Below are positions 1 through 64,000 of a stretch of 64,000 nt of DNA, one piece after another. Numbering within the stretch: position 1 is the first letter of the stretch; every line of letters starts with the position of its first letter. This DNA is from Owenia fusiformis (taxonomy: Eukaryota; Annelida; Polychaeta; Sabellida; Oweniidae): the NCBI GenBank assembly GCA_903813345.2, contig CAIIXF020000010.1:10470349-10534348 (forward strand), in the 5' to 3' direction. A model generated the notes under the pieces. The model was not told the origin of the DNA. It ran no database searches and worked only from the letters and a program-made list of their open reading frames with translations. The position numbers were made by a program, and so were the translations under genes.

Positions 1-104
1 TTGATTAGGTAAGTAAGCCTGGTATGAAGTAAATTGGTTCTTTTGACAATTTCGTAGCACAGGAATTCGTCTAGAAGAAAAAGAAGTCAATAGAGCAAGT
101 GTAG

Positions 105-652
105 GCTTATCCTGTTCCCGGACTATGGTCCTGTGAACATCTCACTCTTTTGCCTGTGCGATTACAACATGGGAGAATTTTTTACGCTTCTTACACTTCA
201 GATACCTACTTCAATAGATTCCTTGGTATTTTAGCATTCTTTTCGTGTAGTTGAATCCACAATTGTCTGGGTTTATCGGCAGAACGAAGACATTTTCGTT
301 TTTGATCGCAATATTTGCGTGTAACATTTAACTTATTTCAACCGTCAAATTCCTCCATATTGGTACTTCCGGTCCACATCCGGGACAGTCATACGGGGGA
401 TTCCCCTTTTAAATCCAACCGCCATGTTGAAAAGTGATGGAATCTCTCTCGATGAAAAAGAAAAATGTTCCCGTTCTGCCGATATACCCAGACAATCGGT
501 GGTTCCAATATATTAGAAGTTACATTTTGAGTTCTATAATGCATTGAGGTAGGTATCTTAAGTGTAAGGGGCGTAGATAATTCTCCCAAGTTGTAATCGT
601 ACAGGCAAAAGAGTGCGCTCCATACAGGACTATAGTCCTGGTACGGGATAAG
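105..652. repeat. Fold-back (long inverted repeat) element
   Basis: Two diverged arms of about 200-240 bp face each other across a short centre near 365. The outer ends read CTTATCCTGTTCCCGGACTA on the left and, in reverse complement, CTTATCCCGTACCAGGACTA on the right. Further in, both arms share the TTTGCCTGT..GATTACAAC stretch and a block containing CAGACAAT. No open frame of note lies inside. The arms differ by many substitutions, so the copy is old. It is best called a non-autonomous fold-back MITE of unknown superfamily; the target duplication is not clear. Confidence 0.6.
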
Positions 653-680
653 TGTAGGCTAGAAGGAAAATATATTCTAA

Positions 681-890
681 GCCATGGGCGTAGCGCTATA
701 TTTCTAAGTAGTACGCCACCGTGGGAACAAGAGTTGAGTGAAGCAAAAAACAGCGTTTAGGGGGGTCTCTGGGGGTTCTCCCCCAGAAAAATTTTGAAAT
801 TTGGTTGTATTTGGAGCGAATTTGCAACCATCTGGTACGCCTGTGCGTACCCAGCGGGCGCTACGCCTATGTAAGCCCGATTCTAAGCGC
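681..890. mobile_element. MITE with CATGGGCGTAGCGC ends
   Basis: A 210-bp unit starts CATGGGCGTAGCGC and ends in the inverted form GCGCTACGCCTATG. TAAGCC lies just outside both ends and may be the target duplication (6 bp, or 8 bp with one mismatch). The centre has a G-run/C-run pair (GGGGTCTCTGGGGG, then CTCCCCCAG). Ends of this kind occur in abundant non-autonomous DNA transposons of marine invertebrates; the superfamily is not proven here. Confidence 0.55.
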
Positions 891-1504
891 CACAATACAA
901 TTTGTACTTTACATTGGAATGGCTGTCGTTACAGAAATTTCTTTTCGAATTCATGATTGCTGGTGTAAGTTGTCTCAGTTACATCATTACGCAAGAGTAA
1001 TGTTAGTTAAATATCTGTCATTGTGCACTTCATGGCTGTTTCACTCCGACAGGTACCAAAGGACAGGTACTTACTATTAGGAATTTTCTTTGGGCCGTCA
1101 TTGAGTTTAACCTCCTTACTATTCTTTCCTTTATTGCAAGTTCTGGATCCATCCAAACCATTTTTCTGCGATCATGCAACTGATACTTGACAATAATATG
1201 AAAAAACACATAAAATCAAGCGATTTAATACAATATTATTGTGTTAAATGTTTATACTTGTAAAATGAGGCTACACTTACCAATCTCTAAAATGACATTT
1301 CCGCATGTCCGTCATTGTGTCTGTTCATCCGCAGGTGTCCCGGGTTAAAAAGCCCATGGCGAAACAAAATTGTTATGAAATAGATTGATAATATTATCGC
1401 GATTACTCGGGATAAAAAGATCAATTTTGAGGATAACGGGTATCTTTAATTGATTTATATAGTGGGTGTATACACGCAAAATAGTTATTACTTGCAAACC
1501 TACT
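891..1504. other. Non-coding stretch, nothing recognised
   Basis: AT-rich DNA with a short open frame (805-1080) that starts inside the MITE to its left and has no coding character. I see no repeat, RNA gene or convincing splice pair here. Confidence 0.5.
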
Positions 1505-1671
1505 CAGGCCCGTAGCCAGGGGGGGGGGGTTCGCAGGGTTTCGGGCGAACCCTGGCCAAAAATTCTTTCAAAATCATGCAGTTATTCACCATTTTGAGCA
1601 CACTTCTCAAGTGATTTTAGCCATATTTGAGCTGAACCCCCCTTGGCAAATCCTGGCTAAGGGCCTGCTAC
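1505..1671. mobile_element. Small MITE with CAGGCCCGTAGCCAGG ends
   Basis: Starts CAGGCCCGTAGCCAGG followed by a G-tract, and ends CCTGGCTAAGGGCCTG, an imperfect inverted repeat with internal GAACCC copies facing each other. A related sequence in reverse layout lies at 57,563-57,735. The CAG..CTG termini fit a hAT-like non-autonomous element, but the superfamily is an inference. Confidence 0.55.
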
Positions 1672-2002
1672 TGTTTGTTAATGCAGTGCCGCAATGACAG
1701 TTAATTTCTGATAGGATTAGCAATTTCGATGTGACCAGAACTGACCAACATTTTCGTTATATTCCAAACCTGTCTCCAATATTTTCGTAATTATGCATCA
1801 ATAGGGTCTAAGGGGATACGGGATGGTGTGTATGTATTCATAAGGTATGTATGCATGCTTGAATCACATTCTTTATGTACCTGCGGAACTATTAAATTAA
1901 CGCATCGAAGGCAAAATGATCATGGAGGTTAGACCTACCTCGGGGCCATAAGACATGTCAGATAAGAAATGAGGCTCAGGCTAGGTCTAATGTTATTATT
2001 AG

Positions 2003-2262
2003 ACTAATGGTAATACAGTGTCTGTTGTACCGTATCTCATTTTAATCGGTTAAATTAAAGACTTTATTTCGATGATAGAACATAATGAACTGTACAATGA
2101 GTATAAAGACATTTTGATATTTTGTTGTTCCAAAGTAATTAAGTCTAGGTACTCTATTAAACATACAGATCATGAAAACCTAATTGAAGCGATGGTTATG
2201 TCGGCCATTTGTGACAACAGTATCTGACTTTACCGTTGTCAGGCTATTCCAGTGTTACCAGT
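2003..2262. repeat. Partial copy of the 33.5-kb MITE
   Basis: The reverse complement of this stretch matches about 33,510-33,770, sharing the TTTTAATCGGTTAAATTAAAG block and the end GTTGTCAGGCTATTCC. Only one end of the element is recognisable, so this is a half copy. The two copies differ by scattered changes and an internal length difference. Confidence 0.6.
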
Positions 2263-2342
2263 TATCCCCTGGAGCCCCCTGGTATCACATTGATACATTT
2301 TATATGCTTTACTTTTGAATGGATTTATTAATGTATTTGTAG

Positions 2343-2396
2343 AAAACCACATCTGCATTAAGTCTCCTTTCTGTGAAATGATGAATGAATATCAAG
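2343..2396 (+). CDS. Candidate 54-nt internal exon
   Basis: A polypyrimidine-like run and TTTGTAG precede the stretch, and CAAG|GTAAGT follows it, a strong donor. One frame is open (two leading bases, then 17 codons, then one base) and begins N-H-I-C-I-K-S-P-F-C. The reading is too short to assign to a family. It lies only 57 bp left of the inserted long-TIR element, which would therefore sit in the following intron. It could equally be a chance acceptor/donor pair. Confidence 0.3.
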
Positions 2397-2612
2397 GTAA
2401 GTTATGATGTTTATCCATGCATGGGGTTTTAACAGAGAAAGCCTATTAGACGGGTAGGAAGGAGGGGTTCCCATGCACCCGAAAGATGTATTTTTTTAAT
2501 GTACATTTTTGTAATCCTAAAGGTCCATACTAAAGATTTTTGCATGTTCCCAGAATGAAATATTGTCCCATGGTATCTATTGGCGGCCATCTTGTCGGCC
2601 ATCTTGGATTTT

Positions 2613-3715
2613 TGAAAGAGTTGATATTAATTATCTCAAAGTACAATAACTTCCAGAGTTTTGAGATTTGAAAGCTGTAAGTGGTACCAAAATGAAGCTA
2701 TTATAGTATCCTATCTTATCAGATGCAATAATTATGCAAATTGTCTCATTTGCATAAAATGTGACATCATCAATCATAATTCTTGCCTCTTTACAACGGT
2801 ATTGCATTATACCTTTCTGCCTGAGTGATCAGTCTTAGTCATTCATGAATAAATGAATTTGAATATATAGGTATATTAATTTTGAACATATTTGAAAAAA
2901 AAATTCGAAACTTTTGGAAAAACATTGTCAGACACACGATAATGTTACTGAAAAGAGGCGTGGCACTTCTTGTGAAAGAATTGATGTTAATTATCTTAAA
3001 GTATAATAACTTCCACAGTTTTGAGAGTTGAAAGCTGTAAGTGGTACCAAAATGAAGCTATTATAGTATCCTATCTTATAAGATGTAATAATTATGCAAA
3101 TAGTCTCATTTGCATAAAATGTGACATCATTAATCGTAATTTTTGCCTCTTTACAACGGTATCGCACAATACCTTGCTGCCTGAGTGACCAGTCTTAGTC
3201 ATCCATGAACATAAATGAATTTGAATATATAGGTACATTAATTTTGAACATATTTGCAATTGAAAGTTTTGGAAATACATTGTCAGACACTAAGTTGTAA
3301 CACTTCACATGATTTTGTTACTGAAAAGGGGAGTGGCACTTCTTGAGAAAGAGTTGATGTTAATCATTTCAAAGTACAATAACTTCCACAGTTTTGATAA
3401 TTGAAATCTGTAAGTGGAACAAACATGGAGCTATTATAATATACTTATAAAAATGCAATAATTATGCAAATTTTCCCATTTGCATAATATGTGACAACCT
3501 CTATTATTTTTGGCATTTTTTAATGGTAACAACCAATATCTCTCCCTCTGGGTAACATTCGTGGTTATTCATGAGCATTTATGATTTTGAATATATAGGT
3601 ACATTAATTTTGAACATATTTGCAATTGAAATTTTGGAAAAACTTAAGTGTTAACTGTTGACACTTCACATGATTTTGTAACTGAAAGGGGGGGGGGGCA
3701 CTTTTGTTCAAAATT
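2613..3715. repeat. Left TIR: three ~360-bp tandem units
   Basis: Units begin with GAAAGAGTTGAT-like sequence at 2,613, 2,973 and 3,347, giving periods of 360 and 374 bp. Each unit holds ATGCAAAT, six bases, then ATTTGCAT (2,734-2,755; 3,094-3,115; 3,464-3,485), and the first two then have a TGACATCAT motif. A G-tract closes the last unit. The third unit is the most diverged, so the array probably grew before the element decayed. Confidence 0.7.
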
Positions 3716-3879
3716 CTAACTTCTAAACACTAATATCAAATTCAAGGGCTGAAGCTCCTCTAGCAGAGTAATGTAGAAAGAGCCCAATGTTGCTCATTGG
3801 TGAAATGTTGGCCAAATTTTGGATCTTGTATGCACTGCTTACAAGTACATGAAGTGTTCATTATGATAGTGTAATTCCA

Positions 3880-6060
3880 ATATGACAGCACAATACAAGT
3901 CAGGCTGTTTTATTGTCACATATGCAAAAGTCGATCTGATGAGACATGTTAAAAGTGGTAGAGGTTAATAATGCCCAGATCGAATAAACACAAGATAGAT
4001 ATTGAAGGTAGGCCCAGATCAAAGTATGGGCATCCTTAGCCTCAATCATGACGCCATCTGTATTGTCCATTAGTGGGAGCTGTAACCCAAATAATGAGAA
4101 TATGACTTAATGTAAGTGTCATTCAGTTGCCATGCACTTAGGGCAGTTGGCGGTTTCTTCCTTGCCCCAAAGTCTGAGGTTTGATGGAGTTGAGACCAGG
4201 TCAGGGAAAGCTCTTAATAGGAAATTGAGCCTCCCTTGGTCCATGGACCAAAGGTCATTCCATTTCAAGAAGTGCTGAAGTGAGGGTTCCCAGGTAATGT
4301 CAGGTAATGTAATGTCAGGTAATTCCCAGGTAATGTAAATCTGGAACGGCCACTGAAATCAGGGAGTAAGTCATAACACCCCGATATATGACTTGAGTCA
4401 ATGACTCTAAGCCACTTGTCCAGGTCCCTTGACACTTCAGCTGTTTTGTTCAAACCACACATAGTTCTTCTCTAGACATTTGTTTCTTTATCTTGCCCTG
4501 TTGGTATTTGCTTGCCATTTATTTTGAACTGCATTGGAGAAAGCTTGCCATCAACCAAAACCATGCTTCTTGACCTGGTTTGTTTTTAACTTCATGCAAG
4601 TCCAGTTTGCCATTCTTTCCATACCTAATAGAACCCATCTTGTACCCACTACTGAACTGGTCATAACTGTGATGTCATCCATGAAAGCTCTGTATGATAA
4701 GTGTTTTGCACCTTCATTTGCTTTTGAAACCTTACACTGCATCATCCCTGCCTTGAGCAGTAAGTTCATTGATGTTACGAAGAGAACTACTGATACAGTG
4801 CAGTCTGCCACTATGCCTTTCTCTGAACTCTGCTAATTAGTGGTATTATTGCCAAATGTATTGTGCAACTTCGAGGAGTTTGTGTGTCCCATTGTCAGAT
4901 TGACTACATCTGTTGGTTTTGGGAAGTGAAAGTTAACTTGTACCTCTAGTAACAGTTGGTGAGGGACACTAGGTAGACCTTAAGTCCAGCCAAACTACTT
5001 ATTCTCTTTCTTGGCTTCCTTCACAAGTTGGCTTATTGCTGCTATATGCACCCTTGATGTCTTGGGATACCACTTTTCTGAATGCTTGGCAGGCCAGTAG
5101 GAAATAACTGCGAGACTTGACCACAATGGCCCAGAAGATCTTTCCCTCAGCATCCGATAATGATGTCTACTTGAACTGGTTCAGTCCCTCAAATTTTAGC
5201 TCCTTTGCAATGAAGCATCTTTCCGCCAAAGCCTAAGTCCTTGCTAGATTTTTCTTGTTCTGGATGCTTGTTAGCAATCACAATAGATGTATTAACAGCT
5301 TATGGCTGTTCTTGTACACCATGTATGCCTTCCTGATGATTGTTCTTACCTCATCAAGCTTGAAAACTGACTGGTCAAACGGTTTTGATGATAAATCTGG
5401 TGAGATGTCAATTGGGAAATTACTCAATGGCATATTTCGACCTGGGTCACTGTGTGCTGCCAAAGTATTTGCTTCTGCTTGATCCTGCGTATATGCCATA
5501 TGGGCACTCCTTGGTTCCCTAACAAGTTTGATGTGAGCCTATAGAGATTTTCAAAGAATGTCTTCCTGGTCCTACGCTTCTCTTTAGATTTTCTCTAAGA
5601 TGAAGTAATCTCTTAAGAAGCATCTGTTGGAGCTCTCTGATCTTTTTCACTTGGCAGTGTTGAAGCCGTCCACGAACACTGTGGGCTTCATCTCTCCTTC
5701 CGAAGAGAAGCTTTTGTCTTCTACTTGGCCCAACACAATGATGTTTCACAGATGTTTCCTCCACTCACTGTCCTCGCATCTGGGATGGAAATCGTTCTAA
5801 CTTGGACAAGAGGTAGCATAGTGAAGAGGCTGGGCTCTGCATCCCACTTCTATTGGGTGCATAACTGCATACCACCCTCTTGTCTTAGCCTCATCAAATA
5901 GGTCTTGGATTTTTAAGCTGATCAGATATTTTAATCGGTCAACTCTTCTGAAGGTACCATGAGCTCATTGAAGATGTTGGACTGCTGTGTTTTGACATCA
6001 GCACTGAGTTTCTGTAAGAAGTCAGCTGAGAGTCCAGTCGGATGTCTTGGATAAAACATT
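3880..6060 (-). pseudogene. Decayed non-LTR-like reverse transcriptase
   Basis: Read on the minus strand, short open pieces follow the order of a known invertebrate/fish RT family. About 5,880 has a G-W..H-P-I-E-V-G-C-R motif typical of its N-terminal region. About 5,500-5,280 has a linker with S-D-P-G-R. At 4,685-4,674 is the catalytic box F-M-D-D, flanked by Y-R-A and I-T-V-M-T-S-S-V. About 4,400 has L-D-K-W-L-R-V-I-D. About 4,190-4,150 has S-N-L-R-L-W-G-K followed by a C-P-K-C pair like the zinc knuckle near the C terminus. The gene is clearly broken, with many breaks. The family assignment comes from memory of these motifs, as no search was possible. The gene fills most of the space between the two TIRs. 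Confidence 0.65.
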
Positions 6061-6889
6061 GAACTGAGGAAGCTTAATACATATTGAGTTAATTATATAG
6101 CTTTAACAACTAAATACTGTGGGTACTCATTTCAGTCCATTGCCTATCCTAAAATGATGTGGGGATATGTGGTCATTCGTATCTGTATAGTACTTAGTCC
6201 AAAAGCGATACAGATTATATATCTTTGGCTGAAATTTAAATGTCTGCCAAACAGACCAACAAGAATTTTTGAACAATGTAGGAATAAGGAACATCACTTT
6301 CTAAAAGTCAAAAGCTATATTTTACACCTGAGGGATTCACTCTATATAAACCTTGACAAGGGGTTCCTCTTTTTTTAACATTTGGTATGGCAATGGATCC
6401 AAATTTTAGGATCTGGAATAAAAATGCCCCCATTTAATTATGACTTTTGAGGTATGACAATTGTCGGATTTTTCTACTTTGTAGTACAAGAATGGTCATG
6501 GAGAATATGTTACCTCTCACTTGTGGTATTGTGGTAATTTGAGATTGTTTTCATTTTCATAAAAGTTCTGCTTCTTCCAGGGGCTTTAGACATTTTGCAT
6601 TCCAATGGTCTTATATTTTTGGGATATTTGGTATGGCATTAGTCCTATATTTGGACATTTTGTATAGCATAGGTCTTATATTTGGATATTTGGTATGACT
6701 TTTGGACGTTATTTTGGTTGGTATTTGAACACATTGAAATTTGACAGATTGGTATGGGAACATAATGATTATGGGAACATAATGATATCTTAGGGCTCAG
6801 CCTAGGACAACTACAGAATTGTGTATTCAGTGAACCCCTGGGTATTTTACAGATGATACATCGACTATATAATAACATTACGGATTTTC

Positions 6890-7784
6890 ACGCCCCTTTT
6901 CAGAACAATAATCATTTGAAAGGCCATACCTTGATTTCTGACAATGTTTTTCTAAAACTTTCAATGCAAATATGTTCAAGCTTATAATTGCAAATATGTT
7001 CAAAATGAATGTATACATTTAATATCTTTTATATTCATGAGAGACCAAGACTGGTCACCCAGAGGAAAATGCAATATGTATTACCGTTGAAAAGGGGCAA
7101 AAATAATGATTGATGATGTCATATTTCATGCAAATACGGTGATTTACATAATTATTGTATCTTATAATGTGGGATATTGTGATACCTTCAGTTTGGTACC
7201 ACTTACAGCTTTCAACTCTCGAAACTGTGGAAGTTATTGTACTTTGAAATGATTAACATCAATTCTTTCACAAGAAGTGCCACGCCCCTTTTCAGTAACA
7301 TAATCATGTGTCTGACAATGTTTTTCCAAAACTTTCGATTGTAAATATGTTCAAAATTAATGTACCTATATATTTAAAATCATTAATGTTCATGAATGAT
7401 TAAGACTGATCACTCAGGCAGAAAGGTATAATGCAATACCGTTGTAAAGAGGCAGGAATTGTGATTGATGATGTCACATTTTATGCAAATGAGACAATTT
7501 GCATAATTATTGCATCTGATAATATAGGATACTATAATAGCTTCATTTTGGTACCACTTACAGCTTTCAATTCTTAAAACTGTGGAAGTTATTATACTTT
7601 GAGATGATTAACATCAACTCTTTCAAAAATTCAAGATGGCCGACAAGATGGCCGCCAATGGATACCATGGGACAATATTTCATTCTGGGAACATGCAAAA
7701 ATCTTTAGTATGGACCTTTAGGATTACAAAAATGTACATTAAAAAAATACATCTTTCGGGTGCATGGGGACCATACCTTCCTAC
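6890..7784. repeat. Right TIR of the 5.3-kb element
   Basis: Inverted counterpart of the left end. Two ~360-bp units (about 6,890-7,280 and 7,290-7,625) are followed by the terminal 160 bp containing the paired AAGATGGCCGAC/AAGATGGCCGCC motifs. The outer unit keeps the ATGCAAAT..ATTTGCAT pair at 7,483-7,504. It has one unit fewer than the left arm, as expected of tandem-repeat TIRs that gain or lose units. Confidence 0.7.
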
Positions 7785-7816
7785 TAGACTATATGATCCA
7801 TGTTATCTTCATTAGT

Positions 7817-8645
7817 TACCAGGGCTCGAAACTTGTGTAGTTTTTGTAGCTATTTACTCCCAAATTTTTCAAATTCACTACCTAGTTGCTGTTAAAGTTC
7901 AAACTTGCCTAATGTTTATATCGCCATCTTGATTAAGTAGACAAAAATGCAATAAGACAAATCTAACATCGAACAAGATTACATAAGTTCATACTCCCTT
8001 CCAATCGTTTAGTAATCGTTTATTTATCTTATTTTACCAATTAAAACCTTGCCTTTAATGCTCACCCGCTGGATTTATGAACCTTAGTTTCTTTCACTAT
8101 GTATTAAGTTCACACATATTTTACTCTCTTTGACTTGGAGCGACCCGTTTATCAGGATGCGCAGATGCCTTTGTTAATGCCTTGTCAACTTGCTTCAAAT
8201 TGACCAATTACTTTTTCAAAATCATCTACAAGTTCTCAGAAGTTCAAATCTGATTTTAAATTTGAGATTTCACCTTTGATGACCTTCTCGGGGTCAAAAA
8301 ACTTGCTTCAAATTGACCAATTTTTTTTTTAAATCATCTACAGAGTTCTCAGAAATTCAAATCTGACTTAAGATTGAACTAATAATATTGTGAGCAACTA
8401 GTATTTTTGGGATGATCGCAAAAATGATGAATTTCAACATGAAACGCATTCTAGCTTAACCTATTGACTGCAAAAATGGTATAATGGGCACTTACAGGGT
8501 CTTGGTGCTTTTTGTTTCAGACACGGTACATGCAATACTGAAAAACAAATTATTTTTATGTGACAAGATTTTAGAAATAACTACCAGATTATTTGGGAAA
8601 GTAGCGAAATAACTACTAGGTAAAAATTATGAGCTTCGATCCCTG
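7817..8645. mobile_element. MITE with ACCAGGG(C/A)TCGAA ends
   Basis: The left end ACCAGGGCTCGAAACT is mirrored on the right by AGCTTCGATCCCTGGT, with further imperfect pairing (left TAGCTATTTACTCCCAAA, right TTTGGGAAAGTAGCGAAATA). The interior contains a tandem duplication of about 112 bp (8,189-8,265 and 8,301-8,375, starting CTTGCTTCAAATTGACCAAT). Its right tip is the target into which the neighbouring fold-back element inserted. The TSD is not evident because of that later insertion. Confidence 0.55.
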
Positions 8646-9334
8646 GTCACAGGTTTATTCCCATTTCGCCCCTTCCCATTTCGCTCCTTCCCAATTGGCC
8701 CCTTTCCCATTTTGCCCCTTTGCCATTTCACCCCTTTTCCGTGTTGCCCCCTTCCCATATTGCCCCTTTCCCTTATCGCCCCTTCCCATTACGCCCCTTC
8801 CCATGTCGCCCCTTCTCCATTTCACCCCTTCCCATTTTGCCCCTTCCCATTTCGCCCCTCATTTATTCCCATTTCGCCCCTTCCCAATTGGCCCCTTCCC
8901 ATTTCGCCCCTTCCCAATTGGTCCCTTTCCCATTTTGCCCCTTTGTCATTTTGAACCTTTGCCTGATTTAAGGTCATTGGGGCTGTTGTGAACCTCTGTG
9001 ACCCATGATTAAGTTAACTAAGGTCAAGGTCATTCCAAGGTCAAAGGTCAGTATCTAGGTATTTTACTTTTTAATAAATGAAGGGCGAAATGGGAAGGGG
9101 CGAAATGGGAATGGGCCAATTGGGAAGGGGCAAAATGGGAAGGGGCAAAGGGGGAATGAGGGGTGAAATGGGAAGGGGGCATAATGGGACGGGGACGAAA
9201 TGGAAGAGGGGCGAAATTGGAAAGGGGCAAAATGGGTAGGGGCCAAATGGGAAGGGGCCAAATGGGAATAAATGAGGGGCGAAATGGGAAGGGGCAAAGT
9301 GAGAAGGGGCCAAATGGGAAGACACCCTGGTCAC
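8641..9334. mobile_element. TU/FB-like fold-back of 15-bp repeats
   Basis: The left arm (about 8,655-8,958) is an array of the 15-mer TTCCCATTTCGCCCC and variants (TTCCCAATTGGCCCC, TTCCCATTTTGCCCC). The right arm (about 9,080-9,320) is the same array in reverse complement. The whole is bracketed by the perfect 10-bp direct repeat CCCTGGTCAC at 8,641-8,650 and 9,325-9,334, so the inserted DNA is 8,651-9,324. Inverted arms made of short tandem repeats plus an 8-10-bp duplication are the hallmark of Drosophila FB and sea urchin TU elements; the latter are known for 15-bp repeats. The 120-codon open frame over the left arm is an artefact of the repeat. Confidence 0.75.
9021..9050 (+). promoter_or_regulatory. 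AGGTCA half-site cluster (DR0 and DR1)
   Basis: The loop of the fold-back element carries four AGGTCA copies in 30 bp: 9,021-9,026 and 9,027-9,032 directly abutting (DR0), then 9,038-9,043 and 9,045-9,050 separated by one A (DR1). DR1 is the classic arrangement for RXR heterodimers and HNF4. Function is unproven; the motif match is exact. Confidence 0.45.
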
Positions 9335-9339
9335 ACTAT

Positions 9340-12300
9340 CAGTTAGCAGGCATAATTGTGTTACCCTTTGATATATTTTTTTCTATATTGTGAGGTGTGA
9401 TTTAAGTTTATTTATTTATTAATATGCCTCTCTTTACTGTTTGGTTAGTTTACTACATAGTATAGATGGAGCTAAATGCAGAATGAAGATGCCCCAAGAT
9501 ATACATGTTAAATAATGAATCATTAAGTGTTGATATTAATTAGCTTTAACTTCATGTTTGGTGAGTGGAATTGATTAGAAATTAATTTGTCTATTAATTT
9601 TAAAGACATGTTAATTTATTAACCCCAAAGGGATTTATATCTGGTATCTTTCAAGGGTTGCAACCCTTGATTACTTTTAATGCAAAAATGAACCAAGACG
9701 GCCTAGTTGCACCGAGACCATAGCTAGACATGATGAATGTTAGATCATGCAGTTTAAATAGAACAGATCTCTGATACATTATACCTGCTTTAGATTTCTC
9801 ACCTGTATTGATACTGTGTTATGTCTGTAGTTTCACCTGGTCTAGATAGGATCACCATGTAAGGAATGTGACCTTAATGCAGATCTAGTCTAGCCAGATG
9901 TATGGATAGCATATATCAGTTTTTTGCCTGTGGACTCATTTTAAGATGTTAATTAATTTTCTGGCCTGTATTGTTCATACAATGTACAATGCAATAGAAT
10001 TACTGTTATAATTTGAAGTTGTTTATTCCCCTTATTTAAGTACATTGTGAAGATGTTCACATTTCTTGACAATGATAACTGAGCAAAGTCTAGCATATAT
10101 TTGCATACTGTTTTAACCATGCATGAAATCTTTTACTCATGATTTGACACATGAACACTTATATTTATTAGCATCTTTAGTGTTCTCCACAGGTTTTTTC
10201 TCAATTGGGTGCAACATTCTCATTTTCACAATTCAGACCAAAATTGGTCAAAATATGCCTATTTTTCGTTTTCTCTCATTTTTAAGTGGGTGCAAATGGA
10301 TTTTCAGGTGGGTGCAAGCCTGTTTTCAAAATCTCATGTGGGTACTGGGCTCACTTACTTTAATCACAGATCTTCACATCATGGCATATTTGCAAATCCT
10401 GGCATAAACAATTCATGATGTGATTGTATCATTTAATCGTATCTTCACATAATATCTTTGCATTTTAAATTTTACTTTGCAATATACAATTCATATGATC
10501 TTGTCGCATAAATTTAACATTAGGGCTGTATAGAATTTAGGTATCTTTGTAACATTTACATAAAACATCTGATATGTTAATTTGACAAAGGTACCTACAT
10601 TTTTCGAAATTCTCTTAACTCCTGTTTCATTGTTCATTCATTCAATATGAACTGAAGTTGAAAAAAAGCTTTTTGATAATTTCTCAAAGATTTTGAATAT
10701 TTTCAAATTTTTGAAGTGCTTTAGCCAAAATAGTGAAGATAAGTTATAATTTGGATTAGAACAACAAGAACAGGTGATGCTACACACTTGGGCAGGTTGA
10801 GGAGATGGTCATTAATGATGGTAACAGTAAGAGTAAGGTGGATTGATATGATAATTTGTTTTGAGGACAATGTATTTAAGTTCAGGTGGTGGATGATTCC
10901 GATGAAATGTAGAGAGTGTTTCTCATAAAGGCCTAAATGATAGAAATGGCTGAAGTATTTTAGTTTTATTGATGCTGTGGTATATGGGATTTATACTTCT
11001 CCAGAATATTTCCTGCGACCCTCCAGTGTCAAAAATTGTTGACTAATTAGAGCCTAATGCTTTGGTCACATTTGACCTACGGCAACCGTATATCGATTGT
11101 AACTATCCAGTATCGAGAGAAATATGCAGCATAAGACAAAGGGAGAAGCACTGGGTACACTGTAGATTTTCTTTATAGATTTTGTCAATCTTTGCCTGCC
11201 ACATGGCCGCTGTAGAACAAATGTGACTGAATCTCAACTCATATCATCACAAACTGAAAATTAGAAGATGATTGGTAAATCATACATTTGATATGAATAA
11301 TTTGTTATTAGTATAATCATTTTTTCTTTGTATTAATTGAACTACTACAATGTTATATTTAGATTTAACATTCTGCCAATATACCAGATGCGAGTAGAAA
11401 TAATCTTGATTTACTTCATTAAAATTCAAAATTCAGTCAAAATTATGTCATATTTGGAATCTACATGTAAAATTACATCTAGAAATGTGGTTTTGAAAAG
11501 AGATACATGTAATCAACTTTGAAAATTTAATTTTCTTTGAAATGTGATTTCTAGGTCGGGGAGATTCCCCATAGACCCCATGTTGTAAAATCACAAAAAG
11601 TGAAATATCTTTTCTTGTGTTGGGCAGGTAATATTTTCTTTTACTGGACATATTTTAATTTGTATAACTATCAGATACATAAGGGTAATATGAAAAGTGA
11701 ACCACTAAAACTGATGATTATTCAAGTTTAAGAGAATTTTGTAATACCCTGCCATGTTATTTCCCCCGAATCAGCCACCTGGTGGCAAAATTGGTAACTA
11801 CCTACTCGCATCTGAGTAATTGAAAGAGCTTTAAAATGTTATATAGATGGTTCTTCCTTCAAACTTTTATTTCACATTCTTCTAGGCAAAATAAGTACCT
11901 GTGCACCTGTGATGTGTCACATTCAAATCATGTACATGTATTTGCATTGTTTATTTTGGCAACAATTTCTCAATTCTGACATCAAATCCTCATATACATA
12001 CAAATGATTGCCGTGACTCACAGAATCATCTTTTGAATTCTTGTAAACTTTTCAAAATTATCTCAACGACTGTAATCAATAGAAATTAATTTGTAATTTG
12101 GAACAGGATTCCATTTCCTCTTTAGCACTGTTTTTGTTAGTTATTATTAATTGTTGGGCATTGTGATAAGAAAAAGTAAGGTGAAACTCTGGGTATATTG
12201 AAAATTTGTCGAAGTTGTTAAAACGATATGGTTTGTACTTACCGTATTCGCCGTAAAAAGCGCCCAGGACGCTTTTGAAATTGAAATTCCCATTGTAACC

Positions 12301-12930
12301 CATTACAAAGAGTGCCCATAAATGAGAGAAGTCAAAAATCCCCGGGAATTTGATGTATGGGAATTTTTCTTGCCAAAATGCCTTATTTGCAACGAAAGTG
12401 ACAGCATATTTTTACAATAATGATATGTATCGCTTAAATATGGAGATCGCTTAAATAAAGCAAGAATCTAACTACTAGTATATTGACAGTGATTGAAGAA
12501 CCATTGGTTCTGAGTTTTTTAGATCGAAGACAATGGGTAGGGGATTAATTAACAGGGTAGGGGTTAGGGGGCTAGGACATTATTTCTATTGAGACTCAGT
12601 ATGCCTAATTTGTATGCAGCCAGCATTCTCATGTCTATGAATTGCTCTATTATCACCGTGGATCACCATGGATATTGAGCATGTGATTACACTTTATGTG
12701 ATTGGGTCTTTGGGGGTTGAGCTTAGTGTTACCTATCTCTGGGGGACCATGTTCCTGCATACAGATTACAGATTGCATGCATGATTTTAGATCCATATTG
12801 TCGCGTCTTAGCTCTTGCTGACATGTCTTTATCCTTAAGATGATGGAACTGTGAATGAGCTTTTCAGGGCTTTTGCCAGGTTAAGTTTTGTTGGAGCATT
12901 TTGAGTATAACAGATTGTTCAGCAGCAATA
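9340..12930. other. Non-coding, intron-like DNA
   Basis: AT-rich sequence without a recognisable gene. 10,190-10,350 (GGTGCAA repeated, TTTTCAGGTGGGTGCAAG) is a diverged relative of two pieces at 55,218-55,262 and 55,930-55,985, so it is an old dispersed repeat. The longer open frames here (for example 10,123-10,407) fall on that repeat and have no coding features. Confidence 0.5.
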
Positions 12931-12935
12931 AATCA

Positions 12936-13200
12936 TTATATCACCACCAGAAGTGGTGATATATTTGTGGTGATATATTTTTAGTATCTAACTTTTTTGT
13001 GGATGGTGCTCAGTAGTTGGTATTTGGTGTTTAGTGGTTGGTGTCTGTAACCTGAAGGTTCTCACTAGGCTTAAAGACTCTGATTTCACATGGGGGAGGA
13101 GTAGTAGCGATACTGCGAAAAATCTGGGGTCTAAAAATTTCCTGGTAAGAACTCTGGTAACAAATGGCAGGTGGTGACATCTTGCATGTTAATGCTTTGT
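12936..13200. repeat. CACCACCAGAAGTGGTG dispersed repeat, copy 1
   Basis: Starts with the self-complementary ATATCACCACCAGAAGTGGTGATAT, written here as CACCACCAGAAGTGGTG within AT flanks. It continues through TTTTTTGTGGATGGTG and short TTGGTGTTTAGTGG-like steps. The conserved tail AACAAATGGCAGGTGGTGACAT lies separately at about 13,150 (AACAAATGGCAGG), so this copy is split or expanded. Other copies lie at 16,980, 38,203 and 41,414. Family unknown; probably a small non-autonomous element. Confidence 0.6.
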
Positions 13201-13364
13201 ACGTCATATTTATTTTTAATCTTTAGAATAATGATAATAAACAAGGCCTAACAGAAAAACCTCAAACATTTTAATTTTCATTTATACTCTACATATCTGT
13301 AGACATGTTCGGATGGTATACTTGTCAGTGTCTCTAGACCATGAGACTGAAACTGAAATACCAA

Positions 13365-14290
13365 TCATGCTCATTGTTAATCTTGCTCAATGTTGATTTT
13401 GCTCATTGTTAATCTTTCTCTTTGATAATCTTGCTCATTGTTGATCTTGCTCTTTGATTATCTTGCTCATTGTTAATTTTGCTCTTTGTTAATCTTGCTC
13501 ATTCTTAATTTTGCTGTTTGTTAATCTTGCTCATTCTTAATTTTGCTCTTTGTTAATCTTGCTCATTCTTAAATTTGCTCTTTGTTAATCTTGCTCATTG
13601 TTAATCGTGCTCATTGTTAATCGTGATCTTTGTTAACCGTGATCTTTGTTAATCGTGCCCATTATTAATCGTGCTCATTGTTAATTGTGATCTTTGTTAA
13701 TCGTGCTTATTGTTAACCGTGATCTTTGTTTATCATGCTCATTATTAATCATGCTCATTATTAATCATGCTCATAGTTAATCGTGATCTTTGTTAATCGT
13801 GCTCATTGTTAATCATGCTCATTGTTAATTTTGCTCTTTGTTAATCTTGCTCATTGTTAATTGTGCTCATTGTTAATCGTGATCTTTGTTAATCGTGCTT
13901 ATTGTTAACTGTGATCTTTGTTAATCATGCTCATTATTAATCGTGCTCATTGTTAATTGTGATCTTTGTTAATCGTGCTTATTGTTAACCGTGATCTTTG
14001 TTTATCATGCTCATTATTAATCGTGCTCATTGTTAATTGTGATCTTTGTTAATCGTGATCTTTGTTAATTGTGATCTTTGATAATCGTGCTTATTATTAA
14101 TCGTGATCTTTGTTAATTTTGCTCATTGTTAATCGTGCTCATTGTTAATTGTGCTCATTGTTAATCATGCTCATTGTTAATTGTGATCTTTGTTAATCAT
14201 GCTCATTGTTAATTGTGATCTTTGATAATCATGCTCATTGTTAATCGTGCTCATTGTTATTCTCTTTGTTTATCCATTACTCATTGTTAC
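13365..14290. repeat. 16-bp minisatellite array (~930 bp)
   Basis: About 58 tandem copies of a 16-bp unit of the form ATTGTTAATCTTGCTC. Variants alternate between GCTCATTGTTAATC and GATCTTTGTTAATC, with T/G at the CTTGC/CGTGC step. Higher-order blocks of two to six units recur (for example the GTGCTTATTGTTAACCGTGATC block appears more than once), showing growth by block duplication. No coding potential. Confidence 0.9.
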
Positions 14291-14510
14291 TAATCAATCA
14301 GCTTATTTTATAATTTGTCATGTTTATTCAAGTTATCATCTTGCTAATGCACTGTATTACATTTCCAGAGCTTGAGAGCTGCTATATTTCAGTTCAACAT
14401 TTTTCTACTTATGTATTCAACCTGGCTTATGGATTATCCAATAATCTATATGCCAGACTATTGCAAAGTATTCACTTTTTAACATACCAGACAGTGGATG
14501 TATTAAAGTA

Positions 14511-14685
14511 CATTTCGGTATGTGAATATTGGCATGTGCAGATTTTTATGAAATTTTGGTTCGTATAACTTGAATATTTATTCTAGTTTTTTGTTCATTT
14601 CGGTACGTTAATATTGACATATGCAGATTTTTATGAAATTTTGGTCGATATAACTTGAATATTTATTCTTGTTTTTTGAAGGGTG
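14511..14685. repeat. Two-copy 83-bp tandem duplication
   Basis: Two adjacent copies share CATTTCGGTA and a long GCAGATTTTTATGAAATTTT core (14,511-14,591 and 14,594-14,680) with few differences, indicating a fairly recent duplication. Confidence 0.75.
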
Positions 14686-14689
14686 AGAT

Positions 14690-15860
14690 TTTATGAGGGT
14701 CTTCTGACTTTAATCATAAATGTCACATTTATATAAAATATTCAGAAGTCTAGAGTCTAACATAGTCTAGAGTCTTAAGTTCTTAGTTCACATGAAAGAA
14801 TATTTATTTTCAAAGGATAGATTCCATGTATCATATTAATGTCTGTATATATTTATCGCCCTTTATGTAAAAGAGATGCATGCATACAATGGATGTAAAT
14901 TTAGATAAAAATGAAAAATACCAAAATTTACAAACGGACAGCTTCTGTTTATTGATAGATAAGATAGTCAAGCTACCGAAGAGATGCATACTGCCAATTT
15001 AGAATGTACCCCACCACTCTAGAGCTTGACAGAAAAACATTGATATTGAGAAGCTAGTATCTAACCATTTGGAGGATAGATAGTGCAGATAATGGACTTG
15101 GTTTCAGTTTAGAAGATTGGTCTAGTTAAATCATCTGATTGAAGATAGAGTAAGAAATTAATTATTTGAATAAAGGGTGATGGCTAAATGTCACAATTGT
15201 GGAAGAATGAATTTGATTTCATAATGTGAGGGGGATGATTTTGTTATTTAAATCAGCTTTATTTAATTTGGAGAGAATTAATGAAATTAACTTTATGTTG
15301 TCTACAACTGATGACATCTGGACGTCCTTTCTTTAGTATTTGCTATTTGCGTATTACATAATCAAAAATGAGATATATAATATATAGATTAAGTCATTTT
15401 AGCTGGCCTAGGGGTCCTTTAAAGTGCCAATCAGTTTATGTTAACAGTCACCACACAGATTTCAGTCTACTACATCTTCTAAATCCATCAATACATCCAG
15501 ATTCATGAAGTAAACCTATTGTGTAGACTACAACTGTCTGCACAGTACTGGCCAATATTGATTTATCGCAATTGAGCAGGGGTATTGGCGCTCAATAAAT
15601 GCTTATACTGAACGTCTGGCATGAGAGGTGATTCAAGGCCATAAGGTTACAGACTACATTCTCCATCATTATAATGGTGATGTTAGTGATGCTAGCGGAC
15701 TGGTAAGTGATATAGATCACATAGAATTAAAAACAAATTAAAATAAATACCACATTAAGTCAGTAAAGATCAATAGGATATGCGATGTTATGAAATTGTG
15801 ATAATATTTTTGATGGAAAGTAACAGACTGGTAGACGTGTTGACCTATTCATAGTCTCGT
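14690..15860. other. Non-coding stretch with one splice-donor-like site
   Basis: Ordinary AT-rich DNA. A consensus donor (GGACTG|GTAAGT) at about 15,702 follows a GC-richer stretch and might close a leader exon of the gene discussed at 15,870, but there is no open frame to support it. Confidence 0.35.
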
Positions 15861-15869
15861 CAGCTGATA

Positions 15870-15995
15870 TTGACCAATGGACAGCCAGCAGAAATTCAAT
15901 ACTTTAGCTTATATACAGACAGACTGAAGAGAGACTGAGCAAGAAAGCTGCATTTATAAGTTCATATCTTTCTCAGACAGGAAATTTTTAGCTTG
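15870..15995 (+). promoter_or_regulatory. Possible promoter and short leader exon
   Basis: GACCAATGG (CCAAT box, 15,872-15,880) is followed by TTATATACAG (TATA-like, 15,909-15,918), then about 60 bp of purine-rich sequence, then TTG|GTAAGT with the donor at 15,996. This spacing is what a TATA promoter with a short non-coding first exon would show. No coding sequence is visible. It is suggestive only. Confidence 0.25.
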
Positions 15996-15999
15996 GTAA

Positions 16000-16975
16000 G
16001 TACTGAATGTAATAATTATCAATATAAGACCTATCAATTTCGGTGTTTTTATTAGTATCAATAAGGTTACCATGTTACCAGTACAGTCAAGTGTAAACAA
16101 AACAGTTGGTTGCTTAATAAATATAAATTGAAATTAAATAGTCGTTTTATCATATCTGGTGAAGTTTGGTATCTGAACTTTGGATTAGTAAAATTATCTG
16201 ACTGAGCACTGGGTGCTACATTAATTATTTCTCATGAATTTCTATATCTCAACAAATGTACTTTTGTTATATAATTGTTCAATCAGAGGTCTATATCTTC
16301 TATATCTTTTTTGTGAGATGCATTGTAAAGATTTTAAACCAACTGGTTACAATTGAATTTCTGGCCAAAATGACTTATAGATTTGTTACTATAATTATGT
16401 TCTATGTTATATTTTCTCAGCATGTTAAAAACCTCGGGTTACATATCTTACATAGATTGGACTTCTTTATCGTTCAAATTTCTCATTATAATGATGAGAA
16501 GGAGAATAGTGAGTTGGGTTTGGTATTACCTAGCCAAGTTATTAGGACATACTGGGTAAATGATGGGGGGGGGGGGGGCAGGGGGTCACAGGGTGGCAAC
16601 TAACCAGCCAACCAACTTGAATATTTTTTATTTATTGCGTTAAGATAAAAAAGATACAGTAATGCTGTAAATTGAGTGAAGGATCTCTACAGGTTATTTC
16701 ATTCTATTTTCATTAATCATAATACCTGAAATTGAAAATGTTCACGATCATGCGGGTTGAATACATACATTATATTTCTATATGAAAAATTCCTACATTT
16801 TCTATAACTCAATGTTTTTATAGGGGCTGTAATCAAAACTGAGTTTTTCAACAAATATTGAAAAGCTTTGTCAACATTTCTTTTAATGTGAGTGGTTACA
16901 TCAAGTGATAGACTGGTAACATAGGAGGAATGGTGATACAATCTTCAGTTACGAAGTGTTCATTTTAGAGAGGTT
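16000..16975. other. Non-coding stretch
   Basis: AT-rich DNA with a G12-like tract at about 16,565. The 115-codon open frame at 16,256-16,603 runs into that tract, has a low-complexity hydrophobic composition and no neighbouring splice logic, so it is not called as a gene. Confidence 0.45.
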
Positions 16976-16979
16976 TTAT

Positions 16980-17090
16980 GCCACCATCAAGTGGCGACAT
17001 ATAGTCTCCATCTTTTTTGTGGACGGTGTTCGGCATCTAACAAATGGCAGGTAGTGACATTTTGCATGTTAATACTTTGTTTTAAAATAT
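16980..17090. repeat. CACCAYYAAGTGGYG dispersed repeat, copy 2
   Basis: Begins CCACCATCAAGTGGCGACATA and keeps TTTTTTGTGGACGGTGTTCGG and AACAAATGGCAGGT followed by AGTGACATTTTGCATGTTAA. It is the most compact copy and so the best guide to the family's length (about 110 bp). Confidence 0.6.
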
Positions 17091-17275
17091 AGTAGAACCT
17101 CTCTTGGTGAACACCTCTCTCTTGTGAACACCTGTCTCTAGTGGACATCCTTCCTACAGCTTACTCTTCTGACTTCTGTATAGATTACCCTATCTGTAAT
17201 GAACACCTACCAACACTGAATTTTTTTCTTGGCAAAAATGTTCAATATACAAAGCTTTACTATAGAATACAGGGA
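17091..17275. mobile_element. MITE fragment, AGTAGAACCTCTCT end
   Basis: AGTAGAACCTCTCTTGGTGAA followed by several GTGAACACCT steps and, inverted further on, a short stretch ending CTTTACTATAG. The same module follows copy 3 of the dispersed repeat at 38,426. The TA-flanked AACCTC end resembles pogo/Tigger-type mariner ends; this is an inference from the terminal motif alone. Confidence 0.45.
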
Positions 17276-17279
17276 TTAT

Positions 17280-18600
17280 TTTTTATCACAAACTGATTAA
17301 ATGACGATATATATAATTCTTAAAACATTAAATCAATGTTTTAACATATAGTTTTTATTTTGAACTGATTTTGAACATGAAATATATGCATGCAATTTAT
17401 CGTCAAAGAAATTCCTAAATCCTTATGAAATGATTTGAAACCCTAAACTCAACACGAAATCAAAAATCAATTCTTTTAACATGCAAATACAAATACAATT
17501 ATTTCAATTATAAATTAAAATTGGCTTTATATTGGTCAATATTGATGTTAAAATTGGATATTAGAAAGCTCAGCAAGTTCAGATAAAGTTCACTTTTGGC
17601 GGGATATAAAGCAGACAGTATTATGTTAATTCTTTCTGTTTTATGTTTTATGAACGCAGATATTATGGGATCGTTAGATTAGTCTGTATAACATAACATG
17701 CCTATGTTAAGCTTAGGTCCACCTGCAAAATCTTGTGAATATCACGACTTTGTAGTGAATGAATTGTTTGCCAAGCAAAATTGAATAAGGAAATATCTAA
17801 TATTGACTTAAATATAGGTTGATATCTGGAGAGGGTCCTGTGTTTTCCTTATGTAGAGTTGAAGAGAGTATTGCATGATTCAAGTCAGACTTGAAAATAA
17901 ATATTTTAACCCTGCAATGCCAGGTATATTTTATATTTATGTCAAAATGCTCCATATCCCAGCCGGCGTATTCTATTGTAGGAACACATTTTTACAGAAT
18001 CTGCAAAAAAGAAATATGCATAGGGAGAACTTATAAATTATGCATAGACGAAAAGGGTGAATTATTAATGCAGAAAAAACTCTGTCTAGAATTATTTCTT
18101 ATGGTACAGTATATAAATAATGAGGAAAGTACCATCACATTGATCTATTTCAAAATTCAAAGGGATAAATAGAAAACAATGGGATCTTCCTCTTTCCCTC
18201 CTGACATATTTTAGGAGATGTGGGATAAATATGATATTGTGTCCTTGATTTCAATAGATTCATTAATTACTGTTAAATAATAGATATTAAAGTTAGAAAA
18301 TAGTTAAATACAAGTATGTTGAGTTCAGTTTTTATATGCAGACATTCTGTTGTGATCAAACGATAGAAGATGCTTTATAAATATTGGCTGTCAGAGCCAG
18401 CTGCCACTAGACATGTGACCAGACATGTGACCTTTACTCCCTGTCTGTGACCTCTACCCTTCTCTCCGTGATGAACAGTTACCTTGAATGGCATCGTAAT
18501 GTCCAGTTATTCAGTCATTCTTGACCATTTTAATTTGCCTTTTTACTCCAGCCCAGAGGAGTAATACATGTAAATCCTTTGTTCAATTATGAAATGTAGG
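17280..18600. other. Non-coding stretch
   Basis: AT-rich, intron-like. The 93-codon frame at 17,891-18,172 is not supported by composition, splice sites or repeats. Nothing else was recognised. Confidence 0.45.
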
Positions 18601-18615
18601 TGTTACATTAATATC

Positions 18616-18772
18616 ACGGGGAGTCAGTCACCCCCCCCCTCCTATATAGACCAATATAATAGATTATTCTATTGGTCTATATAAGAGGAGGGGGGGGGTG
18701 ACTGACTCCCGTGAATTATTCTATTGGTCTATATAGGAGGAGGGGGGGGGAGACTGACTCCCAGTGATTATT
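18616..18772. repeat. Near-perfect hairpin plus third copy
   Basis: CGGGGAGTCAGTCACCCC..CTCCTATATAGACCAATA (18,617-18,658) is followed after a few bases by its reverse complement (18,667-18,712). A third copy in the same sense as the second lies at 18,718-18,772. The arms are C-run and G-run tipped and differ by only one to three bases, so the structure is young. Confidence 0.8.
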
Positions 18773-18789
18773 AATATTACAGAGGTTGT

Positions 18790-19560
18790 GTCAAATTTCT
18801 GTGGCAGATCCTACAGGAATTATTCCAAAATACAAGGTCAAGTATCAAATCTCTGGACCCCCTTCTCTGCAGTGCATCACCTTCAGGAGGGGGGGGGCCA
18901 TACAGGTTTAAAGGATATATAGTAAGGGGGGGGGGCACATGGGCTAAGAGAATTTCAAGGAGTATAATATCTATTAGTTTTAGTTATAGCTATTGTAAGG
19001 AGAAAGCTGAACTTCATATTTTAGCTGTATAATAAAATAAAATGATTATATTACATGCAGTAGATTCAGTGTGTACATTTCAATTAATTGTGTATGTTGT
19101 ATTATATTGTCAGTTGATAGACAAAATATTAATTTGGAGTCCACACAAATAAAAAGTCAATTCTCATATTTTTATGATTTTTACAAAAATCATAATGTCT
19201 TGGGGCGATGATGTCAATCTTTTTGTTAAATGATTACAGGCATTTCACAATGTTAATATAATTATGCAGTGGTCTATATACCTCTCCCTACATAAAAATC
19301 AAAATTGTAATTAACAATGGCCCTTTAAGCTTGTTTCGCTTGTATGATAATATATACATGTATTTACTTTTTTTTATTATTATTATTAGATAGACTTACT
19401 GTTTATTGGATACTGTTTTGGTCATTTAAACTTTAAACTTAAAAAAGTCTACATTAGATTGTTATTTTGAACTAAAGTTGTACAGTAAGCTTTTGCATTA
19501 GTCACCACTAAGACTGGCTGCAGACTTGTTGCATTAATCATATTTCATAGTATGTATTGT
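18790..19560. other. Non-coding stretch with G-tracts
   Basis: Contains two G9-G10 tracts (about 18,889 and 18,926) and a short TTA microsatellite (about 19,372-19,389). No gene signal. Confidence 0.45.
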
Positions 19561-19576
19561 TGTTGTTTGCCTTCAG

Positions 19577-19667
19577 GTAACCAAGGCAACAGACCAATCA
19601 GTCTGCCTGTAATTAACAATGGATTCCGTCTACAGGCCAAGGCTGTAATTTATATTCATATATTCAG
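19577..19667 (+). promoter_or_regulatory. RFX X-box/CCAAT promoter with leader exon
   Basis: GTAACCAAGGCAAC (19,577-19,590) is a perfect RFX X-box (GTNRCC, two bases, RGYAAC). It is followed four bases later by CCAATCAG, an NF-Y box. About 70 bp downstream is TTCAG|GTAAGC, a good splice donor at 19,668. An ATG at 19,619 opens only a nine-codon frame, so the exon would be a leader. RFX X-boxes sit close upstream of ciliary genes across animals. The stretch could also be read as an internal exon, since TTCAG precedes it and one frame is open, but the double promoter motif makes the promoter reading better. Confidence 0.4.
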
Positions 19668-19669
19668 GT

Positions 19670-20030
19670 AAGCGTTTTAAACATAAAACGGGATCAGTTT
19701 TCTAAGTGGTGTGTGGTGACATCTTTAGTTTGGGTATTTTCGACTTTACAGTTTCGATTCATAAATTATATTTTATTGTTTAGGTTTCCCAAATTAAAAA
19801 TCTTTTTGGGCTATTGAATGCAAAAAATTTATTCAAGTTGTTCATTACAATGGTGATGCCATACTAATAAAATGCATAGATATTTAAATGAGTTGAAAAT
19901 GAGTTCACATCAGTGTCATATTCCAGCTAACCCTATAATAATTACCTGGATGCGAAGGCAATTCACTTGAATCTGCAAGCTGCAGCTTATCATTGGCATA
20001 TGTACACTTTCCAGGTTGCGTTATAAGACA
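19670..20030. other. Non-coding DNA up to the 10.8-kb element
   Basis: Intron-like sequence ending in the target site TCTTT at 20,033-20,037. No feature recognised. Confidence 0.4.
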
Positions 20031-20037
20031 ACTCTTT

Positions 20038-20555
20038 CACGGGTAGTATCTGAAGCCCCGCCATGATTTAGAAATCGCGAGCAAGTTCCCGCTGAAATCG
20101 CGAGCAATTAAAAGAAATGAAGGGGTATCTTTTGTTTACTTAAATTGTATGTTGTACAAAGCGTTTTCATTTAATTTTATTCAATTATTACATGGCAGTG
20201 ATACTAAAAAGCAACTGCTGCAAAACAAGTATCACAATCTGATGTTCTGAATTTCGTTATTTGATAATTGGAGAGAGAATGTATCATCTTAAATCTTTAT
20301 CTATATATTTCTATATTTTATAGCTGAAGAAGGTCGTTGCCCTTCAATTGAAATGTTTATAGTGATATGAAATAAAGGTATTCTGAGTTTCACTTCCTAA
20401 AGCTTCGCCGAAATTTATATATTTCCATTTTACCATATCCCTCAAGGCCCCGCTTCTAACATGAGCAATAAACTAAAGATCCCGCTGAAAACATGAGGAG
20501 GCCCCGCTGAAAACATGAGGAGGTCCCGCTGAAATCAGGAGCAAGTGTCTCTCCA
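20038..20555. repeat. Left end and subterminal CCCGCTGAAA repeats
   Basis: The outer block (20,038-20,115) and the inner block (20,440-20,555) both carry copies of (T/C)CCCGCTGAAA followed by ACATGAGGAGG or ATCGCGAGCAA. They are separated by about 320 bp of unrelated AT-rich DNA that includes CTGAAGAAGGTCGTTGCCCT and an AATAAA. Clustered subterminal repeats of this type often bind transposase in large DNA transposons. Confidence 0.65.
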
Positions 20556-20694
20556 AAATGGAGTGAAGCCCGATTCTACTCTGCAAATCTGCCACGATTG
20601 TAGCCAACGTAATAGATATAACTAGACCTGGGAAATTGAACAAGTTCAATTTCAGACTCCAGATTCTTCTGGGGTTTTTAGAAAGACAGATGGA

Positions 20695-20915
20695 CAGACG
20701 GATGGAAGGACGGACTGGCTGGACTTGAACTGGACCTTGACTGGATTTGAACCTTGACTGGATTGAACCTGGGCTGGTCTTGGACTGGACTTATACTATA
20801 CTTGGACCTGTACTGGCCTTGGAACTGGACTGGAATTGACCTGAACCTGGACTTTGACTGGACTGGAACCAGATTTGGACTAAGACCTGGACTTGGACCT
20901 GTAAATGGACTGGAC
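20695..20915. repeat. Degenerate (CTGGAC)n-like simple repeat
   Basis: Runs of GACAGA/GGACGG pass into CTGGACTTGGACCTGTACTGG-type steps with a period near six. The strand bias (G+A+T rich, few C) is strong. The 66-codon frame over it (W-T/D-L rich) is repeat-derived. Confidence 0.75.
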
Positions 20916-20929
20916 AGGTATTTTTTCGA

Positions 20930-22190
20930 AATTTCAAAATGCCATAACTTTTGAACAGGAAGTCTGATCGAAATTTGATTTGCAGATTCGGATTCCTGAG
21001 AAAATTCTATCTATAATTCATAACTCATACGTTAAATTTGGAGAACTCTTTATTTTGACCTACTTTTCGGACACACCATAACTTCCGAACCGGAAGTCGG
21101 ATTGACATTTGGTTTGCAGATTCGGATTCCTGACAGAATTCTACCCTTAATTCATAACTCATATGTTCAATTTGGAAAACTTTTTATTTTGACCTACTTT
21201 TCGGACACCATATCTCAAAAGTGGGCCAAAATACTTTCTGACGGCAAAAGGCTAACACTATTAGCCCACTCTTGGCTACATATATACACAATTTCGAAGA
21301 ATATAATTAAAGTGTAGTGTCAGAATCGCAAAAATAAGGATAAACTATGAATTTGACCTAGATTTTGACTTAGGAATTTTGGTGTCCAAATTTTGAAGTT
21401 AAGTAGCCTTCAAGGTCCCCTTCTTTCATAGGCTTTCATTATTTTAAGCTGTACTTAGTCTAAATCTCGTATTTTACACTTCAAAAAAATCTTTTTTCCC
21501 ATTGCCATAACATGGGGCACCAAATTTAGCGATTTTTGAGCTTTCAAAATGTCATAACTTCCAAACCGGAAGTCGGATCGAAATTTGGTTTGCAGATTCG
21601 GATTCCTGAGGAAATTCTATACTTAATTCATAACTCAAACGTTAAATTTGGAGAATTTCTTATTTTGACCTACTTTTCGGACACCATATCTCAAAAGTGG
21701 GGCAAAATACTTTCTGACGGCAAAGGGCTATCACTATTAGCACACTCTTGGCTACATGTATACAAAATTTAGAAGAATATAATTAATCTGTAGGGTCAGA
21801 ATCGCAAAAATAAGGAAAAACTTTGAATTTGACCTAGATTTTGACCTAGGCATTTTGGTGTCCAAATTTTGAAGCTAGATGGCTTTTTAGGTCCCATTCT
21901 TTTAAAGGCTTTCATTACATTTAGCAGAACTAGGTCTATATTTCGTATTTTTCACTTCAAAAAAATATTTTTTCCCATTGACTTAACATGGGCACCAAAT
22001 TCAGCGATTTTTGAGCTTTCAAAACGCCATAACTTTCGAACCGGAAGTCGGATCGAAATTTAGTTTGCAGATTCGGATTCCTGAGAAAATTCTACCTTTA
22101 GTTCATTGGTCATAGGTTGAATTTGGAGAACTTTTTGTTTTGACCTACTTTCTGGACGCTATATTTCAAAATCGGTAAGAGAAATCAAAA
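20930..22190. repeat. Three to four tandem copies of a ~470-bp unit
   Basis: The core CATAACTTCCGAACCGGAAGT followed by CGGATCGAAATTTGGTTTGC recurs at about 20,942, 21,080, 21,549 and 22,027. The last intervals are about 470 bp; the first is 139 bp because that copy lacks most of its right half. Each full unit also has TATCTCAAAAGTGGG and GACCTACTTTTCGGACAC. The units differ by a few percent. They lie wholly inside the 10.76-kb element. Confidence 0.8.
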
Positions 22191-22486
22191 AACGGATAGC
22201 ACACTTATGAAAGGGCTGTTTCTAAGCTACATGATGAAAAAAAGATGAAGACGTTTTGATAAATAACGAAGAAGATAATAGACAGAATGTTGAAAATGTA
22301 AGATTTGACCTAGTTCTTGACCTTTGACCTAGATAAAAATTTGACCCCATTTCCCACCAACTAGACATAGTACCTTAATTAACCATATAATAGTCTTCAT
22401 TGAATACTTTATAGTTGTTGAGAAATCGTCCAGAGTATAATAAGAAAGAAAGAATAAGAATAATAAAGAAAAGAGGCAAAAACAAT

Positions 22487-22512
22487 AGACTCCAGATTTT
22501 CATCTGGAGTCT
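22487..22512. repeat. Perfect short hairpin
   Basis: AGACTCCAGAT, four bases, then ATCTGGAGTCT. A related AGACTCCAGATTCTTCTGG lies at about 20,655, at the other edge of the tandem-repeat block, so the pair may mark the ends of one nested insertion (about 20,650-22,512). Confidence 0.5.
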
Positions 22513-23204
22513 AATAATTATTGATACTCTACAGAGCACATGTATATCATATATCATTGTTATTGTTATTATTGTGACAACTAAACATGTACATGTGCGA
22601 CTCTTTTAATATTATGTAATATCATTGTTATTTACGACTCTCTTTCATCATCAACTATCAATTCTTTAAAAAAAGTCTCACGTGATTATGTTATTATGAT
22701 AAGTTTTACCAGTGCAAGAGGCGCATATACGTATGTTTAGGCCATCATAAAAAAAGTACTAAAAATATTACGGACTTTCCCAACCGCCCACCCGTATTTG
22801 ACTCCCATACAATAATTCCCTGAGCCAGATGGCCTAATGCCAACCCCCTCTCATGAAGATGACCGATGACAAAGTTGTGCAGCAACCCAGTGGCTGTTAG
22901 ACTACCCTAAGCTAAAATGAACGGATGTGATTCATGTGAAGCAGGGATCTTATCTGGAAATAGCAGCATCCAATTGCAAAAACTCGGCAATACAATAAAC
23001 TGCTGTAAAAATAAAATTAATGTTAAGTTGATGATTTCGCGCGTCATGTGGAACCAAGTGTTTAAAAGATGAGAGGAATTCCATCATGTTGAAGTACAGG
23101 TCGCATTTCAGCATCATATGGATAGGTGTTTCCAATTGTCTTGTCTTGTCTGATTTGCTCAGCCAGCTAAAAATGTCATGTGAGATACAATGAGATACAA
23201 TGAG

Positions 23205-23282
23205 ACGCGCAAATTAAGAAGCACGGGACATGTGGAGCTCAGTTTAGAATCAAAGCACGGGACATGTGGAGCTCAGTTTTGA
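23205..23282. repeat. Direct duplication of a 38-bp segment
   Basis: AAGCACGGGACATGTGGAGC followed by TCAGTTT occurs twice in succession at about 23,218 and 23,253. It is preceded by a doubled GAGATACAAT. Confidence 0.7.
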
Positions 23283-24849
23283 ATTCCATTATGGAAACAG
23301 ATTTAAAATCGGAAATATTATTATTGAAATAATACATTCAAAATGATTTGGTTCGTAATCGTAATAGATATGGGAGTTTAAGCTTGCAAATAAAATCTAA
23401 ACGTCAACCTATACGTATGACCAATCGCCAAAACAAATGCATCGTTTAATATTTCCCGTTCACGTTTAGGTTGTAAAAAACATCGTAAGCTTAAACAACC
23501 TATTATCAAGATACATCAACGTATAAATTGTTAACACTTTTAACACCAATGCAAAGATTGAACAAATGAAACAAAATTTTCAATAATAAAATGCCATATC
23601 TAATGTGCCACTTTAGTGTTTTAGCATATCAAAGTATTTTGCAACCTAAGTGACATCATAATGAAATCATTGCATGTAGGTAGCAAAACGTTTTGAACAA
23701 AATCAAAATTGATAAATGGTGAATGACAATAACATTAATTAAGTTCTATACGTATGAGACAAAACGCAACGGAATATTTGTACATGCATTTTAAAAACAT
23801 AAATATACATGTGTATCAAAAAAACGCAACAGATCGTTATCTCGGAAAAGCACAAAACCAGTGATAACAGCATTGATTTCATTCAATGCACTGTAAAGCC
23901 ATATGTCTCCTCTTTACAATGATATATCATTCATTGATATTTGGTCATAGTTGGGCGAGTAATCATTCCATTATAAAAATCGCAAAAGTCAGTGTACGGA
24001 GCCCGATGCAATATTGGAAGAAAACATAAAACCAATGCTGATTGCATCCTTTTCATTCAATGTACGAAAAATCCGGATTACTCCTCCTTGCAATGGAATA
24101 TCATTCATTCACAGGGAGTCATGGCTGACCGAATAATCATTGATATTGCAAAGTGGGGCAAAATTCAGCTCGGACCCAAGTTTTAAACATTGCAAAAGTC
24201 AGTACAACGGGCATTGGGGCTATTGGAAGAAGGTGTGACAGGTGTGGTATAGACAGTAAAGTGTTCATACTCATACTCTTGCAAGAATACATCCAATACC
24301 CCTCCAAATTGCTATCACTTTCTTGCACATAAAGATGCGCTCATCTGTCCACGTCATGCATGGTTCAGCCCTGAGTCATCTGTGGGTTAAAGCAGAGAAA
24401 AGAAGCACATGGGCAACTCTTTCTCGAGGTTTTGCAATATCTGGTGGAGGAATTGTGAGCACAGATGCTCCTGAGAGAGTATCCTGTTAATAATCAAAGA
24501 TTCGAGGTTATAAATGTGGATGGATATCTGAAAGAACGGGAAAACCGGTGTAAAGGGTAGGAGGTCCTATCAAATTATTGTCCTACTCTCCATTTATTTA
24601 TATGGTGACCTCAATAGAACTCTTTCCCTCATTATCTTACACGCAATTAGGGCCAGTAAGGGCCGTTAAGAAAGGGACCATAATCCCTGGGGGGACCATC
24701 ATTTCTTTCACACCGGCCACGGCCAAGAAATCAAAACTGGACATTAATATTCTAAAATTATTCCACGGTTGGGTGGAAATTTTCTGAAATTTGGCCAATT
24801 GAACAATGTCAACCAAATGACCAAAAATGGTATGAGATTAACAGATCAT

Positions 24850-25005
24850 CATATAGTCGGTTCAGGATATTTGCAGTATCCCTTGGGCAATATAATGTAT
24901 CAATCCTCGGGACCTAAGGCCCTCGGACAGATATATTATATTGGCCTCGGGATAATCCCAATATCCCGAACCTCATATAGGATAATCTCTATATATTATA
25001 CTGAC
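24850..25005. repeat. GC-stemmed hairpin in block Z
   Basis: CCTCGGGACCTAAGGCCCTCGG sits at the centre of a stem whose outer part is TATAGTCGGTTCAGGATAT facing ATATCCCGAACCTCATATA. The inverted counterpart is at 26,595-26,735, where the stem is nearly perfect (TATAGTCGGTTCAGGATAT and ATATCCTGAACCGACTATA). A similar fold with different sequence is at 54,371-54,448. Confidence 0.6.
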
Positions 25006-25599
25006 GTTACATTATACGTATGCATGTAGTTCAGTACATCACTAAATAAGATGAATCGGCAGCAATGGCGCACACATTTAAAAACCTTTATAGATCCACT
25101 TCTGAATGTTATTAACCAAGGAGTACAGGCCTTCTTCGAATTTGTGTTTCAAATAATAATAGTATGACACAAATGTTAGTGCAACCAGGTGCAATCGGAC
25201 CTGTAAGCATTACTATTATATGCAATTTTCCGTTTTGTAAACTTCGATATACATAGCTAAGTATGGTGTATATTCCTTAGTTTTTTATAGAAATCTACAA
25301 AATTCCACTGCTGTTTTGTGTTAACAGTATTTTCAATCATGGCAATCACTTTTCCAACGAATTTACTAGAAATATCAGAGGATTGACTGTTATTCTCATA
25401 TTTAGTAGAACTAAATGTGAATGACATTCACTCTTTATCAAGCAGGAAAATAAAATAATAATTTGCTACATGACATAATGAATATAACCAGAGGATATCG
25501 CCACGATATAATCCAGTAAACCAATATGCGGAGGGTTGTGTAACGATATACTCCAATTTTTGTTGATTTCCCCCATTTAGTACACTAATTGAAGGATAT

Positions 25600-25752
25600 T
25601 TAGAACATCCTATGAGTTTTTCAGAAAATCATATTAATCTTCTCGACGATATTGATATATGAACTCGTTCGCTTCGCTCTCTCGTGCAGATATCAATATC
25701 ATCTCTAGTTAGATAAAACTGATTTTCTTTAAAATCATAGGGTATCCAAAGA
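25600..25752. repeat. Hairpin with GATATTGATAT stem
   Basis: GATATTGATATATGAACTCGTT pairs in part with CGTGCAGATATCAATATC across TCGCTTCGCTCT. The outer stem is CCTATGAGTTTTTCAGAAAATC facing GATTTTCTTTAAAATCATAGG, given here as CCTATGA and TCATAGG tips. It is a compact fold-back MITE of about 150 bp with no coding content. Confidence 0.55.
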
Positions 25753-26878
25753 ATTTACATCGGATTAACAATTTCGCAAAATGTATCATTTTGTCGAGTT
25801 ATTGTTAATGGTGAAAAAGAAATGAAAAATGCATCTGTTCACCTTAAATTAGCAACAAATTATATTCAATGTAACATAAAGCTAAGGCCACAAGAAGTAG
25901 ATTCTTTGTTTTGCGTCCTGGAAAAATCCAAAATCATGCAAGGGTACAAGGAAAACAAACACAAACTCAATAAAAAACACAATCTTATTTGCTGAGATAT
26001 GTTTACATTTTATGGGCTTAAAAAGGGATGACATACCAATTTGCAGTGATTACAAACACATAGCTAAACATTTTATACAATATATTTAAACATACAGTAG
26101 CTATTATTCGACTGTAAAAAATAAGAAAATACACAATGTATGCCAAAGTAATCAATAAAACTGTCAATTTTGATGCACATCAAATTATCTGCCATTTTAT
26201 CTGATTCTGATTGAACGAAACGCGACGATACGTCCAGACCCTTGTGATTGATATTTGGATGTGTTTATTTTTTCTGATTTACTCAAAATCCTGCAAGCAA
26301 TATACTTCTTATTGCCTAACATTACTTTTCATATCAAATTGATGAATCTATCAGAATAATCCAAAGAACCTTTTTCAAATTATTCGCTCAAATAACATGT
26401 TCTTGGGACTAATCAACTTTCATAGACATTTCAAAACATTCCTATATTTATATGATAGTACAGAAATAAAAAGTAAAAAGAAATAGGATTTCATATAAGA
26501 GCATGGAAATATTTCAATCCTAATTTTGTAAGGGTTATGTAATGGGAGGTTTAGGATAAACCCTGTATCCAAAACCGATCGTACATATAGAGATTATCCT
26601 ATAGTCGGTTCAGGATATTGGGATTATCCCAAGGCCTATATATTATATCTGCCCGAGGGCCGTAGGTCCCAAGGGTAGATATACTATATTGGCCAAGGAA
26701 TAATCCCAATATCCTGAACCGACTATAGGATGATCTGTTTATCCCATACCAATCACATTGTTCAATTGGCCAAAGCTTTGCAACCAACCATGGAATTATT
26801 CTAAAATATTCATGTCCAGTTTTGTATTCATGTCCGTAGCCGGATTTTCCTGTTCAAATCTTTGATTATTAACGGGGC

Positions 26879-26957
26879 ATACTGCTATATAACTGTTATA
26901 TACTGTTATATACTGTTATACTGTTATATACTGTTAAACTGTTATATACTGTTATAC
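26879..26957. repeat. Microsatellite (ACTGTTATAT)n
   Basis: About seven imperfect copies of a 10-bp step ACTGTTATAT, some shortened to ACTGTTAT or ACTGTTAA. It lies at the outer edge of block Z'. Confidence 0.85.
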
Positions 26958-27057
26958 AAGCATCAAAGAGATCACGATTGTCTGCGTTTTTCTCCATTGT
27001 TGTTCACAGTATGCGAACGTTACAAAAAAGAAGCAATACGGGAACAGCGATTATGAC

Positions 27058-28015
27058 GTAGCGGGCAGATATACTGACGAGTCGCAAAAAGGTGGCGCAT
27101 TTGTTTTTAAGGGTATCGCGTGAATGTAACTTTGATTCCCCGGATTATAAGATAATATTCTAATTAAAGTTATATATCATTTTAAAGCTGTTTCGATGAA
27201 GTTTTTAGATCAACTACACTCCGTTCACGATTCTTGCGCGTTCTTTTTTAAAAAAAAGTTTTTTACCAAAACATCTGGCAAATATCCCCTGTTGACATGT
27301 TACATTTTTGAATTATTTTTCGTCTTTAAAAGCTCATAACTCAAACAATATATGACTATTATACTTATTTTTCGTCTTGATAAAGGTAGATGGAAGTTTT
27401 ATTTCAAAGGATGAATTTTAGTAAGCGTCCCATATTGTGACGTCATAGAGTTTGAAAAATAGAATCTGTTGACAGCGACCTTTTTTGCTCATTTTTTGTT
27501 ACCTTCAACTTTTCAGGTGTACATTAAACAAAATATACGAGATCAATTTTTAATAAATCATAAATGATTATTTTGCTCTTAAACTCTAGTTCATTAATAA
27601 ATAGTTGATTTTGTTCGCAAAAGTATGTGTTTTCTGTTGTATGTGGAAAAGTGGAGGACGAAAGGTTTTCAAAATTCATTAAAATAGGGCTAATTTACGC
27701 CATTCGCCTTTTTTCAAGCACAGCAACACGTATATTTATTTCACCTAAAATATCAATTGATTCGTGTTTTATGATACTCCTATCCCATTGTTAATACATA
27801 TACGATATCAGAGTTATTCGCCTTAAATGTTTTGACTTATAGAGGGAAATGTCGAGGACGAAAGGATTTCCATATGTGTACATTTTTCTCAAAAAACGTC
27901 ACATTCTGTGGTGTTAAAAAGCGAAAATGTGTAACAATGCGTGCGCGACCTTTTTGCGACACGTCACTATATCTGCCCGCTCGGAGAGGGACGTAAAGCT
28001 ATATTTGCCCGCTGA
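27058..28015. mobile_element. ~950-bp MITE with GCGGGCAGATATA ends
   Basis: The left end AGCGGGCAGATATACTGAC and GAGTCGCAAAAAGG are mirrored at 27,943-27,983 by CCTTTTTGCGACACGTCACT and ATATCTGCCCGCT. A second terminal-like TATATTTGCCCGCT lies 30 bp further out. Inside, the phrase GAGGACGAAAGG recurs at 27,653 and 27,855. Its interior is T-rich without open frames. It is inserted within the right half of the big palindrome. TSD not resolved. Confidence 0.6.
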
Positions 28016-28887
28016 TGAAAATATAAGTTTTTACAAACCGGCTTTATGTACCCGTAACACGTCCAAGTATGGGATAAAACAGATGTATTCTATAGCATAA
28101 ACATACTGATAATTAACTTCCAAAATTCAAACACATACTAAAGTACGCATTTTCTCAAGAAGTAGTTTTAAGTTTGATTTTGCACTCATATATTGGCGGA
28201 GCTGATCAATAAATTGATATTAAAATTTCAAATATACAGCATAAGTAAAGTTTAAAAAATCTTTATTTCGTAAATTAGGTAAAACGTATTTATTGAGTTC
28301 GATTTTCAGGAGCGGTACCGGAGTGGATACAGCCCATATCCATCCCGGTCTCGTACTTTAGCGATAACTCCCCACATACACTATACAGGACGAATAAAAA
28401 ACGCAACAAGCAGTTATCTCGTAAAATCACAAATATAGAGGTGACTCCATAAATTTCATCCAATGTACCATAAAGCCACATTCTCCTCTTTGCAATGATA
28501 TGTCATTCATTCACATGTGGTCATGGTTGGGTGAGAAATCCTTCCATTTGCACAGTGGGTCAAAATCGGCTCTGGACCAAGTTTAAGATATTGCAAAAAT
28601 CAGTGCAAGGGCTAAGTACCAATGGAAGTTCTCCTGACTTGAATTGTTGTGAATTTTTCTTTTGGAGCTATCTCAGGAGCATCTGTGCTAATCATTCCTC
28701 CACCAGATATTGCAAAACTTCGAGAAAGAATCAATGGGCTTTTTCTTCGCTTTAACCCACAGATGACTCAGGGCTGAACCATGCATGACATGGAGAGATG
28801 AGCGCATCTTTATGTGCAAAAGGTGGTGGCAATTTGGAGGGGAATAGGATGTATTCTTGCAAGAGTATGAGTATGAACACTTTGCTG

Positions 28888-29278
28888 TCTATCACACGGT
28901 ACTAACTTCGACCATTAATTTGAATTTTTGACCTACCAAATATTTGAAAATCAAGGATTGCGAGTCCCATACTGCACAGTTTTTCTTCAAACTTGTTCCA
29001 TTCAAAGCATAACAAAAATGCCTTTCTGTTGGTACATTTTTCTGTTATACAGAGTCCCTACTTTCTGCGGCATTTCACAGCTGGGGACCAAAACGCTGCT
29101 AAAACGAGGGACTCTTTACAATAAAGCAATGCACCGACAGAAAGGCAATTTTGTTTTACTTTGAATGGAACAATTTTGAAGAAAAACGGTGCAGTATGAG
29201 ACGCGCAATCCTTGATTTTCAAACATCTGGTAGGTCAAAAATTCAAATTAACGGTCGAAGTTAGTACCGCGTGTCTAT
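28888..29278. mobile_element. 381-bp MITE, CAC ends, 5-bp TSD TCTAT
   Basis: TIRs of about 145 bp start CACACGGTACTAACTTCGACC on the left and, in reverse complement, CACGCGGTACTAACTTCGACC on the right. They continue through TTTTTGACCTACC, AATCAAGGATTG and CCTTTCTGT. TCTAT flanks both sides (28,888-28,892; 29,274-29,278). The inverted paralogous segment near 24,249-24,253 carries a single TCTAT with continuous flanks, an empty site that confirms the insertion and its duplication length. CAC ends with a 5-bp duplication match the surrounding 10.76-kb element and the Transib pattern. Confidence 0.75.
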
Positions 29279-29664
29279 GTCACACCTGCCACACCTTCCT
29301 CAAATATCCCATATGTCTTATGTACTGTTTAAAACTTGGGTCCGGGCTGAATTTTGCCCTACATTGCGAAATTAATGATTATTCGGAAATGATTATTATG
29401 AAAAGGATGCATTGGTTTTATGTTTTCTTCCAATATTACACTGACATTCGCGATGTTTATAAATTGGTCCCAAGCTTATTTTGGCCTACTTTGCAAAAGG
29501 AACGGTTACTCGCTCAAACATGACCCAATATCAATGAATGATATACCATTGGAAAGAGGAGACACATGGCTTTATGGTACATTGAATGAAATCAATGCTG
29601 TTATCACTGATTTGCGCTTTTCCGAGATAACAATCTGTTGCGTTTTTTGATACGCATGGTATAT

Positions 29665-30305
29665 TGATTGTATATCGGCTCGTTATGTGCCTACAAAACC
29701 TCAGTAGCCAGGTATGGAATACTTAGATACGACATTAGTAACTTGGAGAAACATCAAATGACCATCGAAATCTTCCTGACATCTCACATTTTTAATAACG
29801 TATTTTTCTACATTGATGGTGTATAAATCATTCTTGAAATAAATATTTAAAAAACAAAAACTTTAATGTTATTGTTAAATTATAAAAGTAGAACCTACAA
29901 CGTCTTCTGAATTATCATGGAGCCTTTGTGGTTCTCCTTTCTCTCAAAATTTCCTCTTCTTGGAACTTGGGGTGTCTCTGTTTAATAAAAGGCTCATTCC
30001 CCTAAACTTCATGCTTCCATCAAGTTGTCTTGAATTTATGTTGAAGTCTAATACACGATATATCCATCTTTCTCCTATATATTTTGGTTCGTTTATTTTA
30101 AAATCCAATGATGGGTGAAACTGTATAAAATGTTTGACGAAATCGTTCTGCTCTGATGACTTGAAGTTGCAATAAAAACATTTGAAACGTGGCCCTAGAA
30201 TGAAACAGTATATATAATTAATAGGAATACTTTACTTGGTCTTTCGTGTACGTTTACTTGAAGAACCTCAATATTTAATGGAATGTAATGAAGCTTTCCT
30301 CGTGA
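29665..30305. other. Unique DNA of the 10.76-kb element
   Basis: AT-rich sequence between the inner palindrome and the right subterminal repeats. No open frame with coding character and no second copy in the window. Confidence 0.4.
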
Positions 30306-30309
30306 TCGA

Positions 30310-30801
30310 AGCGGGTACTCGTGAAATCTGCTCCTGATTTCAGCGGGACCTCCTCATGTTTTCAGCGGGGCTTCCTCATAATTTCAGCGGGGCCACTGGA
30401 ACACCTCCAATGGTGTATTTCACCCCCCACAGGAGATGTTATTGTAAACTAACTTATCAATACATACAATGTTGATCCAATATTCATTATGAGGAATGCA
30501 TATCGTAGTTCTTGTCTCAATTTTAACGACAAAAGTAATTTTGTTACAGTAAATTATGTAAACGTGCATATTTGCGCCAGTTTTTTCCATGCCGATAAAC
30601 ATATTTATCGTTCATGTCATTGTTTGTGAAGATATACCTGTTCTGAAAGTATACCTCAAGTTTCAAAGAACAGTAATGCGTATTCTTACCATTTTTGTCC
30701 ATATTTCAAGGTGACATAAATAAAAAGGACTTTGCTCGTGATTTCAGCGGGAACTTGCTCGCGATTTCTAAATCATGGCGGGGCTTTAGATACTACCCGT
30801 G
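30310..30801. repeat. Right end and subterminal TTTCAGCGGG repeats
   Basis: The inner block 30,325-30,388 has three TTTCAGCGGG copies with CCTCCTCATG-type linkers. The outer block 30,733-30,801 ends GATACTACCCGTG. Both are inverted counterparts of the left blocks. The 340 bp between them is not a copy of the left spacer, so only the repeat clusters are conserved. Confidence 0.65.
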
Positions 30802-31099
30802 TCTTTCATTTGGCGGCTTGTTATTTTGAACATTTCAGCAATTTTTTTGGAGGGGTTTTCAGTCAGGAGATGAGGGAGGGGGTGCGATTGTGGCATATAC
30901 AAGCCAAAAAAGATTTATTTTGAATTTTACAAAAATTGATGCAACTAATGTTGCGTAGTCTACCTTTGTTTTTCGAAACTTTTGTTTCAATCAGCGTCTT
31001 TTTTTCAGAATTAATATTTTTTCTCGTCATGGGAGACTTAGCTGTCACGTCGCTCCATATTAAATGGGCCTTAAGCTATGAGGAAATAGGTAGAGGTTG

Positions 31100-31322
31100 C
31101 ACATGGCAGTAATTGCTTCGATGACATCTTCAGTCCTTGACATAGCCTATCCTATAAGTAAAGAGCCCCCTGTTCCATAAGGTGTGTAGCTCTGTCTATT
31201 CTGGTTTCATGGTAGTTATTGCACAGTTGACCTCATCAGTTCTTTGACATAGCCTATCCTATACATGTAATTGTAAAGCTCCCTGGTCCATAAGGTAGCG
31301 CCGTCTATTTTGGTTCTGGTCA
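31100..31322. repeat. Two-copy ~112-bp tandem duplication
   Basis: GACATAGCCTATCCTATA recurs at about 31,139 and 31,247, followed in each case by AAAG(A)GC(C)CCCTG, TCCATAAGGT and GTCTATT. The copies are moderately diverged. Confidence 0.7.
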
Positions 31323-31329
31323 TAGATTC

Positions 31330-31870
31330 AGATTTTTATTTAGAAGTACTTGTATAAGCAAATTAGTATAAGCAAAAGCAAGCAGTTTTTCTACTAATCA
31401 AATTTTATTCAATTCAGTGCAATCAAATATTTTGACAAGCAATTAAAAAAATGCAATTTTAATTTTGAATCATCAAAAATATATGTGAATAAGTCTCAAG
31501 ATTCAGACATAATATGTTGCAATAATTTATAAAGTTTAATGCACAAGTGCCCATGGAATAGGGCTAAAAAGCGTTACAGAATACAGCAAGAAAAAGAAAA
31601 CAACTAAGACTACACCAGACATAAGATAAACAAACCCCAACTATCCCAAATCATAATTCATAAACTAGTTTCCTTGCGAAACCAAATTTCCCCCGAGGAA
31701 GTGAAAATCAGTCAACCTTTTTTATTCATTTATTAATATGCAGACATGGTGATTGTCTGGCCAATATAAAATACAATTGGCAATTAGAAATGAGAAAGCC
31801 TCGATGATCAAGCAATTTTCTCATAGACTCATCAATTTTCAATGAGTTTGCTCAGTAAATGATATGCTTT
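31330..31870. other. Non-coding stretch
   Basis: A-rich intron-like DNA. Nothing recognised. Confidence 0.4.
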
Positions 31871-31877
31871 CAGAAAG

Positions 31878-32232
31878 GTATTATGTTTGTATTGATGATG
31901 ATGTTGAGATTGTATATCTGTCATTCTTTTTGCAGTAGGTTGTTATATTGTCATATTTTATTTCACATGAAATTGTTAAATCGTGCCATTTTAAAAACAC
32001 TGGATGTCTGCTCTTGAAGTCTGTCTGGGTCAAATATTGATCAAAGCAAAAATAATTTGCTCTCGGAAAAGAGAATTACGTTTGTATTGATGATTATGAG
32101 ATTCATATCTGTCATGTTTTTTAACAATAGGTTGTTACATTGTATTGCATTTCACTCGAAATTGTAAAATCATGCAATTTTAAAACATTGGATGTCTGTT
32201 CTTGAAGTCTGTCTGGGTCAAATATTGATATA
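31878..32232. repeat. Two-copy ~190-bp tandem duplication
   Basis: Both units carry GTTTGTATTGATGAT, CATATCTGTCAT or its variant, AGGTTGTTA and CTTGAAGTCTGTCTGGGTCA. The unit starts are about 31,888 and 32,089. Confidence 0.75.
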
Positions 32233-32239
32233 CTGATCT

Positions 32240-33130
32240 TAGATGTCTGTCCTAAGAGAAAACCTTAGTGAAGCAAGTAATGTGTCTTGTATAATCTCAA
32301 GTAAAAATATGTCTGCAGCTAATTTCACTGATTACAGGAATAAATCAGCTTTTTGGTCATTTCCAGTAAATTGCAAAAATTTCCGGTCATCTGCAATTAC
32401 CCGCCGTGCAAGCGCTAAAAAGAATGACATTTGAATTAATTAAAAGTGCTATTTGTGTAGAGTTTTTCACATTGATATTAAAGTGGAAATACAAATTTGT
32501 TCAAGACTTTTTAAGCTCACCAGCTGAAATACTGGAATATTGTCATAGGATATTTTTTATTTAAGGAAGATTTTATGTACCATTTGATCCCAAAACTCCT
32601 AAGTCTTGAAAGTACAGCTAGTTGCAATGGAATATTGATTTATATCTGTTGGAGAAATCTTTATTTCAATCCCTCAAAATAATTTTTAAAATTACAAAAA
32701 TCTAAATACCCAACAAAAACCTCCTATTTCCTAAAAAATATCCCAATTAGTAACTTTTTGCAGTTAAGAAAACTATTCTAATTTTTATGCACTATGCGTC
32801 TGTTAGATGTAATATGGTATGTTAAAATGCCCTGCAGAAGAAAGATAACATAATTAAAGGATAATATACTGTTTTTATTTATAAGCTCTTTATGTGTTAC
32901 TTTTATTGTGCGAACTCAGACAGAAAGTAATTATTGATATAATTGCCAAACATTGTACTGGGTTTCTCTCGGTGTTAAAGGGATGCAAGGTGCTCGATTT
33001 ATAGATGACAATTCAAAAATTACCCAACACCCAGAACTAAATAAGAAAATCATGAAATTCAAGATTTATTACTGGTTTTGGGCATTTCTTCACCAGAAAA
33101 GATAAAACTAATATATAGTATAGTACATCG
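32240..33130. other. Non-coding stretch
   Basis: AT-rich DNA with short frames only (for example 32,243-32,434), no splice logic and no repeat. Confidence 0.4.
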
Positions 33131-33506
33131 TCTGTTTGATGATCGAATACACACTACCTACCTTAGTTTATAAGATCCTATGTGTGATGCTCAATAGACA
33201 CGATTGAAGATCTTATGTGTGATGCTCAATAGACACGATTGAAGATCTTATGTGTGATGCTCAATAGACACGATTGAAGATTGTATGTGTGATGCTCAAT
33301 AGACACGATTGAAGATCTTATATGTGATGCTCAATACACATGATTGAAGATTGTATGTGTGATGCTCAATACACACGATTGAAGATCTTATATGTGATGC
33401 TCAATACATACTGCCTATCTTAGTTTGACACATCTTATCTGTGATGTTCAATATATACTACCTACCTTAGTAAAGTACGTTTGATGTGTGATGTACACTG
33501 CCTACA

Positions 33507-34030
33507 TTTGTATGATCACATCGGAATAGCCTTACGACAGTAAAATCAGATACCGTTGTCACAAATGGCGGACATAACCGTCGCTTCAATTAGATTTTCA
33601 TGAACTGTATGTTTAATAGAGCGCCTAGACTAAATTCCTTTGGAACAATAATCAATCAAAGTGTCTTAATACTCATTGAATAGTTAAATAATGTTCTACC
33701 ATCGAAACAAAGTCTTTAATTTAACCGATCAAAATGAGATGCGGGATAATGGACACTGTTATTACCATATGCCGTTGTCTTTCTAAATTACTCCAATTCA
33801 GATTCCGTTGTCATTGACGATATCGAAAATGCTATATTGTGGCGATTCATGACCCAATTTTATCAAAATTGGGATTTCATATGAAACATCATCACAAGAG
33901 CTTAATACATGCACAGAATTAGCGACAATAAAATCCCATGAAATGAGGACCAAGTGATTAAACAGTTGAAGCGATGGTTATGTCCGCCATTTGTGACAAA
34001 TACGGTTGTCAGGCTATTCCGGTGTGATGA
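33507..34030. mobile_element. ~520-bp MITE with GGAATAGCCT ends
   Basis: The left end ATCACATCGGAATAGCC and a TTGTCACAAATGGCGGACAT block are mirrored at 33,966-34,030 by ATGTCCGCCATTTGTGACAA and GGCTATTCCGGTGTGAT. It is inserted in the 35-bp array. A half copy lies at 2,003-2,262. The ends hold an AAATGGCGGACAT motif similar to a YY1 site. Confidence 0.65.
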
Positions 34031-34039
34031 TGCTCAATA

Positions 34040-34236
34040 TACAGGGTGTCAAATTTGTTCTCCCATGTAACTTTAACATCCACATAATATTGCATAACTT
34101 TTTTGTCTGCAAGATATCTGAATTGTTCTTTAGCACATTAAAACTAGGCTTCATGGAGCAACTCTACAAGAAGTTTCAGATGACATTCATACTCTTGAAA
34201 TTAAGGGGGGAGAACATATTTATTTGACACCCTGTA
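34040..34236. mobile_element. Mariner-type MITE, TA duplication
   Basis: CAGGGTGTCAAAT at 34,042 is mirrored by ATTTGACACCCTG ending at 34,234, with TA on each side (34,040-34,041; 34,235-34,236). It is 193 bp long. The TA-CAGGGTG end is the usual ITm (mariner) terminus. The 73-codon frame across it is not a gene. Confidence 0.75.
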
Positions 34237-34399
34237 CATTCCCTACTTTTGTATTGAAGATCTTATGTTTGGTGTTCAGTAATACAAGTGCCTACCTTTA
34301 TATGGTATATTTATGTTATGATGCTCAATACATACTACCTGCCTTAACATGGACAATTTCATGTGATGCCTGATACACATGCCCGTATTATATAACTGC

Positions 34400-36350
34400 A
34401 TGGGCAATTTTCCATATGTTCCACACTTGGAGACTCCATGTATCTGTTAATGTCAAAAGCTCAGAAGATTAATTACCCCTTGATCCAGAGCCACTGCTTT
34501 GTTTACTAGCCTTATCAGACATTCTGAGATTAGCATAGCATAGAGTTCTCTAATGCTATGAGGCTAGCTTAATTAACCCGCATAAAGAATGTCTGTTTAA
34601 AGTGATTTAAAAACTAGTTTAACTTTGTTTCTGAAAATGATGAACCCTACTATTGGTTTCTCTTGTCCAATAAGTACCAAATGGTGAAATCTTAAGAAAA
34701 TTGATCCAGTAAAACTCCTAGATATTACTCATTAAGAAGTGTGGGTCATTTCTCAAATATAACATTTGAATTTTCAGAGAGAAACAATTTCTTGGAATTT
34801 TTACTTCTCCACTGGTAAAATGTTACAATTAAAACACTTTTGCAACTACTTATTTCAACAAAATTTTACTTGCAGTTAGACTTTTCAAATATCTTTCACC
34901 ATCCATAATTCTTTTCTTTTAGTAACAATTTTGACTTTAGGAAATGTGTACCTTAACAAGATCAATGTAAGCAGAACTTTCCGTTTTGCTATAGTATTTT
35001 ACCATTAACACAAGGTTTTTACGAGTGAACATATAAAATATATATTATAGGTACTTAATATTTGTTACTACATGTTTATATTTTGATTTCTATGTACTAC
35101 AGACTTATCTCAATAGCATAGATCCAATTTTGCAAAAATAAATAGTTGCAAAGTATTGTTTATGAAGTATTGAATATCAATTACCTTCAGATTTATGTGT
35201 GTTCTTGTTTTATACGTTTCATTTTCTTGTCTTTATACTTGCTACTATAGCTTTATATTTTGATTTTCAAGTGCAATATACTGTCCTTCATAATATGGAT
35301 CCAACTTTATAAAAAAATATTGTTGCAAAGTATTGTTAATCATGTGTTTCACCAAGAGAAGATTTTAGAAAATGCTCTAGAATTACCCGTACAAAAAGTA
35401 GATTTAAACTTTATTCTGATTTAGCATAATTTCAGAACAGAAGCTTAAAAACAAATCAATTTTGAACCCTGAAATTAACCCATTCATCTCTTGCTAACAG
35501 TCATGTCACAAACTTTTGTATATTCTTGCTAGAATTGACCAAAACCGTTATTTTGAAATTCAAAAGTGTTAATATTGTTAATAGGGCTACACTGCAGCAA
35601 GCTTAGTAAACATACGCTACTGGCCTACAAGGGTGTAATTAATCACCCAACTTGCTTGACATAAGAAAGTTCAATTTTAGCAGCTTTTACCCTAGTGTGG
35701 TTCATGTAACAATGTTGATTAGAATAGCCTGGTTTGAACCTTAGGTCACAGGGTAAAATAGAGTCACTAACAACCTCTGACAACACGCTATTTAACAAAA
35801 AGATATCTTAATGACATTTAATGCTGATTTTTGGTTGATGGAATTTTTGCATATAGGTAAGATTGCTTAAATATTTGTATTGCTTTTGATTTTATGAACA
35901 TATACCTGTATATGGGTGTGCACTTAAATGGAAATTTCAACAAGGGAGCAGAAAAAGCCAAACATCCAAATTCAGAGCTCCAAGATTAGATTTTTTAAAA
36001 TTGAGATTAAATCAAGATTCTCTTAATTGTGAAAATATTCTGGGGCTATGTGTGCTAAGAAAGAGATAATGCCAAAGATATGGAAAACACAAATTGAAAA
36101 TCAGTCTTCATGAATATTCTAAGTCATGAAACTTGTATTTTAAAGATCACTTACAATAGCATTGACATTGAGCACCTATATCAATTTGTTACATTTTGAT
36201 AATTGAATCATAATTTGCAAGTATGCAGGCAGGATCAGGAGTGAGATTTTGTTATGTTAATAGATTGTGTTTTTTTTTTAAATGAACATGGAGTCCAAAC
36301 AATTTTTACTCTTTTATATTTGAGCTTTTTTTTCAATAAAATTTAATTAA
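34400..36350. other. Non-coding DNA with a diverged duplication
   Basis: Intron-like. 35,070-35,165 and 35,255-35,340 are a diverged direct duplication sharing GTTGCAAAGTATTGTT and ATGGATCCAA-like steps. No gene was recognised. Confidence 0.5.
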
Positions 36351-36355
36351 GAAAT

Positions 36356-36655
36356 ATAGACCGAAAAGCAGGGGTAATATTGCCAAATACACCCCGCAGG
36401 GTTAGGCACAAACGTCTTCTGTACCCCGAACGACCAAAGGGAGTGAGGGGTTCGAAAGCTTTTGTGCCTAGCCCTAGGGAGTATATTCGATGATATTACC
36501 CCTGCTCTGAGGTCTATAGTACGATTTGAACATGAAAACTCACCAAAATGTTTTGAATATTCATTAAGGTCCGCCATTACTACAACCCGCCGTTATGACG
36601 TCACACATTACATGTATTACCAGGGGTATTCTTCGCGAATATACCCCGGGTGAAA
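36356..36655. repeat. Compact hairpin MITE with GGGGTA stems
   Basis: TAGACCGAAAAGCAGGGGTA pairs with TACCCCTGCTCTGAGGTCTA; the arms are 36,358-36,432 and 36,440-36,522. The loop side has CAAACGTC..GGGGTTCG-like pairing. A second short palindrome, AGGGGTATTCTTCGCGAATA followed by TACCCC, is at 36,628-36,653. The two overlapping small frames are by-products of the hairpin. Confidence 0.65.
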
Positions 36656-36659
36656 TGTT

Positions 36660-37390
36660 GACCTTGTTTACAGTTGATAGAGGGCGTGAATACAGTCATG
36701 TTCGAATCACTTTTAATTGACAAATTAGAATCAGTAGATTGAGATAAAATCAATCAAAACCAGGTCTAGACTACATGTATCTATCCTCTTGCATATCAAC
36801 TGGTCCATTAGTAAAAGGGATAAATGTGAAACATATCTGAGACAGCTTTTACACAAAGTTTTTTACTGGTATATTTGACATGTCAAGATCAGAAACAGAT
36901 TCAGTATGCAAAGATGTAAACATAAAACACAAGGTTAAGAGTTTACTAGAACAATCTAGGGATACTAGTCGGGTATTAGGAGTCAGAAACCATGTATATG
37001 AAAAACCTTGAATTTAAATCAGGTACATACTACCTATGTGCTAAATTTTTGGGTTATGTAGCTCTACAAAATGGCAAAAGTAAGAATATGATTATTCTTT
37101 TTCTTTATTCTTGTGATGGGTATCAAGTCACAGACAGGGAATGTCAGTTTATTAACAAATATTCTTTCTTGAGGAAGTAATAATAGAGCAGGATATTTAA
37201 TCTGAAGCTATCTATTTCTGGAATATGGTTACTTAAATATAATATGTATCCGGGATATTTTCAGGCACAAACTGGAAAGAAATACATTACGGATGTAAAA
37301 TCTCTTGAGGATATACACGTAATAGGAGTTCCTACCTCCTGGATTTCGCAAAAGAGCTGGTATATTTGAACAGGGGATGCGATTAAATTA
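36660..37390. other. Non-coding stretch
   Basis: No supported feature. The 62-codon frame at 36,992-37,180 lacks splice or family support. Confidence 0.4.
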
Positions 37391-37394
37391 AGGA

Positions 37395-37547
37395 ATAAAG
37401 ACCAAGATTTTATGATTTATGGCGCGATATATGACCGAAAAATTTATTCTGTTCATTGTTACCTTTGGCAATGGCCAGAATATAATTTGAGGTCATATAC
37501 TTGACATAAATCATAAAATCAAGGTCTTTGTTACGATTCTAATATGA
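37395..37547. repeat. ~150-bp palindromic MITE
   Basis: AAAGACCAAGATTTTATGAT and TATATGACC on the left are mirrored by GGTCATATACTT and ATCATAAAATCAAGGTCTTT on the right. The loop is about 70 bp. The arms are nearly identical. Confidence 0.7.
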
Positions 37548-37673
37548 TAAACAGACAGGAAAAACAAATATTTGCATTTATGAATCTTAGTGGTCATACA
37601 TACTCCAATATAAACCAGTAAATCAATTGTTCTAGCTATTGTGATGTCATGTATCATATTAGAATATCATGTA

Positions 37674-38045
37674 TTAAAGGGGCAATAAGGACTGTAGAGA
37701 AAATAGGAAAGTTTTTTCATTTTTTCCGAGCTATCAAGGCAACATTTGGTTTAACATCTTCTTTGACATACCTATTTTCTTAAAATGTATGGATAAATTA
37801 TCAATTTCAGCATAAAGAAGTGTAAATTCAGTTCAAAGCTTCAAAAAGGGGACTTCCACTTTTATATTTTTAAGATCCACCATGTTTCAAGAGGAATATC
37901 AGCTAAAATAATGTTTATCTAAGGGGTTTCTTTGTAGATAATAAAAATAGATGTTAGTCTTGATGAAATATCCAAACTTAAATATATTTTGACACTGGTC
38001 TATGATCGTTGAATGACCCCTCTGCACTAATTATTGCACCTTTAA
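37674..38045. mobile_element. 364-bp MITE with TTAA duplication
   Basis: TTAA at 37,674-37,677 and 38,042-38,045 brackets inverted ends AGGGGCAATAAGGACTGTAGAG and, in reverse complement, AGGTGCAATAATTAGTGCAG. TTAA targets are used by piggyBac and Kolobok transposons. A diverged relative starts at 44,831. Confidence 0.7.
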
Positions 38046-38202
38046 TACCTTGCTTGCTTTAGGCATAGTATTGAGACACTTTTTAAAAATTATTGAAATG
38101 AAACTTTGATCAAGATTTGTCATCAGAACAAAGTAGTAAAGTTAAAGATCAGGAGAATACAGGAGAATACTGTTATTATATAACTACTGTGATTGTTTAT
38201 TA

Positions 38203-38330
38203 TGTCACCACCAGAAGTGGTGACATATTGTTATATATTGTCTCAAACTTTTTTCTTGACGTTGTTTGGTGTTTGATGTTCGGCATTCAGCATCTGTAAC
38301 AAATGGCAGGTGATGACATTTTGGATGTTA
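38203..38330. repeat. CACCACCAGAAGTGGTG dispersed repeat, copy 3
   Basis: GTCACCACCAGAAGTGGTGAC is a perfect short palindrome at the start. AACAAATGGCAGGTGATGAC is the conserved tail. The copy is followed, as in copy 2, by the AAACCT/GTGAAC module. Confidence 0.65.
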
Positions 38331-38425
38331 TGCATTGTATATGAAGGTTGTTCTAGGAGGGCTTATTTCATATCAATACTGACCATAACATAACTTATTC
38401 AATCTATACACATATATTACATGTA

Positions 38426-38580
38426 CAGTTAAACCTATCTTAGTGAACGCCTATGTTTAGCAATCACACCTTTTCAGCACATACACCATTGACTTATGTT
38501 TAAAACAGCCTCTATAGTGAACACCTACCACCTACAGTGAACACTTTTTTAGTTGTATCATAGGTGTTCACTGTACACAG
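38426..38580. mobile_element. MITE, ACAGTTAAACCTATCTTAGT end
   Basis: GTACAGTTAAACC..TAGTGAACGCC on the left is mirrored by GGTGTTCACTGTAC at about 38,563. GTGAACACCTACC steps sit inside. It is a relative of 17,091-17,275. Confidence 0.5.
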
Positions 38581-38816
38581 GTTTTATTATGCAGGAAAAA
38601 ATAAAATTTGTGATGAACTGAAATAAATATACTTGTACTTCTTGCTTATATGAATGAGTACCTATTATTAACGACAATCCTTAAATCAAGGGTATTTCAA
38701 TACAACTGATGAAGAATTTGCATCGAAACATCTTTTAAATAGATTAATTAACCAAGGGAAATAAGGTATTTTTAAATTAGCTTTTATTGAAATATATTTT
38801 TGCCTATATGTTGCAG

Positions 38817-38863
38817 GTCTTGGAGAAGAAGCAATCTGTCCAAGAAAACATGTCATCTATGAG
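38817..38863 (+). CDS. Candidate 47-nt internal exon
   Basis: TTTTTGCCTATATGTTGCAG precedes it and GAG|GTGAGT follows, both strong splice signals. In the first frame it reads V-L-E-K-K-Q-S-V-Q-E-N-M-S-S-M and leaves two bases (AG). These join the first base of the exon at 44,389 to give an R codon, and that exon then runs to a stop in the same phase. A second frame is also open (..E-E-A-I-C-P-R-K-H-V-I-Y-E) and faintly recalls the I-C-P-x-R stretch of axonemal dynein p28-type proteins, but the phase logic favours the first. No family is recognised. Confidence 0.45.
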
Positions 38864-38869
38864 GTGAGT

Positions 38870-39540
38870 TGCAAATATGTTTTACATGTTACATAATATA
38901 ACTAAGGGGACCCATTGATACCTCCAGCATTGATGTGGGATGTTATGCCCATTTCAGATTCTGAAATTCAGTTCGCACCAATTTGATAACCCTTACGGTC
39001 AAAATAAAGAAATGGAATAAGGACAATCTGAGCTAGATTTGCTTTTTTCTGATTCGCTTTTTCAGGCATGCACACAAGTGGATAGATCTCTTTCTAATAA
39101 TTCTTTGTGGAGTTTATAATAAATTGAGTTGTCTTAACAATGATTTATTCCTTTGCTGAATTCTTCAATGAATTATGGGAATTAGAGTTCCCTTCTATTG
39201 TAATAGATTGTAGCGCCATCTAAATATGAAAATATAGTTTAAAATGACTTAGGTATGTACATGCGTGTTTTGAATAAGCTGAACCAATAAAGCCAATCTG
39301 GTGAAGATTGTCCCTACTGAAAGCTGATAGATAATTGAATGCAATTATAATTGTCATTACGAAGATGCATTCACAGCTGAATTAAGTTGAGCGAGTTATA
39401 ACTTAGAAAAGCAAGCTCATATTTAGCTGTCCGGATACAATTAATTATAATGATTGATACACGATGTAAAAAGTTGTTGTTTAGCAGACAAGGGATTTAA
39501 GTCAGTGAACTCTGCATGGTATACAGTTGAACTTGTTTTT
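38870..39540. other. Intron candidate
   Basis: AT-rich sequence downstream of the donor at 38,864. Nothing recognised. Confidence 0.4.
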
Positions 39541-39542
39541 AT

Positions 39543-40075
39543 GAGCTTGCCTTTCTTGTTTTCCATACCTGTTGTATTGAGGAATTTTCTAACTGTTTTG
39601 CAACTTCACGTTGTTTTCATTCATTTCGGCTGTTGTCAGAAATTCTAATATAACCCCTACTGTAAAGATCATTGGGTAGAAGTGAAACTGTTGTAAATGG
39701 CTCTCTACATTGGAGGAAATAAAGATTCATATCATATCTCTCCGAGAGTAACTGATGATCCTAAAGTCTGACTACACTCATTTATAACAGTTTCACTTCA
39801 TTTACAAATGTTTCACTTCCACCCAGTGAAAGATGTATATTTTCATGGTATAATATTTTCATGAGACGAATCCTGATAGAGAAATACATTAGAATTTCTT
39901 GACAACAGCCGAAATGAATGAAAACAACGTGAAGTTGCAAAACAGTTAGAAAATTCCTCAATACAACAGGTATGGAAAACAAGAAAGGTAAGTTCCACTT
40001 CCACCCAGTGAAAAGTGTATATTTTCATGGTATAATATTTCCATAAGACTAATCCTGATGTACAGAGAAATAACA
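39543..40075. repeat. Near-perfect 107-bp inverted repeat
   Basis: 39,543-39,650 (CTTTCTTGTTTTCCATACCT..GGCTGTTGTCA(A)GAAATTCTA) is repeated inverted at 39,887-39,993 with at most one or two differences. A second pair, in direct orientation (CACTTCCACCCAGTGAAA, 39,815 and 40,001), overlaps the right side. The high identity means a recent event, inside the candidate intron. Confidence 0.8.
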
Positions 40076-40547
40076 TGTATACCAGTATGCTATACCTTAT
40101 AATGTAAATTCTACCTCTGAAAGTTCTACTGTATCATAGTACATTCCAACCCTACCTAGATCATGGATAAGTAGAAGCAGATTGATAAGAAAGTTTGAAC
40201 ATGAGGAAACACCATGCAGCATGCTCCTTTAGCTAGTCATAGTCTAGATAAACTGTAAGAACATGAAATCTGCCCTCTCCCCCATAAGTTTGGTAGCTTG
40301 GTATATTACAGGGTGATCAATAAGATGAAAAGTACTCTTACTTTTGTAAACATTAATGAATCTGGCTCATTTTCCCTTAGAATGTTATCTAATAATTATA
40401 CAAACATAAGATACATTTAATATTCTATTTTCTATGGTAATCATAACAACCTGTGCTGAGGGTACCACGAGGAGTCAATTCAAGCCAGTGTGAAGTAGGG
40501 GGAAGACAACATTCAGATCATCCAGCTATGACACACTGAGCTCAAAC

Positions 40548-40563
40548 GCCCCCCCCCCCCCCT
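40548..40563. repeat. C-tract
   Basis: About 16 consecutive C residues. A similar tract is at 42,901-42,914. Confidence 0.9.
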
Positions 40564-40867
40564 ACTTCTCCCTTGACAATTCCCCTCTAGGCTTCCCCCT
40601 TGGCTTGGTATCTTGGCATACCAACATAATTTCTGCATGCAATTGTTCATGAAATTGTTCTGATCTTTGATTTATATGCTTAATAAAAACTGGTTTAATT
40701 GATACACATGTCTGTTTGATTAGCTAGTCTGTGTATGTGATGATAGGGTCTTCTGAAGTGAATGCTTTTAGCTTTATTTGTTCATTACATTATATATTTA
40801 CAAATTCAATATTCACAAATAAAATACTCAGTGTTTCATCCTGAAATTGTAGGCTATACCTCCCTTT

Positions 40868-41225
40868 AAATATCCAGTCAATTTTACTGGAGTAGGATAT
40901 TCTGAATTAACAAGCAGCTATGACCCAATCAAAATGCAGGAATTTATTGTTGTGTCTAATAATCAATTAAATCATGGAAATAACCTGGATGTTCATTAAA
41001 ATAATGTTTTTTCAATGTATGTTGTTATTCTATTTGGGAGAAGATGAAAAGGATGCCTTTAAATATCTTGCCTTTAAGTATCTAGTCAGTTTTACTAGAG
41101 TAGGATATTCTGAATTAGTAAACAGCTATGACCCAATCAAAATGCAGGGATTCATCTTTGTGTCTAATAATCATTAATATTATGAAAATAACCTGGATAT
41201 TCATTCAAATAATGTTTATACAATG
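40868..41225. repeat. Two-copy ~194-bp tandem duplication
   Basis: CCTTTAA(A/G)TATC(C/T)AGTCA, AGCTATGACCCAATCAAAAT, and AATAACCTGGAT(G/A)TTCATT occur in both copies (starts about 40,863 and 41,060). Confidence 0.8.
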
Positions 41226-41413
41226 CAGGCTTTATTCCATTGGGAATTGATACTTGTTGCATAAATGTGCCAGATGGCCCTGCAGAAATATCCAGGGTTG
41301 TCAGGTTGTTAATAGGTTGTCAGTACAGACAGACATAATGTTGCTTTAGTATCATTGCCCAAAGGGACATTTACCTTTGTTAAAGCAGTCTGAGGTTAAT
41401 GCAATCTGTTTTT

Positions 41414-41575
41414 TAGAAGTGGTGACATATTTTTATAGTCTCCAACTTTTTTGTAGATGGTGTTCAGTGGTAGGTGTTTAATAGTCAGAGTTTGATGGTT
41501 GGTGTTCAGTGATTGGTGTTTGGCATCTGTAACAAATGGCAGGTGCTGACATTTTGCATGTTTATGCCTTGTTAA
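41414..41575. repeat. Dispersed repeat, copy 4
   Basis: AGAAGTGGTGACATATTTTTA lacks the first half of the palindrome. TGTTCAGTG/TTGGTGTT steps are expanded as in copy 1. The conserved tail AACAAATGGCAGGTGCTGAC is present. Confidence 0.6.
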
Positions 41576-41579
41576 TCAT

Positions 41580-43900
41580 TGAAGCAATTATAACAATTAT
41601 AACAATGATCATGTCTAAAAAAAACTATTAAATTTTTTTGAAAAACACAAAATGACAATAGATGCTTTAAGCCCTTCGTTGTCATTTAGAGATATGTACA
41701 AAGTCAAACTCTTGACAAGGGCACCTACTGTCTTAATTGTTGCATCATATTTGTTTACCATAACAACAAACAAACAAACAAACAGACTTGATCTATGGTT
41801 GAGACATAACTGGGACCCAAATGCATTGAAGTTCATTGCCCGAGTCATTCACATTGCCATAATCTGGTTTCAGGATACATGAGTATTGTTATCTTTTGTA
41901 ATTACAATCATACAAGGCAAGGTTGCTTTTTATAAATAATTTATACCATTGTCAATTATACTGATGTGTCTGGTAAATGAAAAATACAACAAAATTTGTC
42001 ATATGCAACAGTCTGGATTCGACTTATGCTGTAATAATGTTATTTTCTAATCTGATCACGTTTGATATTAGATTGTACGAGATTGAACTTTTGAAATAAA
42101 TTGGATTATTGCTTGATCAAATAAGCTGATCTTGTATGAGGTAGATTTTCATTTCATTTGCTGCCTGATCCAAATTAGATTTCTACGAAGTTAACATGAT
42201 GTAATTTTCACACCTAGGTTCACATTCGTGGTCAGAACATTAGAACTTAAAGAGGGGGAGGGTGAAAAGGCTAGGAAATATATTCTAGATTTGAGCTAGG
42301 AAAAAACTAATCAGTTAATGTATGAGGTAGACAGGTGCAACATTGTGTCTGATAATATTTGCATTATCTGTATGCAAGTAAATCCTGGTTAGTTCCAAAT
42401 AAAAAAGGAAAAATATTTTAAGATTAAGGTCTAAGTGCAGCCAGACTGGAGAAGTTCTCTCCCTAAAGTCTATTATCTGCCATTTAATGATGTTAGTTCC
42501 AAAAATATTTTGGGCAGTGATACAAAATGAGAACTCTTTTGTGTATTTAAATTAAGATTGAGTTAAATATTAGGTTTTCATGATGGAAAACGGTGATTAT
42601 ATTGGGGGTAAAATATAACATTCTCCTCTACTGTCAAGTGATATGGCCTGTCCCCTTAATGATGCAATTTCTCACCTAGTTTCACAATTACTGTTTCCAG
42701 GCTGATAGGTGTAATAGCCAGTCTAGACAAGGTGTGACCTCATAATTCCTCCTAGATCATCTCCCTTTGGTTAGCATCATGATAATACTTGACCATGCAG
42801 CAAACAATTTAGCTAGCATAAAGCTAAAATCTTTCATCTCAGCTACCCTGCACGCAAAGGCTACACTCTGCCTAGTATAGACTTTATTACAGTTTAGCAG
42901 CCCCCCCCCCCCCCGAAGATTGGGGCCTGTGACAGCATTGTTAATAAATCATTTCAAATCTACCATGCTGACCCTTTCTCAACCAATCAGCAAAGTGGAG
43001 GGAACACGTGCTAAATACATGCTCATTAACTGTGCGTGGGGTTTCACAGGAAATGACCATATAGAAAGTCGTCCCTAGTTCAACGACTAACTCTTGATTG
43101 AGCTCAGTGAGATCAGAGATTTATTGTTAACTGAAAGAGTGAAGACGAAGCTCTCTTTTAAGAAGTGAAATCGAACGGTTAATGCAAAGCGTATTACAAT
43201 TCGGCATTTTTACTGATGGAATTTCTATATGTTAAAAAATCCTTAAACCTGTGGGTTATACCAGTTTTTGAAAAACGGGCATAAAAAACAATGTAGAGTA
43301 AGCGAAAAATGCAGTCATCAACTGCAGATAAGGCTGGTCTGCTGATAAAAAAAAAACTTGATTAAAGGAGAAATTATCTTGATATTTGCTGTTTTATAAA
43401 ACTATTGAAACACCTGCTTAATATTCTATTTTTTTACTGAAACTAAACCTTCTACCTTTTCACATATTTGTGATTAATTTTGCAGAAATAGGTATTGATA
43501 TTCGAATTTGTAAATAGAATTTTAAAGATATTCTAATGGTTTTTTATAATTTTATGCTGCTTTACCCTGTAGTATAACAACTACTGGTAAATATTTTAAT
43601 GTAATACTTGTGTCTGTGACAGATAAATAGGTTAAATAGAAATGATCATATTGACCTACTTTTTTCAAAATGGCCACTCAAAAATGAACAGTGTTGATAT
43701 ATGTATATGAAGATTACATCATGCAAGTATGATATATATACTAATACCATGCATGGTTGAGTAAATGTGTTTGCAATTGCAATGGAGAGCAGTTGAATTG
43801 ATAATGAAGTAAGGAGTTGCATGGCAGCATGCTAATGAAACTCAGATAAGGATGCATCAATCCGACGATCACAGGGCTTCAAATTCCAGAATATACTCTT
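41580..43900. other. Non-coding DNA with CAAA and C tracts
   Basis: Intron-like DNA. A short (CAAA)n run is at about 41,766-41,782 and a C14 tract at 42,901. Two opposed short frames at 41,615-41,882 are not supported. Confidence 0.4.
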
Positions 43901-43905
43901 TTTTT

Positions 43906-44076
43906 TACCCCCTGCGATAAGCAGTTAGCATTTCCCCGATTAAGAACTCAAAATCTGATTGGCTTTTGCAACACTGCGACAGAAATCATGTATATGTCAT
44001 TGTGCATAATTAGATCACGTGATTCAGTTTAATCGGGCACTTCCAAATTGGTAATAGCAGGGGCAAGAAGGAGGTA
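43906..44076. mobile_element. ~170-bp MITE with ACCCCCTGC ends
   Basis: TTACCCCCTGCGATAAGCAG..CCCCGATTAA on the left faces TTTAATCGGGCACTTCC..ATAGCAGGGGCAAG on the right. The arms are about 45 bp with several mismatches. Confidence 0.45.
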
Positions 44077-44388
44077 CGGATTCTGGACACCTGCTTAGGA
44101 GGATGGGATGCATCTTGCAGCTTGAAATACATTCCCCCACTTTGTTTAACATGAATTGAAAAGTGAAATTGAACTTTTGAGTGTAAAAATAGCTTGTATT
44201 ATGTTACACATGTCATAAATATGTCAGGTCCTGTCTGTGTGTCAGCATGACATTTACTTACAAATGAAATCTATACTTTTTTAAATGATGGAATATACAT
44301 AATGTTAATGTTGAATTTTTAACATGATTGTCATCATTAGTAGGTATCACTTGTGTTAAGTCTAATGGTCTTCTTTTGTTTTCTGTAG

Positions 44389-44517
44389 ATGTTCAGATGA
44401 CTACTACGTAGCTACATATCACACATAATAACAGATTTTTTGTTATAAAAGGAATTAGAATTTGTCTAGAGAATGGAATGGAATTCTTTTATAAGAATAA
44501 GAGAAAACACTAATAAA
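44389..44517 (+). CDS. Candidate terminal exon with poly(A) signal
   Basis: TTCTTTTGTTTTCTGTAG is a strong acceptor. With the two bases carried over from 38,863 the frame reads R-C-S-D-D-Y-Y-V-A-T-Y-H-T and stops at 44,426-44,428. AATAAA follows at 44,512-44,517 (a second at 44,755), suiting a 3' end. The agreement of phase across a 5.5-kb intron is the main support. The protein is not recognised. Confidence 0.45.
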
Positions 44518-44830
44518 ATATGCGGCATCTGATGTTTTTGTCTTTTTGTTGACATTTTTGGTCATTTCAAGAAATTCATGAATTTTTACTTGTTGCTTGT
44601 TATTGCCTCGACTTTTTTATGACGTTTTACTTTTGACTTTGGCACTTTTACATCAACTCTGACATATAATATTTCAGTTTCATGTGTTCACTTTTATATC
44701 TGTCCCCATGGCAATGAATTATGTAACATTTCTTACAAATTATAGGCTCATGGCAATAAAGTATTATCAAATTGCTTTTTATTACTTTCTCTGATACTGT
44801 GTGAAACTAGTTGAGGACATAACCTTGTTT

Positions 44831-45145
44831 AGAGAGGCAACAAGGACTGTGAAGAGAAAAATGGATGAATTTTACTTTTTCTGAGTATCTGGGCGAAGTT
44901 TGGGTCTAATATCATCTTCCTTATTCCTATTTTATTAAAAATGTATGCATATGGCAATATTCATCAACCAGTAGAACTGACCAGTCGTTGAGAATCTATA
45001 ATTCTATACAAGGAGTGAGTCCCACTTGATTTTTCAAATTCTTTTCAAGTTGACATCGAAATACCTAGCAGGTGAAATTGAAACTAATTTTTCTGGCTGC
45101 TCGAGTCTATAAAATCTCTGATAGTGTGAATCTTTTTATGAAAAA
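44831..45145. repeat. Diverged copy of the TTAA MITE
   Basis: TTTAGAGAGGCAACAAGGACTGTGAAGAG matches the left end at 37,678 (shared core CAA(T/C)AAGGACTGT), with TTTTTCTGAG and ATCATCTTC steps following in order. The right end is poorly kept. Confidence 0.5.
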
Positions 45146-45236
45146 TTACGACAATTATTAGAAAGCATATATATATATATCTTTTTATCGACTCTTTAGA
45201 TGTCATATCATGACATATTAGTCACTAAGGTAAAGC

Positions 45237-45490
45237 AGTTCTTCCCATTGTCGAGTTGAAGAACTGGTATCTTTATCCTGGCTAGAACCATAGACAATTC
45301 TAGCCAGCGCCAGCCTTTTATCGAGTCAGCAGCACTCTAGTAATCGCCGGTATAGGTCAGCAGTCATAGGTCAAAGACAAATCACAAGAAGTGCTGTGAC
45401 CTGGGTTTGAACCCAAGACCTCTACTTTTCAGCATGAAGCCAGACTTCCTGCTTTTCAGACCAATGCCTTAACCACTAGGCCAACCCGGC
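45237..45490 (-). mobile_element. tRNA-derived SINE
   Basis: On the minus strand the head reads GCCGGGTTGGCCTAGTGG, with A box TGGCCTAGTGG (45,483-45,473) and B box GGTTCAAACCC (45,413-45,403), the two halves of an RNA polymerase III promoter. The distance between the boxes is longer than in most tRNAs, and the T stem and acceptor stem do not pair well, so it is a SINE and not a tRNA gene. The body continues to about 45,237 and includes CTAGAATTGTCTATGGTTCTAG as a hairpin. It lies about 95 bp upstream of the start codon at 45,585. Confidence 0.7.
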
Positions 45491-45584
45491 GAAGACATAA
45501 AATGTCAAATCCAAAGTGTAATCTTCAATAAAAGTGAAAAAATATTGCGCGGACGTTGGAGAACAAACTTCCAGTGTAATAAAA

Positions 45585-46082
45585 ATGGCTGAGACGAAGG
45601 AGATGAATAAGATAGGATTTTCTTTTGCCATTATCGATCAATGTAAGGTATGTCCACAGATTCTAGTTGCATATTTGGAAAATAGACACATTTTTTTAAA
45701 GGTTATAACACATTGAAAGCTTTCATTTTACCATAGGCCCAGGATCAGTGGATACGACTCGGCAGTCCATGCTGCTACTTTAATGTTTTAAATAATAATG
45801 ATATCAATTATACAATATATAATATGTTGTAATATTTTAAAAGCAGTCATATGTATTACTTTATATTATTAATCAGGGAAAATAATTTACTAGTTTTGTT
45901 TCAATTCTGCTATTGTGTTCTATTTTGTTACAGTTATTTAGATCATGTTGACTTATTTTTGCATCAAATCTCAGGTTCTCCATGTCATGTCCTTCATTTT
46001 CTCTACATTGATCCAGAATGCCAGTGAGTTGTACAAAACTAATGTTGAATATGTTACTTTACTCTCAGAAAAAGGGGAGTAG
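45585..46082 (+). CDS. Two-exon small gene, 56 codons
   Basis: Exon 1 is 45,585-45,647: AAAAATGG start context, 21 codons beginning M-A-E-T-K-E-M-N-K-I-G-F-S-F, ending AAG|GTATGT. Exon 2 starts at 45,975 after TTTTTGCATCAAATCTCAG in the matching phase and stays open for 35 codons (V-L-H-V-M-S-F-I-F-S-T-L ... T-L-L-S-E-K-G-E) to a TAG at 46,080-46,082. An alternative donor (CCA|GTGAGT, 46,024) lies inside exon 2, so longer isoforms are possible. The protein would be short, with a hydrophobic stretch near residues 22-33. I do not recognise it. The nearby SINE covers what would be the upstream promoter region. Confidence 0.45.
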
Positions 46083-46229
46083 TTCTTGTTCGTGTCATTC
46101 TAACTTAATACTGTCTAGACTCTTATATCGATTTTTACCTTCCTTAAAGATGATAGGTTTCCTATTAAAGTTTGTTAGTCTGTTGAAATCAAATGATCAA
46201 CTCAAGGTAATGTAATCAAGATCACATTG

Positions 46230-47675
46230 CGAGTTCTGGTTCAATGGCGAGCTCCCTCCCTGTTTAAATATTATTTTTAAAAAAATTCAAATTTAACATT
46301 TGTTGAAAGATAAGCTTTTTGTGATTTTTGTTTGTAAAAGATGGCAGAATTCAATTTGAAAGTAGCTAATTGGCAATTATGAAAATTTTGTAAAAATCTT
46401 TAATTTGGTGCCTTTTATATTATATGTCAAGTTACATTATTTATGAATTGGATTCACAATTGTCTCTGATGTTAAAAAGAATAGTAACTAAGGATTTGTC
46501 TATGAAAGACAGACTTCATTTAGGACCAATATATTTATTTTATTAGGCAACACTTTATATGTAACATTAGATGACATTAGTATTTACCTGCTTACTCATT
46601 TTGCTCACTAAATGTTCACGTACAGCAATATTTTTCAAAATTACTGTTCCATAAAAACTAACATGTCATTGGGCATAGCCAGTCATATAATACTTATTTT
46701 GCCTCTGACTTCATGAGCGTAGCCAAGCACAAGGCAGGCAGAAGTGGCAACTGTATCACCACAATTTAAGAGAAATATAATTTTCAGATGCTTTTCCAAC
46801 TAAAACTTTAGAAATGAAGTCTAAAGGTAGTGACGTACCTCATTTAGCATATATTTGCCTCACCTATTCATTTTTGCCTCAACTTCTTTTAGATTCCGAC
46901 CACGCCCCTGGACTTAACTTGTTTTTGTATCAGAGAATTATAGCTTTCTCTTGCTTTCTGCTCCAGGTGTTTAAAAAGTGAAACTAGGAGTTCTATTTTG
47001 CTATAATACTACATTTTGACTTTTTGCTCCACCTTTTCCTCTAGGGAAAGGGAGAGTGTTATTATTAAAAGTTTCAGCTACAAGAAGGATTGGCAACCCT
47101 TAGGCATTTGTTCGTTCACCACATGTTCTAAGCACTGTAGCAAGCCTAATCCCTAGCACCAGGCCTCAGATTCAAGGTCATTTTGTCACTCTGGGAAGTC
47201 AAGAGGTTAAAACAAAAACAGCTAACTCTAAATTCCTCAAGAAATAGAATGGTCATGTATGCTCTCTCAAAGCCGAAACCACATCTCATTGAACAATCCC
47301 AGAGACTTCACAACTAGTATTGATTGGTTCATCTATTGCATGTGACATGGATTAAAAAAACTTAATAATACTGAAAATAATGAAATATCGATACAATACA
47401 TAGTTTCGTTGCATCAAAGTAAACCATGTCAAAGTACAAATCATTTACACTCCTAGTCAGAATAGGATTGACTGTAATAAACTAAACAATGTTGAAACAA
47501 TGCATGATGATACTGTCAAACTTACAGTGAAATATATGAAATAGATCTTTTGAATCATGTGATCAGCTATAAGCCAATTAGAGAGTGAGAAACATTTCAA
47601 TGACATGATCAATATAAATACAGAATGCTAAGTAAAATAGCCCATTGTAGCTATTGTCAAATACATGTAGTTCAT
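46230..47675. other. Non-coding stretch
   Basis: AT-rich DNA downstream of the small gene. It includes a short TGAGCGTAGCCAAG motif at 46,714 that recalls the GTAGCCAG MITE ends but is too short to call. A possible extra donor (CTCAAG|GTAATG, 46,206) closes an open stretch that might belong to an isoform. Confidence 0.35.
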
Positions 47676-47680
47676 AAGCC

Positions 47681-48176
47681 TAACACCCCAGTCACATTTG
47701 TCGCACGGCGGCCGCAAGTCGACCGCAGATCAATTAAATCGGTGAATTTCTGCGGCGAGCGTAGAAAAACTACGCTCGCCTTGCGGCCTCCGTTCGGCGA
47801 ATTCAGATTTTTACAGGCTGCAGGGAAGGCGTAGAAATTATAACTCGGAGTTATAATATTTGTTCATTTCTGAGGTCCCCGTAGAAATCAACTGGCTCAA
47901 CAAGATTGAATCATTATTTGTCAATGTTTCACGATCACTTTTCATTTGATATTACATCCTAGCACTATGAATAACATTTATAAATTGTCCCGATGTAAAT
48001 AAAATGAAAAAAGTATTATTTATCAACAGAAATTTAAAATTCACTGTGCGGCTGCCGTGGGAAATGTGACTGCAATAGTATGAGAGCACAGAAATTCCAC
48101 GGCGAGCGTAGAAATGTTACTGGCCGCAGAAATGATAGACCACAAGGTCGCCGTAGGAAATGTTACTGGGGTGTTA
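47681..48176. mobile_element. 496-bp GC-richer MITE, TAACACCCCAGT ends
   Basis: TAACACCCCAGTCACATTTG at the left is mirrored by AAATGTTACTGGGGTGTTA at the right. Multiple GGCGAGCGTAGAAA and CGCACGGCGGCC-type steps give it far more CpG than its surroundings. GTAGAAA recurs at least five times inside. The 69-codon frame at 47,625 runs through the element and is not a gene. Confidence 0.7.
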
Positions 48177-48268
48177 CTACCCTTGAATATTATTGGATTG
48201 AGAGAAATGTCTCTTTGGCAGATGCATAGAATAGCTGTTTATATATGTTTTTAATGAAATGTTATTAG

Positions 48269-49082
48269 GCGAGTAGGCCAAGCCTCAGAAGTCCATAAAT
48301 AAAGGAGTTTAATAGTCGGCTGACCCTATGGGATATTTTGGTATCGTTGGAAAGCTGAGATATTGACCTGTAATATGTGCCCATTCCTATACGTATTTCA
48401 ATCTTATTAAGGATACCTATTGCTCAACGCCCGTTTCCATGGCAACGGCACCTGTTTAAACACTTATCATATATCACACATCATAGACAGTTGTCAAAGC
48501 TTTGCATTGATACCAACTTTTCTCATAGGGTCAAAATACTTCTAAAGTTATGATATCAATAAGAATGTATACAATGGTAGAAATTCGCCAATTTTTTGTC
48601 ATTTGCGATCAATGTTTACAATTTATATACCAAAATGATCGTGAGAGCAGTAGCTTTCATTTGATATACATAAAAGTAACATTTGTAAGCAATTGTGATT
48701 ACACAATCTAATGGTGTTAATAATTTCATATGAGACCAACTGTTTTTCATTCAAAATAGACCATTATGACATCACAATAATCAAAAAAGAGTAGTTAAAT
48801 GTTAAAGATAAACTAAAATTCTTTCAATTCCTTAATTTTCATTCTTTCAAAGTTGCACATTGACTTAACCAGATATCCCTTGCAATGGTGCTGTACTTTT
48901 TATTCTTATTAAGGACATCTTTTGTTCAACGCCCGTTTCCATGACAACGTCACCTATTCCAACACAAATTATTTATCACATGACATAGACAATTCTCTGA
49001 GCTTTGCTATGATACCAAATTTTCCCATAGGGTCAGTTGAACTATTAAACTCATAATTTATTTCTTTGGCCTACTCGCCTAT
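48269..49082. mobile_element. 814-bp MITE carrying RFX-like X-boxes
   Basis: TAGGCGAGTAGGCCAA at the left faces TTGGCCTACTCGCCTA at the right, with more inverted similarity over 100 bp (GAGTTTAATAG, CTGACCCTATGGGA, TTTGGTATC). Inside, CAACGCCCGTTTCCATGGCA and its counterpart CAACGCCCGTTTCCATGACA lie in the same orientation at about 48,424 and 48,927; GTTTCCATGGCAAC is a standard RFX motif. TAT may be the duplicated target. Confidence 0.65.
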
Positions 49083-49084
49083 AT

Positions 49085-49870
49085 GGAATTGATCAATAGT
49101 CTAAATTAAACCTAATTTGAAAGATTTCAACTATGGCTTTAGCAATTTTTTATATTTAGATAATTATTAAAATATTAACTTTGAATAGAATTTCTGGTAG
49201 AAATTGTTTGTTTGTAGCGTGAAAATTCTCTGGTTCTCCAGTTCAGGGGAGGGGGTATTAGACAATGTTTCTTGTCATATTGGACTATGATTTGGGATAG
49301 TTTGGGTTTGTTTTCGTTATGACTTGTATAGTCTTAGATGGTTTATTTTTCTTGCTGTGTTCTGTCATAATTTTGGGTTCTTTCCCTTTGGCTCTTGAGC
49401 ATACATATTCAATAGTGGAGTAGTGGATAAACCACCAGCCAAATTTCCTATCTCGGTTATAGATATGTCAGCATAACTTTGAGAAATATGAAGGAAGTAG
49501 GACATTTATTTATTGGACTTTAATCATATTGCTGTTCTGTGAACACCCACAAGTATGTACTCAGTACTACCCACATCCTGCGTATGATGTCAATGAAGCT
49601 GTTTGTGCAGTTGATTTCAAAGAATTTGGGAAGCTACTTGAATTTGTTTATTTCTTACTGGACTTAATAGGATAGCACAGGTATTTCCTTATACTGATTG
49701 AAGCTAACAGTAAATGTGCCCTTTGAAGAGGGAAATAGCTATGATAGGTTGAAGGTCAATGTCTTAATTTGCGTTGCAAAAAATGGACGTGACTTCAATT
49801 TCTTCAGCAAAAGCGTGACAAATCCGCTATGATAGGTTGAAAGTCAAAGTCTTAATTGTATACCTAATCA
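49085..49870. other. Non-coding stretch
   Basis: No supported feature. GCTATGATAGGTTGAA(A/G)GTCAA occurs twice (about 49,738 and 49,828), a small direct repeat. Confidence 0.45.
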
Positions 49871-49876
49871 GAACAT

Positions 49877-50332
49877 GATTATTAAGGGTCCGGGGTTTTC
49901 AGTTCATTTATTCGGTTCATATTGCACTATTATTACAATCTGCTATAATCATAACAATATAAAACAAAATGAGCCTGTATGATTACCATGTATTTAATCT
50001 CATGTTCTAGGATGTCTTGAATTTTCACAATTTTAATACTAAACACTTATATTAACTGTTGGAGTAATATGTGTCAACTGAATCTGATATGTGGACGTTA
50101 ATATATTTTTCATCCATTGACCTTTTTCTCAAAGTCCGCAGTAGACACATTTTTTGCTTGATCTACATTATTTTTGCGAATGTGTATTTACAAATGGTAA
50201 TTTTCCCCCTATTAACGTTCTATTAAAAACCGAACCAAACAATTTTTCCGAACCGAGAACCAAATGAACATTGAGAGGCCAATGGCGGTCCGAACTCCAC
50301 AGTTTCAGTTAACAGACTGACCCCTAATGATC
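49877..50332. mobile_element. ~455-bp MITE with ATTA(A/G)GGGTC ends
   Basis: GATTATTAAGGGTCCGGGGT on the left faces GACTGACCCCTAATGATC on the right. CAGTTCAT..TTCGGTTCA and TCCGAACC steps pair weakly. A-T-rich core, no frames. Confidence 0.4.
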
Positions 50333-50334
50333 AT

Positions 50335-51505
50335 ACCCTTGTTATATATACACAAAAAGGGCATGATCATGTTCAGATATCTTATGGTAGACTTGCCATT
50401 TTCTTTTTCATAAGTGGTGCTCTGCAGTTATCTGTTTAGCCTTCACTGCTTCCAAAGGGGTTTGTAAAATCTCTCTATTGCCCAATTCAGAAAATTGACA
50501 AAAAGTTCTTTTGTTCACCTTTTGGTGTTTGGTATAATGGGAATTAACTACAAATTGAACTGAGAATGAGTGTCCCTAGGATCTACAATAGTTTGGTATT
50601 CTTTTCGATACCTTAATTATCTAGTTGCCACTGCCAGTAGGGGGTTAGCAGTTTCATTATCAGGTGGGTAACTTGTGTCAAATAACATGGTAGAAAAATA
50701 TTCCTAAACCTGAATAATTCTTTATGGATTTAATGGATCAATCCTTATCCAGCCTTTTTTATATCTTTTTTACCATTTAAATTCTGTTCAGTTAAAGAAA
50801 TAACATAAAATATTATATGGTATTAAATACAAGAAGGTTATTTCTCTTTTATGTTCTTGCCACATAGTGTAGGGCTATATTATCTTGATTTGATAACATT
50901 TTCTTGATTTAATTGTGTGTATTGCGAGTCTTCTAGACTCGGATATCACATTTTCAAAGAAAATTAAAATTGATAAAAAGTTTTTAAAGTCCTTCCCAAT
51001 ATAATACCCAACGCCTCTAACTATCATTTCACATCAAGAAACATGATTATAAATTACATTTGTGAACATAAGGGCTGAAAGCTTTTTGATATCAATAAAA
51101 AAGTAATATAAGCTGAAGTATTGTATTTTCTTTGTGTATGTGCTATTTTTATCATTTGTTACATGTGCTTTCAATAGATTGAAAACCTATGATATATACT
51201 TGCACTATAATAACTTTTTTTGATGTCAATACTGAGATGTTTTATATTGAATCTGTACTGTAGAGTAATCCATATAGTGTCTGATCTAAGAATTGACATC
51301 TAAGTTTACATTACTCATCTGGGTGCTTGTTGAAATTTCCCGCCTAAAGTACATATGGTTATTTTCTCTCTTTTGATAAGACATTCATTGAGTGTTTGGT
51401 CATGAATTTTTTTTAGATTTTTTTATGTTTGCCTTATCGGAGTAAGCTGTTAAAGTTGTGTTGACCCAGACAAGTTGGGAGTTCATATGGCTCTCTTTGT
51501 TCGTA
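50335..51505. other. Non-coding stretch
   Basis: Intron-like AT-rich DNA, possibly 3' of the minus-strand exon at 51,514. Nothing recognised. Confidence 0.35.
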
Positions 51506-51513
51506 AAACATAC

Positions 51514-51634
51514 CTAGCTTATTTAGCCGTTGAAAATCAGACAGTTGAGTCGCCGGTTTGGAAGTGAATACGAGCTCCTCTTCTGTTTGGCCGATATTCA
51601 CGAAATTATTATGCGCCAAAATTCGGAGATATAT
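51514..51634 (-). CDS. Candidate minus-strand exon (121 nt)
   Basis: On the minus strand CATTTCAATTTTTATAG (acceptor) is followed by a single open frame reading ..F-V-N-I-G-Q-T-E-E-E-L-V-F-T-S-K-P-A-T, then Q-L-S-D-F-Q-R-L-N-K-L-G, and by CTAG|GTATGT (donor) after 121 nt. The frame actually stays open to 51,434 (..M-F-Y-E-Q-R-E-P-Y-E-L-P), so a longer exon is possible. The other two frames are closed. There is no ATG inside, so it would be an internal exon. The composition looks coding, but no family is recognised. Confidence 0.4.
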
Positions 51635-51759
51635 CTATAAAAATTGAAATGAATGCACCGAATTCTAAGTTGTGGAGGATTTAAAACTTAGGATTAGTTT
51701 AGGATAATGCAGGGATTTTCACGAAATTCATGCGGGGCGCAATCGCGATCAGCCTCGTG

Positions 51760-52275
51760 AAAGAAGATGGCGCTTTGGTATAATGACATCATTCTATACA
51801 GGATTGGTTAATGTAAATCACGCCACTGTTTTAATACATTCACTCCTTGTCTGCTATTTATTTGACATGACCTGACCCCTGGTGTCAGTTAAAGAAGCTG
51901 CCATTAGATATCATAGGAGGCGGGAATATCTCATCTCATCTGGATCCGTCCATGGGGCCTACATTTGGACGTAATATTGTAAGTCATCTAATGTCATAAT
52001 GATCGTATGTCGCCAGAAAAAAATAATATTGCACTAACTCATTGAATAGGTCACAGTGTCTAGGTAGTTGTTGTTACCGGCATCAACAAAACCTCTATAC
52101 TATAGGTTTTATGTACATAACACACTGAATTATATTATAAACTTCAAAGTTGATTTTATGTGTCATATAAAAACTGTGTAAAAAAGAATTTATCGTGCTA
52201 TGTTTGAGCAAAGGGTAAGGTTTCAAGTAAAGCACATGTCTGAAATTAATCCAAAATGGCGCCGGCATTGACTAT
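51760..52275. promoter_or_regulatory. Region with ATGGCGC promoter-like motifs
   Basis: AAGATGGCGCTTTGG (51,767) and AAAATGGCGCCGGC (52,254) resemble the YY1-type core promoter motif. The surrounding 500 bp is less AT-rich, with several CpGs (GGGGCGCAATCGCGATC at 51,735). It could be the promoter of the minus-strand exon or of an unseen plus-strand gene. Confidence 0.25.
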
Positions 52276-52279
52276 GTAG

Positions 52280-54165
52280 GGAACCCATGTGATGAGAATT
52301 GTCAAATCACAGATTTATGTTAAAGGTATGAAATGTTCTCGAACCTTCTTTTAACTTTGCAGAACTCAAATAACGATCAGTATTAATGATTTTCATAATG
52401 TTAATTGAGTTTATGGATTGAAAACAATGTTATGTTAAAATATGTTATGAAATGTTTGTTATGTAAAGTGGTACAAATGAAAACACCTAATAAATGCATA
52501 TTAGGAGTGTTTGTTTTTTATATATTTCATATTGTATGAACAATGTATTTCTAATATCAAATTGTTCTTTGTTAACTGTGCAAACAGACTAAAATGATAT
52601 CATTGGCGCCAAAATTCAATATAGGTCATGTCGACATAATGTTTAAACCGCCACTGAAATATTTCATGTTTTGCATATTAACAGATAGCATGTACTTAAC
52701 AAGTTTTATATCATCAGCAAGTTTAACTGCAAAAAGAAGATCTTGATATTTTTGAACTTATCAAATGATACTTTGATGTTGGTTTTAAGAGAAATTAGAT
52801 TCATATTTGCTGTTTTTTAGAGTTAAGTTAGATTTTAAAAGTTGTTTGTGGGTTCAAAGGTACATTTTTTGAATGCGGTGTCAGTATAGGATGAACGTGG
52901 ACTTTTATCTCTATCAGTGTTTTGTTAAAAAGGCTATAGGTTAAAAACATGACTGGATGACTCATACCCCACCATGCTTACCCGGCATTTTGTCTCAATA
53001 TCATTCACAGGAGGATCTTTAATACCATCAAACCTATCTGCATTCAGGATTAGTGAATTTTGAAGCTGAAGTTTTGAGGGTTCTTTTATAACAGATGATG
53101 TATTGATCATGGCTTTTTTTTTACGTGTTGATATGTATTTTTTAAGATAAAATAGATCCATTGTGTGATGTCATCATTCCTCTGTGTCACATGATTCTTG
53201 ATCACTAACAAATACTCTGCATATGGATATAATATATATTTTAAGAAGCAAAGTTGAACGAATGCAAAAGGCATGTTGTGCAATGTGCATGAAATGGTGC
53301 AGATTGACTGGTTGATATATTTGGTACCAAAGGACCTTGCGGTGTACAAAGTATAAAGAGTACCCTGTACTGTACATTGGATGTTAGGTTAAAATCCAGA
53401 AAGGCAATATCTTAAAAGTTAACATGGCACATGATAGTTAGTTTGTATTATGAAAATATTTAGTGAATAAGCATGTTTTGAGTACATGGCTTGGAATATC
53501 TCGGGTACATGTCACATTCTTTTGTGATATGGTTGAGGCAAGCACTGAGATTTCGACTTTGATCACCTCGTCCTCAAGGACCTTGCTCACTTCCTGCTAC
53601 TCTCTTATATTTTGATTCGACTGGTCACTGAAGGTGGGGCTATCATTTGATGTTATCAACATTTTTTTTTACTTGTAATTCATCTTTTAATTGCCCTCGC
53701 TTCTTCGTATTGCCTTCTATTCATTTCCTATCTAATCCTTCCTCATTGGTCGCTGATTGGCTGGGAGTTACTCAAGGTCAAGGTGAGCTATTTAAAATTC
53801 TTCAACGGATGAAACGTTGCAAATGGTAGACTCTAAGCTTTTTCTAGATAAAGGGTGTGCCGTTAGAATATAATGTATATTTCTGAGATGTATATTTAGT
53901 TAGACATATGCAGGTATATTTTCACTCAGATCAGCATATAGGTTTAGTGGCATCTGGGCCACATGTGGAATTATTTCAGGCTCAGGTGTTGTGAGTCTAA
54001 AGGCAGTTCTCCTTATCAGTGTTACTATTGTCTAACAACCTATTGTCTTGGGGCATTTCAGTCAGTGTTGTTAACTTATATATGGCTTCATCCAGGCTAG
54101 CAATTCCCCTGAAAATGATATAAACCCCATAGCGTCTCTACTAATATTATGTGAAATAAATATTT
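52280..54165. other. Non-coding stretch
   Basis: AT-rich. Paired CCAAT boxes in inverse (ATTGGTCGCTGATTGG, 53,746-53,761) lie just before CAAG|GTGAGC (53,780), a weak promoter/leader-exon suggestion. The overlapping minus frames at 52,934-53,377 are unsupported. Confidence 0.3.
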
Positions 54166-54172
54166 TGTGTAT

Positions 54173-54364
54173 CTCATACTTGAGTGGGTTTGGGGTAGAT
54201 ATCACCGGGGAATATATATCATATATGAGTAGTGGGCAGGATATACTGTATATGTCCTGCTCCAGGCCAAATACGGGCAGATATAATATGAATGTTACGA
54301 AAATGTTATCTTTTGAAAAAGGTGGAAAAGGTTAAATCTATCCCAAACCTACTCAAGTATGATA
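54173..54364. mobile_element. ~190-bp MITE, CATACTTGAGTGGGTTTGG ends
   Basis: CATACTTGAGTGGGTTTGGG (54,175) is mirrored by CCCAAACCTACTCAAGTATG (54,342-54,361) with one mismatch. The centre has a second palindrome, GGCAGGATATACTGTATATG followed by TCCTGC. Confidence 0.75.
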
Positions 54365-54370
54365 TACACC

Positions 54371-54448
54371 AGTTATGTACGGTCGGTTTTGGATGTAGGG
54401 TATATCCCTCGGGATATACCCATATCTAAAACCTCGCGGTACATAACC
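54371..54448. repeat. 78-bp hairpin
   Basis: GTTATGTACGGTCGGTTTTG..GGGTATATCCC, two bases, then GGGATATACCC..AAAACCTCGCGGTACATAAC. It follows the MITE by only six bases and may be part of the same insertion. Confidence 0.75.
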
Positions 54449-54690
54449 CTTACATATTACACATCTAAATGAATAAAAATGTAATAAGGTATATATTCAT
54501 AAGACAACTTTCATGATTGCTGGATGTTGTATGTGATCATCCAGGTAAATACTGCTCAATGAGAATTACATGTTTCTTTATATTAGACTCATTCTATATT
54601 CAAATACATATTGCAGCTATGAATTTAGAAAAATGTAAGTTAACCTAATTTCTTTGGAAAACTCAGAATATTTATTTGAATGTATTTCAG

Positions 54691-54943
54691 GCTGTTGTAA
54701 TCAACTTAAGACTAATGCAGATCTGGTTGCCTTGGTAACATCAGTGACATCATCATCGACAATGAGCGACATCCGACATCTCAGCAGTGCCTCTATCTAT
54801 ATTAACAGGATATTCACCTGAAATCTGGATATTTTAATTAATTTTAAAAGAAAACCAGGATTACCTCTGATATAATACCATAGAGGGATGCAGAGAGACA
54901 TTTATTACAGTGACTGAGCTATCCAGATGTTGCTTAGACGCTG
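54691..54943 (+). promoter_or_regulatory. RFX X-box promoter and leader exon
   Basis: GTTGCCTTGGTAAC at 54,726-54,739 is a perfect, palindromic X-box, followed by GTGACATCATCATC, a CRE-like motif. About 200 bp downstream is CGCTG|GTAAGT (donor at 54,944). ATG at 54,764 (M-S-D-I-R-H-L-S-S) opens 19 codons only, so the exon would be mainly leader. TTTCAG at 54,685 gives an alternative reading as an internal exon. It pairs with the similar arrangement at 19,577. Confidence 0.4.
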
Positions 54944-55217
54944 GTAAGTAGGTTTTCATACAATAATTTTTATGGATTCTTAGAAATTTGTTTTATACTT
55001 CCAATGTGTTGGAATGATACCAGCATGTCAATAACATCTGTATGGTTTATTTATTGACTAATCTTGTCTTTTAAATGAAACTGTTACTTTAGATTTACTG
55101 CCATGAGTTTTAGATATTTAACCTTAACTGCACTGTAGTCAACATCATGACAACATTTTTTGTTATATAAATAGTTAGGGTTCGATTTATTTCTAATTTG
55201 AATACCTGGAATATATA

Positions 55218-55985
55218 TTTACATCCTTTTCACAATTTAGACCAATATTTGTCAAAACATGTTTTTATCCCACTTTCTGAATTCTGGTAAGGATATATAG
55301 AAGCTGTCTATGTGTTTAGGCCATTACTCAGTTGATGATTTCGGTTCAAATTCATTGGGCATTGTATTGGACCTATGCTCAAGAAGAAATTCTCAATAAG
55401 GCCACTCAATTCAAAGTAGCCGCCATTTTTGTAAAAATTATAATCTTTGATAACTCAAATACCAGTTGACAGACTTGATTATGCTGATGCCTTTTGAACA
55501 TAGAATCTGCTCAAGAAGGAATTGCTGCTGAATTCAAAATAGTCACTTTATTTCATTCCGAAAGATACCAGTTGCTAGTTTTTCTTCAGATTTTATGTGC
55601 TAATGCCTTATTGACATAGGACTCTGGTCAAAAAGTTATGCTGAATTCAAAATTGCCACCGTTTCCAAGAAACTTATGCTTTTTTTCTGATAACACAGAT
55701 ACCAGTTAACAGATTTGGTGAAAGTTTTATATGTTAATGCCTCATGGTCATAAGATTCTGCTCAAGAAAGAATTTAATATATGGCATCAGGTCACATCAT
55801 GGATGTTGATTTGCATTACTTCTCTACTACTTCCTTGTTATTTCTATAAATTTCCAAAATGGCTGGGGATTTAATAAAATATGTTTTATTCAGTTGGATT
55901 TGCTATTCCCTGAATTGCTGTTTTCTAGTTATTCATGTTTTTTCTCATTTATGAGTGAGTAGAAATAGATTTCCAGGTAGGTGCC
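55218..55985. repeat. Old repeat split by a ~140-bp tandem array
   Basis: 55,218-55,262 (TTTTCACAATTTAGACCAATAT) and 55,930-55,985 (TTTTTTCTCATTTATGAGTG, TTTCCAGGTAGGTGCCAG) match consecutive parts of 10,225-10,350. Between them lie about four diverged units of ~140 bp, each with ATACCAGTT, TAATGCC or TGATGCC, CTGCTCAAGAA and GAATTCAAA(A) steps. Confidence 0.6.
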
Positions 55986-55989
55986 AGCC

Positions 55990-56990
55990 GATTCTCAAGT
56001 TGATATACTGGCATGATCACCCTTGGTTTATATTCTGTGAATATATTACATATTATTTCTATGATATACCTGGTACCCAAAGCACCCGGACATGGCATGT
56101 TTTTAAAATATAAAAATAGTATAAAATGCCCATAGGACATGTGTTTTTCAAGCAAATGGTTCATCTCAGTTTATCTCCTGTTTGAATACATGTATGTTTG
56201 TACCTAGCTGTAGGTCATTTTAAGGCATCACCCTGGTATGTAAGATGACAACATGAAATAGTAAGCAGTCCCAGGGTTCTTATCAGGAAATTTTTCGAAC
56301 CCGGAAAAATATTCAACATTCGCGCCATTCCCAATTTTTTCATTATTTTTATGATATTTGTTTGAAAATTTAATATAAATAACCTTGCTATTAAAGGCAT
56401 TTAAGATTAAGGGGGAGCTTTAATTAAAGATTTCAAATCAATTGTGGAAACCATTGATGCTATCACATCATTGTAAGAGAACAATGAACTTCTAATAAAC
56501 CAGGAATTCTGAACTTTACAAGTTTCTGGTAAATGACTCCCTGTCCTCAAAGTTAGAAATGTCTCAAATATATTAACCTGTTTAGCATCTAAGTTAAAAT
56601 ATCCTGATTAACAATATTTATACTGTCTAGACTCCAGTTAATAGTACACACCTTTATTATATTGATTTCACTTATAGCTGTTACAATGAGATGTATTATT
56701 AGATATTAGATAATATTACTATAAAAGGTATATAAATACATACATGTATTATACATACCTAGCGACACATTTGTATGGAATTCAATGGGAAAGTTAGCGG
56801 GCTTTACCCACCGATATTGCCGATTACCCGATTTCTAGCCCCCTTACCTTGTTTTGATATTAGATTCTTTAATAATTATGACAAAATCATGAGGCGTGAT
56901 TCATTTAGATCAAATTCTACTCGCACACAGATGTGTGACGCCATTGATACTAAGTAGCCATGGGTATGTAAAAAGGTATCTAATACATCA
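55990..56990. other. Non-coding stretch
   Basis: No supported feature. The 60-codon frame at 56,775-56,957 starts in a fair context (TGTATGGAA) but has no splice site, repeat or family support. Confidence 0.35.
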
Positions 56991-56998
56991 GTTATGTC

Positions 56999-57523
56999 CG
57001 ATGATGTGAAATATGCTTTCGTTCTTGCCCAAATATAGAGCCTCCCAAGCGAACTCCCGTGCAGTGATATATCACTGCGGCGGGCAGGTATCTCATCGTA
57101 AGCATGGTAACTTCATAATAAACAACTGACGTGATTGGTTCTAGTCCCATGCTCAGGTCGCGTGATTGTAAAATTTTGACAATTTCATTGGTTGAATTGC
57201 GCGTATTAACTAATAAACAACACGTGCGGTAAACTATTATCAACAAAACTTTTACTCAGAATTCCTTCCGTGGTGATTTCTTCTCATATTTCAATAATTT
57301 TGAAATATTTTGACAAAATAATGATTGGTGAACATAAAAGAACATATATTTTATAAGTTGTATGAAAATCAAGTACATCTGTGACAAAAAGGGGAACTAT
57401 CTTCCCCAAATTTTGGGGATTCCATAATCTGCCCGCCGCAGTGTCTATAACGAGACACTGCATTGGAGTTCGCCTCCCAAGGTGCGCCGCGCCTCTATTG
57501 GGAGCATATTTCACGTCATAGTG
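56999..57523. mobile_element. ~525-bp MITE with nested palindromic ends
   Basis: GATGTGAAATATGCTTTCG on the left faces GGGAGCATATTTCACGTCAT on the right. Next inside come CCTCCCAAGCGAACTCC and GGAGTTCGCCTCCCAAGG. Each arm then has its own palindrome, GCAGTGATATATCACTGC at 57,061-57,078 and GCAGTGTCTATAACGAGACA followed by CTGC at 57,438-57,461, then CGGCGGGCAG / CTGCCCGCCG. Palindromes that differ in sequence but hold the same place suggest selection for the fold. Confidence 0.75.
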
Positions 57524-57562
57524 ACATAGTCTCTAAGTATATACTTTCCAGGAAAACAAGCA

Positions 57563-57735
57563 GGCTCGTAGCCAGGATTTGCCAAGGGGAGGTTCATTTT
57601 TTGAAAAAATTCCAGGGAAGGTTCACATTTGACAATTTTGGGCCAAAAATGGCCATAATTAGGTGCTCAGAATGTTGAAAACTGCATGAACTGAAAGAAT
57701 TTTTGGCTGGGGGGGAGGTAGAACCCATCGAACCC
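57563..57735. repeat. GTAGCCAGG-type MITE fragment
   Basis: AGGCTCGTAGCCAGGATTTG and CCAAGGGGAGGTTC correspond, inverted, to the right end of the element at 1,505-1,671. A GGTTCA..GAACCC pair is kept, as is the AAAATTCCAGG/GAATTTTTGGCTGGG step. Confidence 0.55.
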
Positions 57736-57739
57736 GGTT

Positions 57740-58500
57740 ACAGACTGACAGGGATTATCATTACCGTTTTTTGTAACAATTGATGTTGAAATGAAAGATT
57801 CTTAATTTCAGTTATACTGCTAAAGATAAGTAAACCTGGTATATAAAAGTAGAATATTAATGGAAACAAGTTTATGTTGGGATTGCATCCTCCAAACATG
57901 GACCTCTAAAAGAAGGAACAGAATCATTCTGATACTCATAGCATCTTTCTGTTTCACCTGAAACATCTCAGGGCTGAGAAGAAATGAGATGTCATGGTTC
58001 ATCAGAATGGGGGCAGAATGGACAATGTCTGTAGCCCTGTGGTTGAAGGATGTAGGATTGTGATATTTTAACTATATATAGAGGTAATACCTAGGGATGA
58101 TTTGTTTATTAGGTTTATCAAGAGAGATTATATGATATCTTCTCGAGGGAATGGAGAGACGGGATGTGTATATGGGACATATATGGGGTATATGGTAAAA
58201 AATGATAACATTTTTATCATTGTGTTATATTGATATATCACAGTGCATGATCATGGTATAAATATGCGTATACAGTCTGTAGAGTCATTCTTGTAGACCT
58301 CGTATTTCTCTGATTTGTAGCTTGAAAGGAAACTGGTAGAAGCTGTGATCTCCTCACCTTAGGCATAAAGTGTGAATCCCAAAATGATGTTGACCTAATT
58401 GTCTTTTTTCAATTAGTTAATGGAGATAATGGTTAATTATTTAACACTTTGTTAATTAATGTTAGTAATAAAGAGAGCTTTATGTATGGGTTTGTCACAT
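57740..58500. other. Non-coding stretch
   Basis: No supported feature. Confidence 0.35.
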
Positions 58501-58510
58501 GATAGATTAG

Positions 58511-58571
58511 AGGAGAATTTTGATGATAGTGATGAATTTTGATGATAGTGATGAATTTTGATGATAGTGCA
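58511..58571. repeat. Three copies of a 21-bp tandem repeat
   Basis: GAATTTTGATGATAGTGAT repeated three times with no variation between copies. Confidence 0.85.
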
Positions 58572-58572
58572 A

Positions 58573-58640
58573 AGATACAGGGTGGGCCAAAATGTCATTT
58601 TGAATAACTTGCTATTTAACTTAACACTGTTTATTTATGA
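58573..58640. mobile_element. Single mariner-type terminus
   Basis: TACAGGGTGGGCCAAAATGTC is a typical ITm end (compare 34,040). I find no matching inverted end within the following 600 bp, so this is a truncated copy. Confidence 0.4.
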
Positions 58641-58649
58641 TTTCCTTGC

Positions 58650-61600
58650 ATTAGGGAGCTGGCATATTATGTAACAAAATTAAGAGTGGCTTTTCTTTTT
58701 CTCAAAAATCTCAATTACCAATATTCCAATATTCATTCAGAAAAAGAAAAAAGTACTTTTTAAGTTTTTTGTCCAAAATTGTCAAATGTGAACCCCCTTG
58801 AAATTTTTAGAAAGTGAACCCCCTGCACTTAGTCTAGCTTTGTAGAAAACAGTGGTTCATATTTCATGAAAATGTCCATTTACAATTCTTAAAACTCATT
58901 TCATAATAAGATGTCTCTTTTCTTCCCTTCTAAAGCATGCCAGTTGAATGAGTGGGGTAAGGTACAACACGAGGGTGATGAAATTGAGCAAATGATGTTT
59001 GATGTTGATGTTTTATCTGATGTTGTGTCTACCTCAAAAATTACCATTCCTAACCCCATCCTGTAAAGATTAACAGATTAAGAAAACATCCTTTTATTGA
59101 AAATTATTATTTGAAAGGGTGGGAATATATTTTATCTTAAGGGAAGAGGGGATTTTAACAAACAAATATATTCTTTGAAAACCACAGGCGAAAAGCTCAC
59201 TGAGTAATTAAAAATGCGCACGTTCTAAACGATGATGGCCACCTATTTATTACTGAAGGTATCTGTCTGTCATTGAATGAAAACTTAAACAGTATCGAGC
59301 TTGTAAAGAAGTGATAAAGTACATAGCAGATAGATCGATTCAGTCTGTGGTTAATGGAATTCCAATATGGGGCAGAGGTCTAGACTAGTTTCAATAAAAC
59401 ATCATTCCGCCAGTGGCGTTCCACTGGCAGTGAATATTCAAGTCGGCATCTTCAATGCAAATATCGAGGAACAAATCTGGATATATGCAAACAAATTGAT
59501 ACATGTATTATGGAGCTGACATAACATATTGGGGAATGATTATGATCTCTATATTTATAAATAGAACATCCCGTTGAATGCTGTCATAATAGGATCTGAT
59601 CCAGACAAGGTATTGAACAGTTTTTTTATGATCCATTGATTATAGCCTGCTGCTATTGCTACTGGCTATGTGTAATGATGTGAATTGTTGCTCATGATCA
59701 GCCAAATGGTGATCAGGTTATAAATAGGTCTAGACAGTATGTATACGTCACCTGTATCAATAGTTCAACTTTGCAAAACAACAAGGCGGATACACTTTTT
59801 TATTTTCAAATTAAAACTATTCATCGTTCATTGATTTACAGATTATGTTTATGATAATCCGTATGTAATTTTACTTGGATAGCAGCTTTTCATTGAAAAA
59901 ACAACTGTAGTTTAAAAGTGAATTACAAAGATTTTTTGAATTTTTGGTACCACAATACCTGACTGTTATTATAATACATGTATGTAAAATAATATATGCA
60001 CTATCATAGTTTGTCCTCCGAAGGTTTGGCTTCTTGGCAAGCTAGAGAATTGGGGCTTGCCTATAATAGTTCAAAACCACGTCAATATTTATTATTTTCT
60101 AAAAAATGAAATAATTTTATTTCCAAAGAAAACTTTTAATGAATACTTATTCTGTTTCTTCATCAAGCACATATTTGAAAGAAATATAAGATGAGAGGAA
60201 GATGATGGTGAAAGACTACATGAGAAAGTCTGATTGTATATGTAACACTGCACAGTACTCCAGGGTTAAAATATGAGCGTTTCAATTTCTTGATTCCCGC
60301 TGTGAAGTTCGCTATGTGAGGGCTGATATTTTGACTATGGTTTGATCCCATTGAGCATATGCGCTAAGTTAGCTGAGATACCTAGCTGTCGAGGATGTTT
60401 TGTCTGTCAGTGTTAGTTCTATCATCCACATGTTCTAACGCATATACTTGCTTAATGTGATTCATGAGTTGATTGATCAGATGAAGTTTGTAAAATGTCA
60501 GATTCAGAATCTATGACTTGGCTGTCTGAGCTGTTTAGCGATCAGGAGAAAATAAATTATTCTGTTATATCCTCATTGTTCTTTTAGCTCCCTTGTTAGA
60601 ACTCCAAGATTCAAAATACATGCTTTATAATGGTACCAAATGTTATTGGGTATTAGCTTTCAAATAGTATATCATCTTAAAATTATACAATGCCATGTAC
60701 AAGAATGCAATATCAGGGAAGCGAGTAAAACCCAATGATCTCTAATGGATTTTGAGTTGAAAAGATCTAATGTTCAGTATCAATATCATCCGTCACCCAA
60801 TCTCCGTAAATTTACTTCAAGTGTGGCAGTAGTAACCTAGAGTCTATAGAAAGTTTTTGAAAACTGTTATTAAAGGGTGCTTTAAATTTTATAGAAATAT
60901 AAAAATTCACAGATATTTTTAAAAGAAGGTAAAAGTGTGGTCTTGAATTCATCCAGTTTGCAATTTTATTGATGTTATGTGGGTCATGAGTGCAGACTGC
61001 AGGTTCCATTTTGTATGTTTATGAATTCTGGGAATCCTATCCTTTGAGATGTTTTGAATAAAATGTTTGGGTAAATATTAACATTAATAAAAAGGTATAC
61101 AAAAAGGAGAAAAGTCAAGAATGTTACAGCTGTACTTGCAAACAATAAACAGCTGAAAGGGCATGTTTAAGAATTTTGTTTAAATTCTGTTTTATGATTA
61201 ACCGCAACATTGTTCTTGAACTGAAAAAAGTACAAATACTGCAGTCTGCAGAGGTAGTGCACTGTATAGGTAGTAACTTCAACTTGTGGCCAATCTCAAA
61301 TGCCTCTGATCTCATTATATCATTTGGAGGCTGCCATATTGGATTTGTTAACATTACAGCGTATAAATTTCCAGTGTCTGGCCCCGTGCATAGATTTACA
61401 AAGAAGCTGAGCTATAAAATTGAGTAATATGTATTTTGTGTGCTATGTGCTTGAGGGTTAAACAGGATTTATGTCATCGTGTAGCAGAGAGACTTGAAGT
61501 TAGAGAATATTGGATTGATACTGCAAGTGTGTAGAATAGGGGAGACGATTGGTACGTGACTGATTATACTCAACATATCAAACTGAGATTTTCATAGTGC

Positions 61601-61700
61601 TGTAAAGTGCTTCAAACTTGGGTCATCTTGCCCTAACATACAATAGTCATTTACTGGAGGCTTCTATGCCATGCATGTAAAGTACACCAACGGCTAGCTC
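58650..61700. other. Non-coding stretch
   Basis: AT-rich, intron-like. A small palindrome CCAGTGGCGTTCCACTGG is at 59,410-59,427. Two opposed 76-83-codon frames at 61,124-61,427 overlap each other, and neither shows splice sites or recognisable motifs. Confidence 0.35.
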
Positions 61701-61716
61701 TGTTCTTATAAAACTC

Positions 61717-61785
61717 AACATGGCGGCATTCTAACGGTTTTGTCTAGCCGCCCTAATATGGCGCTGGCGTTTTGTGACATCATAG
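61717..61785 (+). promoter_or_regulatory. Promoter-like cluster (YY1, CRE half)
   Basis: AACATGGCGGC (61,717-61,727) matches the YY1 core promoter motif. AATATGGCGCTGGCG follows at 61,755 and TGTGACATCAT, a CRE-like site, at 61,773. An ATG with a good splice donor lies 70-160 bp further on. Confidence 0.35.
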
Positions 61786-61852
61786 ATTCTTGCGATTTTC
61801 GTTTGGAACCAAATTAAAGGCGGACTTTTATCCAGAAATTGCGAATTTTAAG

Positions 61853-61933
61853 ATGAAGTTATATGAGAAGGAGGATAGAAATGCTGATTTTGTTGAATGT
61901 ACACATGTTTGTCAGACAGTTACGACGTGCTCA
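61853..61933 (+). CDS. Candidate first coding exon (27 codons)
   Basis: ATG in the context TTTTAAGATGA opens M-K-L-Y-E-K-E-D-R-N-A-D-F-V-E-C-T-H-V-C and continues to TGCTCA|GTAAGT (donor 61,934) in phase 0. It reads on for only eight more codons without splicing. Three cysteines fall within 12 residues (C16, C20, C26). The distance from the YY1-like promoter is right for a first exon. No downstream exon could be fixed before 64,000, and the family is not recognised. Confidence 0.4.
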
Positions 61934-61949
61934 GTAAGTAATGAAGGGT

Positions 61950-63755
61950 CTTTATGACCCTGTCTTTCCACACATTTGGATACTATAACATTTTCTATGC
62001 ATCCAAACTCCTGTACCTTTCATATCCTATCATTATTAACTGGAATTTTGCTTCGGAATTTCTCGAACCATTTTCATCGATTTCTGACACAATTTATTTT
62101 AAAGGAAAATAATCAATATATGCACATGTATAATTACTAGAAGTTCATTATTTCCAGAACAATCACAGTATTTCCTCGACCAGATCTCATATTATATGTC
62201 ACAATTCTATGTTGTCACAATCCATATGCCTTTTTCATTTATATTGTGGTTTGCATGTAATTTCATACCTTGACATGAGACCGAACACATGAGGTATTCT
62301 AAAAAAGAAAGGTACTTTGACATAACTACTAGTTACTGTGACATTGAACCATAAATGATACTCATTTACAACTCTAGTCCTTGGAAGGGCTTAAGGGGGC
62401 CATTTTTTATTAGTGACTCCATGCATTGTTTGAATAAATTTTATCGGAGAAGCGCTATATGGAGAAAGGAGAGAGCACACAATTGTCTGTCCACACAGCG
62501 TCTGGTCACTTCGCCCTTATGGTACAATTAGCTGGCTAAGTTGATATACTTTTGTTATAGGATAAACGACACGTACTGTTACATATGGCCGTTAAACTTC
62601 CTTTATTAACATAATTTATGCAGGCGTTCTAAGGTACGAGGTCTAGACAGAAAGCGATGTTTCATATAGGACAAAATCAAACACTATAGAGATTACCTCA
62701 TACATATAGAATAGGATGAAGCGAAAATAAACTCAATTTGATTTCGAAAACTTATGTTGAAGCATGATGTTTGGGGATCCATGAATAGAGGTAGGATTTT
62801 GATGATCCCATTGAATCACGCCACTTCTTCATGTATCCAAGATGGCGAATATCACTCACGGTTCCGAAAACCTCCAAATTTCGATATTTAGGTAGCATTA
62901 CCTTTATGCTAAAATCAGAGATATACAAGATCTAGACATAAGGAAGATAGGGTGTTTCTTGAAATTGACAAAAAATGTTAAGGCAACCTTAGAAATGGCA
63001 CCGCGCCCTGCGTCCTCTATGTCAAAAGGCAATGTTGAGTATCATTTTGATAGAGTCATGTCTATTTCTATCACCATGTGCTCGCTGCAATATAGGATAC
63101 GAGATACTGTCATAAAAGAAAGAAATAACTACATCAGCAATCAGCCTATTAATTGCGCAGTTGTTTTTTACTTTGACCAAGCACATGATCTGATGTTATT
63201 GTGATGTGGCATTTCAGATTCGCAAACTACACGGTGTATTGGATATAATGGTAATAATAAAACCCTTTTATCACAGGATATGATAATACCCAGCATTCTT
63301 ATAAACAGTCACATAATAATGGACCAATCAGAATTGCGTGATTAGCGACAGATTTTTAATAGTTTCAAGCGATGTATTACAAAATTCAAAGAAAGGCTGT
63401 AAAAGAAACTGCACCTGGAAGTTAAGGTAACTAGAGCCATGTTTTGTAGGTGTAAGTAATGAGTAAAACCTCGAGAATTAGGAGGCAAGTATGTCTAGGG
63501 ACATCATTGACATTCAAATGCCATCAGCCTCTTTCTGAAGTTAGATTGCCAATGGCGTCTGTCTGGTGGATAAAATAAGGGCAATCATTTAAGAAGACAT
63601 ACTGTTCGGAAAATATTCTACATCAATAGGTTCCAAGAATTTCGGAAAACAGATTTTGGGAAATCGCAGTAAATTATACCTGCATTCTAAATTACAATCA
63701 TTTTAGATCAGACAGTCATTTACATAATGCGTCCAGATTTTATGTTGGACTACGT
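61950..63755. other. Probable first intron, nothing recognised
   Basis: AT-rich. AAGATGGCGAATATC at 62,839 is a further YY1-like motif. The 81-codon frame at 62,959-63,204 has no splice or family support. Confidence 0.35.
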
Positions 63756-63765
63756 GTGTCGCGCA

Positions 63766-63780
63766 TTGCGCATGCGCGCA
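63766..63780. promoter_or_regulatory. NRF-1-type palindrome
   Basis: TTGCGCATGCGCGCA contains GCGCATGCGC, the palindromic NRF-1 site, in a CpG cluster (TGTCGCGCATTGCGCATG) that stands out from the AT-rich surroundings. Such sites are common in promoters of housekeeping genes. No transcript start can be confirmed before the window ends. Confidence 0.4.
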
Positions 63781-64000
63781 TCATTGTCTGGATTATATCA
63801 TGAGATATGGACATTGGAAGGAATATGAGTCATATGTGACACTGGCTCATTGAGGTAGGTTACAGTACAAGTAAACACCGCCATAGGCTTATACTGGTTT
63901 GATGACGGTGATCTTAAAAAAATATTCATGTAAATAGAACCAGACTGCCTACTCAAATAGTGGAATTCGTTTGGAATATATTAGTGCATCTTTTAGGTCA

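Follow-up and report, generated by a model that had tools for sequence, protein, structure and literature searches.

A 5.3-kb unit in the genome of Owenia fusiformis combines the long inverted ends of a DNA transposon with a decayed reverse transcriptase (RT) in its interior, which raises the question of how the two came to share one unit. A sequence-only reading of the window (the whole 64,000-nt stretch analyzed here, located on the 37.5-Mb contig C10) had offered two answers: an RT element that landed exactly between the arms, or a composite family, and hence a new element architecture, in which an RT travels between terminal inverted repeats (TIRs). We analyzed the window together with the genome (498 Mb, 525 contigs).

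Inverted arms, ends and target duplication

The unit with long inverted ends held up on analysis, with positions 2447–2849 and 7389–7791 pairing in inverted orientation at 95% over 403 nt and additional blocks present. Its true limits lie a few bases outside the 2453–7784 initially proposed; the ends common to copies and a 3-bp duplication place them at 2447–7791 (5,345 nt; Table 1). The inverted arms are about 0.9 kb long. In the arm alignment over 2454–3335, 788 of 871 positions agree (score 1204), compared with scores of at most 34 for 21 other pieces of the window used as controls. The tandem units of ~360 nt in the arms, of which the left arm has three and the right arm two, share 78–94% identity and are absent from the output of TRF run over the whole element. 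About 2.0 kb of the ~3.2-kb interior is occupied by the RT. The copies read have the same ends, save for single-base left-tip variants in two of them (L036 and L044). The constant-ended TIRs of 2447–7791 are those of a TIR (cut-and-paste) DNA transposon, and its long TIRs made of internal tandem repeats are of the foldback type.

The window holds further repeats. An inverted repeat at 106–652, with 115-nt arms at 83% and inner 70-nt arms at 76%, is perhaps another, smaller palindromic element. Simple tandem arrays with periods of 15–31 bp and 32/80 bp lie at 8658–8943, 9083–9321 and 13363–14259.

Exactly 3 bp are repeated in the flanks of 19 of the 20 two-ended copies, the exception being L033, compared with 24 of 380 between-copy flank controls, and a 4-bp repeat occurs in none of the 20. 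This target-site duplication of fixed length is that of a TIR DNA transposon and fits an element moved by a transposase. Two paralogous empty sites were found for copy L038. The one in the window has a single TTA in place of the two in the filled copy; the other, in L031, is identical at 563 of 602 positions and likewise has one TTA. Both lack five bases of the joined L038 query, namely the inserted TA, which comes from the element ends, and the second TTA. A TA target duplication was rejected, because the empty site and flank matching assign the TA to the ends and not to the target. The surrounding tandem array (21076–22171, period 476 bp) has related units in L031 and L038, and the L038 transposon copy is inserted in a related array. 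PIF/Harbinger elements also make 3-bp duplications and prefer TWA-like targets; that preference does not fit this family, because its duplicated targets vary (TAA, ACA, CCA, TTG, CGT, CAT and others).

Table 1 Features of the window (positions counted from its first letter)
Feature	Position	Strand	Details and basis
Target-site duplication, left copy TAT	2444..2446	.	3-bp repeat in 19/20 copies; L038 empty sites
Whole transposon	2447..7791	+	5,345 nt; left tip TAGACGGGTAGGAAGG, right tip TAGTCTAGTAGGAAGG (inward reading); ends common to copies
Left arm	2447..3700	+	~160-nt tip, then tandem units 2610-2969, 2970-3346, 3347-3700
Interior, left	3701..4044	.	RT match: none reported
RT fragment, residues ~872-952 of L045	4045..4292	-	tblastn
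RT fragment, residues ~195-736	4260..5764	-	Several frame breaks; FMDD in 4554-4832; tblastn, Pfam
C-terminal RT fragment, residues ~997-1115	5774..6066	-	Upstream of RT domain; EVGCR in 5827-5964; tblastn
Interior, right	6067..6888	.	RT match: none reported; contains 31-bp-period tandem repeat at 6585-6696; TRF, tblastn, and a search with the best 40 of 813 candidates scored
Right arm	6889..7791	-	Two ~360-nt units plus tip
Target-site duplication, right copy TAT	7792..7794	.	Flank matching
Paralogous empty site of copy L038	21211..21807	-	In 476-bp-period repeat array; 592/602 identities

The family across the genome

Searching the genome with the 168-nt tip gave 98–100% identity in all places scored (best 40 of 129 candidates), and the RT DNA gave at least 48 matches, many of them at tip loci (40 of 93 candidates scored). 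Tip pattern searches returned 54 left and 72 right matches, against 2 and 6, respectively, for the reversed controls, and another tip search listed 100 of 132 tips. All 54 left tips (one with 3 mismatches) and 63 of the 72 right tips entered the pairing; nine right tips with 3 mismatches were omitted, and three tips found solely by the general pattern remained outside it. RT matches used for the linkage count had at least 76% identity, mostly with one match per copy.

All 48 inward-facing left–right tip pairs, defined within 12 kb, enclose the RT. They span 4.1–10.3 kb, with 32 falling between 5.1 and 5.8 kb. RT lies inside the pair or within 10 kb for 102 of 117 tips; among the 21 unpaired tips, RT lies within 10 kb of six, and 15, such as those at C10:29578884, C10:36841954, C124:421776 and C2:18089276, have no listed RT (one of these 15 was read). 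From the side of the RT, 56 of the 56 RT-family positions entered are inside a pair or at most 10 kb from a tip. The co-occurrence count proposed with the sequence-only reading therefore found TIR copies mostly with RT and not RT-free, bearing out its suggestion that the RT and the TIRs belong together as a family, and chance co-location of the two was ruled out by the 48 paired tips. The interior was present at 19 of 20 loci fetched around tips, the remaining one (L036) being a single arm. In L036 we found five frames of at least 90 aa, the longest of 180 aa and repetitive-looking, and no repeats common to it and the other compared loci were reported. The family numbers some 50 copies, if not more, and splits into at least two subfamilies, A and B. 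Because all 48 pairs enclose the RT, 19 of 20 copies show the 3-bp duplication and L038 has empty sites, the TIR transposon and its internal RT fragment moved as one unit.

Within the outer 150 nt, subfamilies A and B diverge by 1.2% (left end) and 2.0% (right end), compared with 3–10% in the remaining bins, calculated from 15 of 20 copies (13 A, 2 B; five longer than 6.1 kb omitted) with bin coordinates carrying a 2-base shift. Low tip divergence would follow if movement were confined to copies with good ends, and by this pattern the tips seem to be the part of the element that does the work. No transposase was found with PF13359, the one family searched (best 150 of 269 candidates scored); the nearest match listed among these lies, by eye, ~60 kb from an unpaired tip. 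Nor does the window copy contain a frame above chance length: its longest inter-arm frame is 102 aa, compared with a mean of 99.6 and a maximum of 152 for shuffled sequences.

The enclosed reverse transcriptase fragment

We searched for relatives of the RT with its FMDD piece. The best-scoring place outside the family, L045 (67% over that piece; best 150 of 210 candidates), carries an intact RT ORF of 1,147 aa, which presumably also has a C-terminal nuclease-like motif. This ORF matches Pfam RVT_1 (E 8e-20), and its residues 344–784 match R2 proteins of known structure (PDB 9nl3, 9dou, 8gh6; best E 1e-23), giving it an R2-like RT domain. Used as a tblastn query, L045 matched the window interior with a best E of 9e-52, confirming an RT with FMDD and EVGCR as previously described; it lies on the minus strand, within 4045–6066 compared with the 3880–6060 first given. 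Pfam RVT_1 matched the FMDD piece alone weakly (E 0.027, under the curated cut-off). Along the minus strand, the L045 residues follow in the order ~997–1115, ~195–736 and ~872–952, with no match reported beyond; the C-terminal piece thus precedes the RT domain in a permuted order. No RT 3′ end or recognisable retroelement 3′ end was found in the window element by tblastn from L045.

Long inverted repeats were absent from the 6 kb fetched for L045, which cover ~430 nt beyond the stop codon and leave room for a distant 3′ arm; two pairs of 25–26 nt at 72–77% are the only inverted repeats there. Upstream of the L045 ORF, 300 nt from the 3′ part are repeated head to tail at 100% identity, 3,742 nt apart (1445–1744 and 5187–5486, longer by eye). 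We collected 44 non-family RT positions, L045 included, by hand, leaving out more decayed, low-identity matches. Their own C-terminus was listed for at least 25 (best 150 of 194 C-terminal candidates), and 10 of these 25 also show C-terminal sequence upstream, at 3,742–3,820 nt; in one of the 10 (C9:36648747) this sequence is where another RT copy ends. A head-to-tail duplicate of the 3′ part immediately upstream is thus frequent in the intact R2-like RT family. Penelope elements have a partial tandem layout that resembles these upstream 3′ copies. For the fragment inside the transposon, we infer a partly dimeric R2-like source because its RT order is permuted; most likely it derives from a partial dimer of an R2-like retroelement.

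We then analyzed the decay of the RT in 20 copies with interior (17 of subfamily A and 3 of B). Among the copies aligned at each position, a stop is shared at residue 223 by 18 of 18, at 538 by 18/19, at 481 by 17/18, at 417 by 16/17 and at 380 by 16/19. Frame changes also tend to coincide in residue position among the 20 copies, and residues 1–195, 716–871 and 953–996 were obtained from fewer than 10 of them. Both the stops at 223 and 538 and the permuted order occur in the two subfamilies (the window copy and L035 for A, L038 and L042 for B), and therefore the RT was broken before the subfamilies split. Under an alignment filter that favours conserved codons, dN/dS was 0.86 for the 136 A–A pairs, 0.77 for the 51 A–B pairs and 0.63 for the 3 B–B pairs, compared with 0.20 between the copies and intact L045. 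Values below 1 between copies, including the 0.63 of the three B–B pairs, may reflect weak early constraint on the RT. The longest open frames between the arms measured 93–185 aa across 15 copies, and two group B copies, with 158 and 185 aa, exceed the shuffle maximum of 152. Frames of up to 230 aa appeared for some family copies in the FMDD-piece search (best 150 of 210 candidates); for L042, that search gave 230 aa with an internal stop, compared with 158 aa in the inter-arm analysis. Taken together, we infer that the RT is a functionless passenger.

Origin of the unit and comparison with known systems

It is highly probable, in our judgement, that a foldback-like, non-autonomous DNA transposon acquired a piece of a retroelement on a single occasion and was then amplified by a transposase acting in trans. 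The element would be of the cut-and-paste type, its ends moved by a putative transposase supplied from elsewhere, and each transposition would yield the 3-bp duplication observed at the copies. As the permuted order suggests, the founder would have acquired a partly dimeric R2-like non-LTR piece before the examined copies diverged, either through insertion between the arms or through copying. The acquired piece would then have lost its ends and its frame, leaving the breaks that the copies have in common, and the whole unit has since amplified to the present copy number and subfamilies. The copying route, in which the transposon copied part of the partly dimeric retroelement by aberrant repair and was not hit by it, is possible, and we put it forward tentatively. 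A fragment without a recognisable retroelement 3′ end, flanked on its two sides by 0.3–0.8 kb without a reported RT match, is consistent with such copying; however, nothing distinguishes it from insertion followed by deletion, and partial dimers of this RT family also show 5′ truncation inside the upstream unit.

A coincidence at a single locus, with an RT element landing between the arms of the window copy only, has next to no probability. It draws support from nothing other than the one window, and it is refuted by the RT in 48 of 48 tip pairs and by the interior and tip together at 19 of 20 fetched loci. We also consider it very unlikely that an ancestor carried a functional R2-like RT gene between its TIRs and that this gene took part in its spread, with the examined copies as dead descendants. 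The tight RT–TIR linkage, the greater open-frame length of some copies (chiefly of subfamily B) and dN/dS below 1 between copies would agree with this, but the permuted order and the stops at 223 and 538 place the breakage of the RT before the subfamily split, the 3-bp duplication fits a transposase, and long inverted repeats are missing from the L045 sequence fetched, which is limited on the 3′ side. Strict RT–TIR linkage is moreover no proof of an RT-driven element, because single-founder descent explains it. With an RT that, in the copies examined, is permuted, truncated and frame-broken in common ways, and with a 3-bp duplication, the proposal of the RT as a working part of a new architecture is not supported. 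The same low probability attaches to assigning the family to chimeras of RT and DNA transposon, in which a once-expressed R2-like RT between transposase-type TIRs would have helped the spread and the copies would now be dead and rearranged.

The preferred reading, a DNA transposon amplified with its acquired fragment, can be compared with Tetris, a foldback transposon of Drosophila virilis that is apparently non-autonomous, with a middle without apparent coding capacity, and whose long TIRs contain a variable number of internal tandem repeats (PMC4079207). The window element resembles it in all these respects, its tandem repeats measuring ~360 bp compared with ~220 bp in Tetris. Unlike Tetris, with target duplications of 8–10 bp (PMC4079207), the window family duplicates 3 bp; it also carries an RT passenger, and none is mentioned for Tetris in the part of that account drawn on here. 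Unlike R2-like non-LTR retrotransposons (PDB 9nl3, 9dou, 8gh6), which have an intact RT ORF and no TIRs, the element at 2447–7791 has TIRs and only a broken, permuted RT fragment.

Judged on titles and the beginnings of abstracts, no such TIR–RT family was found described among the papers retrieved. With its many copies and an empty site, the family is a clean instance of retrotransposon sequence dispersed by a DNA transposon. Pack-MULEs and Helitrons likewise multiply foreign coding fragments as passengers between transposon ends. MULEs make 8–10 bp duplications and Helitrons none, and the 3 bp of the window family fits neither; unlike in Pack-MULEs and Helitrons, its passenger is a piece of a retrotransposon. 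The multiplication of a retroelement fragment within a DNA transposon is of a known kind, that of the capturing transposons.
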